Of a DNA stretch of 64,000 nucleotides, positions 1 through 64,000 are shown piece after piece. The stretch is taken from positions 1,029,157 through 1,093,156 of the forward strand of contig OV696605.1 in NCBI GenBank assembly GCA_927797885.1, in the 5' to 3' direction. Below the pieces are notes generated by a model. The model was given only the letters and a program-made list of their open reading frames with translations, ran no database searches and was not told the origin of the DNA. Numbering within the stretch: position 1 is the stretch's first letter; each line of letters starts with the position of its first letter. The stretch comes from Gloeomargaritales cyanobacterium VI4D9. Lineage in GTDB: Bacteria; Cyanobacteriota; Cyanobacteriia; Gloeomargaritales; Gloeomargaritaceae. A program made the translations under genes and the position numbers.

Positions 1-35
1 CTCTCCCAGTGTAATTGCAAACCCCCAAAGCTGGC

Positions 36-698
36 TTACAACAAGCCCCGGTAGCGAATAAACACCAGCACCATTCCCCAGGAACCCAACGTCACCTTCA
101 CCGCCACCAGCACATTCAACACCGGAATCATCCCCCCACTCACCAAAGCCCCCAACTCCCCCTGGGGCGGCTCCCACCCCGTCAAAGTTAATACGGACAG
201 GACAATGAACATCAAGACCGTCACCTTTTCCCAGGTGGGGATATGCCAGCGTTGGTAAATGCGTTGTAATAACTCCGGCGAAGAGGTCATGGCAATCAAC
301 CCAATCGCCGTACCCCCCGCCACCCCAGCGGCAAACCCACCCCCCGGCGAAAGATGCCCCCGCAGTGCCAATTCCACCCCCACCATCGCGGCAATCGTCG
401 CCCCCAACTGCGCCAACACCACCGAAGGCGCATCCGTGAGTTGGTAAATCCGGCGCAAAGGTCGTTCATTCGCCATCAACTTTTGTACCCCCATGATGGC
501 AATCGTAAAGACAACCACCTCACAGACCGTATCGTATAGCCGATTGCGAAGAATGATTGCCGACACCGTATTGGGAATGCCGCTATCCTGCACCACCGCC
601 GCTACCACCGCCAGGGGAGATTCGGAGATGGGATGGGGCACCACCACCATCTTTACCCCAAAAGCCAACACCGCCAGCACATACACCCACTTTGCCAT
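36..698 (-). CDS. mrpB: Mrp Na+/H+ antiporter: MbhE-like segment fused to MrpB
   Basis: Membrane subunit of the multi-subunit Mrp cation/proton antiporter. Residues about 85-215 form the MnhB/MrpB domain with the hallmark GHLSPGGGF motif. Residues about 30-75 (NRLYDTVCEVVVF) resemble the MbhE-like segment normally at the C-terminus of MrpA, so this looks like an MbhE-MrpB fusion. Its start overlaps the stop of the DUF4040 gene. It is the last gene of the minus-strand run mrpC-D-E-F-G-DUF4040-B. With bicA next door, a role in maintaining the Na+ gradient for bicarbonate uptake is likely. The family assignment is strong; the fused-segment reading is inference. Confidence 0.88.
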   Translation of the reverse strand: MAKWVYVLAVLAFGVKMVVVPHPISESPLAVVAAVVQDSGIPNTVSAIILRNRLYDTVCEVVVFTIAIMGVQKLMANERPLRRIYQLTDAPSVVLAQLGATIAAMVGVELALRGHLSPGGGFAAGVAGGTAIGLIAMTSSPELLQRIYQRWHIPTWEKVTVLMFIVLSVLTLTGWEPPQGELGALVSGGMIPVLNVLVAVKVTLGSWGMVLVFIRYRGLL

Positions 699-1234
699 CA
701 GTGCCCCCCCGTTGCCGCAACCAGCGGTTGGTAATCAACCGTCATGGGAATTGTCCATTCCCTTTGCAGTATTTCGTATAAACGCAGGATGGGGGTGGTC
801 GTGTGAATCCCCATCGGTTCCGAGCAGGTACAGATGACGTGAACCTCCTGCTGTGCCAACCCCTGTGCCAAGTCCGCCGGTTCCGCATAGGTGACCCATT
901 CCACCAACAGGTGCTGTTGCCCCAACACCCGCCGCAGTTCGGTCATCAGGGTTTGCAACTCCTTACCCCGCTGTTCCAGGTCTGCCGTCACGACCCCCAG
1001 GCGCACCACCAAGGACGACCGCACCGCCACCGCATAGAGAATCACCGCCAACAGGGTTCCCACCAGGGCTTCCGTCAACGCCACATCGGCGGCTCCCAAC
1101 AGGGCATAGACCAACGCCGCCACCGACCCCAAAATCCCCCGCACCACCAACGCCCGGTAGGGATTGGTTTGCAGAACCAGCAAGCCCGCCGACAGGGGTA
1201 ATAACGCCGTCAGTACCAGAGTCTCACTCGTCAC
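698..1234 (-). CDS. Mrp antiporter DUF4040/MbhD-like subunit
   Basis: 178-residue protein with about three membrane segments in residues 1-85, including the AADVALTEALVG stretch typical of the MbhD/DUF4040 domain of MrpA. The C-terminal half is soluble and less conserved. Standard MrpA carries a NuoL-like antiporter domain followed by DUF4040 and MbhE. Here DUF4040 stands alone and no MrpA N-terminal domain lies in the cluster. The start overlaps mrpG by 11 bases, indicating translational coupling. Confidence 0.82.
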   Translation of the reverse strand: MTSETLVLTALLPLSAGLLVLQTNPYRALVVRGILGSVAALVYALLGAADVALTEALVGTLLAVILYAVAVRSSLVVRLGVVTADLEQRGKELQTLMTELRRVLGQQHLLVEWVTYAEPADLAQGLAQQEVHVICTCSEPMGIHTTTPILRLYEILQREWTIPMTVDYQPLVAATGGH

Positions 1235-1505
1235 GCCTTAGCTCCGGTGGGTGGGCACAATAAGCCAACACATACCCCAGCACCGTATTCCACATCACCA
1301 GGGACAGCACCGCCAACAACCACAACGACCATTCCTGCGGACGGCGGATCAGCAAACCCACCATCAACGCCAGGGAACCCAAGGTATCCGCCACCGATAG
1401 ATAGTGCAACTTAAATAAAATCGAACGGCGGGTCAGCAGGATGGGCGTGCCCCACCACCAGAGAATCAGCCCGACCCCAAAACACACCCCGCTGGCAATG
1501 TCCAC
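1224..1505 (-). CDS. mrpG: Mrp antiporter subunit G
   Basis: Small 93-residue membrane protein with three predicted helices, matching MnhG/MrpG in size and in the conserved segment around LHYLSVADTLGSLALM. It lies 3 bases after mrpF and overlaps the next gene, so it belongs to a single operon. It is a structural subunit of the Mrp complex in the plasma membrane. Confidence 0.85.
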   Translation of the reverse strand: MDIASGVCFGVGLILWWWGTPILLTRRSILFKLHYLSVADTLGSLALMVGLLIRRPQEWSLWLLAVLSLVMWNTVLGYVLAYCAHPPELRRDE

Positions 1506-1508
1506 GCT

Positions 1509-1769
1509 TTACCTCCCCGTCTGTGCCATGCGCCGCAGTAAATGCGCCAACAACATAAACCCCGCATTCCCCACCGCCAGGGTAATCACCCCCACCAACC
1601 CCATCATCCAGTCATCCCGCATTACCGCCACCAGCAACATAATCAGCGACGACTTCGTGGCAACACTGGAAAGTGCCAACATGGTCTCCCAAATATCCCC
1701 CCGCCGGGTCATCTGATAAATCGGGATTAAAAATGCCCCGATCATCCCCCACAAAACCACCGTTAACAT
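1509..1769 (-). CDS. mrpF: Mrp antiporter subunit F
   Basis: 86-residue, three-helix membrane protein of the MrpF/PhaF type. Its start codon shares a base with the mrpE stop. Position (E-F-G order) and size identify it more firmly than sequence motifs, because MrpF proteins are short and variable. Confidence 0.78.
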   Translation of the reverse strand: MLTVVLWGMIGAFLIPIYQMTRRGDIWETMLALSSVATKSSLIMLLVAVMRDDWMMGLVGVITLAVGNAGFMLLAHLLRRMAQTGR

Positions 1770-2173
1770 CAGGATTTTTGCCCCCCTGAATGATTGTCCG
1801 CTGGCGGGTATAAATAATGCACCACATACCCCTCCGGTTCCTGATAATTCAACACAATCGTTTTCGGCGTAAAGGTAATCAAAAACGTATCCAAAAAAAT
1901 CAACCCCGGGGTGCGGTTGGGAGCCACCGCTTGCACCTGAATGTTCTCCTGGGTATGGGGATTAACCATCATTTCCACCGCTTCCCGATAAGCCTGGGGA
2001 ATCGCCCGTAGCATCTGCCCCAACCCCCGCCCCAACTCTGTCCAATTCCGCCGCACCCGCATCCCCCCCGGCAGGAGCACCGCCACCAGCAAGCCCACCA
2101 GCAGATTCACCCCCGTAAAATTCGCCGTCAGCAGGAGCCACAGGGTCAATCGCAGGAGAATCGTCCCTACCAT
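1769..2173 (-). CDS. mrpE: Mrp antiporter subunit E
   Basis: 134-residue protein. N-terminal helices (about residues 3-40) are followed by a soluble tail, the usual MrpE layout. A longer in-frame opening extends upstream, but it only overlaps mrpD in another frame. The ATG at 2173 places the N-terminus on the MrpE hydrophobic start (MVGTILLRL) and overlaps the mrpD stop by 7 bases, as expected in this operon. Confidence 0.82.
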   Translation of the reverse strand: MVGTILLRLTLWLLLTANFTGVNLLVGLLVAVLLPGGMRVRRNWTELGRGLGQMLRAIPQAYREAVEMMVNPHTQENIQVQAVAPNRTPGLIFLDTFLITFTPKTIVLNYQEPEGYVVHYLYPPADNHSGGQKS

Positions 2174-3600
2174 GCCCACACCAACCCAAATAGCACCACC
2201 AACCCCAAACTCATCAACCCCAATATCTGCTCCACCTGCTCCCAGCCCCGGGGCAAAGCCACCTGCACCCGCCGCACTACCCCCCAATATAACCCCCACC
2301 CGCAGGCGATGATCACCAAAGGTTTGAGGATATTCCCCCAGGTAAACGCCTCGTAATACACCCCATTCGCCACCAACAAGCCCCCCAACAACACCCCCAT
2401 CGCCCACCAAAAACCCGCCGGTAATGGGGTTGGAAGCGGTTTCCAAGGCAGAAAAAACGCCCCCGCATAAATCGTTGCCGTCCCCACCGCCGCCCCCGTC
2501 ATCCCCCACACCTGCCAGGGCAGGAGATTTTTCATCGTCAACACCTTCGCCCCAAACCCCGCCAACAGGGGAAACCCGGAGATAGAAAAACACGCCAACG
2601 CCCAAGGGATGCCCAAGGTGCGGGGAATCCCCTGCTGTTGCAACACCCCCAGATTCCGGCTCGGTAACTGTCCCGCCACAAGAAACAACGCCCCTTTCAC
2701 CAACCCGTGCGCCAGGGCATAAAACCCCCCCACTTCAGGAGCCGCCAAAATAAACCCCACCTGGGACGTGGTACTCCACGCCAGCACCCGCTTCACATCC
2801 CGTTCAAAAATTCCACACCCCACCCCCAGCAGTGCCGTGCCCACCCCCAGCAACCGCACCACCGGCTCCACCTCCGGCACCAGCAACGCACAGCGGATCA
2901 AAGGCAACACCGCCGCCTTCACCACCACCCCCGACAGCAGAGCCGACACCGGTGCCGCCGCCTCCCCATGCGTCATGGGCAACCACAACCCCAACGGAAA
3001 CACCCCCCCCTTGACCAACAACCCCAGCAACAGCAACGCCGCCGCCTCCGGGGGAGCCTCCCCCAACCCCACAAAATCAAACGAATGGTGAGATTCATAC
3101 ACCAACACCGCCCCCACCAAATAAAACAACATCGCCACATTACTCACCAACAAATACCGCAACCCCACCCAAATGACCCGCTCATTCCCTGGGTAAGTAA
3201 TCAATAAAAACGCCGCAATGCCCAACACCTCCAACGCCACATATAAACTGATCCAATCCGTACTGGCAAACGCCACATTAATACTGCCATGTAGCATCAA
3301 AACCTGGGCGAAAAAAAACGGGGTTTTATCACTCTCCCAAAGGGTAAAAATTACGGCAATCGTCACCAGGGCATTGGTAATGATCAAAAAACTGGTCAGG
3401 TCATCCAAAAATAAACCCACCCCAAAACTATCCAGCAAACGTAAACGCACCGGTTCCGGTTGCACCGCCAAAGTCAAGCCATACCCCAAGGAAAAAAAGC
3501 CCTGCGCCAACGCCAAAGACCGGGTCAATTGGGGCAATAAATAGATCACAAATCCCAGGCAAAAGCCACTGGCGACCCAGACCACCGTGAGGGTATTCAT
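2167..3600 (-). CDS. mrpD: Mrp antiporter subunit D (NuoL/M/N-like)
   Basis: 477-residue polytopic membrane protein of the proton-translocating NuoL/M/N family. It shows the TM5 glutamate region (LYVALEVLGIAAFLL) and the TM7/TM8 lysine region (KGGVFPLGLWLPMTHGEAAA and VVVKAAVLPLI). It is the only large antiporter-like subunit in the cluster; canonical Mrp complexes have both an MrpA and an MrpD. It overlaps mrpC at its start and mrpE at its end by a few bases. Confidence 0.88.
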   Translation of the reverse strand: MNTLTVVWVASGFCLGFVIYLLPQLTRSLALAQGFFSLGYGLTLAVQPEPVRLRLLDSFGVGLFLDDLTSFLIITNALVTIAVIFTLWESDKTPFFFAQVLMLHGSINVAFASTDWISLYVALEVLGIAAFLLITYPGNERVIWVGLRYLLVSNVAMLFYLVGAVLVYESHHSFDFVGLGEAPPEAAALLLLGLLVKGGVFPLGLWLPMTHGEAAAPVSALLSGVVVKAAVLPLIRCALLVPEVEPVVRLLGVGTALLGVGCGIFERDVKRVLAWSTTSQVGFILAAPEVGGFYALAHGLVKGALFLVAGQLPSRNLGVLQQQGIPRTLGIPWALACFSISGFPLLAGFGAKVLTMKNLLPWQVWGMTGAAVGTATIYAGAFFLPWKPLPTPLPAGFWWAMGVLLGGLLVANGVYYEAFTWGNILKPLVIIACGWGLYWGVVRRVQVALPRGWEQVEQILGLMSLGLVVLFGLVWAW

Positions 3601-3935
3601 CGGGAATTTTTTAACTCAATATCACGAACATCCAACGTGGGATAGGAACGGGACAACTTCATCACCCCCACCAACATCAACGCCTGAATGGATAACCCAA
3701 TCACAATCGCCGTTAAAATCACCGCTTGGGGCACGGGATCAGCATAATCCACCTGCCGTTGCGGAATTAAAATCGGCGTAAACACCCCCCTCCGTGCCGC
3801 CGATAGCACATAATAAGCAATCACCCCCGTACTCATCATATCCATCGCAATTACTTTCATAATCAGATTCCGTTTGTATAGTAAACCCAAAAAACCCAAA
3901 AAAATCGTAGCAAACACACAGACTTCTAAAAACAT
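3597..3935 (-). CDS. mrpC: Mrp antiporter subunit C (NuoK-like)
   Basis: 112-residue NuoK/MrpC-type protein with three helices and the segment DPVPQAVILTAIVIG, diagnostic of MrpC (DPLPQALVLTAIVI in relatives). It is the first gene of the minus-strand Mrp operon. The 147-base gap to bicA probably holds the promoter, although no clear -35/-10 pair was recognised. Confidence 0.88.
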   Translation of the reverse strand: MFLEVCVFATIFLGFLGLLYKRNLIMKVIAMDMMSTGVIAYYVLSAARRGVFTPILIPQRQVDYADPVPQAVILTAIVIGLSIQALMLVGVMKLSRSYPTLDVRDIELKNSR

Positions 3936-4082
3936 GACGATTCCCTACAGCACAGAAAATATAGTCATTCCAAACAAATTTGAGACATTTACCGTTACCC
4001 CTAAACCCTGTCCCAGAGCGAGAAAGAAGAGTTACGGGTACCTAAAAATGTCTCGTTGTAACAACTATATCTAACTATATCT

Positions 4083-5777
4083 CTAAGAGCGGAGAACTTC
4101 CTGACCACCTCCCACCAGAGAATGGCTAACCGGTATGTTCAACTCTACCAAAGCCTTCGCCAGCGCCAAACGGCGTTCACTCACCAAATGATCCAAGGGC
4201 AAACGGTCTAACACCCCAAACTTGTGCAGGCGATTGTGGGTATCCCCTGCCGCCCCCACAATGTACACCACCCGCCCCTGTTCCAGGGCTTCTAAAACCA
4301 TATTTTCAATCGCCAAACAAGCCGTCACCCCCAACATGGGCACATCGGTTAAATCCAAAATAATTGCCCCGACATTTCCCATAGCGGCGTGTTCCCGGGC
4401 AATCGCTTTCGCCACCCCAAAAATCATCGGCCCACTCAGATAAAACAGCAACACTTGCCCATTGGCTTGATTGAGTAATTTTTTTTCCTCATCACTCAAA
4501 TGAATCGCATCATCCGCATCGGTAATCGTTTTCACTTCTTTCGATTGCAAGGCTGACAACCGTTCAATGGTGAGGATATTGGCTATAAATACCCCCACAA
4601 ACACCGCCACAATTAAATCCACAAATACGGTTAACAACAAAACCCCATACATGATCAAGGTTGCCCTGGTAGAAACCACATGGGCACGTTTGAGAAAACT
4701 CCAATCCAAAATATCAATCCCCACCTTAATGGCAATCCCCGCCAAAACCGCCATCGGAATATTCTGCATCAGGGGTGCCGCTCCCAGCACAATCGCCAGT
4801 AACACCAACGCCCGGGTAATCCCGGAAAGAGCCGTTTTCGCCCCCGTTTGGATGTTGACCACCGTGCCCATCGTCGCCCCGGCTCCTGGCAAACCCCCAC
4901 ATAAACCCGACATAAAATTGCCAATGCCCTGCCCAATTAACTCCTTATTAGAATCATGTTCCGTGCGGGTCAAACTGTCAGCAATCACAGATGTTAATAA
5001 CGTATCAATACACCCTAAAATCGCCAACATAAACGCTTCGGCGAGAATTCTAGTGGCTTTTAGGGGGGTAAATGTGGGTAGATTGAGGGAAGGTAACCCC
5101 ACCGGAATTTGCCCAATCACCCGGATATTATCATCCCCAAAAAATACGATAGCAACCACCGTGCCGACGATTAATGCCAACAATTGGGGCGGACAAAATC
5201 GCTTCCACCCGGAAGGCATGACAAAAATAATGGCTAATGCTAATGCCCCCAAAAATAATTCATTGGGGTTGATTTGAGTTAATAATTCTGGCAGGGCTTG
5301 AAGGGTACCCAACACCCCCCCTTTCGGAGCTTTTTGACCCAAAAAAGGCGCAATTTGTAAAACGATTAAAATTACCCCAATTCCCGACATGAACCCGGAA
5401 ATCACGCTGTAGGGCATGAGGGTAATATATTTTCCTAACTTAAATATCCCAAAAAGAATCTGGAACACGCCCGCCAGCATCACCACGGTAAACGCCATCG
5501 CCAGCCCATGTTCCGGGTCAGCCGCCGTGAAACTCGCCACAATCGTGGTCATCACCACCGTCATCGGGCCGGTGGGTTCGGAAATGAGAGCCGGTGTCCC
5601 CCCGAACAGGGCGGCAAAGAACCCGACAAATACTGCCCCGTACAAGCCAGCCACCGGATTGCCCACAGCGGCCACCCCAAACGTCAGTGCTAGGGGAATG
5701 GAAACAATGGCGGTGGTAATGCCACCAAAAATATCCCCTCGCAAATTGTCAAATCGAATCACATTGGTGATGGGCAT
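4083..5777 (-). CDS. bicA: BicA Na+-dependent bicarbonate transporter (SulP family)
   Basis: SulP-family transporter with a long membrane domain (first about 400 residues) and a C-terminal STAS domain (GAIILDLTDVPMLGVTA). It resembles cyanobacterial BicA throughout, e.g. RGDIFGG near the start, EPTGPMTVV, DSLTRTEH-SNKEL and LSGPMIFGVAKAI. BicA imports bicarbonate with Na+ for the CO2-concentrating mechanism. The ATG at 5777 gives an N-terminus (MPITN) aligned with known BicA; another in-frame ATG lies at 5831. The neighbouring Mrp operon can regenerate the Na+ gradient. Confidence 0.92.
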   Translation of the reverse strand: MPITNVIRFDNLRGDIFGGITTAIVSIPLALTFGVAAVGNPVAGLYGAVFVGFFAALFGGTPALISEPTGPMTVVMTTIVASFTAADPEHGLAMAFTVVMLAGVFQILFGIFKLGKYITLMPYSVISGFMSGIGVILIVLQIAPFLGQKAPKGGVLGTLQALPELLTQINPNELFLGALALAIIFVMPSGWKRFCPPQLLALIVGTVVAIVFFGDDNIRVIGQIPVGLPSLNLPTFTPLKATRILAEAFMLAILGCIDTLLTSVIADSLTRTEHDSNKELIGQGIGNFMSGLCGGLPGAGATMGTVVNIQTGAKTALSGITRALVLLAIVLGAAPLMQNIPMAVLAGIAIKVGIDILDWSFLKRAHVVSTRATLIMYGVLLLTVFVDLIVAVFVGVFIANILTIERLSALQSKEVKTITDADDAIHLSDEEKKLLNQANGQVLLFYLSGPMIFGVAKAIAREHAAMGNVGAIILDLTDVPMLGVTACLAIENMVLEALEQGRVVYIVGAAGDTHNRLHKFGVLDRLPLDHLVSERRLALAKALVELNIPVSHSLVGGGQEVLRS

Positions 5778-6003
5778 GGGAACAGGTATAGAACGGGTAC
5801 ATGAACTCACTATAGGGAAAAAGTTCCCCAAATCCAGTTAGACCTAATTAGCAATACGACTTTACTTTGATAAGGCTTTGAAGCCGTCAGTGGCAACCCA
5901 TGCAATAAATATTAACACTCAACACTTCTGGATCGCAGATAAGTAGAAAGTCCTATTTCTAAGTATATGAGAAAGACATCTGTAGTTATGTTTTTGTACT
6001 TAT

Positions 6004-6142
6004 GTAGCAATCCCAAATGAGTTTAGAACAGGGGTCGCAGGGGCACCGCCCCCGTAAAAGAAGCACCTGCGGTGTATGGTTCTGAAAAATTTTTGTATGC
6101 CTACGGCACGCAAGCTAATGCAAATCAAGTAGGATTGCTATA
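6004..6142. repeat. R2 palindromic repeat, copy 1
   Basis: Starts GTAGCAATCC and ends AGGATTGCTATA, flanking a GC-rich core (GGGGTCGCAGGGGCACCG). The same ends and core recur at many places in this window, including near 9318, 9603, 31640, 34282, 40508, 51865 and 56197. It has no coding capacity, and TATAG ends suggest TA-targeted insertion. Confidence 0.8.
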
Positions 6143-6322
6143 GCGAAGCCATTGGTAACTAAAAGGACAGTACATCGCCTCGTACAACAGTATAAACAGA
6201 CTCAAGACTTGACGAAAGTAGGGACGTTAGGCTGTGCCGTGCCGGAGGCATAGCGAGTTGGAATTTTAGAACAAAATCAAGTGGAGATTTTAGGCATTGT
6301 TCAAGGGTATCCAGATAAGGGC
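6143..6322 (+). pseudogene. IS630-type transposase N-terminal relic
   Basis: Translating directly after the R2 repeat gives RTVHRLVQQYKQTQDLT, then an internal stop, then ILEQNQVEILGIVQGYPD. This matches the helix-turn-helix and linker of IS630-type transposases. The rest is lost, and an R3-like end (GGGCACCTC) begins at the 3' edge. It is a decayed fragment cut by repeats on both sides. Confidence 0.5.
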
Positions 6323-6362
6323 ACCTCTATTTATTTGTACCCATTGAAAGTTATGTCGCTAG

Positions 6363-6537
6363 CAGAAGTGTTGAATCTTAAGATTTTGAGGGTTTGTGCC
6401 AAAATGTGCATCTAACCTGATGATACAAAACATTGTCATTTAGGGGCTAGATTCTCATTTATAACAAAAAATTTTCTCATTAAGTGTTTTGCCTGGCTCG
6501 AATTTATGAACTTTTGTTGCAGGGTTCAACACTACTG
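6363..6537. mobile_element. R1 MITE, copy 1 (175 bp)
   Basis: 175-bp non-coding element with terminal inverted repeats CAGAAGTGTTGAA and TTCAACACTACTG. It is flanked by a perfect 9-bp target duplication TGTCGCTAG (6354-6362 and 6538-6546). Two more copies of the same length are at 16291 and 37618. The ends match those of the IS4-type element at 14559-15666, which probably supplies the transposase. Confidence 0.9.
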
Positions 6538-6621
6538 TGTCGCTAGAATGCCCATACTACTAAGAACCAAGACGGGGGCTACGCCCCTGCAACCCATTTT
6601 TAGAAGTGCCCTTCTGCCACT

Positions 6622-8704
6622 TTATGACCAGTTAATTGCATCCAAATCGGCGGCACGTTGAAACCGTTTCCGCAAATCCTGAATCAGGTGGGGGTCGTTG
6701 GTTTTTAAGCTCACTTCCCGGCTGGTGCCACTGCCCCCTAGGAGCGCATGACTGCCCACCAGGGCGAATTGGTCGTCACTGACCAGGTAATGCTCATGGG
6801 TGCCGATGATTTTAAGGCGTAGGTGGTCGGGAAATTCCTGTTCGAGTTGTTCCAAATCCCCCAGGGCGTTGTATTTCCAGGAGAATCGCCCCGGTCCTTC
6901 CCGCCATTGGTTGCGTTTGTTGCGGCAAAGCTCCTGGGCTTTGATGTCCTGGGCATCCCCCCAACCGATGGAGACCCGCACCCCTTGGGCGAGTAACTGC
7001 CGGAGGGCTTGCAAAAAGGGACGGTCAATGGCTTGTTGGCTCAGCCAGGGGGGAAACGATGATGAGTTCCTGGGTGGTTTGGGTCAGTGCCTGCTGCAGG
7101 ACTTCCCGCCCCCCAAACCGGTCGGTCACCAGTTCATAGCGGTAGTTGGGGAGTTTTTCTAACTGCTGATTAATGGTTTTAGCCCAGTCCTGAATGGCGG
7201 CGGCGACTTGGTGAGGAACCTGCTGGAGTTGGGCTTGGGTGGTCTGCCACTGCTGTTCCATCTGGTTTTGGCGGCTGGCGAGGGTCTGGGTGGATTCCCG
7301 CAGGTCGCCGTGGCTGTGGTCAATTTGGCTGACCAGTTGCGCCATCTCCGTAAGTTGCTGTTGCAGTTGGGGTAGGTCGTTTAAGCTGCTGAGTTGGGCT
7401 TGGGTGCGGCTGAGTTCCTGTTTGACCTGTTGGAGTTGTTGGGTGTGCCCCTGGTTGAGGGCTTCCATCTGCTGGCTGAGTTGGGTCAGGGTCTGGCGGA
7501 CTTGGGTGAGGGCGGCGGGTTCGGGGGCATTTTGTAATTCGGTGAGGTCGCTTTGGAGGGTGGCGAGGGTGGTGGCAAGGGGCGCAAGCTGGTTTTGTTG
7601 TTGGATTTGTTGCTGGTGCAGTCGCTCTACGGCGGTTACCAGGGGCAAAAGGGCGGCACGGCTGACCTGACTGCGGGTTTGTTGGTGGAGTTGATTCACC
7701 CGCTCGTGCAATGCCTGGATCGCCTGGGTTTGTTGCTCCAACTGGTGCAAGCGGGGTTCCCAGGAGGCAACCTGGGCTTGCTGGGCGTGGAGTTGCTGGA
7801 GTTCTTCCCTGACCTTTTGGGTTAATCGTTGCTGTTGCTGGTGTTGGCTGACCACCTGTGCCAAATCCTGTTGCAGTTTTTGGATCAGGGGAGCCAGTTT
7901 GGTTTGGCTGTGGAGTTCCCGCTCCAACCGTCCCACCGCTTCCCGTACCTGGAGGGTGGCAACGACATCCTGCCCTAATCGTTCGACGGCGGACTGGAGG
8001 CGTTGGGTGGCGGTTTCAAGGGTGGCAATTTGGGTTTTGAGGGCTTGGGGGGCGGTGATCTGTTCGCTGAGGTACTGCAATTGGGCTTCCAGGGGTTGCA
8101 CATCCACCACCGGAGTTTGCCGGAGGTGTTGCACCTGGGTTTGCAGTTGGGCGGCTTGGCGTTGCAATTGCTCTAGCCCTTTTTCCATCTGAGCGACCTG
8201 CTCTGCCCTGGGAAATTCCCCCAGATTTTGACTTAATTCCCCCAGCCCGGTGCGGAGGCTAACGTACTGCTCTTGTAATTGGGCGAGTTGGGTTTGCAGG
8301 GGTTGCAGATTCAAGCCTTCTACGCTCTCCAGCCGTTGATCCATTTCCTGGTGGAGGTTGCCCAATGCCCGTTGCAGTTCCTGTAATGATTGTTCCAGGG
8401 GGGTGAGGTTCACCGGTTCGGGCAGGAGGGTCACATCCTGGAGGCGGCGGCGCAGAAACTTGATGTCGGTGCTGTAGCGTTGGTTGAGGCTTTCCAGGGC
8501 GGTCAGGAGCAATTGTTGCTGGCTGGTTTCCAACTGGTTGCGGTGGAGCAGATTCACCAACAGCGCCAAGGACATGGGTAGGGCGGCGAGCACCACCTGC
8601 TGGGAGACGGCGGCGACCACAGTTCCCACCAAGGACACCAGCACCAGTCCATATTCCGTTATTTCTAACCAAGTGCGGCGGGTCACGGGTTGACCATTCC
8701 TCAA
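6622..8704 (-). pseudogene. Membrane-anchored coiled-coil protein with PLD-like C-terminus, frameshifted
   Basis: Two abutting reading frames (7025-8704 and 6622-7014) make sense as one protein of about 690 residues. It has a transmembrane segment near residues 10-45, a very long Gln-rich coiled coil (about 60-500), and a C-terminal PLD-like domain (IIGTHEHYLVSDDQFALVGS). The first frame ends shortly after LIIVSP. Shifting by one base in a run of six C (G on plus, 7048-7053) restores SPWLSQQAID and continues into the second frame. The break may be a real mutation, a sequencing error or slippage. The PLD-like part lacks an obvious HxK catalytic motif. Function is unknown; the downstream lipoprotein gene order suggests an envelope role. 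Confidence 0.7.
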
Positions 8705-8732
8705 GTGGGTTTGCCCTGATTCCTAATGTAGT

Positions 8733-9272
8733 TCAATTTGCCGGAGGAGGGGTGGGATTTTCTATCACTTGAAAGGAATCGAAAAATTGTGCCAAATCTG
8801 CCTCTTGCTCCTGGGGCACGATGGCGTACAGTCCATAAACTCGCTGACCGACAAAATAAAACCGCACCTTGGCGACCCCACCGCCGGTCAAGCGTTCGGG
8901 GGGGATGGTCACGGTCATTTCCCGCCCCGGATGGCGATTGAGGGTGACTTGGCGTTCTTGGGTCACCTGCCCCTGTACCCGTTGTTGCGCCTGGGCTTTG
9001 AGTTGCGCCCACACCAGAGGCGAATTGGCTAACCGAGCCACCGGCTGGTCATATTGGCTAAACACCACCGCATAGGAACCCTTGGGGCGGTTCACTCCCC
9101 AGGCTTGGGTGGTCACTTCCCCCACGCCGGTTTCCAGGGTGCGTTGTTCCTGCTGGGGTGTACCGGGGAAATCCACCTGAAACCCATCCCCTTGTACCGT
9201 TTGCCAATGAGTGCCCAGTTGACAACCACTGACCACCAGCCCTGCGCCAATCCCCCACCACCAGGATTTCAT
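8733..9272 (-). CDS. Predicted lipoprotein of unknown function
   Basis: 179-residue protein with a lipoprotein signal peptide (charged start, hydrophobic run, lipobox VSGC at about residues 14-17). The rest is one globular domain with no family I recognise. It reads in the same direction as the coiled-coil/PLD gene, 28 bases upstream of it, so the two are probably co-transcribed. Confidence 0.72.
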   Translation of the reverse strand: MKSWWWGIGAGLVVSGCQLGTHWQTVQGDGFQVDFPGTPQQEQRTLETGVGEVTTQAWGVNRPKGSYAVVFSQYDQPVARLANSPLVWAQLKAQAQQRVQGQVTQERQVTLNRHPGREMTVTIPPERLTGGGVAKVRFYFVGQRVYGLYAIVPQEQEADLAQFFDSFQVIENPTPPPAN

Positions 9273-9317
9273 AGATTACCAGTACAATGGAATGACTTTA
9301 TTGTAACAGCGATTAAC

Positions 9318-9385
9318 CATAGCAATCCTAAATGAGAATAGGGGTCGCAGGGCACCGCCCCGTTTTGGTTCTCAGGAATTTTATT
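9318..9385. repeat. R2 palindromic repeat, copy 2 (one end only)
   Basis: Begins ATAGCAATCCTAAATGAGAA, followed by the GGGGTCGCAGGGCACCG core. The distal inverted end is not recognisable, so this copy is truncated or diverged. It lies upstream of tRNA-Arg; another copy lies downstream. Confidence 0.65.
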
Positions 9386-9461
9386 ATTCTATTATTCACA
9401 TAGATCATCTGAAATTGCATGGCTGGATGTGGGCACTGGGGGTTAAAATCAGGAATCGTTT

Positions 9462-9535
9462 GGGGCTGTAGCTCAGCAGGATAGAGCGGTCGCCTCCTAA
9501 GTGACAGGCCGCCGGTTCAATTCCGGCCAGTCCCG
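9462..9535 (+). tRNA. tRNA-Arg (anticodon CCT)
   Basis: A full cloverleaf can be folded. The acceptor GGGGCTG pairs with CAGTCCC (one G-U), the D arm is GCTC/GAGC, the anticodon stem GTCGC/GTGAC encloses loop CTCCTAA, and the T arm GCCGG-TTCAATT-CCGGC is standard. The anticodon CCT (9496-9498) reads AGG. CCA is not encoded. Confidence 0.93.
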
Positions 9536-9602
9536 TACCTCCATCACCATTCCGGGAAACAGGATGTGTTACAGCCTATTTCACATAGTTCACATATATT
9601 CT

Positions 9603-9706
9603 GATATGGCAATCCTACTCGATGAACGGACGGAAATTCCCCAGAATCAAGGAAGAGGGCTGTACCCCTGCGACCCCTATTCCATTCTCATTTAGGATGG
9701 CTACAG
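9603..9706. repeat. R2 palindromic repeat, copy 3
   Basis: Inverted orientation relative to copy 2: TATGGCAATCCTACTCGAT at one end and CATTTAGGATGGCTACA at the other, with the core CCCCTGCGACCCC. The ends are slightly eroded. It lies between tRNA-Arg and the kinase gene. Confidence 0.65.
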
Positions 9707-9712
9707 CACTAC

Positions 9713-10951
9713 CTACCCCACTAAACTGAGGATGATTGGCTCTAGCTTTTGTAAATCCTTCAACACCGCCGCCGCTGAGGGATAGCGGTCTTGGGGGTAA
9801 TAACGGGTCATGCCGGTGAGGATGGACAAGAGATGGGTGGTTTGGGGGGTCTGCCAGGCACTACAATCCAATTCCCCCGTGTTGTGATCCCAGGGCAGTT
9901 CCGTCGGGCATAAGCCGGTCAACGCCTGTAGAGCTACCATGCCCAGAGCGTAGAGGTCGCTACTAAATTCGGGATAACCCATCAATTGTTCCAGGGGCGC
10001 ATAGCCGCGGGTGCCGATGGAGAGGGTGGCGACCAGGGGGTCTGCCTGGGGCAGAACTTCCCGAACTGCCCCAAAATCAATCAAAATATAATCTTTTTTG
10101 GCTGGGGAATAAATAATATTATCCGGTTTAATATCCCGATGAATGACCAGATGACGGTGGATGAATTTGAGAGTTTTCAACATATCTTTGAGAAAACTAA
10201 ATACCTCTTTCGGTCGCCAGGGTTGACCATTGGCAAATTGTTCCCTGAGAGAGGAACCTTGGATAAATTCTTCCACCAAATAAAATTCCCCGTCCTGCTC
10301 AAAATAAGCCAATAACCGGGGGATATGTTTGTGGTGCCCCAGAGTTTCCAATGCCTGCGCTTCCCGCTGAAACAGGTGCCTCGCCCGCAGGAGTTTTTCC
10401 GGTTCGTTCGCCGGAATGGAGAGTAGTTTTTTCACCACACACAAGGGTGCGCCCGGACGGTGCCAATCCTGAGCGAGATAGGTGCGCCCAAACCCCCCTT
10501 CCCCCAGAACCTCTTGCAACTGGTAACGCCCCCCCAACAGGTCGGTGGTGCGAGGGGCGAGGCTCCGCACGGTGGCGAGTTGGGCTTGGATGCGTGCCAC
10601 TACTACCGGCAAATTCAAAGGTTTGGTGATGTGGTCGTTTGCCCCTGCCCGTAGTGCCGTGACCATATCCCCCGTGTCCTCCCGGGCGGTAATCATTATC
10701 ACTGGTAGCATCCCCGGCGGGTAGGTTTGGCGCAGGCGTTGCAACAGTTGTAAGCCGGTCATGCTGGGCAACAGCCAGTCTAGGAGCACCATGTCCCAAA
10801 CCCGCTCCTCTAGGGCGGTCAGGGCAGTTTCCGGGTCGGTACAGGTACGGACATGATACCCCTGCCCGCTAAGATATTTTTGTAACAAATTCAGGGTGAT
10901 GGGGTCATCATCCACAATCAAAATAGAGGTATTGGTTGCACCCACAGCCAT
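9713..10951 (-). CDS. Response-regulator receiver fused to a Ser/Thr protein kinase
   Basis: 412 residues. Residues about 8-125 are a CheY-like receiver with an acidic DDD pocket, phospho-acceptor Asp in MVLLDWLLP and conserved Lys in ITKPL. Residues about 140-400 are an Hanks-type kinase with glycine loop GEGGFGRTY, VKK lysine, catalytic HRDIKPDN and DFG (LIDFGAV). All catalytic residues appear intact. The fusion suggests a kinase whose activity is set by phospho-relay from a histidine kinase not found nearby. Substrate unknown. Confidence 0.9.
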   Translation of the reverse strand: MAVGATNTSILIVDDDPITLNLLQKYLSGQGYHVRTCTDPETALTALEERVWDMVLLDWLLPSMTGLQLLQRLRQTYPPGMLPVIMITAREDTGDMVTALRAGANDHITKPLNLPVVVARIQAQLATVRSLAPRTTDLLGGRYQLQEVLGEGGFGRTYLAQDWHRPGAPLCVVKKLLSIPANEPEKLLRARHLFQREAQALETLGHHKHIPRLLAYFEQDGEFYLVEEFIQGSSLREQFANGQPWRPKEVFSFLKDMLKTLKFIHRHLVIHRDIKPDNIIYSPAKKDYILIDFGAVREVLPQADPLVATLSIGTRGYAPLEQLMGYPEFSSDLYALGMVALQALTGLCPTELPWDHNTGELDCSAWQTPQTTHLLSILTGMTRYYPQDRYPSAAAVLKDLQKLEPIILSLVG

Positions 10952-11055
10952 CCTTTTCCTAAACCCCCCACGGTTGATCTTAAACCATCCCTGGCTGGGG
11001 GAGAATCTAGTCCCTGGTTATCCCTAAAAATACCCATGACACCGCACAATTAGCG

Positions 11056-11694
11056 ATGGATGTTCCCGAACCAGAATCCTTAGAACAGTTAAAACAACGG
11101 CTGAACCGGGCGGCTGAACCGGGGGAACTGTTGGCGGCGGTACAGGAGTTGAGCGCATACGGCGACCAACCGGAGGTGATTCCTTTGCTGATCGGGGTCT
11201 TGGGGTACAACAACCCCAGGGTGGCGCAGGTGGCGATGGGGGGGTTACTGCGGGCGGGACGGCGGGCGGTGCCGGAACTCCTGCAACGGTTGGATGGGTA
11301 CAACTACGGGGCACGAGCCTATGCCATACGGGTTTTGGCGCAGATTGGCGACCCCCGGGCGTTGGCGGTGCTGGAGGAGGCGGCACGTGCGGATTTTGCC
11401 CCCAGTGTACGGCGGGCGGCTTTGCGGGGATTGGGGAGCATGGTTTGGGACGGTCTCCCCCAACCGGAGGCGGCGCAAACCCAGGTGATGCAGACCCTAG
11501 AGGCAGTTAGCCGGGATGGGGACTGGGGGATTCGCTATGCGGTGATTGTGGCACTGGAGTTGTGGTGGCAAGCGGGGAATGTACCTGCACCTTTACGCCC
11601 TCGCCTGGATGCCCTTCTGCAACATTTCACCCAGGATAGCGACCCGGTGGTACAAGCCCGTGCCCAATTTAGCCTGCACCGACGGGATAAGTAA
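11056..11694 (+). CDS. cpcF: HEAT-repeat phycocyanobilin lyase subunit (CpcF-like)
   Basis: 212-residue all-helical HEAT-repeat protein. The stretch LGYNNPRVAQVA, then LDGYNYGARAYAIRVLAQIG and SVRRAALRGLG, is characteristic of CpcF/PecF. CpcF works with CpcE to attach phycocyanobilin to phycocyanin alpha. No cpcE or cpc operon is in the window. A different lyase of the E/F clan is the alternative. The next gene starts 37 bases downstream, so co-transcription is possible. Confidence 0.72.
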   Translation: MDVPEPESLEQLKQRLNRAAEPGELLAAVQELSAYGDQPEVIPLLIGVLGYNNPRVAQVAMGGLLRAGRRAVPELLQRLDGYNYGARAYAIRVLAQIGDPRALAVLEEAARADFAPSVRRAALRGLGSMVWDGLPQPEAAQTQVMQTLEAVSRDGDWGIRYAVIVALELWWQAGNVPAPLRPRLDALLQHFTQDSDPVVQARAQFSLHRRDK

Positions 11695-11731
11695 GTTACC
11701 ATGCCCAATGGAGAGAGAATGAGAGAACTTT

Positions 11732-12829
11732 ATGAGCCAGTCGGTCACCCCCCAGCAGGTGTTGGATGTGTTGCGCCCGGTGCAAGACCCGGAACTGCGC
11801 CGGAGTTTGGTGGAACTGAATATGATCCGCCAGGTACAGATACAGGCGGGGCGGGTGTCCTTTAATCTGGTTTTGACCACCCCAGCCTGTCCCCTGCGCC
11901 AATTGATCGAAGATGACTGTCGCCAGGCGGTGTTGAGCTTGCCGGGAATTGAGCAGGTGGAAATTGTCACCACGGCGGAAACCCCCCAGCAAAAGTCCCT
12001 CCCCCAGCGCCAGGGGGTACCAGGGGTGCGGAATATCGTGGCGATTGCCAGCGGCAAGGGCGGGGTCGGCAAAAGCACCGTGGCGGTGAATGTGGCGGTA
12101 GCCTTGGCGCAAACCGGGGCGAGGGTGGGGTTATTGGATGCGGATATTTATGGTCCCAATGACCCGCTCATGTTGGGCGTCAGTCAACAACGGCTGGTGG
12201 TGGCGGACAGTCCCCAGGGGGAGGTACTCACCCCGGCGGAAAATCATGGGGTGAAGCTGGTGTCTATGGCTTTCTTGGTCACCCCGGCGCAACCCATCAT
12301 TTGGCGGGGCCCCATGCTCAATGGGGTGATTCGCCAATTCCTCTACCAGGTGCAGTGGGGGGAATTGGACTATTTGCTGGTGGATTTACCCCCCGGTACC
12401 GGGGATGCCCAGTTGACCTTGGCGCAGGCGGTGCCGATGGCGGGGGCAGTTATTGTCACCACCCCCCAAACCGTATCGGTCGCCGATGCCCGGCGGGGGT
12501 TGGAAATGTTCCGCCAGTTGGGGGTGCCCATCCTGGGGGTGGTGGAAAACATGAGTTACTTTATCCCCCCCGATGCCCCGGAGCGACGCTATGCCATTTT
12601 TGGGGAAGGCGGCGGCACCCGGTTGGCAGAAAGTTTGGGCGTACCCCTATTGGGACAAATTCCCCTGGAACTGCCGGTACGCACGGGGGGGGATGCGGGC
12701 ACGCCAGTGGTGGTTGCCCAACCGGAATTAGCCTCAGCGGTGGCTCTGCGGGAACTGGCGGGGCGGGTGGCGGCGCGGGTATCCGTTTTAGCCTTGACAG
12801 CCAATTCACCGAGCAACCCTGACCCCTAA
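11732..12829 (+). CDS. Mrp/ApbC-type P-loop ATPase, Fe-S cluster carrier
   Basis: 365 residues. An N-terminal MIP18-like domain (about 5-85; TPACPL) precedes a ParA/MinD-type ATPase with Walker A GKGGVGKST, LDADIYGPN and DLPPGTGD. It resembles ApbC/NBP35 carriers that deliver Fe-S clusters to apoproteins. The region VENMSYFIPP carries no CxxC, as in other cyanobacterial members. It is unrelated to the Mrp antiporter despite the shared name. Confidence 0.9.
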   Translation: MSQSVTPQQVLDVLRPVQDPELRRSLVELNMIRQVQIQAGRVSFNLVLTTPACPLRQLIEDDCRQAVLSLPGIEQVEIVTTAETPQQKSLPQRQGVPGVRNIVAIASGKGGVGKSTVAVNVAVALAQTGARVGLLDADIYGPNDPLMLGVSQQRLVVADSPQGEVLTPAENHGVKLVSMAFLVTPAQPIIWRGPMLNGVIRQFLYQVQWGELDYLLVDLPPGTGDAQLTLAQAVPMAGAVIVTTPQTVSVADARRGLEMFRQLGVPILGVVENMSYFIPPDAPERRYAIFGEGGGTRLAESLGVPLLGQIPLELPVRTGGDAGTPVVVAQPELASAVALRELAGRVAARVSVLALTANSPSNPDP

Positions 12830-13087
12830 CATTCTTGGTGAACGGATATTTTGGGAGAATTCAGTCAAGGGGTGGCATCCCCGCGACCACTGCTTACAAT
12901 CTGTTATGAGACCACTTCAGCCAAAACCTTGGCATCCAAAGGGTTGCTAAGTACTCATCGAGAATATAACATAGGTATAGCATATAACCTAACTAAGGCA
13001 GAGTTTTATTTACTGTGAGTAGATGTAACTCCTTGTTGTTAGTGAACGGCTACTACTCTGTTGTGGTGCTGATATAGAAGCTAGCCT

Positions 13088-14089
13088 ATGAAGAAAAAGT
13101 CCAGCGATTTTGGAGAACAGCTTCTAATATTCTCTTCAGCGCCAACTCCGGAAGTTATGGCAATTCAACCAGCATCGCAGACCCCCAAAACGTCACTCAA
13201 CCAGTCTGATGAGATAGTCGGCGAGTTCTCTGAGCATAAACAGCTTGTGAAACCTTCCCATATTGGTTTAACAAGCGTTGAGTACGTTGAAGCGAAAACC
13301 ATTTTGCAGGTACCTAGCGGATTTATTGGAGCTTATAAATTTACACTAAATCCATATAGTGGTTGTAGTTTTGGATGTGACTACTGTTATGCTCGTTTCT
13401 TTGCTCAAACTGTGGACGAGCAACAATCTTGGGGTGAGTGGGTCAAGGTCAAAGAAAATGCAATAGCGTTGATCCGCAAAGCACGCACTGCAAGGTCTCC
13501 AGATAGGCGACTGGAGAGAGGTGATACAGTGTATATGTCTACGGTAACGGACCCATACCAACCAATCGAGTACAGAATCGGTCTGACACGACGCATTCTC
13601 GAAGAATTATTACAAGTTCAACCAAGACTCACCATTCAAACCCGTAGCCCTCTTGTAACTAGAGACATAGATTTGTTTCAGCAATTTGAACGGATTAGAG
13701 TGAATTTCACTATCACCACCGACTCAGAAGAGGTTAGAAAACACTATGAGCCTCATTGTCCTTCTATCGAGGCTAGGTTGAAAGCCGCCAGGTATCTTAC
13801 TGATGCCGGAGTGCCCATTGGAATTTCCATAAGCCCAATGCTACCAATTCTTGATCCAGAACGATTTGCACATCAAATTGCCGAATTGAATGCGTCTGAA
13901 TATGTTACACAGTTTTTTAAGCCAACTCGTTCTCGCTTTAGTGCCGGAAGTTCAGAAATTGCTGTAAAGAAAATATTACAAGATGATTGGACACAGGAAA
14001 AATACGTTAAAGTACGAGAAGTAATAAGCCGTGTTCTTGGAACTCATAGACAACTTTTAGAAGGTAACGAAGGTTATGCCCCTGCATGA
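13088..14089 (+). CDS. Radical SAM protein, SPL/Rv2578c-like
   Basis: 333 residues with the radical-SAM cluster motif CSFGCDYCYAR (about residue 98) and the SPL-like features STVTDPYQPIE and TIQTRSPLVTRD. This family is related to spore photoproduct lyase but its substrate is mostly unknown. The gene is clearly more AT-rich than its neighbours and is followed within 16 bases by an IS630 end, so horizontal acquisition is likely. No attC was found after it. Confidence 0.85.
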   Translation: MKKKSSDFGEQLLIFSSAPTPEVMAIQPASQTPKTSLNQSDEIVGEFSEHKQLVKPSHIGLTSVEYVEAKTILQVPSGFIGAYKFTLNPYSGCSFGCDYCYARFFAQTVDEQQSWGEWVKVKENAIALIRKARTARSPDRRLERGDTVYMSTVTDPYQPIEYRIGLTRRILEELLQVQPRLTIQTRSPLVTRDIDLFQQFERIRVNFTITTDSEEVRKHYEPHCPSIEARLKAARYLTDAGVPIGISISPMLPILDPERFAHQIAELNASEYVTQFFKPTRSRFSAGSSEIAVKKILQDDWTQEKYVKVREVISRVLGTHRQLLEGNEGYAPA

Positions 14090-14558
14090 CTTTAATCATG
14101 ACACTATAGCTAAGCAGGCAAAGGTTGGCATATAGAGCAGATGACTGAATCTATAAGATCATGAAGATTTTGGGTTGTAGATGTCATGGTTTTTCTAACT
14201 CTTTGCTTGATTCTATGCCATTGATGCTCAATCGGATTTAAATCGGGAGAGTATTTCGGTAGATATATCAATTCGCACCCAGCGGCTTCCACAACCTTCC
14301 TAACCAGTTTGCAACGATGAAAACTTGCATTATCTAAAACGATTTTCTTCCCTGCTCCAATTGTTGGCAACAACATCTCTGTTAACCAGGTAATCAATAC
14401 TTGCAAATTACAACTACCAACCCAAGTAAATGGTGCAACCAATTTCCCTAAATGATAACCACTCATCATGCTTATTCTCTCTCTCCTTTTGCCAGGTCGT
14501 TGACCATATATTCTTTGTCCTTTTAGCCCCCAACCATATTCATAAATATCTCGATTAT

Positions 14559-15666
14559 CACAAGTGTTGAATCCTGCAATAAAACTTTACATATTTAGGC
14601 GTGGGACGACCCGATTGAGCCAATGGACAAAATTCCACTCCTGCCGTATTAAGATTTGTATATATCGGAACTTATCTGCCAATTTACTTCCGTACATCCG
14701 TGGAACTTTTAACAGTTGCAATATCAAGTAAACTATTAAAATTACATAAATTTGAATGGTAATTCCATTCAAATTTTTACTCATCATTTTATCGAGCTTT
14801 AAGTTCATCTTTAGAAATTTCCATAGTACCTCTATCGCCCAGCGTTGTCTATAGGCTTCCCCTATCTCTTCATTACTCATTACATCCTCAGGAATATTGG
14901 TAGCTAAATAATAGTCTACTTTCTGTTGAACATTGCCAAAACAAACTACTCTCGCCTTACCTCGTTCTGTGGTGATATGATAGTTTTCATCCCATTTCCA
15001 ATTCGACTTAATACGGATAATAAAAAGGGCATCATTTTCGATAAATTGTTCAAATACTTTGTGACTGCAAAACCCTCTATCCCCGACTGCGACTCCATTT
15101 TCCGGTAGCATTTTCACAATATCTTCACCAAAATTAATCTCATGTGCCTGTCCAGGACTAACAATTAAATGACCAGTAGATTTCGTATCTTGATTCAAAG
15201 TGGTTATTAACTTTACTTGGCGATAGCCTTGGAGCCAAAATAACTTACTCATCAGCGGTATTACGGTAGCATCAAAAGGACATAAAACCAACCTCTTTTC
15301 AGGATGAGCTTCCTCAATATAATGCAATAATTTATGATAAAGATGCATAAAAATTTGTGGGTCTCTTGTCTTGTTCGCCTTAGAAAACGTGGATAAGTCA
15401 ACCTTAATGCCCGCATGATTTAATTGGTAAAATAAGTCCCGTAAACTGTTGATTCCTTTGTCTAAAATGCCAGCAAACCAGATTGAACAAAATAAGCGAG
15501 AATTTAGAACTGGATAATCATTAGTTGGCAGGTCTTTGAGTAAAAATTTGACAATCCCGGGAAAAGAATTGAATTTCATAGTTGTTTCATGTTTTGGTTT
15601 ATATGAATTAGAATACCATATTTTGACCCCTCTTTTTCTGCCTTTACCTACCTTTCAACACTTCTG
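14559..15666 (-). mobile_element. IS4-type insertion sequence, copy A (complete, 1108 bp)
   Basis: Complete element with ends CAGAAGTGTTGAA and TTCAACACTTGTG (minus-strand reading). It is flanked by a 9-bp duplication ATAATCGAG in the host IS630 transposase. The transposase gene is intact. Copy B at 36899-38190 is the same length once its nested MITE is removed, and copy C is a 3' remnant at 16166-16768. Confidence 0.93.
14587..15579 (-). CDS. IS4-family DDE transposase (intact)
   Basis: 330 residues. The DDE catalytic set is visible: first Asp in LCPFDATVIPL, second in VGDRGFCS, and the glutamate in the YREK signature YRQRWAIEVLWKFLK that defines the IS4 family. It is the only full-length transposase of this type in the window and probably mobilises the R1 MITEs, whose ends match. 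Confidence 0.93.
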   Translation of the reverse strand: MKFNSFPGIVKFLLKDLPTNDYPVLNSRLFCSIWFAGILDKGINSLRDLFYQLNHAGIKVDLSTFSKANKTRDPQIFMHLYHKLLHYIEEAHPEKRLVLCPFDATVIPLMSKLFWLQGYRQVKLITTLNQDTKSTGHLIVSPGQAHEINFGEDIVKMLPENGVAVGDRGFCSHKVFEQFIENDALFIIRIKSNWKWDENYHITTERGKARVVCFGNVQQKVDYYLATNIPEDVMSNEEIGEAYRQRWAIEVLWKFLKMNLKLDKMMSKNLNGITIQIYVILIVYLILQLLKVPRMYGSKLADKFRYIQILIRQEWNFVHWLNRVVPRLNM

Positions 15667-16165
15667 CTCGATTATCCATCCCAGACTGGTCAATATAGAC
15701 TAAATCTTCATTCTTTTCCTCTTTTATCATCTTGATAAATTGTTGTCGCTCTTCTTCGTTTTGTTCTTCATAAGAGTATGTTTTTTTTTACGGGTAAAGT
15801 TGATTTTTTTAAGGGCTTTACCAACTGTTGTATGACTTACACTGAGAATGACTCCCATTTCTTTTTGCGTCAACCCTTGATTTGCTTCTACAAATTGGCG
15901 AAATCCCTCCAAATCAGTGATCTTAGCACTATGACCCTTTTGATAGTTCTGTTTCGGGCGATAATCACCAGTTTCTGACCACATTTTTAACCATCTTTGT
16001 ACGGTTCTGATGCTAATACCAAATAACTCACTAACCTCAACTAGTTTTGCCCCATTTAAGACTGCTTCGACTGCTTTTTGACGCAAATCGTAACTGTATG
16101 GTCTTGCCATCGCTTTTCTCCTAAACATCTATCCTATAATAGGACGACCTTACCCTGCTTGACTA

Positions 16166-16768
16166 TATCACCACAGAACGAGGTAAGGCGAGAGTAGTTT
16201 GTTTTGGCAATGTTCAACAGAAAGTAGACTATTATTTAGCTACCAATATTCCTGAGGATGTAATGAGTAATGAAGAGATAGGGGAAGCCTCAGTAGTGTT
16301 GAACTCTGCAACAAAAGTTCATAAATTCAAGTCAGGCAAAATCCTTAATGAGAAAATTTTTGCTTATAAATGAGAATGTAGCTCCTAAATGACAATGCTT
16401 TGTATCATGAGGCGAGACGCACATTTTGGCACAAACCCTCAAAATCTTAAGATTCAACACTTCTGGGGAAGCCTATAGACAACGCTGGGCGATAGAGGTA
16501 CTATGGAAATTTCTAAAGATGAACTTAAAGCTCGATAAAATGATGAGTAAAAATTTGAATGGAATTACCATTCAAATTTATGTAATTTTAATAGTTTACT
16601 TGATATTGCAACTGTTAAAAGTTCCACGGATGTACGGAAGTAAATTGGCAGATAAGTTCCGATATATACAAATCTTAATACGGCAGGAGTGGAATTTTGT
16701 CCATTGGCTCAATCGGGTCGTCCCACGCCTAAATATGTAAAGTTTTATTGCAGGATTCAACACTTGTG
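16166..16768 (+). mobile_element. IS4-type element, copy C (3' remnant with a nested R1 MITE)
   Basis: From TATCACCACAG onward this matches the 3' half of copy A, through the transposase C-terminus and the right end TTCAACACTTGTG. The 5' half is absent: its left edge coincides with the end of the IS630 element. The transposase frame is further broken by an R1 MITE at 16291-16465. Confidence 0.9.
16291..16465. mobile_element. R1 MITE, copy 2 (175 bp)
   Basis: Ends CAGTAGTGTTGAA and TTCAACACTTCTG, flanked by the perfect 9-bp duplication GGGAAGCCT (16282-16290 and 16466-16474). It interrupts the YREK region of the copy C transposase. Confidence 0.93.
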
Positions 16769-17195
16769 ATGGTCTTGATATTATAACACCTCCGATGCCG
16801 TACAACTCTATTCTGTTCACCTTCAACCAAATGTCTCTGACATAGCATAGCCGTAAGCCCTAACCCTTCCTTGGTAATTGTCAATAATTTGGGGGAATAT
16901 TCTCAACAAATCTCATAGGGGATGGCGTTTAGCATACTTGGTTGCAGAGGCACAGCGGGCTTGGTTTTTCTGAATGTCTGTACATCCAGGCATGAATCGG
17001 CTGGAATTGCTATATTTGGAGCGATACACCTAGTTTCGTAAACTCGCAGGTAGGCTCCCTGCACAGGTGAGGGTTGGTGGGGAGGCAAGTGAATTATAAA
17101 GCGACCACCCTAAAATATAAAGGGTCGTCAGAATCTCCCTAATGTCCCTAGGGTTTTGGGCTGATGCTATCCTATGAAAAACTTTCCGCAGTACG
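16769..17195. other. Non-coding region upstream of the large signalling gene
   Basis: About 430 bases without a supportable gene. Around 16860-16915 there is a degenerate piece resembling the R3 core (CCTTGGTAATTGTCAATAAT). No clear promoter or RNA was identified. Confidence 0.5.
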
Positions 17196-20100
17196 GTGAT
17201 TTCCTGGTTTGGGGTTGACGGCGGTTCACTGGTCAGGGGAGGGATGGGGGCAACGTCCAGCGAGCATCCCTTGATTTTGGCGGCAGAACTCTCGGTGACC
17301 GAGGGAATCACGGCGTTTTTGGCAACCGAATCTACTTGGGCGGTGGTGGGTTCACAAAGGCATCCCCAGGGCATCATTACCGCCCGGGAACTGCTGGGCG
17401 CACCCGCTGGGGCAAGGCTGGGGGAATTGGTTGCTCCCGGAACCCCGTTAACTTTGGCAGATTTGGCACAACCGGCGCAATTGGAGGCGAAAGTCGCAGA
17501 CCGGAATTATGTATTGGTGGTGGGGGAGGCGGGGGAATGCCTGGGGGTGTGGGTGCGGCAACGGTGGCAGAAACTCCAGCAAGGCTATCAGCTCTGGCAA
17601 AGCCAAACCATTGATATATTGATGAACCCCCGGGTGGTCACGGTTCCCCCGGAACTGCCGGTGGCGCAGGTGCGGGATTTACTCGCCCAAGAGGCAGATA
17701 CCTGGGTGATGGTGGCGCACCCCGAAAGCCCCCGTTATCCCCTGGGTTGGGTGGACTGGAGCAGGTTGTGGGAACCGGGAGTCACGGTGCAGGAGGTGAT
17801 GTCCCCGCCCCGGCTGTTACCCGCAACCACGACCCTGTATGAGGCGTATCCCTACCGCCGGGAATGGGTGTTGGTGACGGATGCGGCGGGGTTGGTGGTG
17901 GGTTCGCTCACCCCCCAGGATTGGGAGCGTTATGGGCATCCTTTTGCCCTGCAACAGGCGGTGGCGGATTTGCGGCAGACGGTCAACCAACAGGCACAGC
18001 AGGTTCAACAACTGACCACGAGCCTGCGCCGAAATCAGGAGCGGTTTGCGGCACTTCTGCGCTATTGCGGGGATGTGATCCTGGTGGTCAATAGCCAGGG
18101 AATCATTACTTACTGTAGTCCGTCGGTGCGAACGGTACTGGGCTATGCCCTGGATGACCTGCTGGGGCAATTATTTTGCGTCCGCATCCACCCGGAGGAA
18201 CGGGCAGAGATTGAAGCTCATTTGACCCAAGCCCCCAGCCAAACCGGTTTGATCCAATGGGAATTTCGCTATCAACGGCGGGATGGCAGTTGGTGCGACC
18301 TGGAGGCACTGGGCAATCCCCAATACTCAGACCCCAACCTGCGGGGCATGGTGCTAAACCTGCGGGATGTGGGGGAACGCAAGCACACCCTGCACCTGCT
18401 CACCCAAAAACACGCCGAACTGCGGGGGGTGTTCCGAGCCTTGCGGGATTTGTATTTTCGCTTGGACAGCCAAGGGTACATCCTGGACTGCCTGGATACC
18501 TGCACCGAAGACCAGGTGGGGCGATGGGTGGGGGACGTGTTACCGCCAACCGCACGGGTTTTGCTAACAGAGGGGCTGACCCAACTGCACCAGGGGGCGG
18601 AATTAGCCCAATTTCGCTACAGCTATGGGCACCAAACCTGGACAGCCCGCTTGGTTCCCTTACCCCAGGATCAGGCGATTTTGGTCGTTCAGGAGGTGAC
18701 TGCCCAAAGTCAATTGGAGGCGGCACTGCGGGCGATTGTGCAGATGCAAAATTGGTTGCTGGCGGCGACGGCTCCCCAGACCGTCTATGACCGGATTTTG
18801 CAGAGTCTCGGGGAAACCGTGGGGGTATCCCGGGTGTATCTTTTTGAAAATCATATCGGTTCCCAGGGGCAGGTGTTGACGGATTGCAAGGCGGAATGGT
18901 GTGCCCCGGGGGTAACGCCTGAAATAGACAATCCCCTCCTGCAAAATTTCGATTATGTCGGGATGGGGTTTGTCCGTTGGTTGGAGGTGCTGAGCCGGGG
19001 GGAGGCAATTTACGGGGCGGTGGCGGAGTTTCCCCCCCAGGAGCAGGAGTTTTTGGCGGCGCAGGATATTCTCAGCATTTTGGTCGTACCTCTGAAGGCG
19101 GGGGAGACCTGGTACGGGTTTCTGGGGTTTGATGTCTGTGACCAGGTGCGGCGGTGGCAGGAAACCGAGGTGAATTTACTGATGTCGGTGGGGACGGCGG
19201 TGGCGCAGAGCCTGCGGCAATGGCAGATGGAGCGGGCAATCCAGGATTCGGAAGAAAAATACCGCCAGTTGTTGGAAGCCTCCAGCGATGCCATCTGGGT
19301 CAGCGATGGGGAAACCGGGCGAATTGTGGAGGTGAGTCCCCAGGCGGAGGTTTTGATGGGGCACAGCCGGGCGCAGTTGCTCGGTCGTTATCAGTGGGAA
19401 TTGCACCCCAGGGCGGAACAGGCGACCATGCGTCAGGATTTTTACCACTGGGTGCGGCGGGGTGGCACCGGGGAACAGGAGGTGGCGGCGCAGGTGCAAC
19501 GGGCGGATGGGGAAACGATTCCGGTGGAAATTACCGCCCGGGTCTTGACTTGGCGGGGACGTTCCCTGCTGCGGAGTGCGGTGCGGGATGTACGGGAGCG
19601 GTTGCAGTGGGAGGCGACCCACCGGGTTTTGCTGGAAGCCATGCCCCTGGGGATTGCCATCCTCCAAAAACGTAGGTTGGGGTTGGTGAATCCAGCCCTG
19701 TGCCAAATGCTGGGCTACGGTCGCACGGAGTTGGAAAGTTTGTCTCCCCAGGCGTTGGTGAATTTGGTGCATCGGGACGACCGGCAGAAATTGCGCCAAG
19801 CCTACCGGCGCTGGCAATGGGAGGGCGTGGCGGTGGTGCCCCAGGAATTGCGGGTCTGGCATCGGGATGGCATTTTGGTTTACCTGGAATGCTACGGGCA
19901 ACCCCTGAGAGTCGCCGGGGGCAATGCCGTGCATTTAACCATCAAGGATGTGACCGAAAACCGGCGGATGGCGCAGGCGTTGAACCAAAGTTTGGAGCAG
20001 TTCCGCCTCACCTTTGAACGTTCCCCAGCCGCGATGTCCATCACCGATGTGGAAGGGCGATTTTTGCGGGTCAACCCCGCCATGTGTGAATTATTGCAGT

Positions 20101-22415
20101 ATGAAGCGGAAACCCTGCTCGCCCAGGGGTGTGGGAACTTTATCCACCCGGATGACCAGGAGCGATACGCAACGATTAGTGCCCAATTGCTACGGGATGA
20201 GGTGCCCCAAATTACCCTGGAATTGCGCCTGCTTCCCCAACCGGAGCGGACGTTGTATGTGCAGTTGAGCAAGGTGGTGATTGCCCGCAATCGGGATCAA
20301 GAACCCGTGCTGTTCCTCTCCCAGTTGGTGAATGTGACGGAACGGGTGCTGGCGCAACAGTCCCTGCGGCGCAGTGAAGCCCGTCTCAAATTAGCCGCCC
20401 AGACCGCTGGGATGTTGGTGTGGGAATGGGATATTCGGACAGACATGACCGAGACCAACCGCTACAGTACTGACCCGGGTCTCCATCCCCCCGATGAACC
20501 CCTCACCCTGCGTTTACCCGGTCTGAGTGCCTTGCAAAGTGTGCACCCGGAGGATGTGCCCACCGCCCTCACCCTGCGCCAACGCTACCAACGGGGGGAG
20601 ATTGACCGGGCGGAACACCGGCACCGGATTTTGCTCCCCGATGGCACCTGCCGTTGGCTCCAAACCACTAGCCAATTGATCCGGGACGAAGCGGGGCAAC
20701 CCCTGCGGGTGGTGGGGGTCTCCCTGGATGTGACCGAGCAGATGAATTTGCTCCAGGCGGTGCAGACCAGCGAAGAACGGCTCCGCACGGTGGTGGAAGA
20801 CCAAACCGAATTGATCTACCGGGCGAAGGCTACCGGGGAATTGACGTTTATGAATCCGGCTTTTTGCCGCTATGCGGGTCGCTCGGAGGCGGAATTGCTC
20901 CATCAACCTTTTCGCCATCCCTTCCATCCCCAGGATCAGGAGCAGTTTAGCCAGCGGGTGGGGGCACTTACTCCCGGTACCCCCACCTTTACGATGGAAT
21001 GCCGTACCGCCCAGGTGCCGGAACGGTGGTACGAATGGACGATCCGGGGGTTTTTTGACCCGCAGGAACGCCTCTGGGAGGTGCAGGGGATTGGGCGGGA
21101 CATTACGGAGAAAAAATTGGCGGAGGCGCAACTCCTCTACGAAGCCCTCCACGACCCCCTGACGGGTCTGCCCAACCGCAGTCTGTTTTTAGACCGTCTG
21201 CAACAGGTGTTGGCGCGCTATCAACGGGATAACCACCTTGGTTTTGCGGTGTTGTTTGTGGATTTGGACCGGTTTAAGGTGGTCAATGACAGCCTGGGGC
21301 ATCAGGCGGGGGATAAACTCTTGGTGACCATTGCCCAACGGCTACGGTCGGTCGTGCGGGCGGGGGATACGGTAGCGCGGCTGGGGGGGGATGAATTTGC
21401 CATTTTACTCACCCCCTTTGCCCCGGAACAGGTCGGGAACCGCCTGCCCGAACTCCAACGGGTGATCGCCCAACCACTGGTGATCGGGGGACAAACTGTC
21501 ACGTCCCACGCCAGCATTGGGGTGGTGCTGAGCCATCCCCATTATCAAAACCCGGAAGAAATGCTCAGGGATGCGGACATCGCCATGTACCAGGCGAAAA
21601 ACCAGGGGCGAGCCTGCTATGTGGTCTTTGCCCCGGAGATGTTTATCCAGGTGGTGGACGACCGGCGCTGGGAAGGGGAACTCCGCACTGCCCTCGATCA
21701 AGGGCAACTGGAGGTCTATTACCAGCCCATTCTCGCCGGGGAAACGCCCTTGGGAGTAGAAGCCCTGGTGTATTGGCATCATCCCGAACGGGGACAACTG
21801 CCACCCGAAGCCTTCCTGCCTGATGCGGAAGCCACCGGCTTGCGGGTGCCCCTGGGCTGGTGGGTTTTGACCACGGCGGCGACCCAGATGGTGCAAGAGC
21901 CGGTATGCCAGTCCTTGTCCTTGAGCGTCCAGGTGTGTCGGTATCAGTTGCACCAGGGGAATTTTTTGCCCCAACTGCAGGAGGTATGCGCCACCACCGG
22001 ACTGCCACCCCACCGCCTGCGGTTGGAACTCACGGAACAGACGGTCATGCTGGCGCACCAGGAACGCCCAGAATTGCTCCGGCAACTGCACCGCCTGGGG
22101 GTGGGACTGACCGTGGCGGATTTTGGTGCCAACCCTGCCTCCCTGGGTCGCCTACATCGCTGGCCGGTCACCGCCCTGAAAATTGCCCCCTCCTTTGTCA
22201 GCCAAGTGGAACAGCAACCCCATTCCCAGCCCCTCATCCAGGCGATCCTTGTCCTGGCAGAAAACCTGGGCATCACCCCCATTGCCGCCGGGGTGGAAAC
22301 GCCCGCCCAAAAAGCCATCCTGCAACGGCTGGGCTGTACAGCACTCCAGGGCACTGCGATCATGCCGCCCCTCTCCCTGGACCAACTGCGGGAATATCTC
22401 ATCAAAACCCCATAA
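17196..22415 (+). CDS. Multi-sensor diguanylate cyclase with degenerate EAL (CBS-PAS-GAF-PASn-GGDEF-EAL)
   Basis: 1739 residues, apparently soluble. In order: CBS-like pair (about 25-245), PAS domains, a GAF domain (about 515-680), several further PAS/PAC units (about 685-1310), GGDEF (about 1325-1485) and EAL (about 1500-1735). The GGDEF motif (RLGGDEFAILL) and PNRSLFLDRL are intact, so c-di-GMP synthesis is plausible. The EAL domain keeps EAL and ELTE, but DDFG is ADFG and KID is KIA, so hydrolysis is doubtful. The frame opens with a GTG at 17196; an ATG at 17244 directly follows a GGGGAGGG run and is the alternative start. Confidence 0.9.
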   Translation: MISWFGVDGGSLVRGGMGATSSEHPLILAAELSVTEGITAFLATESTWAVVGSQRHPQGIITARELLGAPAGARLGELVAPGTPLTLADLAQPAQLEAKVADRNYVLVVGEAGECLGVWVRQRWQKLQQGYQLWQSQTIDILMNPRVVTVPPELPVAQVRDLLAQEADTWVMVAHPESPRYPLGWVDWSRLWEPGVTVQEVMSPPRLLPATTTLYEAYPYRREWVLVTDAAGLVVGSLTPQDWERYGHPFALQQAVADLRQTVNQQAQQVQQLTTSLRRNQERFAALLRYCGDVILVVNSQGIITYCSPSVRTVLGYALDDLLGQLFCVRIHPEERAEIEAHLTQAPSQTGLIQWEFRYQRRDGSWCDLEALGNPQYSDPNLRGMVLNLRDVGERKHTLHLLTQKHAELRGVFRALRDLYFRLDSQGYILDCLDTCTEDQVGRWVGDVLPPTARVLLTEGLTQLHQGAELAQFRYSYGHQTWTARLVPLPQDQAILVVQEVTAQSQLEAALRAIVQMQNWLLAATAPQTVYDRILQSLGETVGVSRVYLFENHIGSQGQVLTDCKAEWCAPGVTPEIDNPLLQNFDYVGMGFVRWLEVLSRGEAIYGAVAEFPPQEQEFLAAQDILSILVVPLKAGETWYGFLGFDVCDQVRRWQETEVNLLMSVGTAVAQSLRQWQMERAIQDSEEKYRQLLEASSDAIWVSDGETGRIVEVSPQAEVLMGHSRAQLLGRYQWELHPRAEQATMRQDFYHWVRRGGTGEQEVAAQVQRADGETIPVEITARVLTWRGRSLLRSAVRDVRERLQWEATHRVLLEAMPLGIAILQKRRLGLVNPALCQMLGYGRTELESLSPQALVNLVHRDDRQKLRQAYRRWQWEGVAVVPQELRVWHRDGILVYLECYGQPLRVAGGNAVHLTIKDVTENRRMAQALNQSLEQFRLTFERSPAAMSITDVEGRFLRVNPAMCELLQYEAETLLAQGCGNFIHPDDQERYATISAQLLRDEVPQITLELRLLPQPERTLYVQLSKVVIARNRDQEPVLFLSQLVNVTERVLAQQSLRRSEARLKLAAQTAGMLVWEWDIRTDMTETNRYSTDPGLHPPDEPLTLRLPGLSALQSVHPEDVPTALTLRQRYQRGEIDRAEHRHRILLPDGTCRWLQTTSQLIRDEAGQPLRVVGVSLDVTEQMNLLQAVQTSEERLRTVVEDQTELIYRAKATGELTFMNPAFCRYAGRSEAELLHQPFRHPFHPQDQEQFSQRVGALTPGTPTFTMECRTAQVPERWYEWTIRGFFDPQERLWEVQGIGRDITEKKLAEAQLLYEALHDPLTGLPNRSLFLDRLQQVLARYQRDNHLGFAVLFVDLDRFKVVNDSLGHQAGDKLLVTIAQRLRSVVRAGDTVARLGGDEFAILLTPFAPEQVGNRLPELQRVIAQPLVIGGQTVTSHASIGVVLSHPHYQNPEEMLRDADIAMYQAKNQGRACYVVFAPEMFIQVVDDRRWEGELRTALDQGQLEVYYQPILAGETPLGVEALVYWHHPERGQLPPEAFLPDAEATGLRVPLGWWVLTTAATQMVQEPVCQSLSLSVQVCRYQLHQGNFLPQLQEVCATTGLPPHRLRLELTEQTVMLAHQERPELLRQLHRLGVGLTVADFGANPASLGRLHRWPVTALKIAPSFVSQVEQQPHSQPLIQAILVLAENLGITPIAAGVETPAQKAILQRLGCTALQGTAIMPPLSLDQLREYLIKTP

Positions 22416-22426
22416 ACAAAAAGTGC

Positions 22427-22452
22427 CCCCACCGAGGGAGCCACTTGCATAT
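22427..22452 (+). terminator. Possible stem-loop after the signalling gene
   Basis: AAGTG and CACTT bracket a C-rich/G-rich inner stem (CCC/GGG). There is no T tract, so termination function is uncertain. Confidence 0.3.
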
Positions 22453-22599
22453 CGTCAATCGGAGGGTTGGAATAGCTTACGCTAGGTTTTTACAATACAT
22501 TTTCTCTTCCTAGGATTTCGTATCATGGGCTACGAATGGTTCATTTCCAGGGGGAAACCCCAGGGGCTACAATAGGGAACGGTAAACCGGCGGGGCAAC

Positions 22600-25419
22600 A
22601 TGGCTGAGTTGGGGGGCGAGTACAAAACGACGTTAAATTTACCGCAAACGGATTTTGCCATGCGGGCAAATGCCACCGTGCGGGAACCGGAAATTCAAGC
22701 CTTTTGGCAAAGTGAGGGCATTCCCACCCATTTTGACCCCCAAGCCCCGGCGTTCATTCTCCACGATGGTCCCCCCTACGCCAACGGGGACATTCACATG
22801 GGCACGACGCTCAATAAAATTCTCAAGGATATTATCAATAAATTTCACCGCCTGCGGGGGTATCGCACGCCCTATGTACCCGGTTGGGACTGTCATGGTC
22901 TGCCCATTGAACTCAAGGTTTTACAGGAACTGCCAGCATCGGTGCGCCAAAACCTCACGCCGATGGAACTGCGCCAGCGGGCACGGGATTATGCTTTGGC
23001 GGCGGTGGCACGGCAGAAAAAAAGTTTTCAGCGGTGCGGGGTGTGGGGGGATTGGGAGCATCCCTATTTAACCCTCAAACCAGAGTACGAAGCCGCCCAG
23101 ATTGGCGTATTTGGGGCGATGGCACTCAAGGGGTACATTTACCGGGGATTGAAGCCGGTGCATTGGAGTCCCAGTTCCCGGACGGCGTTGGCGGAAGCGG
23201 AATTGGAGTACCCAGAAGGGCATATTTCTCCGAGTATTTATGTGCGGTTGCGCGTGACGGAACTCACTCCCTCGGCGCAGGCGGTGTTGGGGGAATTTGC
23301 TGGGGAACTGTATCTGGCGATTTGGACAACCACGCCCTGGACCTTGCCGGGAAATGTGGCGGTGTCGGTGCATCCGGAAATCACCTACGCCCTGGTGCAA
23401 AGTGATGGGCAGGGGTTGGTGATCATTGCCGCCGAATTGGTCAAAAAATGGCAAGAAATCACGGGTGCCGAAGTGGCAATTCGCCGCACCTTTCCGGGGA
23501 AAATTTTAGAGTTTTGCCAATACCAACATCCTTTGTTTGACCGCCAGGGGATGGTGACGTTGGGCGAACACGTCACGGTGGAATCCGGCACGGGTTTAGT
23601 GCATACGGCACCGGGGCATGGGACAGAAGATTACACGGTGGGACAACGGTACGGTTTGCCCTTGCTTTCGCCGGTGGATGATGGGGGTTGTTTCACTTCA
23701 GAAGCAGGACAATTTGCCGGTTTAGGGGTCTTAAAAGAGGGAAACGAGGCAATTATTGGGGCATTACAGCAGGCAAATTTATTAGTCAAACACGAACCCT
23801 ATCAGCATAAATATCCCTACGATTGGCGCACCAAAAAACCCACCATTTTCCGGGCAACGGCGCAGTGGTTTGCTTCGGTGAGTGGCTTTCGGGAATTGGC
23901 ATTGCAGGCGATTCAACAGGTGCAGTGGATTCCCGCCCAAGGGGAAAATCGGATTACGGCAATGGTACAAGAACGCACGGATTGGTGCATTTCCCGCCAG
24001 CGCACCTGGGGGGTACCGATTCCGGTTTTTTATGATGTGGAAACCGATGAACCCTTGTTAAACGCCGAGACCATCCAACACATTCAAAATATTGTGCGGG
24101 AACAGGGGGCGGATGCCTGGTGGACATTGCCTTTAGAGGAATTATTACCCCCTCAATATCGGCAGAATGGCCGCCGGTATCGCCAGGGCATGGACACGAT
24201 GGATGTGTGGTTTGATTCCGGTTCTTCCTGGGCGGCAGTTTTAGAACAACGTCCCGAATTGTACTATCCGGCGGATGTGTATTTAGAAGGTTCCGACCAG
24301 CATCGGGGTTGGTTCCAATCCAGTTTACTCACTTGTGTGGCAGTGCATGGTTTTGCCCCTTACAAAAAAGTAATCACGCATGGGTTTGTGTTGGACGAAC
24401 AGGGTCGGAAAATGAGCAAATCCTTGGGCAATGTGGTTGACCCCCTGCTGGTGATCAATGGGGGCAAAAATCCCCAAAAAGAACCCGCCTATGGCGCAGA
24501 TGTTTTGCGTTTGTGGGTGGCTTCGGTGAACTACACCGATGATGTGCCCCTGGGCAATACCATTCTGAATCAGATGGCGGATGTGTATCGTAAAATTCGC
24601 AATACGGCTCGCTTTTTATTGGGAAATTTATACGATTTCATCCCGGGAAAGCATGGGATTCCCTACGCAGAATTGCCCGCTTTAGACCGCTATCTTTTGC
24701 ATCGGTTGTGGGAAGTCACCCAGGAAATTACCCAAGCGTTTCAAGAGTTTCAGTTCTACCATTTTTTCCAGATTATTCAGAATTTTTGTGCGGTGGATTT
24801 GTCGAATTTTTATTTAGATATTGCCAAAGACCGGCTGTATATCAGCACGGCGGGGGGTTATCGGCGGCGCAGTTGTCAAACCGTATTAGCTTTAGTGGTG
24901 GAAACCCTAGCGAAATTATTGGCACCTGTTTTGTCCCATTTAGCGGAAGATATTTGGCAATTTATCCCCTATGAGGTGGGGGCAAAATCCGTATTTTTAA
25001 CCAAATGGGCAGAATTGCCTGGGGATTGGCATCAACCGGAATTGGCGAAAACCTGGCAGAAATGGCGGGAATTGCGAACGGATGTGAATAAGGTTTTAGA
25101 ATCTGCCCGTGCCGCCAAAACCATCGGTTCTTCCCTGGAAGCCCAGGTGAGCATTGGCGTTTCTGACCCCCAATTATTTGCAGAATTAAACGCCCTAAAT
25201 ACCCCCACCAACGGCGTGGATGAACTGCGTTATTTACTCCTAGTTTCCCAGGTTGAGGTGATGCAGGGAACTGCAAACCATCCTTGGCAAATTCAGATGC
25301 AATTAGCGACCGGCAAAAAATGCCAAAGGTGTTGGAATTATTCCGAACAGGTGGGGCAGCATCCCGATCATCCTGATATTTGCGAACGTTGTACTGCCGC
25401 CCTAGCCGGAAAGTTTTAG
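22600..25419 (+). CDS. ileS: Isoleucyl-tRNA synthetase
   Basis: 939-residue class I synthetase. The HIGH-type motif is in PPYANGDIHMGTT, KMSKS is in GRKMSKSLGN, the editing domain lies between, and a C-terminal zinc knuckle (CQRCWNY...CERC) is present. Length is typical of bacterial IleS. Its last four bases overlap the stop of the convergent membrane-protein gene. Confidence 0.97.
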   Translation: MAELGGEYKTTLNLPQTDFAMRANATVREPEIQAFWQSEGIPTHFDPQAPAFILHDGPPYANGDIHMGTTLNKILKDIINKFHRLRGYRTPYVPGWDCHGLPIELKVLQELPASVRQNLTPMELRQRARDYALAAVARQKKSFQRCGVWGDWEHPYLTLKPEYEAAQIGVFGAMALKGYIYRGLKPVHWSPSSRTALAEAELEYPEGHISPSIYVRLRVTELTPSAQAVLGEFAGELYLAIWTTTPWTLPGNVAVSVHPEITYALVQSDGQGLVIIAAELVKKWQEITGAEVAIRRTFPGKILEFCQYQHPLFDRQGMVTLGEHVTVESGTGLVHTAPGHGTEDYTVGQRYGLPLLSPVDDGGCFTSEAGQFAGLGVLKEGNEAIIGALQQANLLVKHEPYQHKYPYDWRTKKPTIFRATAQWFASVSGFRELALQAIQQVQWIPAQGENRITAMVQERTDWCISRQRTWGVPIPVFYDVETDEPLLNAETIQHIQNIVREQGADAWWTLPLEELLPPQYRQNGRRYRQGMDTMDVWFDSGSSWAAVLEQRPELYYPADVYLEGSDQHRGWFQSSLLTCVAVHGFAPYKKVITHGFVLDEQGRKMSKSLGNVVDPLLVINGGKNPQKEPAYGADVLRLWVASVNYTDDVPLGNTILNQMADVYRKIRNTARFLLGNLYDFIPGKHGIPYAELPALDRYLLHRLWEVTQEITQAFQEFQFYHFFQIIQNFCAVDLSNFYLDIAKDRLYISTAGGYRRRSCQTVLALVVETLAKLLAPVLSHLAEDIWQFIPYEVGAKSVFLTKWAELPGDWHQPELAKTWQKWRELRTDVNKVLESARAAKTIGSSLEAQVSIGVSDPQLFAELNALNTPTNGVDELRYLLLVSQVEVMQGTANHPWQIQMQLATGKKCQRCWNYSEQVGQHPDHPDICERCTAALAGKF

Positions 25420-26645
25420 GCAGACATGGCAAACGCTGGCAGATTCACCGTTGATTGAGACGTAACCTCTGGAGATTCCGGGATTAACAAACCACAATGC
25501 GCCAAAGCAATCAAAGCGGCACAGGTATTAATGCTCACCGCACCGATGGGATGGAGTCCCCAAAACAAGCCCGCCGCCACCACCAATAGGTTGGGAACGG
25601 TCACGATGGCAATCGCCTGGTACATTTGGGCGAGGGTCGCTTGAGCGCAGTCCAATGTCAGTAGGAATTGCTGTGGTTGTACGGTAATCGTTTGCCCAGT
25701 AGGGAGCGTTAATTGCCAGTGGGAACCCATCGCCCGCAACCATGCCCCCGGAGTCAAGGGTGCCTGCGCCACCGTCACACTGATGCCCCGTTGGTTCAAA
25801 GCCTGAATCAGGGAATCCCCTGCCAGAGCGGGTTCCAGCGTCAGATGCCGCAATTGCGCCAGGGTTTCCAGGGTCGCCCCATCCGGTAAGCCGGTTTGCA
25901 CCAACCCCCGATGCACCGCCAGGGGCAGTACCACCCGCAAGGGCGTAGCAAAATCCAACTGCAACAGGGGCAACCCCGCCGCCAAGGAACCCGTTGCCAG
26001 CCAAATTAGGGACGTACCGAGCAACGTGGGGGGGAGTAAATATTCTTCAGTTGTGATTACCATGTCCTGCGCCTGGGTGTCCAGATTGCGCTCATCCAGC
26101 AGTTGCAGATGATGTTTGTACCGCCCCAGCACATCCGCCCCCACCAACAACAGGGCTGGTGCCACCCATTCCCCCCGCAGGGTGTGCAGTCCCATCCACA
26201 GGGAATCTAATAATTCCACCTGAAGCCGTTGCCGGTACGCCAAACCCCGCAGAGCTTCTGTAATAAAAGGAAGTGCTGTAATTGCGATTCCTGCCCCCAC
26301 CAACACCGCCGGAATTTCTAACGGCAGTGCCAATACACTCAATCCCAACACGGTCAAGGAAAGGGGAAAATAATCGGCGGCTACCTCTAAAAATTCCTCA
26401 TCTTTTGCCACCGCCAAAGTATCAAACAAGTGGCTGATTGCTGTTAATAAATCCTCTAATTGCCAGCACGTCGGGTCGTAATGGATGATTAAAGAATGGG
26501 CGGCGGCATTGGTGCGAACGGCGGTAATTCCTTGCCAAGTTAATAATGTAGTTTCGATATGAAAAAGACCCCGATTGAAGTCATGGATGCGTAAACGCAC
26601 CCGCCCCGGTATCTGATGGATGAGGGTGTAATGGGGGTGATTCAT
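25416..26645 (-). CDS. HMA-like domain membrane protein, P-type ATPase-like without catalytic core
   Basis: 409 residues. Residues 1-78 form a ferredoxin-like HMA-type domain lacking CxxC but carrying a basic [11 protein letters not shown] strand, as in CoBaHMA-type domains. Hydrophobic blocks at about 95-130, 160-175, 205-246 and 345-390 resemble the membrane helices of P1B ATPases, including a final pair near [12 protein letters not shown]. The phosphorylation motif DKTGT and the nucleotide-binding domain are absent; only about 100 residues separate the last helix blocks, so it cannot be an ordinary ATP-driven pump. Its start overlaps proS by four bases, so it follows proS in one transcript. 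Role unknown. Confidence 0.8.
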
Positions 26646-28435
26646 GGTTTTAAGCTCCGAAAAAAATCCACAACATCTGATACTAAAATTTCCTGGGATA
26701 TTCGCCCTTTGCGGGTGATAATTTCCACCTTATTTTGGGCGAGGGAACGCCCCGGCACAACCCGATAGGGAATCCCCAACAAATCCGCATCCTTGAATTT
26801 GACCCCCGCCCGCTCCGGTCGGTCATCCAAAAGTACCTCAATTCCCGCATTTTGTAATTCCTGATAGAGTTTTTCCGCCACTTCCACCTGTTGGGATTCC
26901 TGCATATTGGGGATAGAAATGATCACCAAATAAGGAGCAATAGGGGGCGACCAAATGATGCCATATTCATCGTGGGATTGCTCAATAGCGGCTTGCGCCA
27001 ACCGGGACACCCCCAACCCATAACAGCCCATCACCAACGGCAATTCCTGCCCCTGTTCATTGGTAAAGGTGGCTCCCATTTTTTCCGAGTATTTCGTCCC
27101 CAATTGAAAAATATGCCCAACTTCAATGCCCCGGGCACTCTGTAAAATTTGCTGGGGGTCATGCACCGCCCGGTCACCTGCTTGGGCTTTGCGGACATCA
27201 ACCACAGTCGTTACGGCAGGAAATTCCTGCCCCCAATTTGCCCCCACCCAATGGTAATCCACTGCATTTGCCCCGGTGACAAAATTCCGCAAATCCACCA
27301 CCGTTTGGTCATATAAACGCACAAATTTAGGGTGAATCTGCGGGTCAGTTTTTAAGTAATCATCCGGCAGATTTGGCGCAATGTAACCCCAGGGTAAATC
27401 CTGCTCTGCCCATTGTTTTTGATTCTCTTGATTGGCAATCATCAATTTCAAAACCTGTTGTGCCTTGAACTGGGGAGCTAACCGGGTGATTTCATTGCTT
27501 AGTTTGACTTCATTAACCTCTTGATCCCCCCGAATAGTCACCAGTACTAATATCATTAGCCCCGTATCTAAAATCGCTTGATACAAAAGATTTTTGACCG
27601 TGTGGGTGGGGGAACAATTTAATGCTTCACAGAGCGTGGTAATTGTAGGGGTATTGGGGGTGAATTTCCGCTCTGGTTTGCTAAAGGGAGAAGCAGTCGC
27701 TTCCGGGGCTAAAGAAACCGCTTTTTCCACATTGGCGGCGTATTGTCCATCCGGGGTATAAAGCACCTCATCCTCCCCCGCCTGCGCCAGGATCATAAAT
27801 TCTTGGGAACCGGAACCGCCAATGGCACCGCTATCGGCTTGGACAGGGCGATAATCCAGCCCACACCGTTCAAAAATCCGGCAATAGGCTTGGTACATTT
27901 TTTCATAGGAAACCCGCATTCCCGCTTCATCCGCATCAAAGGAATAGGCATCTTTCATGATAAATTCCCGCCCCCGCATCAACCCAAACCGAGGGCGAAT
28001 TTCATCCCGAAATTTGGTTTGAATTTGATATAAATTCAGGGGCAATTGGCGATAGGAACGGATCAAATTTCTCGCCACATCCGTAATCACTTCCTCATGG
28101 GTCGGACCCAGTCCCAATTCCCGCTGTTGCCGGTCCTGAAGCGCAAACATAATGCCTTCCCCCTGGGTGTAGGTGTCCCACCGCCCGGATTCCTGCCACA
28201 AACTCGCCGGTTGCAATTGGGGTAAAAGACATTCCTGCGCCCCGACGGCATCCATTTCTTGACGGACAATGTGCATAATTTTTTGCAGTACCCGCCACAG
28301 TAGGGGCAAATACACATAAATCCCCGGACTCACCCGCCGGATATAGCCCGCCCGCAGGAGTAATTTATGACTGATAATTTCCGCTTCCGCTGGGTCCTCC
28401 CGCAGGGTCACCAGCAACATCTGGGCACAACGCAT
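26642..28435 (-). CDS. proS: Prolyl-tRNA synthetase
   Basis: 597-residue bacterial-type (ProRS with editing insertion) class II synthetase. Motif 2 is seen in [30 protein letters not shown] is present, and motif 3 is [17 protein letters not shown]. The insertion domain (about 230-400) is present, consistent with Ala-tRNAPro editing. It is the upstream partner of the HMA-like gene. Confidence 0.97.
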
Positions 28436-28484
28436 ATCTCTTTTACAATCAATTTACAATCAATATGACTTTCATCTTACGCCG

Positions 28485-29156
28485 ATGCGCCCCCACCTGA
28501 CCGCCGTTTTCGCCATGAGTGCCGACGGGAAAATTGCCGATGTCCACCGCCAGCCCGCCCGGTTTGGTTCCCCCGCCGACCGTGCCCATTTGGAACGCCA
28601 GGTTGCCCATAGCGACGGGGTGATGTTGGGCGCCAGAACCCTGTTGGCTCACGGTAGTGCGGCTCTGGTGCGTGATGCAGAATTACTGAAAATGCGTTCC
28701 GAGCAGGGCAAATCCCCCCAAACCTTACATATCATCTGTACCCGAAGCGGCGAGATGAACCGGGAAATCCCCTTTTTTCAGCAACCGGTGGAACGCTGGC
28801 TGGTTACCACAAACGCCGGGGCGACCCGTTGGCAGGAGGGGCAGGAATTTACCCGCATTTGGGCAGATGTCCCCTGGTCGGATTTATTAGCGGAATTTTA
28901 TGCCCTGGGGTTGCGGCGGATTGGGGTGTTGGGCGGCGGCGGGTTGATGGCGGAATTGTTGAGTGCTCAAGTCATTGACGACCTGTGGTTAACCCTCTGT
29001 CCCTTGATTTGGGGAGGCGCAACCGCCCCCACGCCCGTAGATGGCACGGGTTTTTCCACCCCCATTCCCCTAAAATTGCTCAGTTGGGAACCCCTGGGGC
29101 AAGAAATTTTATTGCATTACCAAGTGCTGGCGGGCGGTGGGGAAACAGAACAGTAA
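28485..29156 (+). CDS. RibD C-terminal-type reductase
   Basis: 223 residues matching the RibD C-terminal (dihydrofolate-reductase-like) domain: AMSADGKIAD near the start, SDGVMLGARTLL, and GGGGLMAELL near the C-terminus. This domain reduces the riboflavin intermediate 5-amino-6-ribosylaminouracil phosphate. No deaminase domain is attached, so it may be a stand-alone reductase or a relative with another substrate. Divergent from proS with 49 bases between. Confidence 0.82.
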   Translation: MRPHLTAVFAMSADGKIADVHRQPARFGSPADRAHLERQVAHSDGVMLGARTLLAHGSAALVRDAELLKMRSEQGKSPQTLHIICTRSGEMNREIPFFQQPVERWLVTTNAGATRWQEGQEFTRIWADVPWSDLLAEFYALGLRRIGVLGGGGLMAELLSAQVIDDLWLTLCPLIWGGATAPTPVDGTGFSTPIPLKLLSWEPLGQEILLHYQVLAGGGETEQ

Positions 29157-29239
29157 AATTTCACAAAAAAAATTCACAAACCTGCCGCCAAACCCGTCAC
29201 CTGCGCCTGTTACTCTCAGGGAAAAGCCCCTCACACTCA

Positions 29240-30745
29240 ATGGCTATGAGTCGCTTTCAGGAACTGCAAGAGCATCTGCGTCAGCACTGGCAATCCTTGG
29301 ATGCGGCTGCCAACATCCTGGTGGTGCCTTCGTTGAGTTTAGACCAGCAGGAAATGCGGAAAATCCAGGGCAGTCATCACTACGAAGAACGGCTATTATT
29401 TTCCCTGATTCGCCTCCGCAATCCCCGCGCCCGGGTGGTCTATGTCACGTCCCAACCCCTCCACCCCAGCATTATTGATTACTACTTGGAACTGCTACCG
29501 GGGATGCCCGCCTCCCACGCCCGGGAACGACTGCTGTTATTTTCCACCTACGATGCCTCCAACCGCCCCCTGACCGAAAAAATCCTGGAACGCCCCCGCC
29601 TGTTGGCACGCCTGCGCCAAGCCCTCCCCCCCAACCAGTCCTTCATGGTTTGCTTCAACTCCACCAGCCGGGAACGGGATTTGTCCGTCGCCCTGGACAT
29701 TCCCCTGTGGGGGCTGGACCCGGAACTGCTCTATTGGGGCACCAAAGCCGGGAGCCGTCAAATTTTTGCCGAAAGCGGCGTTCCCCACCCGGACGGCACC
29801 CCCCTGGTGTTTCACCCGGAGGATTTGGCGGAAGTCACGGCGGAGTTGTGGGCACGGCAACCCCAAGCCCGGCGGTTCGTGGTCAAATTGAATGAGGGTT
29901 TTTCCGGGGAAGGCAATGCCCTGCTGGAACTCCCCCCCGAACCAGGCACCACCCACGCCGAACGGGTGCAGATACTCAAAACTCACTTTCCCCAGATGCG
30001 CTTTCAGTGTACGACGGAAACCTGGGAGAATTTTGCCCAACGCATCCGGGAACTGGGGGCGATCAGTGAACTGTTTGTTGAAGGAGAAAACAAACGCTCC
30101 CCCAGCGTCCAAGGGCAAATCACCCCCGCCGGTACGGTGGAAATCCTCTCCACCCATGACCAGATTTTGGGGGGTCCCGACCAACAAATTTACCTGGGCT
30201 GTCGGTTTCCCGCTGACCCCGCCTACCAAGCCCAACTGCAAACCTGGGGCTTAAAAATCGGCTACAATTTAGCCGCCAAGGGTGCCCTGGAACGCTACGG
30301 GGTGGACTTTATCGCCCGGGAACTGCCCGATGGCACCTGGGATCTCCAGGCGATTGAAATCAACCTCCGTAAAGGCGGCACCACCCACCCCTTCATGACG
30401 TTGAAATTTCTCACCAACGGTTTTTTTGATACGGAAAGTGGCTTGTTTCTCACCCCCCGTCAGCATCCCAAGTATTACATCGCCACCGACAACCTGCAAC
30501 GCCCCTACTACCGGGGATTACTCCCCAGCGACCTGCTGGATATTATTGTGTATAACAGCCTGCATTTCGACTCCACCACCGAAACCGGCACCGTGTTTCA
30601 CCTGATGGGCTGTCTCTCCGAATTTGGCAAACTGGGTCTCACCTGCATCAGTGATTCCGCCGACAAGACCCAGCATCTGTTTGACCAGGTGGTACGCATT
30701 TTGGACGAAGAAACCCAACCCAGCCCTAGTTCCAGCCCACCGTGA
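29240..30745 (+). CDS. ATP-grasp-like ligase, PGM1-type peptide ligase relative
   Basis: 501 residues from the ATG at 29240 (an ATG at 29246 is an alternative; the longer upstream opening overlaps the previous gene in another frame). The central part has ATP-grasp features: [14 protein letters not shown], a later [17 protein letters not shown], and [13 protein letters not shown] as the metal-binding strand. Such proteins in cyanobacteria are often labelled carboxylate-amine or peptide ligases; the substrate is not known. Its last 20 bases overlap the convergent dps gene. Confidence 0.72.
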
Positions 30746-31259
30746 GACTGTCCTGGGTGAGGAAATGATCCAGGTGCGCCGCCCGTTCCTCGGTTTTGAG
30801 CAGGATTTGTTCATACAAATAGCGGGTTGCCCGGTCCCCCAAACTCTCCGCTTGCGCCGCCTGTTGCCGCAACACCGTCAGAATCGCCTGCTCCGCCTGC
30901 AAATCATGCTTGAGCATCTGCCGACAGGTGAATACCCCATCCGGTTCCGGGGTAAAGGCACACAGCGCCGCCAACTGGGTAAAACTCGCCGCCGGAATCC
31001 CCCCCAAATTATTCAACCGTTCCCCCAAATCATGGGTGTGCCCCGCCACCGCCTCATAACTGTCCTGGAAATACTGATGGAGCATATAAAACTCCGAACC
31101 TTCCACGACAAAATGATGCTTTTGGTACTGTAAATAGAGTCCCTGGAAACTGGCCAGCAGGCGGTTCATCCCCTCGCAAATCGGGCTGGTGACCTGCAAG
31201 TCCAAACCGATGGCATTGGGTGCCATCTCCCCAAAGGAACGCACTAACGTCGCTGTCAT
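30726..31259 (-). CDS. dpsA: Dps-family ferritin-like protein (DpsA)
   Basis: 177 residues from the ATG at 31259. It matches cyanobacterial DpsA over its length: [39 protein letters not shown] and [20 protein letters not shown]. Dps proteins store iron and protect DNA from peroxide. A longer in-frame opening extends to 31523, but nothing like Dps lies in the extension. Confidence 0.92.
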
Positions 31260-31639
31260 GGAAATACCTCGCTCAGATGGATGACTAAAACAACAATCCC
31301 ATTTCCTAATATAGGGCAGACTCTGGTGATTGTCAACAAATTTCTGTAAATGAAAGCAAGTCCTAGAGAAGCCTAAACCCAGGCTAGATGAATATAAAAA
31401 GCAACTAAATCGCTTGTTGGCAGGTATATTTAGGGGAAAAACGGGGTTAATTTTAATCGGCTTCCTATTAAAAAATGGCAACAAATTCCTGGTAGAAACG
31501 GACAAATTGATAATGGCTCTCAATAGCTGCGCCCCTAGCCTCTTGCTAATCGGATTTAATACCTATGGTATGTCCAGAGCTTTTCGCAATAAGTTATCTT
31601 TTTGACCGATTGGCTACAGCTTGCCCGGCAAAAGTATCC

Positions 31640-31750
31640 TGGGTGAAAATGGAATAGGGGTCGCAGGGGCACCGCCCCCGTCTTGGGTTCTGGAAAATTC
31701 TTGTATGCCTACGGCACGCAAGCTAATGCAAATCAAGTAGGATTGCTATA
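31640..31750. repeat. R2 palindromic repeat, copy 4
   Basis: Core GGGGTCGCAGGGGCACCG and intact right end AGTAGGATTGCTATA; the left end is eroded. It contains the same TGCCTACGGCACGC sub-segment as copy 1. The rest of the gap between dpsA and the VIT-VWA gene (31260-31811) shows no gene. Confidence 0.7.
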
Positions 31751-31811
31751 GTCCTTTTGTAAACCATGAATGGGTTGCAGGGCAGTTGATGACCCCGCAA
31801 CCCTAGCCAAG

Positions 31812-34163
31812 TTACACCCCCAATTGCTGGGCGAACCAAGTCTGCCAACGCTCAACTACATCTACAGGTTTAGGGTCGGTTAAGGGTGGCGTTGTGCTGA
31901 GATGGCGTAGCCATTGTTCCGCTTTTTGTGCTACGCCTTGCCACAGCACTTCTGAATCAGCAAAGCAGTCTTTTAGAAAACGAAGCACGAAAAGGGTTGC
32001 AATAATCCGTTCGGCTTCTTCAGGGGTCGTATTTAACAGGGTAGCTATTTGCTTGAGTTGATTGGCATCCCCATGCACTATATTCACAACCTGACTCTCC
32101 AGTGCCCAGCAACCCTCATAGGTCTGACGGATAACCAGTTCATACACTAATCGGAAATTTTCTTGTTCCCAGGTAAGACGCGCCTCATCAAGGGCTTCTT
32201 CATTGAAAAGTCTGTATTGGCATAGTTCAATCTCGATAGTGTTTTCTTCACTGGTTGGGGGAGGAGGCATTGGTGCCATAAAGGCACGTCTTGCAACTGT
32301 GCTTCTCGATCCCGAAGGCATCATTGAGGAGGCGATCTGGGAGCCAACACCTGTCCCGCCCCATCCCCGGGTGAGCGCAATGGGCACCCTACGGAGTTTA
32401 ATTTCTGCGGTTTTATCCCCATCGGGTCGCTGTTCAATCGCCACAAAACTCGTCGCCGAAGACAGCAACTGATACCGACAGCCCAGTTGCACCAGAGCTT
32501 CCTGCCGCTGTTGCGAGGCTTCCTTGCGCTCCCGCTGTCGGGAACCCGTCCCCTGACTGGGGAGTTCTTCCCAATCCCGAATGGCACTGCGGGCAAACAG
32601 CAACGGAACCACCGGGGTCTCATCCACGCACTCCGGGTCAAGGGGCAGTTCCCAAGTGTAGGTTTGCCCCGCCAGCACTGCCTGCAAGCGAACCACTGTA
32701 GTGCATAACTGACTGACCCGGGCGTAGGCTGTCCAACGCTGATTATGGAAAAGTGGTGGCCAAACCCTGGGGGTCACGACCTCCACCGACAGCCCACCCC
32801 AATCCACCTGCACCTGTTCGGCGTAGGGCACCCCCATCCGGTAAAACTGTTGCATCACCTTGAGTTCAATGCGCTCCCCTGGAAAGATAAATTCCGCCGC
32901 ACCATCTGTCGCCCGCGCCACCCCCCGAATCAAATGTTCACTTACTCCCCGACCAATGCCAAACGCAAAAATACGCACCCGCCCCCGATACCTTTGCGCT
33001 AACTGGATCACCTCTGGTTCATTACCGACTTGCCCATCCGTTAGCAGAACAACATTCGCCGCTAAATTGCCCACACGAGATAGGGCATCTTCTAAAGCGG
33101 CATAAATTTCTGTCCCCCCCAGGTTGGCATCCAAACGTTGCACGTGTTGGGTCGCTGTTGCTAAAGTTTCCGCTGTGTAGGGTTGACTGCGTTCAAACAG
33201 TTTTTCATAGGTCGAACCAAAGCCATAGATATTGAACTGATCCCCCGGTTGCAGAGATTTCAAACACAACAATAATGCGGTTTTGGCTTGCTGAATACTC
33301 TCGCCTTCCATTGAACCCGAACGGTCAATAATGAAAATAAATTCCTGGGGTTGCCGTTGCTGGGTTTCCAACTGCGGCCAAAAATTCAGCATCACCACAA
33401 ATCCATCAGAACCCATGTCTTTCCCCAAAAGAATGCGTGGTTCAGGGGATTTTTGTAGCGTGTAGTTCAAAACAAAATCCTGGTCAAGTTGGATGTTTTC
33501 ACCTACCAATTCCACACTTGCCCGACCGTCTTGGAGGGTAAAACGAATCGGATGAGAAGGCGACTCTAACCCCAGAATCGGACTACTGGTTGCCATATCC
33601 ACACGAATGGTCAAACCATAGGGCAACGTCCCCAATACCCTGGGCGGATTGATGTGCAATAATTCAGCGGCAGGAGCCGTTTCCAACTGCTGGGCAGGCA
33701 CATAACGGGGGGAAATGGTGGTAGGAATGACAAACCGTCCCCCGTCCGCTTGCATCTCCAATTCCTGCACATAGGAAATACGAATCACCACCGATTGCTG
33801 CGGCAGTAAATTCCCCACCGAAATTGTGAAGATATTCGGGCGATCCTGATCCACTAAATAGGCGCCATGCCCCTCCCGGATCGCCTCATCGTACTGGGCA
33901 AAAGCTGTTTCTTTTTCCTCCACCCGTCCGGTAATCACCCGTTCTCCTAACCGCACTTCAAACCCACAAATTGCCGCCGATTCTGGCAAGGGAAAGGAAT
34001 AAACCGCCTCAATCGGGTTATTTTCCTCATTTTGAAAATGTTGGGAAACCGTCACCTGGGCACCCATATCCCGAATCACTGCCTGAAAATCCACCCCCCG
34101 CAAAGGAATCGGCGTGCCTGTGGTAGCGTACAACCCCGCCGGTTGTGTAGCTGTGAAAATCAT
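31812..34163 (-). CDS. VIT and von Willebrand factor A domain protein
   Basis: 783 residues. An N-terminal VIT domain (about 5-140; VSQHFQNEENNPIEAVYSFPLP) is followed by a VWA domain (about 270-450) with an intact MIDAS DRSGSME and later TDGQVG. The remainder resembles inter-alpha-trypsin-inhibitor-like bacterial proteins. There is no signal peptide, so it is probably cytoplasmic and acts through metal-dependent protein binding; partner unknown. Confidence 0.88.
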   Translation of the reverse strand: MIFTATQPAGLYATTGTPIPLRGVDFQAVIRDMGAQVTVSQHFQNEENNPIEAVYSFPLPESAAICGFEVRLGERVITGRVEEKETAFAQYDEAIREGHGAYLVDQDRPNIFTISVGNLLPQQSVVIRISYVQELEMQADGGRFVIPTTISPRYVPAQQLETAPAAELLHINPPRVLGTLPYGLTIRVDMATSSPILGLESPSHPIRFTLQDGRASVELVGENIQLDQDFVLNYTLQKSPEPRILLGKDMGSDGFVVMLNFWPQLETQQRQPQEFIFIIDRSGSMEGESIQQAKTALLLCLKSLQPGDQFNIYGFGSTYEKLFERSQPYTAETLATATQHVQRLDANLGGTEIYAALEDALSRVGNLAANVVLLTDGQVGNEPEVIQLAQRYRGRVRIFAFGIGRGVSEHLIRGVARATDGAAEFIFPGERIELKVMQQFYRMGVPYAEQVQVDWGGLSVEVVTPRVWPPLFHNQRWTAYARVSQLCTTVVRLQAVLAGQTYTWELPLDPECVDETPVVPLLFARSAIRDWEELPSQGTGSRQRERKEASQQRQEALVQLGCRYQLLSSATSFVAIEQRPDGDKTAEIKLRRVPIALTRGWGGTGVGSQIASSMMPSGSRSTVARRAFMAPMPPPPTSEENTIEIELCQYRLFNEEALDEARLTWEQENFRLVYELVIRQTYEGCWALESQVVNIVHGDANQLKQIATLLNTTPEEAERIIATLFVLRFLKDCFADSEVLWQGVAQKAEQWLRHLSTTPPLTDPKPVDVVERWQTWFAQQLGV

Positions 34164-34281
34164 CGAGTTATAACTCCTTAAAAATGGACATGGGATCAGG
34201 ATAAGCCCTAATTAGAAGGAGTTTCTTCCAAGGATACCTGTAAAGGGCATCTCTTTGTAAGGGCATAACCGCCATCTTTAA

Positions 34282-34508
34282 CATAGCAATCCTACTTAAT
34301 TTAGGGCACCTCTATTAATTCATGGCTATTGAGAATGACCCCTGCATTATTGATAATTGCCAACGAGAGAATGGGGCTTCCAGACTCTCTGTGTCAGTAC
34401 AAAAAACAATAAATAGAGGTTCCCTTTAGAAACAAAAATTTTTCAGAACCAAGTACGGGGGCGGTGCCCCTGCGACCCCCTGTTCCATTCTCATTTAGGA
34501 TTGCTATA
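34282..34508. repeat. R2 palindromic repeat, copy 5, with an R3 element inside
   Basis: Ends ATAGCAATCCTACTTAAT and CATTTAGGATTGCTATA with the core CCCCTGCGACCCC. It is interrupted at 34304-34424 by an R3 element flanked by a TTTA duplication (34300-34303 and 34425-34428). Confidence 0.78.
34304..34424. mobile_element. R3 element, copy within R2
   Basis: Begins GGGCACCTCTATT and ends AATAGAGGTTCCC, so the ends are inverted repeats. The core ATGACCCCTGCATTATTGAT matches, in reverse, the R3 copy at 43460-43609. Flanked by a 4-bp TTTA duplication. Confidence 0.75.
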
Positions 34509-34915
34509 TAGGCGTTTCAGCGAGATAACCTGCCAGTGGCGATAGTCAATAGAGGTGCCGTAAAAATATACAGCTATAGCAATCGCACTTGAGTCGTGAG
34601 TACAATGTTTACACTTAGTAAATCAAGGGTTGCAGGGTATTGCCCCGTCCTTAATTCCCCTCAATGAGCCTGTGCGAATCGAGGGGCACTGCCATAGACC
34701 GCATGGCTCCTGCGCTGGCAATCGAGAGACAGGTTCTAGCCAGGGATACGCTGAGTTGAAAATAATCTATAGTAAATTCAGCGTGTTTGTTTTCTGGCAT
34801 GACCAGGTATGTAAAACCGAGAGAAGCGGCCGGTTATTTCGGCGTGTGCCTGCACACGTTGAGGCGATGGGAACAGAAAGGTTGGATCAAGGCAATCAGA
34901 ACACCATCGGGCAGG

Positions 34916-35637
34916 GGACAACTCTAGTCCTAGTTTTGCTGAACTTTGCTGAACTTTCGCTGAAAGTTTACGCCATTCGCTAGAATGAAGTAAAGCTAGT
35001 TTGTACTCTGATGTTGCTAGGATTCAAGACCGAGTTGATTTTGAATAACCGCAAGAAAGCCGTTAGACAGGTGTCTAAACTCCACAAAAGAATTGCAGAT
35101 ATCAGGAAAGATAATCTGCACAAGATTACCACCTACCTTGCCAAAAACTTTAGGGTGGTAGTGGTGGAAGACCTGAACGTTTCAGGTATGCTCAAAAACC
35201 ATAAGTTGGCGGGTAGTATCGCTGACTGCGGTTTTTATGAGTTTAAGCGACAGCTAGAGTACAAATGTATACTCTATGCCTGTCAGTTGGTGGTAGCGGA
35301 TAGATTTTATCCTTCAAGCCAACTGTGTTCTCGGTGCAATCATCAACAGAAAATGCCGCTTAGCCAAAGAACTTTTGCTTGTACAAATTGCGGTTTAGAA
35401 ATAGACCGGGATTTGAACTCAAGCCTCAACTTGGTGAAGTGGTATTTTGAGGTCTATTTGGGAAATAAAACTACCCCAAGCTCTGGGGAAAGTCACGCCT
35501 GCGGAGATTCCTCTGCCGGGGCGATAGCTTCGGCTATCGCTAGGTATGAATCGCTGAAGCAGGAAGAAAGCAACAAAACTGAAGACGCTGAACTTTGTTC
35601 AGGTGTGTTCAGTTTTGTATAGGTCTTTTGGAGCGGC
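34916..35637 (+). mobile_element. TnpB-only IS200/IS605-type mini-element
   Basis: Insertion inside IS607 tnpA. Near the left end AACTTTCGCTGAAAGTT folds into a hairpin; near the right end CTGAACTTTGTTCAG does so. These subterminal hairpins and the absence of a target duplication fit IS200/IS605 biology. It carries only the 3' part of tnpB and no tnpA, so it could only have moved in trans. Confidence 0.65.
35011..35622 (+). pseudogene. TnpB C-terminal fragment (RuvC and zinc ribbon)
   Basis: 203 residues matching the C-terminal half of TnpB: RuvC motif VVVEDLNVSGM, the zinc ribbon CSRCNHQQ...CTNCG, and the RuvC-III Asp in DRDLNSSLNL. The N-terminal half, which binds RNA and carries the first RuvC Asp, is missing, so RNA-guided cleavage by this product alone is unlikely. 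The sequence after the stop could still encode the right-end guide RNA. Confidence 0.82.
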
Positions 35638-36049
35638 AAGACGCTATGACGTTGACAGTTACACCAAAGCACCAAAAAGAACCAAGAAGGTCATCTTGTA
35701 TGCCAGGGTCAGTAGCCGAGCGCAGAAACCAGACTTGGAGCGACAAATTGCGCGGTTGGTTGGACTGTATCCGGGAGCTGAGGTGGTCGGAGAGATTGGC
35801 GGCGGTCTCCACTTCAAGAGACCAAAGTTCCTTGCCTTATTGGGGTGAGTGCGTGCGGGAGATGTCGGAACAATTGTGGTCGCTCATCGGGATAGACTCT
35901 GTCGGTTCGGATTTGAGTTCGTTGAGTGGTACTGCCATCAATACGGTTGCGAAGTCGTGGTTCTCGATGATCCGCACCTTTCTCCCCAACAGGAATTGGT
36001 TGAGGACATCCTCACCATCCTGCACTGCTTCAGTAGTCGGCTCTACGGA

Positions 36050-36227
36050 CTTAGAAAATACCGGACTGCAATCGAGAAAGATACGGATTTATCCAGAACC
36101 GGCGTTGGCTAAGGTTTGGAAACATTGGCAGGCGGCGTGCCGATTCTGCTACAACCAAGCCATTGCCTACCAGCGCCAGCACGGTCGTCCCCAGCCTAAA
36201 TACAAGCTTAGGGACTTGTTATGTTGA
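36050..36227 (+). pseudogene. IS607 tnpB N-terminal fragment
   Basis: The frame reads SRKIRIYPEPALAKVWKHW, CRFCYNQAIAYQ and PQPKYKLRDLL, the usual start of cyanobacterial TnpB, then stops. The break lies at GTTATGT (36218-36224), the same heptamer that marks cassette junctions at 38582 and 39730. Confidence 0.65.
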
Positions 36228-36255
36228 CAGAGAAAAAGCAAGTAGGATAAAAACA

Positions 36256-36921
36256 ATGCCTCCTCTTACGACAACTTTTGAAATTCCCACAAGGATTATT
36301 AGCGGTTTAGCTGATGGCAATCTTGTAAGGAATGGTGGAGTGATTCAAGATCGAACTGGTCGTGTCTTTATGTGGCTTCGGGAACTGAGCAGTGCAAGTT
36401 CTATCCCTATGTCTACTCCCAACCTATTATCTGGTGTTGACCCAGTTACAGGAATCTTAAATCTTGCTATGCAAGGGGTCAATGCGGGGATTTCGTTGAG
36501 AGGTTTTGCTTCTGTTACACAACAACTTGACCAAATTCAAGGTATGCTTAATATAACAACGGCATCTAGTATGCTCAATCTAGGTGTCTCAGTAATGGGC
36601 TTTGCTGTGATCTTAAAAAAAGTAAAAGAGTTAGAAGGGAGACTAGAAAAAGTTCAGGAAATTCTGGAAAAAATAGATCAGAAAATAGACCTAAGTTTTT
36701 ATGCAAACTTTAAAGCCGCTTTAGACTTAGCAATGAATGCTTTCACAATGAGTAAAGGTGAAAACCGAAACACTAGTGCCCTAAATGCGATAAATAGATT
36801 TTTAGAAGCAGAGCACATATACACTAATTTAGTCGATAAAGAGCTATCTGCAAGAAGCCAAGTGAGTAATGAGTATTTGCTAACTTTATGTCTTGCCTCA
36901 GAAGTGTTGAAAGGTAGGTAA
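36256..36921 (+). pseudogene. Unknown coiled-coil protein, 3' end cut by IS4 copy B
   Basis: 221 residues from ATG 36256, preceded by AGGAT at a suitable distance. The N-terminal region (FEIPTRIISGLADGNLVRNGG) and a helical coiled coil (about 145-175, LEGRLEKVQEILEKI) are visible. I recognise no enzyme domain. The natural reading ends at about LCLASE; the final residues and the stop come from the insertion sequence. The GTTATGT at 36218 just upstream suggests it entered as an integron cassette. Confidence 0.65.
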
Positions 36922-36985
36922 AGGCAGAAAAAGAGGGGTCAAAATATGGTATTCTAATTCATATAAACCAAAACATGAAACAACT

Positions 36986-38162
36986 ATGAAATTCAATTCT
37001 TTTCCCGGGATTGTCAAATTTTTACTCAAAGACCTGCCAACTAATGATTATCCAGTTCTAAATTCTCGCTTATTTTGTTCAATCTGGTTTGCTGGCATTT
37101 TAGACAAAGGAATCAACAGTTTACGGGACTTATTTTACCAATTAAATCATGCGGGCATTAAGGTTGACTTATCCACGTTTTCTAAGGCGAACAAGACAAG
37201 AGACCCACAAATTTTTATGCATCTTTATCATAAATTATTGCATTATATTGAGGAAGCTCATCCTGAAAAGAGGTTGGTTTTATGTCCTTTTGATGCTACC
37301 GTAATACCGCTGATGAGTAAGTTATTTTGGCTCCAAGGCTATCGCCAAGTAAAGTTAATAACCACTTTGAATCAAGATACGAAATCTACTGGTCATTTAA
37401 TTGTTAGTCCTGGACAGGCACATGAGATTAATTTTGGTGAAGATATTGTGAAAATGCTACCGGAAAATGGAGTCGCAGTCGGGGATAGAGGGTTTTGCAG
37501 TCACAAAGTATTTGAACAATTTATCGAAAATGATGCCCTTTTTATTATCCGTATTAAGTCGAATTGGAAATGGGATGAAAACTATCATATCACCACAGAA
37601 CGAGGTAAGGCGAGAGTCAGTAGTGTTGAACCCTGCAACAAAAGTTCATAAATTCGAGCCAGGCAAAACACTTAATGAGAAAATTTTTTGTTATAAATGA
37701 GAATCTAGCCCCTAAATGACAATGTTTTGTATCATCAGGTTAGATGCACATTTTGGCACAAACCCTCAAAATCTTAAGATTCAACACTTCTGGGCGAGAG
37801 TAGTTTGTTTTGGCAATGTTCAACAGAAAGTAGACTATTATTTAGCTACCAATATTCCTGAGGATGTAATGAGTAATGAAGAGATAGGGGAAGCCTATAG
37901 ACAACGCTGGGCGATAGAGGTACTATGGAAATTTCTAAAGATGAACTTAAAGCTCGATAAAATGATGAGTAAAAATTTGAATGGAATTACCATTCAAATT
38001 TATGTAATTTTAATAGTTTACTTGATATTGCAACTGTTAAAAGTTCCACGGATGTACGGAAGTAAATTGGCAGATAAGTTCCGATATATACAAATCTTAA
38101 TACGGCAGGAGTGGAATTTTGTCCATTGGCTCAATCGGGTCGTCCCACGCCTAAATATGTAA
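36986..38162 (+). pseudogene. IS4-family transposase interrupted by R1 MITE
   Basis: Same protein as that encoded at 14587-15579. The frame is broken after TTERGKARV by the MITE at 37618 and resumes at 37793 to the normal C-terminus. Confidence 0.93.
37618..37792. mobile_element. R1 MITE, copy 3 (175 bp)
   Basis: Ends CAGTAGTGTTGAA and TTCAACACTTCTG with the perfect 9-bp duplication GGCGAGAGT (37609-37617 and 37793-37801) in the transposase gene. Confidence 0.93.
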
Positions 38163-38190
38163 AGTTTTATTGCAGGATTCAACACTTGTG

Positions 38191-38487
38191 GTGTCCGGTC
38201 ATGCTGTGACCAACATCTTTTACATTTTGCGCCGCCAGGTTGGTGGTGAAGCAGCACGCGAGCTTTTATCAAGGTTATTACATCATCTCCAGGTCGCCAA
38301 TGTGACTGATGAGGTTATTAGGGCTGCGCTGCAAAGTCCTATGGCAGATTTTGAAGATGCTGTGACTAGCGAAGCAGCGAATGCCGCAGGTGTAGAAGTG
38401 ATTGTGACTCGAAATACACCTGATTTTTTGGCTTCTGTAATCCCTGCACTGTTACCAGAAGAGTTTTTGGCGATGCCCTTAGAGTAA
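38191..38487 (+). pseudogene. PIN-domain toxin (VapC-like), 5' end lost
   Basis: Reads VSGHAVTNIFYILRRQVGG, then the conserved acidic segment DFEDAVTSEAA, then VIVTRNTPDF, as in PIN-domain ribonucleases. The first about 40-45 residues, including the first catalytic Asp, are replaced by the IS4 end. An attC site follows 15 bases after the stop, so this was a toxin gene cassette. Confidence 0.8.
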
Positions 38488-38501
38488 GAGTTGTAGACGC
38501 T

Positions 38502-38588
38502 GCATAACAATCACGCTGCACCGGAACGTTCAATATACTTGGTTGAGTTGCAAAAGTTATCTGCGTCCGGTGAGCGTGAACGTTATGT
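38502..38588 (+). other. attC site 1 (integron recombination site)
   Basis: 87 bp. The outer heptamers are GCATAAC (38502) and GTTATGT (38582). The arms CAATCACGCTGCACCGGA and TCCGGTGAGCGTGAACG pair with one unpaired base, the classic attC fold with an extrahelical base. Recombination would occur after G38582. It closes the PIN toxin cassette. Confidence 0.87.
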
Positions 38589-38761
38589 TGCCAGCGCCCA
38601 AGTCGTGCTTAGTCAAGGTTGTTGGTGAAGGGGCGCTGGAGTCGGTGGGTAGTGGAGGCGACCCGTACAAAAATTTACACAACATAACAAGTCGCTGCAC
38701 CTGACCTGATGCTACATTTTGATCAGTTCTCCAAGCCCCCGGTGGCGGGTGAGCTTAGCCG
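38583..38761 (+). mobile_element. 179-bp integron cassette without an ORF, copy 1
   Basis: Starts TTATGT and ends in attC 2, whose left heptamer ACATAAC is the exact complement of GTTATGT, as expected for one cassette. No reading frame is present. CCAGCGCC and GGCGCTGG, about 33 bases apart, can form a long stem. A near-identical copy follows the nuclease cassette. It may carry a structured RNA or a promoter. Confidence 0.75.
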
Positions 38762-38767
38762 TTGGGC
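38682..38767 (+). other. attC site 2
   Basis: 86 bp. Heptamers ACATAAC (38682) and GTTGGGC (38761). Arm AAGTCGCTGCACCTGACC faces GGTGGCGGGTGAGCTTAGCC. The right heptamer belongs to the next cassette, whose own attC starts with the complementary GCCCAAC. Confidence 0.85.
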
Positions 38768-38777
38768 AGATTGAACG

Positions 38778-39710
38778 ATGAGCAACGACAGAATCGAGGC
38801 TCTGCTTGAGCGGATTGCACTCGCGCTAGAGCGCCTGGCGGAGCAGGCGCATCAACGCGGGGTCATCGCCCGGGACTCTGAGGGTCGCCCTGATGCTGAA
38901 GATGGCGTCTTGGACGGATGGCGTCCAAGCCTCAGCCCTCCGAGTGCCTCAATCCTAGAACCTTTCCTCAGCTCCAAGGGAATCCGTATCAAGGTTCGAC
39001 CCGCCGATGACGCAGCCGACCAGGTTATTGATAGCCTGTCGCTGTATCTCGGCGAACGCTACGATGCTCTCTCTGGCCTTCTTGGCAAGATCAAGCGGGC
39101 TATGCAGAATGGAGCGCCGATTACCGAAAGCCTGAAGGGCCGCCCACAACAGGACGTCAGCTCTGCATGCCAGTTCTGCACACTGCTTCACGATGTAGCA
39201 TTCCTTGAGCAATACCAATACTTGCGGTCACCCACCTACTTGATCAGGGCAAAGACCACCACTCTACCGAAGGCTCAACGCTTCTTCGGCGGTCAATGGC
39301 TGGAGCGGTTCATTCTACAGAAAGTCAAAGCCGTATATGCACAAGTTGGCTCAGAGGTCACTGAAGAATTGGGATTCGAATATCTCATTAACCCACAGAT
39401 CACTCTACCCAACGGCGACGATTTTGAACTCGACATCTTGGCTGCGATAGGATCGTCTATCTACTGGATTGAAGCCAAGTCCGGTGACTACCAGCAGCAT
39501 GTAGCCAAGTATTCCAAGTTTGCGCGACTTCTTGGACTCGACTTTGACCATTCATTCATGGTGCTAACAGATGTGCCTGATGCTCGTTGTGACGCTCTCT
39601 CATCACTGTTTTCAATGACCGTTTGCACTCTGCGGACTTTCGAGGAGAAGTTGCTGACGGTCGCACGAAACGACACTGCCCAACAAAGCGCTGCAGCGGA
39701 CGGGCCTTAG
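38778..39710 (+). CDS. Cassette-encoded putative PD-(D/E)XK nuclease
   Basis: 310 residues. Residues 1-30 are a helical, possibly coiled-coil start. The C-terminal part carries LPNGDDFELDILAAIG and IYWIEAKSGDY, fitting the PD-(D/E)XK pattern (Asp in ELDIL, then EAK), as in restriction-type and Card1/Can2-like nucleases. The middle (about 90-190) has no known domain. It fills a cassette of about 969 bp bounded by attC 2 and attC 3; the last codons overlap attC 3. Base and codon use differ from the core genes. A role in phage or plasmid defence is possible but unproven. Confidence 0.78.
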   Translation: MSNDRIEALLERIALALERLAEQAHQRGVIARDSEGRPDAEDGVLDGWRPSLSPPSASILEPFLSSKGIRIKVRPADDAADQVIDSLSLYLGERYDALSGLLGKIKRAMQNGAPITESLKGRPQQDVSSACQFCTLLHDVAFLEQYQYLRSPTYLIRAKTTTLPKAQRFFGGQWLERFILQKVKAVYAQVGSEVTEELGFEYLINPQITLPNGDDFELDILAAIGSSIYWIEAKSGDYQQHVAKYSKFARLLGLDFDHSFMVLTDVPDARCDALSSLFSMTVCTLRTFEEKLLTVARNDTAQQSAAADGP

Positions 39711-39736
39711 CCCGCCGCTGAGCTTCGACGTTATGT
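39678..39736 (+). other. attC site 3
   Basis: 59 bp, a short classic 59-base-element. Heptamer GCCCAAC (39678) is the exact complement of the GTTGGGC that opens this cassette at 38761. Arms AAAGCGCTGCAGCGGACGGG and CCCGCCGCTGAGCTTCGAC pair. The right heptamer GTTATGT opens the next cassette. Confidence 0.9.
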
Positions 39737-39880
39737 TGCCAGCGCCAGAGTTGTGCTTAGTCAGGGTTATTGGTGAAGGGGTGCTGGAGTCGGTGGGTAG
39801 TGGAGGCGATCCGTACAAAAATTTACACAACATAACAACTCACTGCACCCGACCTAATGCTATACTTTAGACATCTCCGG
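39731..39880 (+). mobile_element. 179-bp type cassette without an ORF, copy 2 (3' truncated)
   Basis: Repeats the 38583 cassette with scattered substitutions. The stem CCAGCGCC/GGTGCTGG is kept through a G-T pair. The left half of its attC (ACATAACAACTCACTGCACC at 39830) is present, then similarity is lost near 39870 where IS5-related sequence begins, so its attC (site 4) is incomplete. Confidence 0.75.
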
Positions 39881-40089
39881 AAAATAGTTTAACTATGGTA
39901 AAGTGGTAAAGATGATGATTCTAACTGAGATGTTATGAACAGTATATTGCAGTACATTGAGAACAACCCTCAAGAAACACAACGTCTAATAGGTTTGAAA
40001 TATGAGAACTTGGGCAGTTATTAACAAAGGCTATAGAACTCCATCATCACAAACAAGCCATAGCTGAATCAAAAAAAGTTAGGAAAATT

Positions 40090-40507
40090 GGTAGTGCTAT
40101 CCAAGTAATGCTTCATTATAGTGATGGATGAAATTAAAGATGATACCAATGTGATTTTTTAAGTTTTTGGAAAACGATAAAGTTTTCCGGGCAAGACGCC
40201 CAATTCGTTGCCTCAAGGTATTGTTAAATCGCTCAATATAAGAAGTTTTCCCACTACCTTTGAAAACTCTTTCGTGTTGTTTTAGAGGAATCACCTCCCG
40301 ATATGCTTGCCAAAAGTCTGTGTAAAACTTAGCCTGGTTACGCCAAACTCTAGGTAGCCGTCGCCACAGTTTTTTAGCTGTCTCAATGCTCCTATCTCCT
40401 ATACAAGCCACAACGATAAGACGCGTCGTTTTTTCCAGAGCCAACCATAGCCATTGGGGATTCTGCTTGGAACCCACAAACGACCACACCTCATCGCATT
40501 CCAGCTC
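40090..40507 (-). pseudogene. IS1-family transposase C-terminal fragment
   Basis: Reads ECDEVWSFVGSKQNPQWLWL, then FYTDFWQAYREVIP and TSYIERFNNTLRQRIGRLAR, the catalytic InsB-like part of IS1 transposases, to a stop at 40097. The element end GGTAGTGCTATCC lies at 40090. The N-terminal zinc-binding part is missing: the frame runs into an R2 repeat at 40508. Confidence 0.82.
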
Positions 40508-40724
40508 TATAGCGATCCTAAATGAGAATGGAACAGGGGTCGCAGGGGCACCGCCCCCGTCCTTGGTTCTGGAAAATTCTTGTTTGTATAGTCATTTCGA
40601 TTGAGAATGCGACACTTTTTAGGTATTTGTAATCGCTCTATCTCCTTCCAAGACAGGGGTTGTAAGTAAAGGCGAATGTCGCAAACTTGTTTGAAACTAC
40701 TATAAATCAAGTAGGATTGCTATA
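40508..40724. repeat. R2 palindromic repeat, copy 6, with an internal insert
   Basis: Ends TATAGCGATCCTAAATGAGA and AGTAGGATTGCTATA with the usual core. About 110 extra bases sit inside (about 40595-40705), bounded by AATGCGACACTTT and GAATGTCGCAAAC, themselves inverted repeats. It separates the IS1 fragment from the IS5 C-terminal fragment. Confidence 0.72.
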
Positions 40725-41054
40725 GGTAAGCCAGGACCAACCAGCGACAAAAAGATTTTTGATGAACGGCAACCAGAATTTGCTCCCAACCAAACGTTTC
40801 AAGGAGATAAGGCGTATCAAGGTGGGCAATCCATGAGAACTCCCCAGAAAAAGCCAAGGAATAAAGAATTAACTAAGGATGCGCAATTGCAGAATAAAGA
40901 ATTAGGTTGCCAGCGGATTTTTGTTGAGCATTTAATTCGTTTATTAAAGATATTTAGAGTCCCTCAGGAACGATTTAGATTAAGTCCAGACAAGTACGAC
41001 CGGATAATTATGACCATTGGCGGTCTTGTTCGATTCCGACTGCTCGTGCTCTGA

Positions 41055-41375
41055 TTGGATAGGATGGTCTATTCCCCGAAAACAATTATTCTCGGAGATG
41101 TCTAATGCTGAACAAAAGCGAACTTTTGTTCAAGTTGTTGCTTCCTTCCTGATTCCATGACTCATACCGATAGCTTGCGTGGCGTAGCCATGTTGGCGAA
41201 CCAACCCCGGTAGCGGAATCTCCACAGGCGTGACTTCATAACATACCCCCAGAAAAAACAAATTGTGTTAATTAAAGTAAGGACTCCGTCCCGCTTAGGC
41301 AAACAGTATTTCTCAGTAAAAACCCGACTAGAAACATGCCGGGGATGCCCAAACCAGGGAATGAAAGCCATCCAC
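41055..41375. other. Non-coding region after the IS5 relic
   Basis: No gene with recognisable features. It contains a GCGTGGCGTAGCC motif also seen in other repeat-rich gaps (for example near 58130). Confidence 0.4.
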
Positions 41376-42275
41376 TTAACGAGCCACCAAATCCAATTCC
41401 GGCAACACCACCTGGGTCGGCACCGGCCACCCTGCCACCCACCAGCACACCACAGCGGGAATCACCCCTAACCCCACCCCCAAACCGATGGGAATCCAGT
41501 AGGAACCAGCCAACAAGCCCAGGCTAATCACCGCCCCAAACAAGAAATTCACCAGGTAGATCACCAGAGGTACGGTCAAATTCTGGCGGTCTAGGTTTAA
41601 GCGTTGCACCTTCATTACCCCCCACCCCAGTGCCGCCACGGTCATAAACACCACCCCAGTGCCGACCCAACCCGCCAGATTCCGGTACGGCATCCCAAAA
41701 AATGCCCCTACCTCCTGAAACTCCCAAAAGGGCACCGGCGTCTGACTCATCGCTGGATCAAGGGCTAAATCCCAAGCCATCAACAAAATCGCACCCAACC
41801 CGACCGCCCCCGCCAACCGTAACCCCTCCCGCTTTAACCGCCCCAACCCGCCGTAAGCCAGCAGGAAACACACCAAACCCATGTAAAACCAGGACAGGGG
41901 GATGGTAAAGGGCACCAACCCGGCAATTTTGTACCCCAAGCCGTCCAAGTAACCATAATGCCCAAAGGGAAACCCGGTGCTGGTACCGAGCAGTTCACTC
42001 GTCAGGGACAAACCCACCGCCGGGAGGAAAAACCCCCACAACAACCGGGCACCCAACACCCGCACCCCGTAGAGAATCACCGCCAGCGCCCCTAGCAGGA
42101 TATAGACAATGCCGCCCCCCGCCATACTCCAGGCGAACAGCCGTTGACCCACCGCCGGTAACGCCAGCACCCAAGCGGGATGGGGTAACACCAGCACCAA
42201 ACCCGCCACGCCAAACACCATCGCCAAAATATGCGCCGTTACTGCCAGCCGTTCCATCCGTATTCCGTGGGTCAT
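41376..42275 (-). CDS. cruF: Gamma-carotene 1'-hydroxylase-like protein (CruF)
   Basis: 299 residues, seven or more membrane helices, of the DUF422/carotenoid biosynthesis family. Conserved stretches include GTSTGFPFGHYGY and AWDLALDPAMSQ. CruF hydroxylates the psi-end in myxol/myxoxanthophyll synthesis. crtD, which acts in the same route, is at 51958-53502. Confidence 0.82.
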   Translation of the reverse strand: MTHGIRMERLAVTAHILAMVFGVAGLVLVLPHPAWVLALPAVGQRLFAWSMAGGGIVYILLGALAVILYGVRVLGARLLWGFFLPAVGLSLTSELLGTSTGFPFGHYGYLDGLGYKIAGLVPFTIPLSWFYMGLVCFLLAYGGLGRLKREGLRLAGAVGLGAILLMAWDLALDPAMSQTPVPFWEFQEVGAFFGMPYRNLAGWVGTGVVFMTVAALGWGVMKVQRLNLDRQNLTVPLVIYLVNFLFGAVISLGLLAGSYWIPIGLGVGLGVIPAVVCWWVAGWPVPTQVVLPELDLVAR

Positions 42276-42393
42276 AACACCATCCCAGCCACCAAATTAC
42301 CTCTGCCTCTAATAGTTTACAAATCTTTAAGAGTTTTTCTCAGGGAATCTCCCAAAATCTTTTAGACTTATCTATCTTTTAGCCCCCTCAGCC

Positions 42394-43263
42394 TCACATT
42401 GTCCCCCGGAATAAGCCTTGGGGTCGCACCAACAGCACCACCATCATCACCACCAACGCCACCCCCAATTTGTACTCACTCGGCAACCAGTAGGTACTCA
42501 CCTCCTGCGCCACCCCCACGATCAAAGCCCCTAGGATTGCCCCGTAGGGATTGCCAATCCCCCCCAAAATCACCGTCGCAAACATCGGCAGGAGCAAAAA
42601 CCAGCCCATATTCGGGCGCACCGCCGTAATCAGTCCATACATCGCCCCGCCCAGAGCCGTGACTCCCCCCGCCACCACCCAAGTCCAGAGGATCACCCGC
42701 TGGACATTCACCCCCGCCACCTTTGCCAATTCCGGGTTGTCCGCCACCGCCCGCATCTGCCGCCCTACCGCCGTTTTTTGTAATAAAAAATGCAGTATGA
42801 TAACCGCCAAAATTGCCAATCCCAGCACCACGATCCGATTGGTCGTCACCTGCACCGTGCCCAGGCGCACCGCCCCAAACACCGGCAGATTATAGTTTTG
42901 GTTCTGACCGCCCCAGATGAGGATCAGCCCATTGCGGATGAATAATGCCAACCCAATGGACATAATCATCATCGTTGTGGGGGACGTTTGCCGCCGCCGC
43001 ACTGGTGCCCAGAGGATGGTTTCCGTCAGGACAAATGCTCCAATGGTCAAACCGCATCCTGCCACCATTGCCAGGGGGAGGGGGAACCCCCAACGATTCA
43101 CCAGGAGAGTGCTATAGGCTCCCAGGGTCAGAAAATCCCCGTGGGCAAAATTAGACAGGCGTAAAATGCCATACACCAAAGTTAACCCCACTGACCCCAG
43201 GGCGATGATCCCCCCCAAGGCCAAACCATTGATCACCAGTTGCGCCAATTCAACATTGATCAT
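42394..43263 (-). CDS. natD: Branched-chain amino acid ABC transporter permease (LivH/NatD-like)
   Basis: 289-residue inner-membrane permease of the LivH family: GSVGLTLVYGILRLSNFAHGDF near the start, the EAA-like loop around RAVADNPELAKVAGVN, and AVRPNMGWFLLLPMFATVILGGIG. In cyanobacteria this is usually NatD of the N-II neutral/acidic amino acid transporter. Its partner subunits are not in this window, which is common because nat genes are scattered. Confidence 0.82.
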   Translation of the reverse strand: MINVELAQLVINGLALGGIIALGSVGLTLVYGILRLSNFAHGDFLTLGAYSTLLVNRWGFPLPLAMVAGCGLTIGAFVLTETILWAPVRRRQTSPTTMMIMSIGLALFIRNGLILIWGGQNQNYNLPVFGAVRLGTVQVTTNRIVVLGLAILAVIILHFLLQKTAVGRQMRAVADNPELAKVAGVNVQRVILWTWVVAGGVTALGGAMYGLITAVRPNMGWFLLLPMFATVILGGIGNPYGAILGALIVGVAQEVSTYWLPSEYKLGVALVVMMVVLLVRPQGLFRGTM

Positions 43264-43459
43264 TGTTCAAACTATACCAATTCCCATTGAATTTTAAGAA
43301 TAACCTGCGTGGGTCTATCACCCCCGGACTTAGTTTAATGTATGGCAAAAGTAAGACTCTACACCCAGGAAAATGTCTATCGCAACCCTGACGGAGTATG
43401 GCTACGCCACGCTATCCCTGGGGCACCGCCCCCGTCTTTGGTTCTGGGGAATTTCTGTT

Positions 43460-43609
43460 GGGCACCTCCATTTATTGATTTTTGCAATTGATTTTTGTAC
43501 TTACACGGCAGGCTCGGAAGCCCCATTCTCTCCTTGGTAATTATCAATAATGCAGGGGTCATTCTCAATGGTCATGTGATTAATTAATAAATAGTCAATA
43601 GAGGTGTTC
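43460..43609. mobile_element. R3 element, single copy
   Basis: About 150 bp with ends GGGCACCTCCATTTATTG and ATAGTCAATAGAGGTGTTC (inverted repeats). The core CCTTGGTAATTATCAATAAT and GCAGGGGTCATTCTCAATG is shared with 34304-34424. A partial R2 core (43420-43450) abuts its left side. Confidence 0.7.
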
Positions 43610-43741
43610 TACATAGTCATCCTAATTTTAGAACAGCAATCATATGAGGGTACCGCTTGGTTGTTCAGAATCCCTGTTCACCAAAGGTCTATACCCCAAT
43701 CAGTGGAGCTAGTGGAGCTACCGCCTACTTTTCGCCAAAGA

Positions 43742-43814
43742 TACCCCCAAGGGAATTCGAATCCCTGTCGCCTCCGTGAAAGGGAGGTGTCCTAGTCCAC
43801 TAGACGATGGGGGC
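43742..43814 (-). tRNA. tRNA-Glu (anticodon TTC)
   Basis: 73 nt. Acceptor GCCCCCA faces TGGGGGT, the anticodon stem CCTCC/GGAGG encloses loop CTTTCAC (anticodon TTC), and the T arm AGGGA-TTCGAAT-TCCCT is standard. In cyanobacteria this tRNA also feeds tetrapyrrole synthesis through glutamyl-tRNA reductase. Confidence 0.94.
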
Positions 43815-43880
43815 AGGATTGCAATCGCATTAATTACCTTAGCTAACTTGGGGGAAATCTGTCAATTTGCCCTGTCTGCC

Positions 43881-44939
43881 CTAAGGTCGGTACACGGGTA
43901 AGGTGAAGTGAAAGGCACTGCCCCGACCGGGTGCGGATTCCACCCAAATCCGTCCGTAGTGCGCCTGGACAATTTGCCGACAGACCGCTAAGCCCAACCC
44001 GTAGCCCGTCTCATGGTGCTGATGTTCCAAGCGGGTACTGGGGTCAAAAATCCGCTCCTGATCCTGTGGGGGGATGCCAGGGCCATTGTCCGCCACCGTC
44101 ACTTGTACCTTGAGGGTGGTGCTGTGCAGGGTACTGATCTGAATCCGACCGCCGGGGGGGGTGTACTTACAGGCATTGTCCAGCAGGTTGGTCAACACCC
44201 GCCGCAGGGCATCCGGGTCGGCAAATACGGGCGGACAGGGTTCGGGGACATCCAGTTCCAGGTGGTGATTCCGGTTGGCGAACTGGGGGGCAAAACTCTG
44301 CGCCACCAATTCAATCATTTCCCGCAGATGTACGGCTTGGGGGTTGAGTTGCAGGGCATTTTGTTGGTTGCGGTTCACCTGGAGAATGTTATTGATCAGC
44401 CGATCCAGGGTTTTCACCTGATTGCGGGCTTGATGCAAAAGTTGCGGGGCTAAATCCGTCCGGTCGGGGGTGAGTTCCAGGGTTTCCAGGGCGATGCCCA
44501 CCGCTGTCAGGGGGTTGCGTAGGTCGTGCGCCAGCAGTTCCAAAACCTGATCCCGGAATTGCACCTGGGCGGTCAGTTGTTGAATGGTGAGTTTGGCACG
44601 GGTTAATTCTTCTTCGAGGGTCGCCACATCAGGGGTGGGGCTGGAATTGCCGCTCGCCGGTTGACTGGATTTTTCCGCCTGCCACCGGGGCCACCAGTAC
44701 TCCAGTTGATCCAATAGGTCGCTCCCCACCAACACCTGCCGGGGTTCCGGTTTGGTCTTGACCAGCGCCGGGGTGACCACCACCCGAAACCGTTCCGCTA
44801 AATAGGGTTGTTCACTCACATCCACCATTTGCACCGCCTCCTCCGCACAACCCAGGGTATAAAGCCGCTGAGCCAATTGCCGCATCTGTTCCCGGCTGGC
44901 GGCCTTGCTGGTGAAAAGGTAAACCTGAATGGGGGACAT
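43881..44939 (-). CDS. sasA: Circadian output histidine kinase SasA
   Basis: 352 residues from ATG 44939. Residues about 1-95 are a KaiB-like thioredoxin-fold sensor (IQVYLFTSK, RFRVVVTPALVKT), which binds KaiC. Then come a HisKA domain with the phospho-acceptor His in LLAHDLRNPLTAVG and a HATPase with N box LLDNACKYTPPGG and VADNGPGI. SasA relays KaiC timing to the response regulator RpaA. No kai genes are in the window. Confidence 0.93.
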   Translation of the reverse strand: MSPIQVYLFTSKAASREQMRQLAQRLYTLGCAEEAVQMVDVSEQPYLAERFRVVVTPALVKTKPEPRQVLVGSDLLDQLEYWWPRWQAEKSSQPASGNSSPTPDVATLEEELTRAKLTIQQLTAQVQFRDQVLELLAHDLRNPLTAVGIALETLELTPDRTDLAPQLLHQARNQVKTLDRLINNILQVNRNQQNALQLNPQAVHLREMIELVAQSFAPQFANRNHHLELDVPEPCPPVFADPDALRRVLTNLLDNACKYTPPGGRIQISTLHSTTLKVQVTVADNGPGIPPQDQERIFDPSTRLEHQHHETGYGLGLAVCRQIVQAHYGRIWVESAPGRGSAFHFTLPVYRP

Positions 44940-45061
44940 AGGGTATCCAGGATAACAATCCCATTTACCAGGATAAGAGATGAACCGGGGCATGGGGGCA
45001 GGTCAAATCCTTCTATCATGGAAAAATGCGACTCTCCTAATTCTTTCCCAGTTGTGTAGGC

Positions 45062-46627
45062 ATGGCTCGGTTTAGTGTGACCACCCCCTTGTATTACGTG
45101 AATGCCCGCCCCCATATCGGCAGTGCCTACACCACGATGGCCGCCGATGCCCTGGCTCGGTTTGCCCGTCTGCGGGGGGATCAGGTGCTTTTGGTGACGG
45201 GGACGGATGAGCATGGGCAAAAAATCCAACGTACCGCCCAGGAACGGGGAGTCGCCCCGCAAGTGCATTGCGATGAGATGGTGCGGGAATTTCAGGCACT
45301 TTGGGAGAAGTTAAACATCCGTTGGCAGCGGTTCAGTCGCACCACCGACCCCCGGCATGGCGTGATTGTCCGGGAATTTTTTCAAAAGGTGTGGGAGCGG
45401 GGGGATATTTATCTGCACCAACAGCAGGGGTGGTATTGCGTCGCCTGTGAGGAATTTAAGGATGAACGGGAATTATTACCGGGTCAGTTTTGCCCCCTGC
45501 ACCCCCATCTCCAGGTGGAATGGCGGGATGAACCCAATTACTTTTTTCGCCTCTCCCGCTATCAAGCCCAACTGGAAGATTTGTATCAGTCCCAACCGGA
45601 TTTTATCCAACCGGAAACCCGCCGCAATGAGGTATTAAAATTTGTCAGCCAGGGGTTGGCGGATTTTTCCATTTCCCGCCTCAATTTAGACTGGGGATTT
45701 CCCGTGCCCGTTGACCCCAACCAGGTGATTTATGTGTGGTTTGATGCCCTGTTAGGATATGTAACCGCCCTGCTGGAGGTTGAGGAGGAACCGAGTTTAA
45801 CCCAGGCGGTGAAAACCTGGTGGCCGGTGGACGTGCATTTAATTGGCAAGGATATTTTGCGCTTCCATGCGGTGTATTGGCCCGCCATGTTGCTCTCGGC
45901 AGAATTACCATTGCCTAAGTGCATTTTTGCCCACGGATTTCTCACCAAAGATGGGCAGAAAATGAGCAAATCCCTGGGGAATATCATTGACCCTTTTCAT
46001 TTGGTGGCAGAGTATGGTAGCGATGCCCTGCGCTATTATTTTTTGAAAGAGATTGAACTGGGGAAAGATGGGGATTTTAACGAGGAGCGATTTATCCAAA
46101 CGGTGAATGCGGATTTAGCCAACGATCTGGGTAATCTGCTGAACCGCACCCTGAAATTGGTGCATAAGTATTGTGATGGGAAAGTCCCGCCGGTGAACGT
46201 CCTCCCGGATGACCCTTTGCGCCTTTTGGGGCAGGATTTGGGGGCGCAGGTTGCTGAGGCGTATCAGCACTTTGCCCTCCATCGAGCCTGTGGTCTGCCC
46301 CTGGCTCTGGCTCAACGGGCAAATAAATGGATCGATGAGCAAGCCCCCTGGCAATTGGCGAAAACGGGAGCGCAGGCAGACTTGGAGGCGGTTCTCTATC
46401 GGTTGTTGGAGGCGGTGCGGTTAGCCGCCTATCTGCTCAGCCCGGTGATCCCCCAGACCAGCACCCGCATTTACCAGCAGTTGGGCTATGGGGTTGATTT
46501 TGACCAAAACCCACCCTCGGACTACGACCAGCACACCCGGTGGGGGGCATTACCAGCGGGGCAACCAGTGGCAGAACCGGAACCCGTCTTTGCCCGGATT
46601 GGCGTGCCAAAAGTAATAAAATCCTAA
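45062..46627 (+). CDS. metG: Methionyl-tRNA synthetase
   Basis: 521-residue class I synthetase with HIGS in PHIGSAYTTMAAD, GTDEHGQKI, a cysteine-bearing insertion (CVACEEF, CPLH) and KMSKSLGN. It lacks the C-terminal tRNA-binding extension seen in some bacteria. Confidence 0.97.
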   Translation: MARFSVTTPLYYVNARPHIGSAYTTMAADALARFARLRGDQVLLVTGTDEHGQKIQRTAQERGVAPQVHCDEMVREFQALWEKLNIRWQRFSRTTDPRHGVIVREFFQKVWERGDIYLHQQQGWYCVACEEFKDERELLPGQFCPLHPHLQVEWRDEPNYFFRLSRYQAQLEDLYQSQPDFIQPETRRNEVLKFVSQGLADFSISRLNLDWGFPVPVDPNQVIYVWFDALLGYVTALLEVEEEPSLTQAVKTWWPVDVHLIGKDILRFHAVYWPAMLLSAELPLPKCIFAHGFLTKDGQKMSKSLGNIIDPFHLVAEYGSDALRYYFLKEIELGKDGDFNEERFIQTVNADLANDLGNLLNRTLKLVHKYCDGKVPPVNVLPDDPLRLLGQDLGAQVAEAYQHFALHRACGLPLALAQRANKWIDEQAPWQLAKTGAQADLEAVLYRLLEAVRLAAYLLSPVIPQTSTRIYQQLGYGVDFDQNPPSDYDQHTRWGALPAGQPVAEPEPVFARIGVPKVIKS

Positions 46628-46743
46628 GGTTTTCAAGGGGTGCAAAATTCCCTGGTTAGAATGATAAGCAATCCTTGTGGAATGCTCCACAGGAACCCAT
46701 AATAAAAAGTTCATAATTTTGGCATTTAGCAAGGAATGATCCT

Positions 46744-47331
46744 ATGTCTGGCATGGATACGATGGGTTTGTTTACACCACAACAGGTGTTGGAAAACCGG
46801 GGGCGACTGGCGATCTTTATTGACGGTTCCAATTTATTTTATGCCGCTCTCCAGTTGAATATTGAAATTGATTATACCAAGCTGTTATGTTATTTGACGG
46901 CGGGTTCCCGTTTATTGCGTGCCTTTTTCTATACTGGCGTTGACCCTACCAATGAAAAGCAACAGGGTTTTTTACTCTGGATGCGGCGCAATGGCTACCG
47001 GGTGGTTTACAAGGAGTTGGTGCAGTTGCCGGATGGGTCAAAAAAGGCAAATTTAGATGTGGAAATTGCCGTGGATATGCTCTCTTTGGTGGGTTCCTAC
47101 GACACGGCGATTCTGGTGAGTGGGGATGGGGATTTAGCCTATGCGGTGGATGCGGTCAGCTACCGGGGGGTACGGGTGGAGGTGGTCAGCTTGCGTTCCA
47201 TGACCAGTGATAGTTTAATCAATGTGTCGGATCGGTACATTGACCTGGAGTCCATTCGGGATGAAATCCGCAAATCCCATCGCCCCCAAACCTATCGCCC
47301 GGCGTCGGATTTACCCGGTGCTGGGGAGTAG
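46744..47331 (+). CDS. labA: LabA-like NYN-domain protein
   Basis: 195 residues with a NYN/PIN-fold domain: FIDGSNLFYAAL, KKANLDVEIAVDML and LVSGDGDLAYAVDA carry the acidic residues. It closely resembles LabA, which in Synechococcus elongatus dampens KaiC-driven transcription. Together with sasA, 1.8 kb away, this makes a small clock-output neighbourhood. A general RNase role is the alternative. Confidence 0.83.
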   Translation: MSGMDTMGLFTPQQVLENRGRLAIFIDGSNLFYAALQLNIEIDYTKLLCYLTAGSRLLRAFFYTGVDPTNEKQQGFLLWMRRNGYRVVYKELVQLPDGSKKANLDVEIAVDMLSLVGSYDTAILVSGDGDLAYAVDAVSYRGVRVEVVSLRSMTSDSLINVSDRYIDLESIRDEIRKSHRPQTYRPASDLPGAGE

Positions 47332-48223
47332 GCGGGGCTGGTGTGCCCTGGGGTTGAGCCTGGGACTGGTTGTGAGCGGTTGTCGGGTGGCGGAACGTCC
47401 CCTGGAGCCGGAGGCGAATTTGGAAACGACCCAGCAGCTTACCTTTCAATCCTTGAATTTGCAACAGGTGGACAAAAACGGACAGGTTCTCTGGAAATTG
47501 CAGGTACAGCAGGCGGTCGCCGACCCCAGAACCCGCCGGGTGCAGGTGCAAAAGTTGGTGGGGGATATTTACGACCAGGGGAAACCCCGCTACCGGGTGG
47601 AAACGGCGCAGGCGACGGTTTTGGAACAAGGGGAAACATTAGATATTCAGGGAACCATTATTGCTAACGATCTACAAGACAAAACCCGGATTACCACCCA
47701 ATCCCTGCTCTGGCGACCCCAGCAACAGGAATTAATTCTCAAAGGCAATCTGGAATTTCAGCACCCCAAAATCCAGGGCAAGGCGCAGGAAGCCACGATT
47801 CGCCTGCGGGACAATCACCTGGCACTACGCAAAAAAGTTCAAGTTACTCATCAAAAACCGGCTTTGAATATCACCGGGGAAGCCCTAGATTGGGAATGGC
47901 AAAAGGGGCAAATCCAGGCACTGCAACCGGTACAAATCATCCATCCCCCCCAGCAGTTGGTGGTGAAGGCGGGGCGGGGGCAAATGGATTTGCAAAATCA
48001 AGTCCTGCGGCTCACCCAGGGGGTAGATGCGGTCAACCAGCGGGGACAACTGCGGGCGCAGGAGGTAGAATGGCGCATTCCTGCCCAGGAGGTCACGGCG
48101 GTTGGGAATGTGTTTTACCGCCAAAACGACCCCCCCCTGACGGTTACGGGTAGCCGTGCTGATGGCAATCTCGCCACCCGTCAGATTCGGGTACAACGGG
48201 CATCCACCCAATTTGTGCCCTAG
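47318..48223 (+). CDS. lptC: LptC-like LPS export lipoprotein
   Basis: About 301 residues from GTG 47318. The start is chosen because it places a compact signal and lipobox (LGLVVSGC) at the N-terminus; in-frame ATG 47261 lies deeper in labA. Repetitive beta-strand regions (LTFQSLNLQQVDKNGQVLW, then several OstA-like repeats) match the LptC/OstA-N family, which carries lipopolysaccharide from LptFG to LptA. It overlaps the end of labA and is probably coupled to it. Confidence 0.78.
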   Translation: MLGSRRGWCALGLSLGLVVSGCRVAERPLEPEANLETTQQLTFQSLNLQQVDKNGQVLWKLQVQQAVADPRTRRVQVQKLVGDIYDQGKPRYRVETAQATVLEQGETLDIQGTIIANDLQDKTRITTQSLLWRPQQQELILKGNLEFQHPKIQGKAQEATIRLRDNHLALRKKVQVTHQKPALNITGEALDWEWQKGQIQALQPVQIIHPPQQLVVKAGRGQMDLQNQVLRLTQGVDAVNQRGQLRAQEVEWRIPAQEVTAVGNVFYRQNDPPLTVTGSRADGNLATRQIRVQRASTQFVP

Positions 48224-48368
48224 GCGCAAGGATAAATATGGCAATCTCAAGCGGTCTATGGGAATTGCCAAGTTAGCTGGCTTCGTTTTCGGGCTGGGAG
48301 GTACAGGGAGGTTATCGGTTAGGAGTGTGTATTAAACTTGATGCAGAAACACTAGGAGAGCGATTGCT

Positions 48369-48566
48369 GTGGCTTCTATCACCATTGATCTTTCAGACAG
48401 CCAATTCCAAAAGCTACAGGATTTAGCAAAAGCGCATGACATTGCGATTGAAGTGCTGTTGAAGGCGAGCCTGGAAGATTGGCTAAATCTGCAAAAAGGT
48501 GATTTTGTTAACACAGCCGATTATGTGCTCCTGAAGAATGCTGAACTGTATCGACGTTTGGCATGA
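48369..48566 (+). CDS. Antitoxin of a Phd-Doc-like pair
   Basis: 65 residues, GTG start. An N-terminal beta strand and helices (ITIDLSDSQFQKLQDLAK) resemble a small DNA-binding antitoxin; the C-terminal helix (TADYVLLKNAELYRRLA) would neutralise the toxin. It overlaps the toxin gene by four bases. Identification rests mainly on pairing with the Doc gene. Confidence 0.75.
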   Translation: MASITIDLSDSQFQKLQDLAKAHDIAIEVLLKASLEDWLNLQKGDFVNTADYVLLKNAELYRRLA

Positions 48567-48949
48567 TCCGCTATTTGACGTTAATAGAGATATTAGAATT
48601 GCATCGCAGAATTCTTGAGCAGTCCGGTGGAGCGTCAGGTATCCGAGATATAGGTTTGTTAGAGTCAGCGATCGCCCAACCTCGCATGACGTTTGGTGGA
48701 GAAGATCTGTACCCAAGCTTGCTGGAGAAAGCAGCAACATTAGGGTTTTCGATCATCATGAATCATCCATTTGTAGATGGAAATAAACGTACAGGTCATG
48801 CTGCAACGGAAACTTTCCTTGTTCTGAATGGCTTGGAAATTAGCTCCTCTGTGGATGAACAAGAGCGTTTGGTGCTGGCGATTGCAGCAGGTGAGCTAAA
48901 GCGCGAGGCACTTGTAGCATGGTTGCAACGGAACACAACCGCCAGCTAA
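48563..48949 (+). CDS. doc: Doc-type Fic-domain toxin
   Basis: 128 residues with the complete Fic/Doc motif HPFVDGNKRTGH (about residue 73). Doc phosphorylates EF-Tu and arrests translation until bound by its antitoxin. It ends inside the attC left arm, the usual cassette arrangement. Confidence 0.9.
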   Translation: MIRYLTLIEILELHRRILEQSGGASGIRDIGLLESAIAQPRMTFGGEDLYPSLLEKAATLGFSIIMNHPFVDGNKRTGHAATETFLVLNGLEISSSVDEQERLVLAIAAGELKREALVAWLQRNTTAS

Positions 48950-49120
48950 CAAGTCGTTGGAGCGGCGTATGAAGATTGCTTGCTCCGTTTACGTGTTACA
49001 GTCTTTTCAGGGATTTTGGGGTATGGGGGAGTTGTCCATACACTGATGGGAAGGATTCGATTTGTACCCTGTAATCAACAAAAAGACTGTATCTAACGCC
49101 GCTCAACTTCACCGTTAGCC
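48944..49120 (+). other. attC site 5, associated with the toxin-antitoxin cassette
   Basis: 177 bp. Heptamers AGCTAAC (48944) and GTTAGCC (49114). Arm AAGTCGTTGGAGCGGC faces GCCGCTCAACTTCAC with one extra unpaired base, the signature of attC. The long loop between (about 130 bp) is typical of larger attC sites. Confidence 0.85.
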
Positions 49121-49207
49121 GGAACCAAGGCGGGGCGGTGCCCTGCGACCCTTGACTTTTTGAGTATTAAACTTTTATTCACTCACAATTCAAATATGAT
49201 CGCCACA

Positions 49208-50152
49208 TTAAAAACGAATCTGTAACCGAGTCACCGCCGCCCGTTTTGCCCGTTCATCCCGCCGGTCATAGCGAACTGTAGTCTGTACATTGGCATGACC
49301 CGCCAATTTTTGCACCGTCGCCACATCCACCCCCGCATCCAACAAATTGGAAATAAATGTGCGGCGCAAATCGTGGGGACTAAAAGCCGCAATCCCCGCC
49401 TGTCGCCCCCGTTTGGTGAGAATGTGCAACACCGCCTGTTCGGTCAACGCCCGCACCACCACCTGCCCCCAGCGATTCACCGGGCAGAGGAGTGCCCCGC
49501 TTTGGGTGCCCCGTAACTGTAACCACCGTTCTAACCACACATCCGCCCCCGGTGCCACATACACCAGCCGGTCCTTATTCCCTTTGCCAGCCCGCACCCG
49601 CAGGCGGTTTTCCGTCGGTTCATAGTCCTGCATTTGTAACGCCACTACCTCCGCCCGCCGCAACCCCGAACCCGCCAATAGTCCCACCAAGGTCGCATCC
49701 CGACAGCCAGCAGGGCTATGTTCCCGTTGACAAACTGCTAACAATTGATTTATTTCATCCTCACTCAACACCCGACCCCGCAATAACCGTTGCCCCTTGA
49801 CTGTGGGCAGATCAATGGTGCGGTGGTAGTCCTCCGCCGTCAGCAGTCCCAACCGCCAGCATTCCCGCAGAACCCCCCGCAGTGCCGCCAGTTGTTTGTT
49901 GACCGTCGCCGGGGCATATTGGGTCGCCAACCGGGAGCGCAACGCCGCCGTGTGGGGATACCGCAACTCCCACCAGGGAAATTCCCAAAGCCCCAACCGA
50001 CCCTGGCTACTCCACCGGGCAAGCAATTCTAACGCTTCAGAAAGGGTGCGCCGGGAACCGGGACTCAGACGGGCAAGATAAATCAAAACCGGATGGCTCT
50101 GACCGCTCAGGGATGGGTCTGTGGTGATGGGTACTAGGGAAATTGTCATCAC
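49208..50152 (-). CDS. Tyrosine recombinase, XerC/D-like
   Basis: 314 residues. An N-terminal SAM-like core-binding domain (about 20-110) precedes a catalytic domain with R (SGLRRAEV), HDLRR, AGHANV and the terminal Tyr in VRYDRR. It lacks the extra helix characteristic of integron integrases, so it is not IntI by eye. It lies 83 bases from attC 5, facing it. It may be a chromosomal recombinase or the relic of a mobile element. Confidence 0.88.
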   Translation of the reverse strand: MMTISLVPITTDPSLSGQSHPVLIYLARLSPGSRRTLSEALELLARWSSQGRLGLWEFPWWELRYPHTAALRSRLATQYAPATVNKQLAALRGVLRECWRLGLLTAEDYHRTIDLPTVKGQRLLRGRVLSEDEINQLLAVCQREHSPAGCRDATLVGLLAGSGLRRAEVVALQMQDYEPTENRLRVRAGKGNKDRLVYVAPGADVWLERWLQLRGTQSGALLCPVNRWGQVVVRALTEQAVLHILTKRGRQAGIAAFSPHDLRRTFISNLLDAGVDVATVQKLAGHANVQTTVRYDRRDERAKRAAVTRLQIRF

Positions 50153-50222
50153 GCCACCGCCAACATTTACGGGGCATTGTATCGCAAATGTATGACCAAG
50201 GATAGCCCCGCCCCTCCCGCTT

Positions 50223-51200
50223 CTAAACGGTCATCTTCGCCGTACTCAAAAGATACAAAACCGCCATGCGTACCGCCACCCCATTGCTCACCTGTTGGGA
50301 CACCAGGCTCAACTCCGGGTCATCCATGACATCGGAAGTCAGTTCCACCCCCCGATTCGCCGGACCAGGATGGAGAATTTTCACCCCCGGTTGGCACAAA
50401 GAGAGCCGTTCCCGGGTCAAGCCGTATTCCCGGTGGTACTCCCGCAGACTGGGCAAAAAATGTTGCTCCATTCGTTCCGTTTGTAAGCGCAACGCCATGA
50501 CAAAATGAGCCGATTGTAAAGCGGGAGCCAAGTCCCAATGCACCTGTACCCCCAGGGCTTGCCACTCCTTCGCAACCAACGTGGGTGGTCCCGCTAGATG
50601 AACCTCTGCGCCAGCGGCACGCAAGCTGTAGATATTAGAACGGGCGACCCGGGAGTGGAGAATATCCCCAACAATGGCAATTTTACACCCCCGCAGACTG
50701 GCTAAACTGGGTGGTTTTGCATGATTTTGACTACACAAAGTAAATAAATCCAGCAGAGCTTGGGTCGGATGTTCATGTTGCCCATCCCCGGCGTTGATCA
50801 CCCCCACCCCCGTACCCAGGTGGTCACATTCCTGGGCGATTTGGTGGGGCACACCGCTGTACTGGTGGCGGATGACCATCAGATTGGTATTCATCGCCAG
50901 CAGGGTTTTGGCTGTATCCAGGATGGTTTCCCCCTTATTCAGGGCGGAGGTGCCGGGGGAAAAGTTCAGGGTATCGGCGGAGAGGCGTTTGGCGGCGAGT
51001 TCAAAGCTGTTGCGGGTGCGGGTGGACGATTCAAAAAACAGCAGGGCAACCACCCGTCCTTGCAAGGTGGGAACCTTCGGCGTGGAGCGGCTCAGGACTT
51101 CAGCAAAACTGGCACTGGTTTGCAGGATAATCTCATACTCCCAAGGTGCCAAATCCTGCAGGGAGAGTAAATGCCGTCGTTGCCATTGGGGGCTGGTCAT
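50223..51200 (-). CDS. pyrB: Aspartate carbamoyltransferase catalytic subunit
   Basis: 325 residues from ATG 51200. Carbamoyl-phosphate loop [34 protein letters not shown], and [11 protein letters not shown] are all present. It catalyses the first committed step of pyrimidine synthesis. The start overlaps the DUF1823 gene by four bases. Confidence 0.96.
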
Positions 51201-51562
51201 GGGTGGGTGCGGCGAATCCCCAGCAACCAATTCACAATCGTGGCACGGCGGGTGCGCTCCGGGGTGAGTTCCGACACCTGATAGCCGGGGAATCCTAATT
51301 CTTGTTTGAGTAATTGTTTCGCCGCCGGGGGAATACTGCGGGTGAGTTGGACAATCGCCGAGCGATCCCGGATAAAATCAGGGGGGGTGGGAAATCGTTC
51401 CCGCCAAGGGGTAGCCACCCGCTCCGTGCGCCAGGTTTGCTGGCTGGAGTCATACTCGTACCCCAGATACCCCCAGACCAATTGATTCACCTCATGCGCC
51501 GGGAGCCGTTCCTGGAGAATGTCCCACAACAGCGTATCGGTTAATTTGGTTGTGTTACCCAT
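51197..51562 (-). CDS. DUF1823 family protein
   Basis: 121 residues, small and soluble ([36 protein letters not shown]). The family is restricted to cyanobacteria and plants, with unknown function. Four-base overlap with pyrB shows co-translation. Divergent from the glutaredoxin-like gene, with 22 bases between starts. Confidence 0.75.
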
Positions 51563-51584
51563 TGACGTACCTATTCACAATGTC

Positions 51585-51860
51585 ATGACCCTGCCCCATC
51601 TCGTGCTTTATGGTAAACCCGGTTGTCACCTGTGTGCGGGACTACGGGAAAAATTAGTTGAGATTGCGCCGGAATTATTTACCCTGACGGAGCGGGACAT
51701 TACCACCAATGCCCAATGGTGGCAGAAATATCAGTATGAAATTCCCGTGCTGACCCTGATGCGGGGAGAACAGGAAATTCCCTTGCCCCGTTTGTCCCCC
51801 CGTTTATCGGCGCAACAATGCCGTCAGTATCTGGCAAATTGGTTGGCGATAAAGAATTAA
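51585..51860 (+). CDS. Glutaredoxin-like protein
   Basis: 91 residues from ATG 51585. Thioredoxin fold with an active-site-like CHLC in YGKPGCHLCAGL and the cis-Pro in YEIPVLTL. Members are short, DUF836-type glutaredoxin-like proteins; redox partner unknown. Confidence 0.8.
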   Translation: MTLPHLVLYGKPGCHLCAGLREKLVEIAPELFTLTERDITTNAQWWQKYQYEIPVLTLMRGEQEIPLPRLSPRLSAQQCRQYLANWLAIKN

Positions 51861-51864
51861 GCCA

Positions 51865-51962
51865 TAGCAATCCTAAATGAGAATGGAACAGGGGTCGCAG
51901 GGGCACTGCCCCCGCATTTGGTTCTGGAAAATTTTGTTGGTTAATCAAATAGGATTGCTATA
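51865..51962. repeat. R2 palindromic repeat, copy 7 (compact, complete)
   Basis: About 98 bp with intact ends ATAGCAATCCTAAATGAGA and AATAGGATTGCTATAG around GGGGTCGCAGGGGCACTG. Its right end overlaps the crtD stop codon, so insertion created the present C-terminus of that protein. Confidence 0.82.
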
Positions 51963-53502
51963 GTTCTAAACAACCCTGCGATTCACATGAATCCTCTGGA
52001 ACTGCCACATAACGTTTGGACTGTTGCCCACTGGCAAGAATTTGCCCCACCGCCTGCACGGCGGCATAACTCACCCCGGCGGTGCCTTCCCCCGGATGCA
52101 CCGAATCCCCCACCAACCACAGGTGCCGGATCGGCGTGCGGGTTGCCAAGCCCCACGGACCAAAAGTATGCACCCGCTGCCCAATGCCCCCCACCATGCC
52201 CTGGGTGCGAGCCGTATAGCGGGCAAACGTCCGGGGGGTCGCCGCTTCCCAGTGAAGCACTTGTCCCGGGGATAAATCAAAAAATTCCCCCAGCCGTGCC
52301 AGGGCTTGCGCCGTGTACTGCTGTTTTAATGCGTCATAATCCCCCTGTTGCCACCGGTGAATCGCCGTAAAGGATGAAGCAATGATTGTCGCCATGCCCG
52401 CCGGTGCCCGCCCATCCCCCGGTTGGCTGACCGAGACAAACAGGGAATTATTTTCCCCAATCTCCCCCTGGGCATCGTACATAAATTGTAAATGCAGAGG
52501 ACAGCCTGCTGGAATCGCCGACTGTTTCACCCCCAGATACAGAACAAAGCACCCGGAAGCAGGGGGCAACCCGGCAATCCGCTGGCGATACCCCTCAGGC
52601 GCCGCATCCCCGAGTAACCGCACCAAATCCGCCGCCGTCACATTCGCCACCAGGTGATCCACTGGCTCGTACCAACCTTTACCCCGCTGATTTTCTACCC
52701 ACACCCCCCGCACCTGCCCCCGCTCTACGGTGATTGCCGTCACCCGATGCCGCCGCCGCACCCGTCCCCCCCACTTCTGCAAGCCCTGGAGCAACCCCTG
52801 GCTCAAAACCTGCATACTGCCGTGCAAATGCTGTAAACCCTGGGGGCTATGCGCCACTCCCAAAGCCGTTGCCCCGTATAACAAAGCCGTTTCATCAGCA
52901 TTACATTGTGAATATAATTTTAACTGCATATCCAAAAAGGTTTGCAAGCGGCGATCCCCCCCCAGACCGAAAAGTTGTAATGCCTGCCCTACCGTGAGCA
53001 GGGCTAGGGGACTGATGAGCAGGGTATCCCCGTCCAACGCCCGCACCAATTGCCCCCAATCCCCCCAGGAGCGGGGCGGAATCACCGGTTGCCGCTGTTG
53101 AAATTGCCAGCCCACCGCAAACAGCCAATCCAGCCCCTGCCAAAACCGTTCACTCCCAGGGAATTGCCGTTGTCGCTCCGCCCGCCACCGTTCCGGGTCA
53201 CGCCACACCCGCACCGGCTCCGATTCCCCCGGCAAATACACCGCACAAGCCGGGTCGCACCATACCCCCGGCGGGACAGGCACCCCCAACTCCGTAAAGA
53301 CTTTGTAATGAATCCCCTCCGGTTCCAAACCCGCCACCTGGGTTGCCCCCACGTCAAAGGTAAACCCACCCCGCCGGAAGGTGGACGCACACCCCCCCAC
53401 CTGCGCCGCCTGCTCCCACACCACCACCTCAAAGCCCCGGCGAGCCAACAAAGCCGCCGCCGTCAAACCCCCGATCCCCGCCCCAATCACGCCGATTCTC
53501 AT
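51958..53502 (-). CDS. crtD: C-3',4' desaturase-like carotenoid oxidoreductase (CrtD)
   Basis: 514-residue FAD-dependent oxidoreductase: Rossmann motif GAGIGGLTAAALLARRG, GGCASTFRRGGFTFDVGATQ, and C-terminal WLVGDSVHPGEGTAGV. It matches cyanobacterial CrtD, which desaturates carotenoid end groups in myxol synthesis, with CruF as its pathway partner. The last few residues (CLEL and TAG) come from the R2 repeat junction. Confidence 0.87.
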   Translation of the reverse strand: MRIGVIGAGIGGLTAAALLARRGFEVVVWEQAAQVGGCASTFRRGGFTFDVGATQVAGLEPEGIHYKVFTELGVPVPPGVWCDPACAVYLPGESEPVRVWRDPERWRAERQRQFPGSERFWQGLDWLFAVGWQFQQRQPVIPPRSWGDWGQLVRALDGDTLLISPLALLTVGQALQLFGLGGDRRLQTFLDMQLKLYSQCNADETALLYGATALGVAHSPQGLQHLHGSMQVLSQGLLQGLQKWGGRVRRRHRVTAITVERGQVRGVWVENQRGKGWYEPVDHLVANVTAADLVRLLGDAAPEGYRQRIAGLPPASGCFVLYLGVKQSAIPAGCPLHLQFMYDAQGEIGENNSLFVSVSQPGDGRAPAGMATIIASSFTAIHRWQQGDYDALKQQYTAQALARLGEFFDLSPGQVLHWEAATPRTFARYTARTQGMVGGIGQRVHTFGPWGLATRTPIRHLWLVGDSVHPGEGTAGVSYAAVQAVGQILASGQQSKRYVAVPEDSCESQGCLEL

Positions 53503-53901
53503 GATTTTTGTTACAAAAGTTTACTTTTCTTTGATCTTAACGTATCCATGCGGGTGCAACTTTCCAACGTCAGGGCTGTAGGTATTCCTTCCCATCGGAC
53601 GGGTCGCTAGGGAAAGACACAGTCATAGAACCATTCTCAATCGGTAAAAAAATTTATGAATCCTGGGTGTCGAGTCGTTTTCAGTGACCTGTCGTGGTAA
53701 CACTACACCAATAATCTTGGATTTAATCCAGGAATTTTAGTAATTACTTTGTACCAATACAAGCAATCTAGCAAATTCTCGGAAATAGTTTTTTCATCTA
53801 TTGTTGCAAGTAAGCATAATGCGTTAAGGTGGTCTAGCTTTTGATGAAAAAAGGGGTATAATTTGCCAGGAATTGACTAATTTTGCTGTAGGAGTCGTGC
53901 C
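53503..53901. other. Upstream region of the tandem YtaF/MntP-like genes
   Basis: 400 bases without a gene. A small hairpin (CTTGGATTTAATCCAGG near 53718-53734) and a promoter -10 TATAAT (53857) are visible. I looked for a manganese (yybP-ykoY) riboswitch consensus and did not find one. Confidence 0.5.
53857..53862 (+). promoter_or_regulatory. Putative -10 element (TATAAT)
   Basis: TATAAT, 39 bases before the ATG at 53902; an AGGAG ribosome binding site precedes the ATG by about 8 bases. A -35 is not obvious. Confidence 0.5.
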
Positions 53902-54495
53902 ATGAATGAAGTTGTTGCTTACCTACTTTTGGGGGTTGCCACCAACATTGACAATATGATCATTGGCACGGCCTATGGTCTCAAGCGGCACCGGATTGAT
54001 TTTATCAACAATGTGATGATTGGTTGCCTGAATGGGGCGGCTACCTTTATTTCAGTATTAATTGGGGATTTTTTACGGCGATTTTTGACCCCACAGGTGG
54101 GGGAATTGTTAGGGGGATTGGTCTTTTTGACGTTGGGTTTTTTGACCATTGCGGAAACCTACATGATGGATCAAGAACTAGAGGCAGAGGGGGAATTACA
54201 ACCGGACAATATTAAATCTGGTTATGTCCGAGTATCTCGCCAGGAAGCCTTTGGGTTGGGGTTGGGGTTGAGTGTGACCAATATCGCCGGGGGCGTGGGG
54301 GCGGGATTGGCGGGATTTGAGGTGGTGCGGATGACCCTTTTAATGTTTACCTTCAGCATTTTACCCATTTCCCTGGGGCAATGGATTGGTCAACATACCG
54401 CCTCTAAATTTCCCCAGCGGTGGGCAAATATCACAGCCGCCACAGTGCTTACCGGGTTTGGCATTTGGAAATTGATTGGGGGGGTGATGTCCTAA
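53902..54495 (+). CDS. YtaF/MntP-like membrane protein, paralogue 1
   Basis: 197 residues, about six helices in two repeats. GVATNIDNMIIGTAYGLK at the N-terminus and GLGLSVTNIAGGVGAGLAGF in the second half resemble the MntP/YtaF fold, where acidic residues in helices 1 and 4 carry Mn2+. The first repeat keeps Asp (NIDN); the second has Asn (TNIAGG). A metal exporter role is possible, but the substrate is unproven. A close paralogue follows in the same direction. Confidence 0.72.
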   Translation: MNEVVAYLLLGVATNIDNMIIGTAYGLKRHRIDFINNVMIGCLNGAATFISVLIGDFLRRFLTPQVGELLGGLVFLTLGFLTIAETYMMDQELEAEGELQPDNIKSGYVRVSRQEAFGLGLGLSVTNIAGGVGAGLAGFEVVRMTLLMFTFSILPISLGQWIGQHTASKFPQRWANITAATVLTGFGIWKLIGGVMS

Positions 54496-54620
54496 GCAAA
54501 ATAGTTATTCACTGGGGAATTTTCCCTGAATGGGGATTTCCTAACCGCTTTGGCTAAAATGGCAGTCAAATACAAGTATTAGCAGTGACGATGACCTAAG
54601 TTCAACCAGGAGACCTAAGG

Positions 54621-55226
54621 ATGAATGGGATGCCCATAGTATTAACTTACTTGCTCTTAGGGGTAGCGACGAATATTGACAATTTGATTATTGGCACCAC
54701 CTATGGGTTACGGGGCAAACGGATCAATTTTCTGGGCAATTTAATGATTGGGATATGTAATGCGTCGGCTACATTTTTTTCGGTACTTGCTGGGGATTTT
54801 CTGCGCCAGTTTTTGAGGGAATCCGTAGGGGAATTGCTAGGGGGTTTGGCTTTTTTGACCTTGGGCATATTGACCGTTTGGGAAGTTTATTTAGCAGAAC
54901 AATCGGTGGAGGCACAGGTGGAGGATGGGTTCCCGCCGGTGGTACCGGTACGGGTCTCTTACCGGGAAGCGGGGGCGGTGGGGTTGGGGACTGCCGTTAG
55001 CAATTTAGCCGGTGGGGTGGGGGCGGGGCTGGCGGGCTTTGACCCGGGGCGGATGACGCTCCTGATGTTTGTCTTTAGCATCCTGCCCATCTCCCTGGGA
55101 CAATGGCTGGGGCAAAACACCCGGGCGAAATTTCCCCAGGCGTGGGCAAATGTCACGGCGGCAGTGGTGCTGATGGGATTTGGGATGTGGAAATTGGTGC
55201 AAGGAGCGCACGGCATTGGGAGCTAG
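54621..55226 (+). CDS. YtaF/MntP-like membrane protein, paralogue 2
   Basis: 201 residues, similar to the previous protein over its length (GVATNIDNLIIGTTYGLR; AVSNLAGGVGAGLAGF). Also preceded by a purine-rich site (CCAGGAGACCTAAGG). A tandem duplicate 125 bases downstream of the first suggests a heteromeric pair or dosage duplication. Confidence 0.72.
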   Translation: MNGMPIVLTYLLLGVATNIDNLIIGTTYGLRGKRINFLGNLMIGICNASATFFSVLAGDFLRQFLRESVGELLGGLAFLTLGILTVWEVYLAEQSVEAQVEDGFPPVVPVRVSYREAGAVGLGTAVSNLAGGVGAGLAGFDPGRMTLLMFVFSILPISLGQWLGQNTRAKFPQAWANVTAAVVLMGFGMWKLVQGAHGIGS

Positions 55227-55836
55227 GACTGCTGATCGGGAAGGGGTCGTCAAATACCGGGTGGTTCATCAACCGGGTGCGCCTCTGGACTGGGCAGACC
55301 TCCAGCTTTTGGAATCCTGGCGGCAACGGTTACAGCAACAGGGCTGGTTGGGGCAGTACCCGGACGGGGTGAGCTATGGGAATGTCAGCCAACGCCATCC
55401 CCAAGGTGGGTTAGTCATCACGGCGACCCAGGTGGCGCATTGGGTAGCATTAACTTGTGCTGATTATGTACACGTGACCGATTACGACCCAGCGACCCAT
55501 ACCCTCACTGTCATCGGTTCTACCTGTGCCAGTAGCGAAGCCCCCACCCACTGGGCAATTTACCAACTGGACCCCCGGATTCAGGTCGTGTTTCATATTC
55601 ACTGCCCTACCCTCTGGACGCAATTACTGCAACAGCCGGAGATGCCCCGCACCCCGCCGGAGATTCCCTACGGCACGCAGGCGATGGCGCAGGCGATCCG
55701 GGAACTCTATCCCCATGACCCCTTTGAGCGCAATTGCTTTGTCATGGCGGGTCACCAAGACGGTATCTTTAGTTTTGGGCGCACGGCGGCGGAGGCAGGG
55801 CAGGTGCTTTTTGCCCATGCTAAACTAAAGCTCTGA
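55180..55836 (+). CDS. Class II aldolase/adducin-like protein
   Basis: 218 residues. The aldolase II fold shows VFHIHCPT (metal-binding histidines), DYVHVTDYDP and NVSQRHPQGG. Such proteins are aldolases, epimerases or MtnB-like dehydratases; this one cannot be assigned. The opening ATG lies inside the previous gene; GTG 55261 is an alternative start (VHQPGAPLDWADL). The stop is two bases before tRNA-Leu. Confidence 0.72.
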   Translation: MGCGNWCKERTALGARTADREGVVKYRVVHQPGAPLDWADLQLLESWRQRLQQQGWLGQYPDGVSYGNVSQRHPQGGLVITATQVAHWVALTCADYVHVTDYDPATHTLTVIGSTCASSEAPTHWAIYQLDPRIQVVFHIHCPTLWTQLLQQPEMPRTPPEIPYGTQAMAQAIRELYPHDPFERNCFVMAGHQDGIFSFGRTAAEAGQVLFAHAKLKL

Positions 55837-55838
55837 AT

Positions 55839-55919
55839 GCGGATGTGGCGGAATTGGTATACGCGCACGTTTGAGGGGCGTGTGGCTTTGCCTTGCGAGT
55901 TCGAGTCTCGCCATCCGCA
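55839..55919 (+). tRNA. tRNA-Leu (anticodon GAG)
   Basis: 81 nt with the class II long variable arm. Acceptor GCGGATG/CATCCGC, anticodon stem CACGT/GCGTG enclosing loop TTGAGGG (anticodon GAG), T arm GCGAG-TTCGAGT-CTCGC. Confidence 0.93.
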
Positions 55920-56196
55920 TCAGATTCTGAAACCTCTTGCAAGAGAAATGGGGTATGGCGGGTTGGTGCTGTAAAATTCGCTGTAGGGATGGCCAGAATC
56001 TCTTGTGTTGGCGGACTTTTCTAAATTAAGATTTGAGAGTTTCAAGTAAGTAATGCTAGCATTGAATCCCTCATTGAATTACAGTCTGTTCACAAATTAA
56101 AGGATACAAAAAATTGTGTTTCCAAGGCTTGACCTAAGTAGGGTTTAGAGCAAGCGAGTTTACAACCGTATCCCGTAACCCCTTAATAGGCTGTAA

Positions 56197-56290
56197 TATA
56201 GCAATCCTACTTGATTTACAAACAAGAATTTTCCAGAACCATACACCGCAGGTGCTTCTTTGACGGGGGCGGTGCCCCTGCGACCTATTT
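56197..56290. repeat. R2 palindromic repeat, copy 8 (one end)
   Basis: Left end TATAGCAATCCTACTTGATT and core GGGCGGTGCCCCTGCGACC. The other end is replaced by TTTTTAGAAGTGCCC, a sequence also found near 6600 and 58070. The surrounding gap (55920-56426) holds no gene. Confidence 0.68.
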
Positions 56291-56426
56291 TTAGAAGTGC
56301 CCTATGATTATTACGAATAGTAACGAAATTTTTGCTTACTCTTGACCTTGCATCCCGGTACAACCATGTAATGTGGTTGTGATATTAATCAATCTCACTC
56401 ACCTATGCGCTCTGGAGGTATCACGA

Positions 56427-56579
56427 ATGGTAAAGCCAATGATTGACCCTACCCATCCCTTGATCTGTCAAGTGCTGACCCGCAAACCAATCCCACGGCG
56501 GCCTGAACACCTCCAGCGGCTCTTGCAAATCCTGGATGCGGGGATCATGGATCACAAACCCTTGCCGCCCCGTGGTTGA
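56427..56579 (+). CDS. Small conserved-looking protein upstream of ybeY
   Basis: 50 residues from ATG 56427 with a good GGAGG ribosome site. No domain recognised (PMIDPTHPLICQVLTRKP). Its stop overlaps the GTG start of ybeY (GTGGTTGA), so the two are translationally coupled and this is probably a real gene. Confidence 0.6.
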   Translation: MVKPMIDPTHPLICQVLTRKPIPRRPEHLQRLLQILDAGIMDHKPLPPRG

Positions 56580-57069
56580 ACTGGAATTAGACCTGACCTG
56601 GCACCAGGTTGACCCCGCCGAGTGGAATTTGCCCTGGCAGGTATGGTTGACCGAATGGTTGACGGTGTTGAATCCGCCCCCGGCACCCCGCTACGAAATA
56701 GGCTTGCGGCTCACCGATGACCAGGAAATTCAGACCCTTAACCGGGATTATCGGGGTTATAACACTCCTACGGATGTGTTGGCCTTTAGTGCCCTGGAAA
56801 CGGGGATGCCCATTGTCCCAGATGCGCCACTATTTCTCGGGGATATTGTGATTTCCATCCCGACGGCTCAACGGCAAGCGGTGATGGGGCAAGTGACCCA
56901 GGAATTGGCCTGGCTGGTAGCCCATGGACTCTTACATCTGCTGGGGTGGGATCACCCCGATGCCCCCCGATTGGACCAAATGCTGACCCAGCAACGGAGA
57001 TTGTTAGAACAGGTTGGCCTGACTGCTCCACAGCCCCACCGCCAGGAGACCCCCTCCAAAGGCGTGTAA
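56572..57069 (+). CDS. ybeY: Endoribonuclease YbeY
   Basis: 165 residues from GTG 56572. Carries the zinc-binding motif HGLLHLLGWDHPD and the upstream region RDYRGYNTPTDVLAF, both standard for YbeY (16S rRNA maturation and ribosome quality control). Its last 66 bases run antisense to the end of menA. Confidence 0.9.
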   Translation: MVELELDLTWHQVDPAEWNLPWQVWLTEWLTVLNPPPAPRYEIGLRLTDDQEIQTLNRDYRGYNTPTDVLAFSALETGMPIVPDAPLFLGDIVISIPTAQRQAVMGQVTQELAWLVAHGLLHLLGWDHPDAPRLDQMLTQQRRLLEQVGLTAPQPHRQETPSKGV

Positions 57070-57900
57070 CCCTACCGCCAAGGGCATGGCTCCCCCGCTG
57101 GCTGACCCTTCGTAGTTGTGCCACAGGAAGCGAACCAACCGCCACGCCAGGGGAAAACTGACCAAAAATAGCAAAGCCGTTAGGGGTAATAGGCCCGTTC
57201 CTACTCCGATGAGCGTGACCCCATAGGCGGGCAAAACCACCCAGGGATAAACGCGACTGGCTCGCTGGCCACCCCATCGCACCACAGGGGAGCGTTTACC
57301 CGCCCGGGCATCATCCTCCACCTGGGGAAAATGGTGGGCAAAAATAATCCCCGTCACTAAGCACCCCACCACCAACGAAGCGCAAAATGCCGTTGGGCTA
57401 AACCGTCCCAATTGGGCATAGCTGGCCGCCAGGGTCGCTAGGGGACCAAAGGCTACAAACGTCATCGGTTCCCCCCAGCCCCGATAACTCAAGCGAAAGG
57501 GCGGCCCCTGGTAACAATATCCCAACCCTATCCCCAACCCAGAAATCGCCAAAATCCAGTTATCCGCCAAGGTTGTATTAACAATATAAATACAAATGAC
57601 CCCCAAGGCCAAGCAAGACCAAGCAATTATTTGTAGTAACATGGGTTGCCCAGTTAGATTTACCAGGGAGGAGGGTTTGTTCACATCCACCCCGGTGGCC
57701 GCATCATAGACATCATTGGTGATATTCAACCAAGCCTGCAATAGAACCACCCCGGCTAGAACCCAAAAGAAGATGCTTGTTCTCACCAATTCTGGGGCTT
57801 CAGCGTAACTAGCGGCTGTCCCCACAAGGACGGGAATGACGGCGGCGGTGTAAATCAGTGGATTTAGGGCTTGGAACCACAGGTGGGAACGAGCGGTCAT
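57004..57900 (-). CDS. menA: 1,4-dihydroxy-2-naphthoate phytyltransferase (MenA)
   Basis: 298 residues from ATG 57900, with about eight helices of the UbiA family. Motif NDVYDAATGVD is the prenyl-diphosphate Asp-rich site, and DDARAGKRS is the second. In cyanobacteria MenA makes phylloquinone for photosystem I. A longer in-frame opening reaches 57981 without family support. Confidence 0.88.
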   Translation of the reverse strand: MTARSHLWFQALNPLIYTAAVIPVLVGTAASYAEAPELVRTSIFFWVLAGVVLLQAWLNITNDVYDAATGVDVNKPSSLVNLTGQPMLLQIIAWSCLALGVICIYIVNTTLADNWILAISGLGIGLGYCYQGPPFRLSYRGWGEPMTFVAFGPLATLAASYAQLGRFSPTAFCASLVVGCLVTGIIFAHHFPQVEDDARAGKRSPVVRWGGQRASRVYPWVVLPAYGVTLIGVGTGLLPLTALLFLVSFPLAWRLVRFLWHNYEGSASGGAMPLAVGLHAFGGGLLAVGLWSSQANLF

Positions 57901-58059
57901 CGGCAGGGCATGGGTGAGCGCATTGTGTAGTGGATAAAGCGGACAAAATTTATTGTAAATCCAGGTGACTAACCCCTTCAAACCCCAGCCGGTTTCCCTG
58001 ATAATTTCCTGACTAGATAGGCTTGATTAGGTTGAGAGAGCTTTTTTAGTTATGGGCAC

Positions 58060-58420
58060 TTCTAAAAATAGGTCGCAGAGGCGTAGCCCCCGTCAAAGAA
58101 GCACCTGCGGTGTAGGTTCTCGATAGCCTGCGTGGCGTAGCCATTGATATGGGCATTCTAGCGAAATAATCTTCCAGTGGTGGCAGTAAATATAAAGGGC
58201 ACCTCTATAAATTGTAAATTGGCGGTCGTAGGGGGGCACCCCCCGCCCTTGGTTCTGGGTAATATGGGCATTCCAAGGATGAGATTTTTCATCAGTTCAA
58301 ATAAATAGAGATGCCCTTATCGTAATCCTAACCAAGTTGAGAACAGTCGAATGAGTTATAGTCACCCCTAAAAATAAGCTACAGGGGCACCGCCCCCGTA
58401 CTGGGTTTTTTAGAATCTCA
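58060..58420. repeat. Cluster of R2 and R3 fragments upstream of smpB
   Basis: Holds an R2-like core (58070-58110), an R3-like unit bounded by AGGGCACCTCTATAAATT (58193) and AATAAATAGAGATGCCC (to about 58318) that contains another R2 core, and a third R2 core near 58376-58400. No gene is visible between 57901 and 58506. Confidence 0.6.
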
Positions 58421-58506
58421 GTTCCCTAATCAATTAAATGGGCTTGGTGTAGGCTCCAATCCACTTGTGCTATATTAAGAATCTATGTATTTTTTTCAGT
58501 CAGCCA

Positions 58507-58956
58507 GTGAAATCCGTCAGCGAAAATCGGGAAGCCCGTCATCTGTATGAGATTCTGGAAACCTTTGAATGTGGGATTGAACTGAAGGGGACAGAAGTAA
58601 AATCGGTGCGGGCGGGAAAAGTCAATTTACGGGATGGGTTTGCCCGCTTCAAAAACGGGGAACTGTATTTGCTGAATGTGCATATCTCCCCCCACGAAAC
58701 CGCCAGCAATTATTTTAATCACGACCCCCGGCGTACCCGCAAATTGCTCATGCATCGGGCGGAATTGCGGAAACTCATCGGGAAAGTGGAGCAAAAAGGT
58801 CTGTCCCTGGTGCCCCTGAAAATGTACTTCAAGGGGGACTGGGTGAAGGTATTGCTGGGGCTAGGACGGGGGAAAAAGCTCCACGATAAACGCCAAACCC
58901 TCAAGGAACGGCAGGAAAAACGGGAAATGGAACGGGCGGTGAAGCAGAGGGACTAG
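58507..58956 (+). CDS. smpB: SsrA-binding protein SmpB
   Basis: 149 residues from GTG 58507 (a TTG at 58465 also opens the frame). [12 protein letters not shown], then [22 protein letters not shown] and KRQTLKERQ at the C-terminus, are diagnostic. It binds tmRNA for trans-translation. No tmRNA gene was recognised nearby. Confidence 0.93.
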
Positions 58957-58982
58957 GATTTTTGGGGCAGATCGGGAAAATG

Positions 58983-58996
58983 GTTATTTACGATAC
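58983..58996 (+). promoter_or_regulatory. Possible NtcA-type site upstream of amt
   Basis: GTTATTTACGATAC fits the GTN10AC NtcA pattern (one base off GTAN8TAC). A TAATAG -10-like hexamer lies 25 bases downstream (59022). Nitrogen control of amt by NtcA is known in other cyanobacteria; binding here is inference. Confidence 0.3.
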
Positions 58997-59159
58997 AAAT
59001 TGCACTTAAGGTTCTATCCCCTAATAGAAGGATGACGTGATGACGCAAGCCGGTGTTCCGGTGAGGAGTTTGGTCAATTCTTGAGATATTTGGCTCAAGA
59101 CTTGATGAAATGAACATCGCTGGAGGAGCCGGAATAATTTTTTTGGAGGAGTGTCACCG

Positions 59160-60713
59160 ATGCCTGTTGTGTCTAGGAAACCCCGTCGTCGCTTTCGTCT
59201 CAGCCCACGGAAGTTGCGTTTTACCGAATTTAAGATTCCCCACGCTTGGCTGGCACTGTTGGGGTATTTGTACGTGCCGTTGATGATTTTGGGAATTGTC
59301 GCCTGGGGCACGATGGTGGGGGCGCAAACCCCTACCCCCAGCCCGATGCCTAGCCCAGAAATTGATGTCACGGTCATCAAGGAAAGTATTACCACGGTGA
59401 CGGAGCAAGCCGCTGGGGTAAAGGTGGCGGTGGATACGGTCTGGGTGCTGGTGGCCGCCTTCCTGGTGATTTTTATGAATGCCGGGTTTGCGATGGTGGA
59501 GGCGGGGTTCTGTCGGCAGAAAAATGCGGTGAATATCCTGTCGAAAAACCTGATTGTGTTTGCCATCAGTACCATTTCCTTTTGGATTTTTGGCTTCGCG
59601 CTCATGTTTGGGAATGGCAATAGCTTCATGGGGATGGAGGGGTTCTTCCTGGCGGGGGCGGATAATAGTCCGGCGACCGGGGATGCCTACAAAGGGGTAT
59701 TTAGTTCCCTGAATTGGACGGGGGTGCCCCTGTCGGTGAAGTTTTTGTTCCAGGTGGCGTTTGCGGGGACGGCGGCGACGATTGTCTCCGGGGCAGTGGC
59801 GGAACGGATTAAGTTTATTGACTTTTTGTTTTTCAGTTTCCTGTTGGTGGGTTTTGTGTACTCCATCGGAGGGCACTGGGTCTGGGGCGGTGGGTTCCTG
59901 GCCGGTTTGGGATTTTGGGATTTTGCCGGGTCAACGGTGGTGCATTCCGTGGGGGGCTGGGCGGCTCTGATGGGGGCGGCGTTCCTGGGACCCCGGATTG
60001 GCAAGTACACCGAGAGTGGCATCAATGCGATTCCAGGGCACAATCTGGGGTTTGCCACCCTGGGCTGTTTGATCCTGTGGCTGGGGTGGTTTGGGTTTAA
60101 CCCTGGTTCGACGATGGCCGCTGACCCGGGGGCGATTGGGCATATTGCCTTGACCACCAACCTGGCGGCTTCGGCGGGGGCGATTGCCGCGACGGTGACC
60201 GCTTGGAGTTTGTTTGGTAAGCCGGATTTGTCCATGATTATCAATGGGATTCTGGCGGGGCTGGTGGGGATCACGGCGGGCTGTGCCTTTGTCAACCAGG
60301 TTTCTGCCGTCATCATCGGTCTGATTGCTGGGGTGATCGTGGTGTTTTCCGTTTCCTTCTTTGACAAGATCAAAATTGATGACCCGGTGGGGGCGGTCTC
60401 CGTACACCTGGTTTGTGGGATTTGGGGCACCTTGGCGGTGGGGCTGTTTGCGGATGGCCCCAAAGAGGGCGGTCTCTACACGGCTGGTCCTGAGGCTGGT
60501 CTGCTCCTCGGTGGGGGGATTGGGCAACTCTGGGCGCAATTTCTGGGGGTGATTATCGTTGGTGGCTGGGTGGTGGTGGCCAGCACCGTGGTCTGGCTGA
60601 TCCTCAAAGCGGTGTTTGGTCTGCGGGTCGCCCCGGAGGAGGAACTCAAGGGCTTGGATATTGGGGAACACGCCATGGAAGCCTACGCTGGCTTTGTGAA
60701 AGAGGAAATGTAA
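59160..60713 (+). CDS. amt: Ammonium transporter (Amt family)
   Basis: 517 residues from ATG 59160, which sits 9 bases after GGAGGA; a GTG at 59151 is too close to that site. It has an N-terminal extension of about 90 residues with a hydrophobic segment, then the Amt core: [33 protein letters not shown]-type motif ([15 protein letters not shown]) and the second pore-histidine region [10 protein letters not shown]. It takes up ammonium across the plasma membrane. Confidence 0.94.
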
Positions 60714-60732
60714 AAGCTAAATGTGTGGTCAT

Positions 60733-60765
60733 GGGGGGTGTCCCTGCGGGGATACCTCCTTTTTT
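60733..60765 (+). terminator. Rho-independent terminator after amt
   Basis: An 11-bp stem (GGGGGTGTCCC with GGGGATACCTCC, two G-T pairs), a TGC loop and a run of six T. Confidence 0.85.
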
Positions 60766-60843
60766 ATGCCGTTTTAGGGTAGCAGGCTGGGGAAATGTTA
60801 AGGATTTTAGGGCGGTAAACCCCACATTCCTGGTAGTTACCCC

Positions 60844-60849
60844 TATAAT
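60844..60849 (+). promoter_or_regulatory. Putative psbD -10 element
   Basis: TATAAT, 136 bases before the psbD ATG, so transcripts would carry a long leader, consistent with post-transcriptional control seen for psbD elsewhere. GGAG precedes the ATG at a normal distance. No clear -35. Confidence 0.4.
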
Positions 60850-60984
60850 TAAGACAAACCGTAAAGAAACGTGAATTTTCCTTATAGGTGCGCTGACTCT
60901 GGTGCAGAGGTACAGTGGTAGCTGTGGGATGCTTTTCGGAACGGTTTTGTCCTACATTTTTTAATCTCTGTTTGGAGAACAACG

Positions 60985-62040
60985 ATGACCATTGCAATTG
61001 GACGCACCCAGGAGCGGGGATGGTTTGATGTCCTCGATGACTGGCTGAAACGGGATCGTTTCGTGTTCGTGGGCTGGTCGGGGCTGTTGCTGTTCCCCTG
61101 CGCCTATTTGGCCTTGGGGGGCTGGCTGACGGGCACGACCTTTGTGACTTCCTGGTACACCCACGGTTTGGCTTCTTCGTATCTGGAGGGCTGTAATTTC
61201 CTGACGGTGGCGGTTTCGACCCCGGCGGATGCCTTTGGCCATTCCCTGCTGTTTTTGTGGGGACCGGAAGCCAATTGGGATTTCACGCGCTGGTGCCAAA
61301 TTGGCGGTCTGTGGACGTTTGTGGCGTTGCATGGTGCCTTTGGCCTGATTGGCTTTTGCCTGCGCCAATTGGAAATTGCCCGGTTGGTGGGGGTGCGCCC
61401 CTATAATGCGATTGCGTTCACCGGCCCGATTGCGGTGTTCGTGTCCGTATTTTTGCTGTACCCCTTGGGGCAATCCAGTTGGTTTTTTGCGCCAAGTTTT
61501 GGGGTGGCGGGGATTTTCCGTTTTATTCTGTTTTTCCAAGGCTTCCACAACTGGACCTTGAACCCCTTCCACATGATGGGCGTGGCGGGTATCCTGGGTG
61601 GGGCATTGCTGTGCGCCATTCACGGGGCGACGGTGGAAAACACCCTGTACCAGGATACAGATACGCCGAATACATTCCGGGGGTTCCAGCCCACCCAATC
61701 CGAGGAAACCTATTCGATGGTGACGGCCAACCGGTTCTGGAGCCAAATTTTTGGGATTGCCTTTAGTAACAAGCGCTGGTTGCACTTCTTTATGTTGTTT
61801 GTGCCGGTGACGGGGCTGTGGATGTCCTCCATCGGTGTGGTGGGTCTGGCGTTGAACCTGCGGGCCTATGACTTTGTGTCCCAGGAACTGCGGGCGGCGG
61901 AGGATCCGGAGTTTGAAACCTTCTATACCAAGAACATTCTGCTGAACGAAGGCATCCGGGCTTGGATGGCGACGATGGATCAACCCCACGAAAACTTTGT
62001 CTTCCCCGAGGAGGTTTTGCCCCGTGGAAACGCTCTATAA
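60985..62040 (+). CDS. psbD: Photosystem II reaction centre protein D2
   Basis: 351 residues, D2 throughout: [19 protein letters not shown], the redox tyrosine/chlorophyll helix [11 protein letters not shown], and [19 protein letters not shown]. It holds pheophytin and quinone QA with D1. It overlaps psbC by 17 bases, the usual cyanobacterial and plastid arrangement. Confidence 0.98.
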
Positions 62041-63409
62041 CCCTGGTTTAGTCGTTGGCGGTCGGGATCAGGATTCCACCGGTTATGCCTGGTGGTCTGG
62101 CAATGCCCGCCTGATTGAGTTGTCCGGTAAGTTGTTGGGGGCGCACGTGGCCCATGCGGGGCTGATCGTGTTTTGGACGGGGGCGATGACCCTGTTCGAG
62201 GTGGCGCATTTTAACCCCAACCAGCCCATGTATGAACAGGGGTTGATTCTCCTGCCCCACCTGGCGACCCTGGGGTACGGGGTTGGCCCGGGCGGGGAGG
62301 TGGTGGATATTAACCCCTATTTTGTGACCGGGGTACTGCACCTGATTTCTTCGGCGGTGTTGGGCTTTGGCGGGTTGTACCATGCCCTGATTGGCCCGGA
62401 TACCCTGGAGCAGTCCTTCCCGTTTTTCGGTTACGACTGGCGGGATAAGAACAAGATGACCACCATCCTGGGGATTCACCTGATCCTGTTGGGGTTGGGC
62501 GCGCTCCTGTTGGTGGTGAAGGCCATGTTCCTGGGCGGGGTGTACGACACTTGGGCGCCGGGGGGTGGCGATGTGCGGGTGATTACCAATCCCACCATTG
62601 ACCCCAGGGTGATCTTTGGTTATGTGCTGAATTCCCCCTTTGGCGGTGCCGGTTCTATCGCCGGGGTGGACAACATGGAGGATGTGATTGGCGGCCATAT
62701 CTGGGTCGGGTTTATCTGCATCTTCGGTGGCATTTGGCACATTCTCACCACCCCGTTTGGCTGGGCACGGCGCGCCCTGATTTGGTCCGGGGAAGCCTAT
62801 TTGTCCTACAGTTTGGGGGCGTTGTCCCTGATGGGCTTTATCGCTTCCTTTACGGTGTGGTACAACAACACGGTGTATCCCAGTGAGTTTTACGGGCCGA
62901 CCGGGCCGGAAGCCTCCCAAGCGCAGGCGTTGACCTTCCTGATCCGGGACCAAAAGCTGGGGGCCAACATCGGTTCTGCCCAAGGGCCGACGGGTCTGGG
63001 GAAATACCTGATGCGTTCGCCTTCCGGGGAAATCATCTTCGGTGGGGAAACCATGCGCTTTTGGGATTTCCGGGGGCCCTGGCTAGAACCCCTGCGGGGG
63101 CCGAATGGCTTGGATTTGAACAAGCTGAAAAATGACATCCAACCCTGGCAAGAACGGCGGGCGGCGGAATACATGACCCATGCCCCCCTGGGTTCGATCA
63201 ACTCCGTGGGCGGGGTGGCGACGGAAATCAACTCGGTGAACTATGTGTCTCCCCGGGCGTGGTTGGCCGCTTCCCACTTCATCCTGGGCTTCTTCCTGTT
63301 GATCGGGCACCTGTGGCACGCAGGTCGGGCTCGGGCGGCGGTGGCGGGCTTTGAAAAAGGCATTGACCGCAAGGCCGAGCCGGTGTTGTCCATGCCCAAT
63401 TTGGACTAG
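62024..63409 (+). CDS. psbC: Photosystem II CP43 chlorophyll protein
   Basis: 461 residues from GTG 62024, preceded by GAGGAGG inside psbD; this start gives the known METLYNP-type N-terminus. Six helices with chlorophyll-binding His residues and the large lumenal loop with [20 protein letters not shown], whose Glu and Arg contact the oxygen-evolving cluster. Confidence 0.98.
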
Positions 63410-63432
63410 GGATTGACTCCTAAACCGATGCT

Positions 63433-63460
63433 AAACCCCTGGGTGTGTGCCTGGGGGTTT
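63433..63460 (+). terminator. Stem-loop after psbC
   Basis: AAACCCC (63433) pairs with GGGGGTTT (63453), loop about 13 bases; a poor T tract (GGCTTCTTC) follows, so it may stabilise or terminate the psbDC transcript. Confidence 0.6.
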
Positions 63461-63561
63461 GGCTTCTTCAGAGGGTTGATGTTATAAAATAAAATTATTA
63501 AACTGCACTCATGGGAACTGCGTATCAGTTTTGAGGCTGATGTTTTGCGGGAGGTAGGGGA

Positions 63562-63876
63562 ATGTTTCTAAAAATGGCGTTGACCTTGGGTTTAATCCTC
63601 ACGATGGCCGCTCCGGTAATGGCTCAGGCCAGCAATCTACTCACCCCCCGGCGGCAGGATGCATACCAAGGCTCGACGGCGGAACCCAGCTCGGCGGCGA
63701 TTAATATGCTGGAATTTATCAACAATGCAGCATTCAAGGCCAATACCCGCAGTGCTTCTGAATTTTTGGAAGATAGCCAAGGGGGAATTTCCCGGGCGGC
63801 GGAAGCGTTTCGGGCGAAGCAGCGGCAGATGCTGAACACCCCAGCCACCACGGTAGAGGTCAAACCCGTTCCCTAA
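63562..63876 (+). CDS. Small secreted protein of unknown function
   Basis: 104 residues with a Sec signal peptide (cleavage expected after VMA-QA, about residue 22). The mature part is polar and helical with no family recognised (SSAAINMLEFINNAAFKAN). A GGAGG-like site precedes the ATG, and AT-rich promoter-like sequence (TTATAAAATAAAATTATT) lies about 75 bases upstream. Confidence 0.65.
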   Translation: MFLKMALTLGLILTMAAPVMAQASNLLTPRRQDAYQGSTAEPSSAAINMLEFINNAAFKANTRSASEFLEDSQGGISRAAEAFRAKQRQMLNTPATTVEVKPVP

Positions 63877-63882
63877 GCGCCC

Positions 63883-64000
63883 ATGCAACCCACCTATCGT
63901 CCTGAGGAAGTCCAGGGGATTTTACACTGGGCGATTGTCCGGCAGATGCAACAGGGGGAAGCAACGGATACCTTAACCCAGGCGCAGTTGCAAGAGATTG
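63883..64000 (+). CDS. Partial gene running off the window end
   Basis: ATG 63883, only 39 residues visible (YRPEEVQGILHWAIVRQ, TQAQLQEI). The start resembles cyanobacterial 2TM-domain proteins, but too little is present to name it. It starts 6 bases after the secreted-protein gene and is probably in its operon. Confidence 0.5.
   Translation, partial: MQPTYRPEEVQGILHWAIVRQMQQGEATDTLTQAQLQEI

Follow-up and report, generated by a model that had tools for sequence, protein, structure and literature searches.

The window – the whole stretch of DNA analysed here, 64,000 nucleotides spanning positions 1,029,157-1,093,156 of a 3.16-Mb single-contig genome – contains three copies of a short element that we interpret as a miniature inverted-repeat transposable element (MITE). 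It also contains an intact copy of an IS4-type insertion sequence, termed IS4-A, and two IS4-A copies that are interrupted by a MITE (Table 1).

Table 1. Coordinates of the MITE copies, IS4-A copies and associated features in the window.
Feature	Position	Strand	Remarks
Dispersed ~114-bp repeat (empty form) split by MITE copy 1	6316-6613		Joined flanks match uninterrupted paralogues
Left 9-bp duplication of copy 1	6354-6362 (twin 6538-6546)		TGTCGCTAG at either side
MITE copy 1	6363-6537	+	Subfamily S1; 175 bp; 9-bp duplication TGTCGCTAG
IS630 transposase, C-terminal part, split by intact IS4-A	14110-14469	-	NF033545, PF13358
Intact IS4-A (presumed helper)	14559-15666	-	1108 bp; duplication CTCGATTAT
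IS4-A transposase	14587-15579	-	330 aa; PF01609 1.2e-25; NF033592 IS4 family 170 bits (cut-off 115)
IS630 transposase, N-terminal part, split by intact IS4-A	15727-16128	-	PF01710
5'-truncated IS4-A split by MITE copy 2	16165-16768	+	IS positions 689-814 and 805-1108 at 100% identity
MITE copy 2	16291-16465	-	Subfamily S3; 9-bp duplication GGGAAGCCT
IS4-A carrying MITE copy 3	36899-38190	+	1292 bp; without flanking duplication of its own
MITE copy 3	37618-37792	-	Subfamily S1; 9-bp duplication GGCGAGAGT

Three MITE copies in the window

The initial annotation described three 175-bp copies starting at 6363, 16291 and 37618, each bordered by a perfect but different 9-bp duplication, and placed two of them inside IS4-type transposase genes. 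Both descriptions hold, the latter for copies 2 and 3. Copies 1 and 3 are identical to one another; copy 2 is 92% identical to S1 and has a sister copy elsewhere in the genome that differs from it by 1 base. When the MITE and one duplication are removed from 36899-38190, what remains is an exact 1108-bp IS4-A at 100% identity. Copies 2 and 3 both interrupt the transposase ahead of the glutamate in its YREK motif (insertion codons 208-211 and 240-243; the motif begins at residue 243).

Copy 1 lies in a different setting. Within the part of this genome that was sampled, its joined flanks have 13 matches; same-genus genomes add dozens of uninterrupted paralogues, at up to 94% identity. This joined-flank search returned paralogous repeats only, with no single-copy empty site for copy 1. 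The window also holds small dispersed repeats with ends like ATAGCAATCC / GGATTGCTAT (6004-6073, 31630-31699, 40509-40578 and 51864-51933), and further examples occur at genome positions 2726325 and 2841254. MITE copies are interrupted by one repeat of this type, and both IS4-A and the MITE have landed in many of these repeats at AGGATTGCT.

A MITE family with a presumed IS4-type helper

Reading the family locus by locus across the genome, we did not find that most copies have other ends or lack 9-bp duplications. The MITE search gave 44 matches, 27 of them full length, and fragments also occur, so that the element has reached about thirty sites in the genome; a perfect 9-bp duplication flanks 22 of the 27, and one more has a duplication with a single mismatch. 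Alignment separated subfamilies S1 (14 identical copies), S2 (four copies) and S3 (two copies, including window copy 2). There are also older copies that occur singly, and an old 189-bp form shared with the genome of a sister species (G003). At 175 bp the element is too short for an ORF of 100 amino acids and carries no transposase gene. Its terminal inverted repeats, CAGAAGTGTTGAA / CAGTAGTGTTGAA, are common to resident autonomous insertion sequences. As expected for inverted ends, MITE RNA folds better than shuffled sequences (z of -3.2 and -2.5). A 25-base core of the MITE was absent from genome_contigs, and a plasmid search with the element gave no match either; across the genomes searched, the sequence family was not found outside this genus.

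IS4-A is present in 64 full-length copies – 57 identical, four with a one-base difference and three at 92-95% – so that 61 of the 64 are 99.9-100% identical; two further diverged copies (93% and 88%) lie beyond this set. Fifty-one of the 64 retain a perfect 9-bp duplication, and IS4-A makes up about 2% of the genome. The ends of the element (CAGAAGTGT / CACAAGTGT) fit the pattern CA------T with 9-bp duplications, and the transposase contains a Y(2)R(3)E(6)K motif (YRQRWAIEVLWKFLK) at residue 243. The IS4-A transposase had no confirmed relative in genome_contigs, and it is ~39-40% identical to that of Synechocystis IS4Sa and up to 45% identical to Nostoc relatives.

The nearest described relatives of IS4-A are cyanobacterial IS4Sa-type elements. 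IS4-A shares with the IS4Sa subgroup a single transposase ORF, the YREK motif, CA------T ends and 9-bp duplications (8-10 bp in the subgroup; PMC2266710). We name this subgroup as the nearest only, because IS4-A at 1108 bp is slightly shorter than the 1150-1750 bp that is typical, though not strict, for its members (PMC2266710). The candidate residues D103, D167 and E250, picked by motif inspection rather than alignment, have spacers of 63 and 82 residues, the second being below the quoted IS4 family range of D(60-110)D(100-150)E (PMC2266710).

Comparable MITEs are known from other prokaryotes, including the ISSoc2-derived MITEs of Synechococcus and others, which are mobilised by resident insertion sequences (review PMC10969869), and a 187-nt MITE of Microcystis with an ISL3 helper (PMC11448079). 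Like these, the 175-bp element is shorter than 200 bp, non-coding, mostly intergenic, present in dozens of copies and associated with gene knock-outs, and both its terminal repeats and the length of its duplications correspond to those of a resident insertion sequence. It differs from them in its presumed IS4-family helper, its 9-bp duplications and its ends, which mix features of two resident IS4 elements. The family is a new one of an already known kind, with a presumed helper from the IS4 family.

IS4-A as the more likely helper

The initial annotation proposed that the MITE parasitises an IS4-type helper whose ends it shares. The 9-bp duplications, similar ends, flank preference and co-amplification support the first part of this proposal. 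The second part is only partly accurate: the left 13 bp of the MITE are identical to those of IS4-A and the right 33 bp are 82% identical, but the right tip reads CAGTAG where IS4-A has CACAAG. That tip exactly matches a second resident IS4 element, IS4-B.

This match raises the alternative that IS4-B is the helper and that IS4-A is merely abundant. The tips fit IS4-B better – both outer 13 bp are identical to those of the MITE, and the left 19 bp are 95% identical – and one IS4-B copy, at 2656776, retains a full 323-amino-acid frame. The inner right end of the MITE, by comparison, is closer to IS4-A than to IS4-B, and the other three of the four IS4-B copies in this genome have broken frames.

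The flanks of the insertion sites separate the two candidates. A or T occupies 81% of the three bases on each flank for both the MITE and IS4-A, versus 55-57% nearby. IS4-B sites, as seen in G003, are instead flanked by GT..AC, with G at the third flank base in 11 of 20 cases; the corresponding counts are 3 of 42 for the MITE and 5 of 104 for IS4-A (MITE versus IS4-B, P = 7e-5; MITE versus IS4-A, P = 0.69). When 21 MITE sites were compared with both flank profiles, 19 proved closer to that of IS4-A than to that of IS4-B, the latter being derived from a different genome (G003). Because flank preference distinguishes the two elements in this way, we consider IS4-A the more likely helper.

The sister genome bears on the same question. 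We observed an IS4-B burst in G003, with 21 full-length copies at an identical score (loci L114-L125), whereas IS4-A has two copies there, 97% and 88% identical at the DNA level, and the MITE is represented by a single copy at 94% besides one old form. Close relatives have therefore expanded different IS4 elements – IS4-A here and IS4-B in the sister species – and the IS4-B burst proceeded without MITE amplification. These observations make it unlikely that IS4-B is the helper; as sole helper it ranks second, owing to flank preference. Judging from its tips and its one open-frame copy, IS4-B may nonetheless contribute to MITE mobilisation.

Shared flank preference and co-amplification indicate that an IS4-family transposase likely mobilises the MITE in trans. 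In the mechanism that we propose, the IS4-A transposase would bind the MITE ends in trans and excise the element, and insertion through staggered cuts at A/T-flanked sites would then produce the 9-bp duplications. The MITE predates the current burst, and at least three of its lineages have been mobile recently, alongside the growth of IS4-A to ~60 near-identical copies. The MITE/IS4-A pair is well documented but ordinary. Its interest lies in being a clean, very recent burst of helper and passenger with a natural control – a sister species that grew another IS4 and not the MITE – and the burst can thus be used to test which transposase moves which ends.

Insertion into the presumed helper roughly matches chance

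We next consider whether the MITE favours IS4-A as a target and limits its own helper by doing so, as the initial annotation suggested. Three MITEs lie within IS4-A genome-wide, and all of them interrupt the transposase frame at a point upstream of the codon for the catalytic glutamate. They represent two independent events – one at IS positions 711-719 and one, window copy 2, at IS positions 806-814 – because two of the three lie in identical 1292-bp units.

Two events do not exceed expectation. A uniform model predicts 0.67 events for 29 insertions (P(>=2) = 0.14); for the 19 recent insertions it predicts 0.44, making the observed number mildly high (P = 0.07). MITE sites strongly avoid ORFs, however, with 32% falling in ORFs of at least 100 amino acids versus 84% of random points, which justifies a null model confined to dispensable DNA. 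Using non-coding DNA plus IS4-A as this null, with the non-coding fraction taken from crude ORF calls in the 64-kb window, we obtained an expectation of ~1.7-2.1 events and a P of about 0.5-0.6.

Other insertions follow the same pattern. Dispersed repeats hold 12 MITE sites out of 22, that of window copy 1 included, and 26 IS4-A sites out of 52, compared with 41 of 300 random points. IS5 has also received a MITE (one among about 23 full-length copies), and IS4-A itself has inserted into IS5, IS630 and IS4-B copies. Insertions survive mainly in dispensable DNA, such as repeats between genes and insertion sequences of other kinds. IS4-A belongs to this DNA too, at about 2% of the genome, so no targeting is needed for it to have been hit twice by chance. 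Insertion into the helper is part of this general pattern, and helper-targeting is not supported. More broadly, nested insertions that resemble targeting can reflect the helper's own share of dispensable DNA.

The remaining evidence on self-limitation points the same way. Fifty-seven identical intact IS4-A copies are still present and an interrupted copy has itself been duplicated, which leaves a favoured, helper-limiting insertion very improbable. We consider it highly probable that the 175-bp element belongs to the IS4 family as a non-autonomous MITE, is mobilised in trans by IS4-A and has become nested within it by chance.

Copying of the interrupted helper

The duplicated unit comprises the window copy at 36899-38190 and an identical 1292-bp copy at genome positions 630335-631626. 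The two have different flanks, and the second has a perfect 9-bp duplication of its own (GTTTATTAT). Presence in two places, whether through trans transposition or gene conversion, means that silencing is no bar to being copied. A silenced helper would keep both ends and could still be copied in trans, placing no limit on the system. The proposal that insertion silences the helper in a self-limiting dynamic was accordingly not borne out: against ~60 intact near-identical helpers, the two to three silenced ones are negligible.

A serious possibility is that copies of IS4-A exchanged sequence by gene conversion or recombination and so duplicated the unit, in place of trans transposition. The window unit has no duplication of its own, and several unmatched 9-mers flanking IS4-A copies pair between distant copies, as recombining copies would produce. 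The copy at 630335, with its perfect duplication, looks like a transposed unit, though a converted resident copy would look alike. We also considered that MITE-hit helpers might act as larger non-autonomous elements of 1292 bp, spreading via the helper enzyme and slowly turning the helper population into passengers that compete for transposase; this seems a long shot.

Genome damage and neighbouring elements

The distant pairs of unmatched IS4 9-mers comprise 8529/940231, 338659/680349/703282, 1983341/2766439 and 209610/935827. Inversions or translocations mediated by the IS would explain them, as would misjoins between identical repeats in the assembly.

Both elements have disrupted nitrogen fixation genes. 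The only full nifH match of the genome is split by a MITE (genome positions 1365328-1366324, L008), and nifE is split by IS4-A (1360075-1361182, L081); seven related genomes were searched, and in five of them an nifH scores above the family cut-off. Nitrogen fixation was likely lost recently through the MITE and IS4-A pair. Cyanobacterial transposase relatives and a CrtD carotenoid gene both point to the genome being cyanobacterial.

Nesting is evident at window positions 14110-16768, where the IS630 element split by IS4-A adjoins the 5'-truncated IS4-A split by MITE copy 2; the missing 5' part of the truncated element (16165-16768) was not found nearby. At genome positions 1410397-1411762 (L082), 83 bp separate a MITE from an intact IS4-A, and the two carry the same 9-mer in inverted orientation (ACTGATGCC / GGCATCAGT), which suggests a local inversion or a one-ended event. 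Finally, positions 792-1525 of a locus in a genome from another family of the class (L062, G012) hold a 734-bp element that may likewise be non-autonomous: its ends are CAGAAGTGTTGAA / CACAAGTGTTGAATCTTAAGATTTT, one of them MITE-like, and they enclose no transposase ORF.
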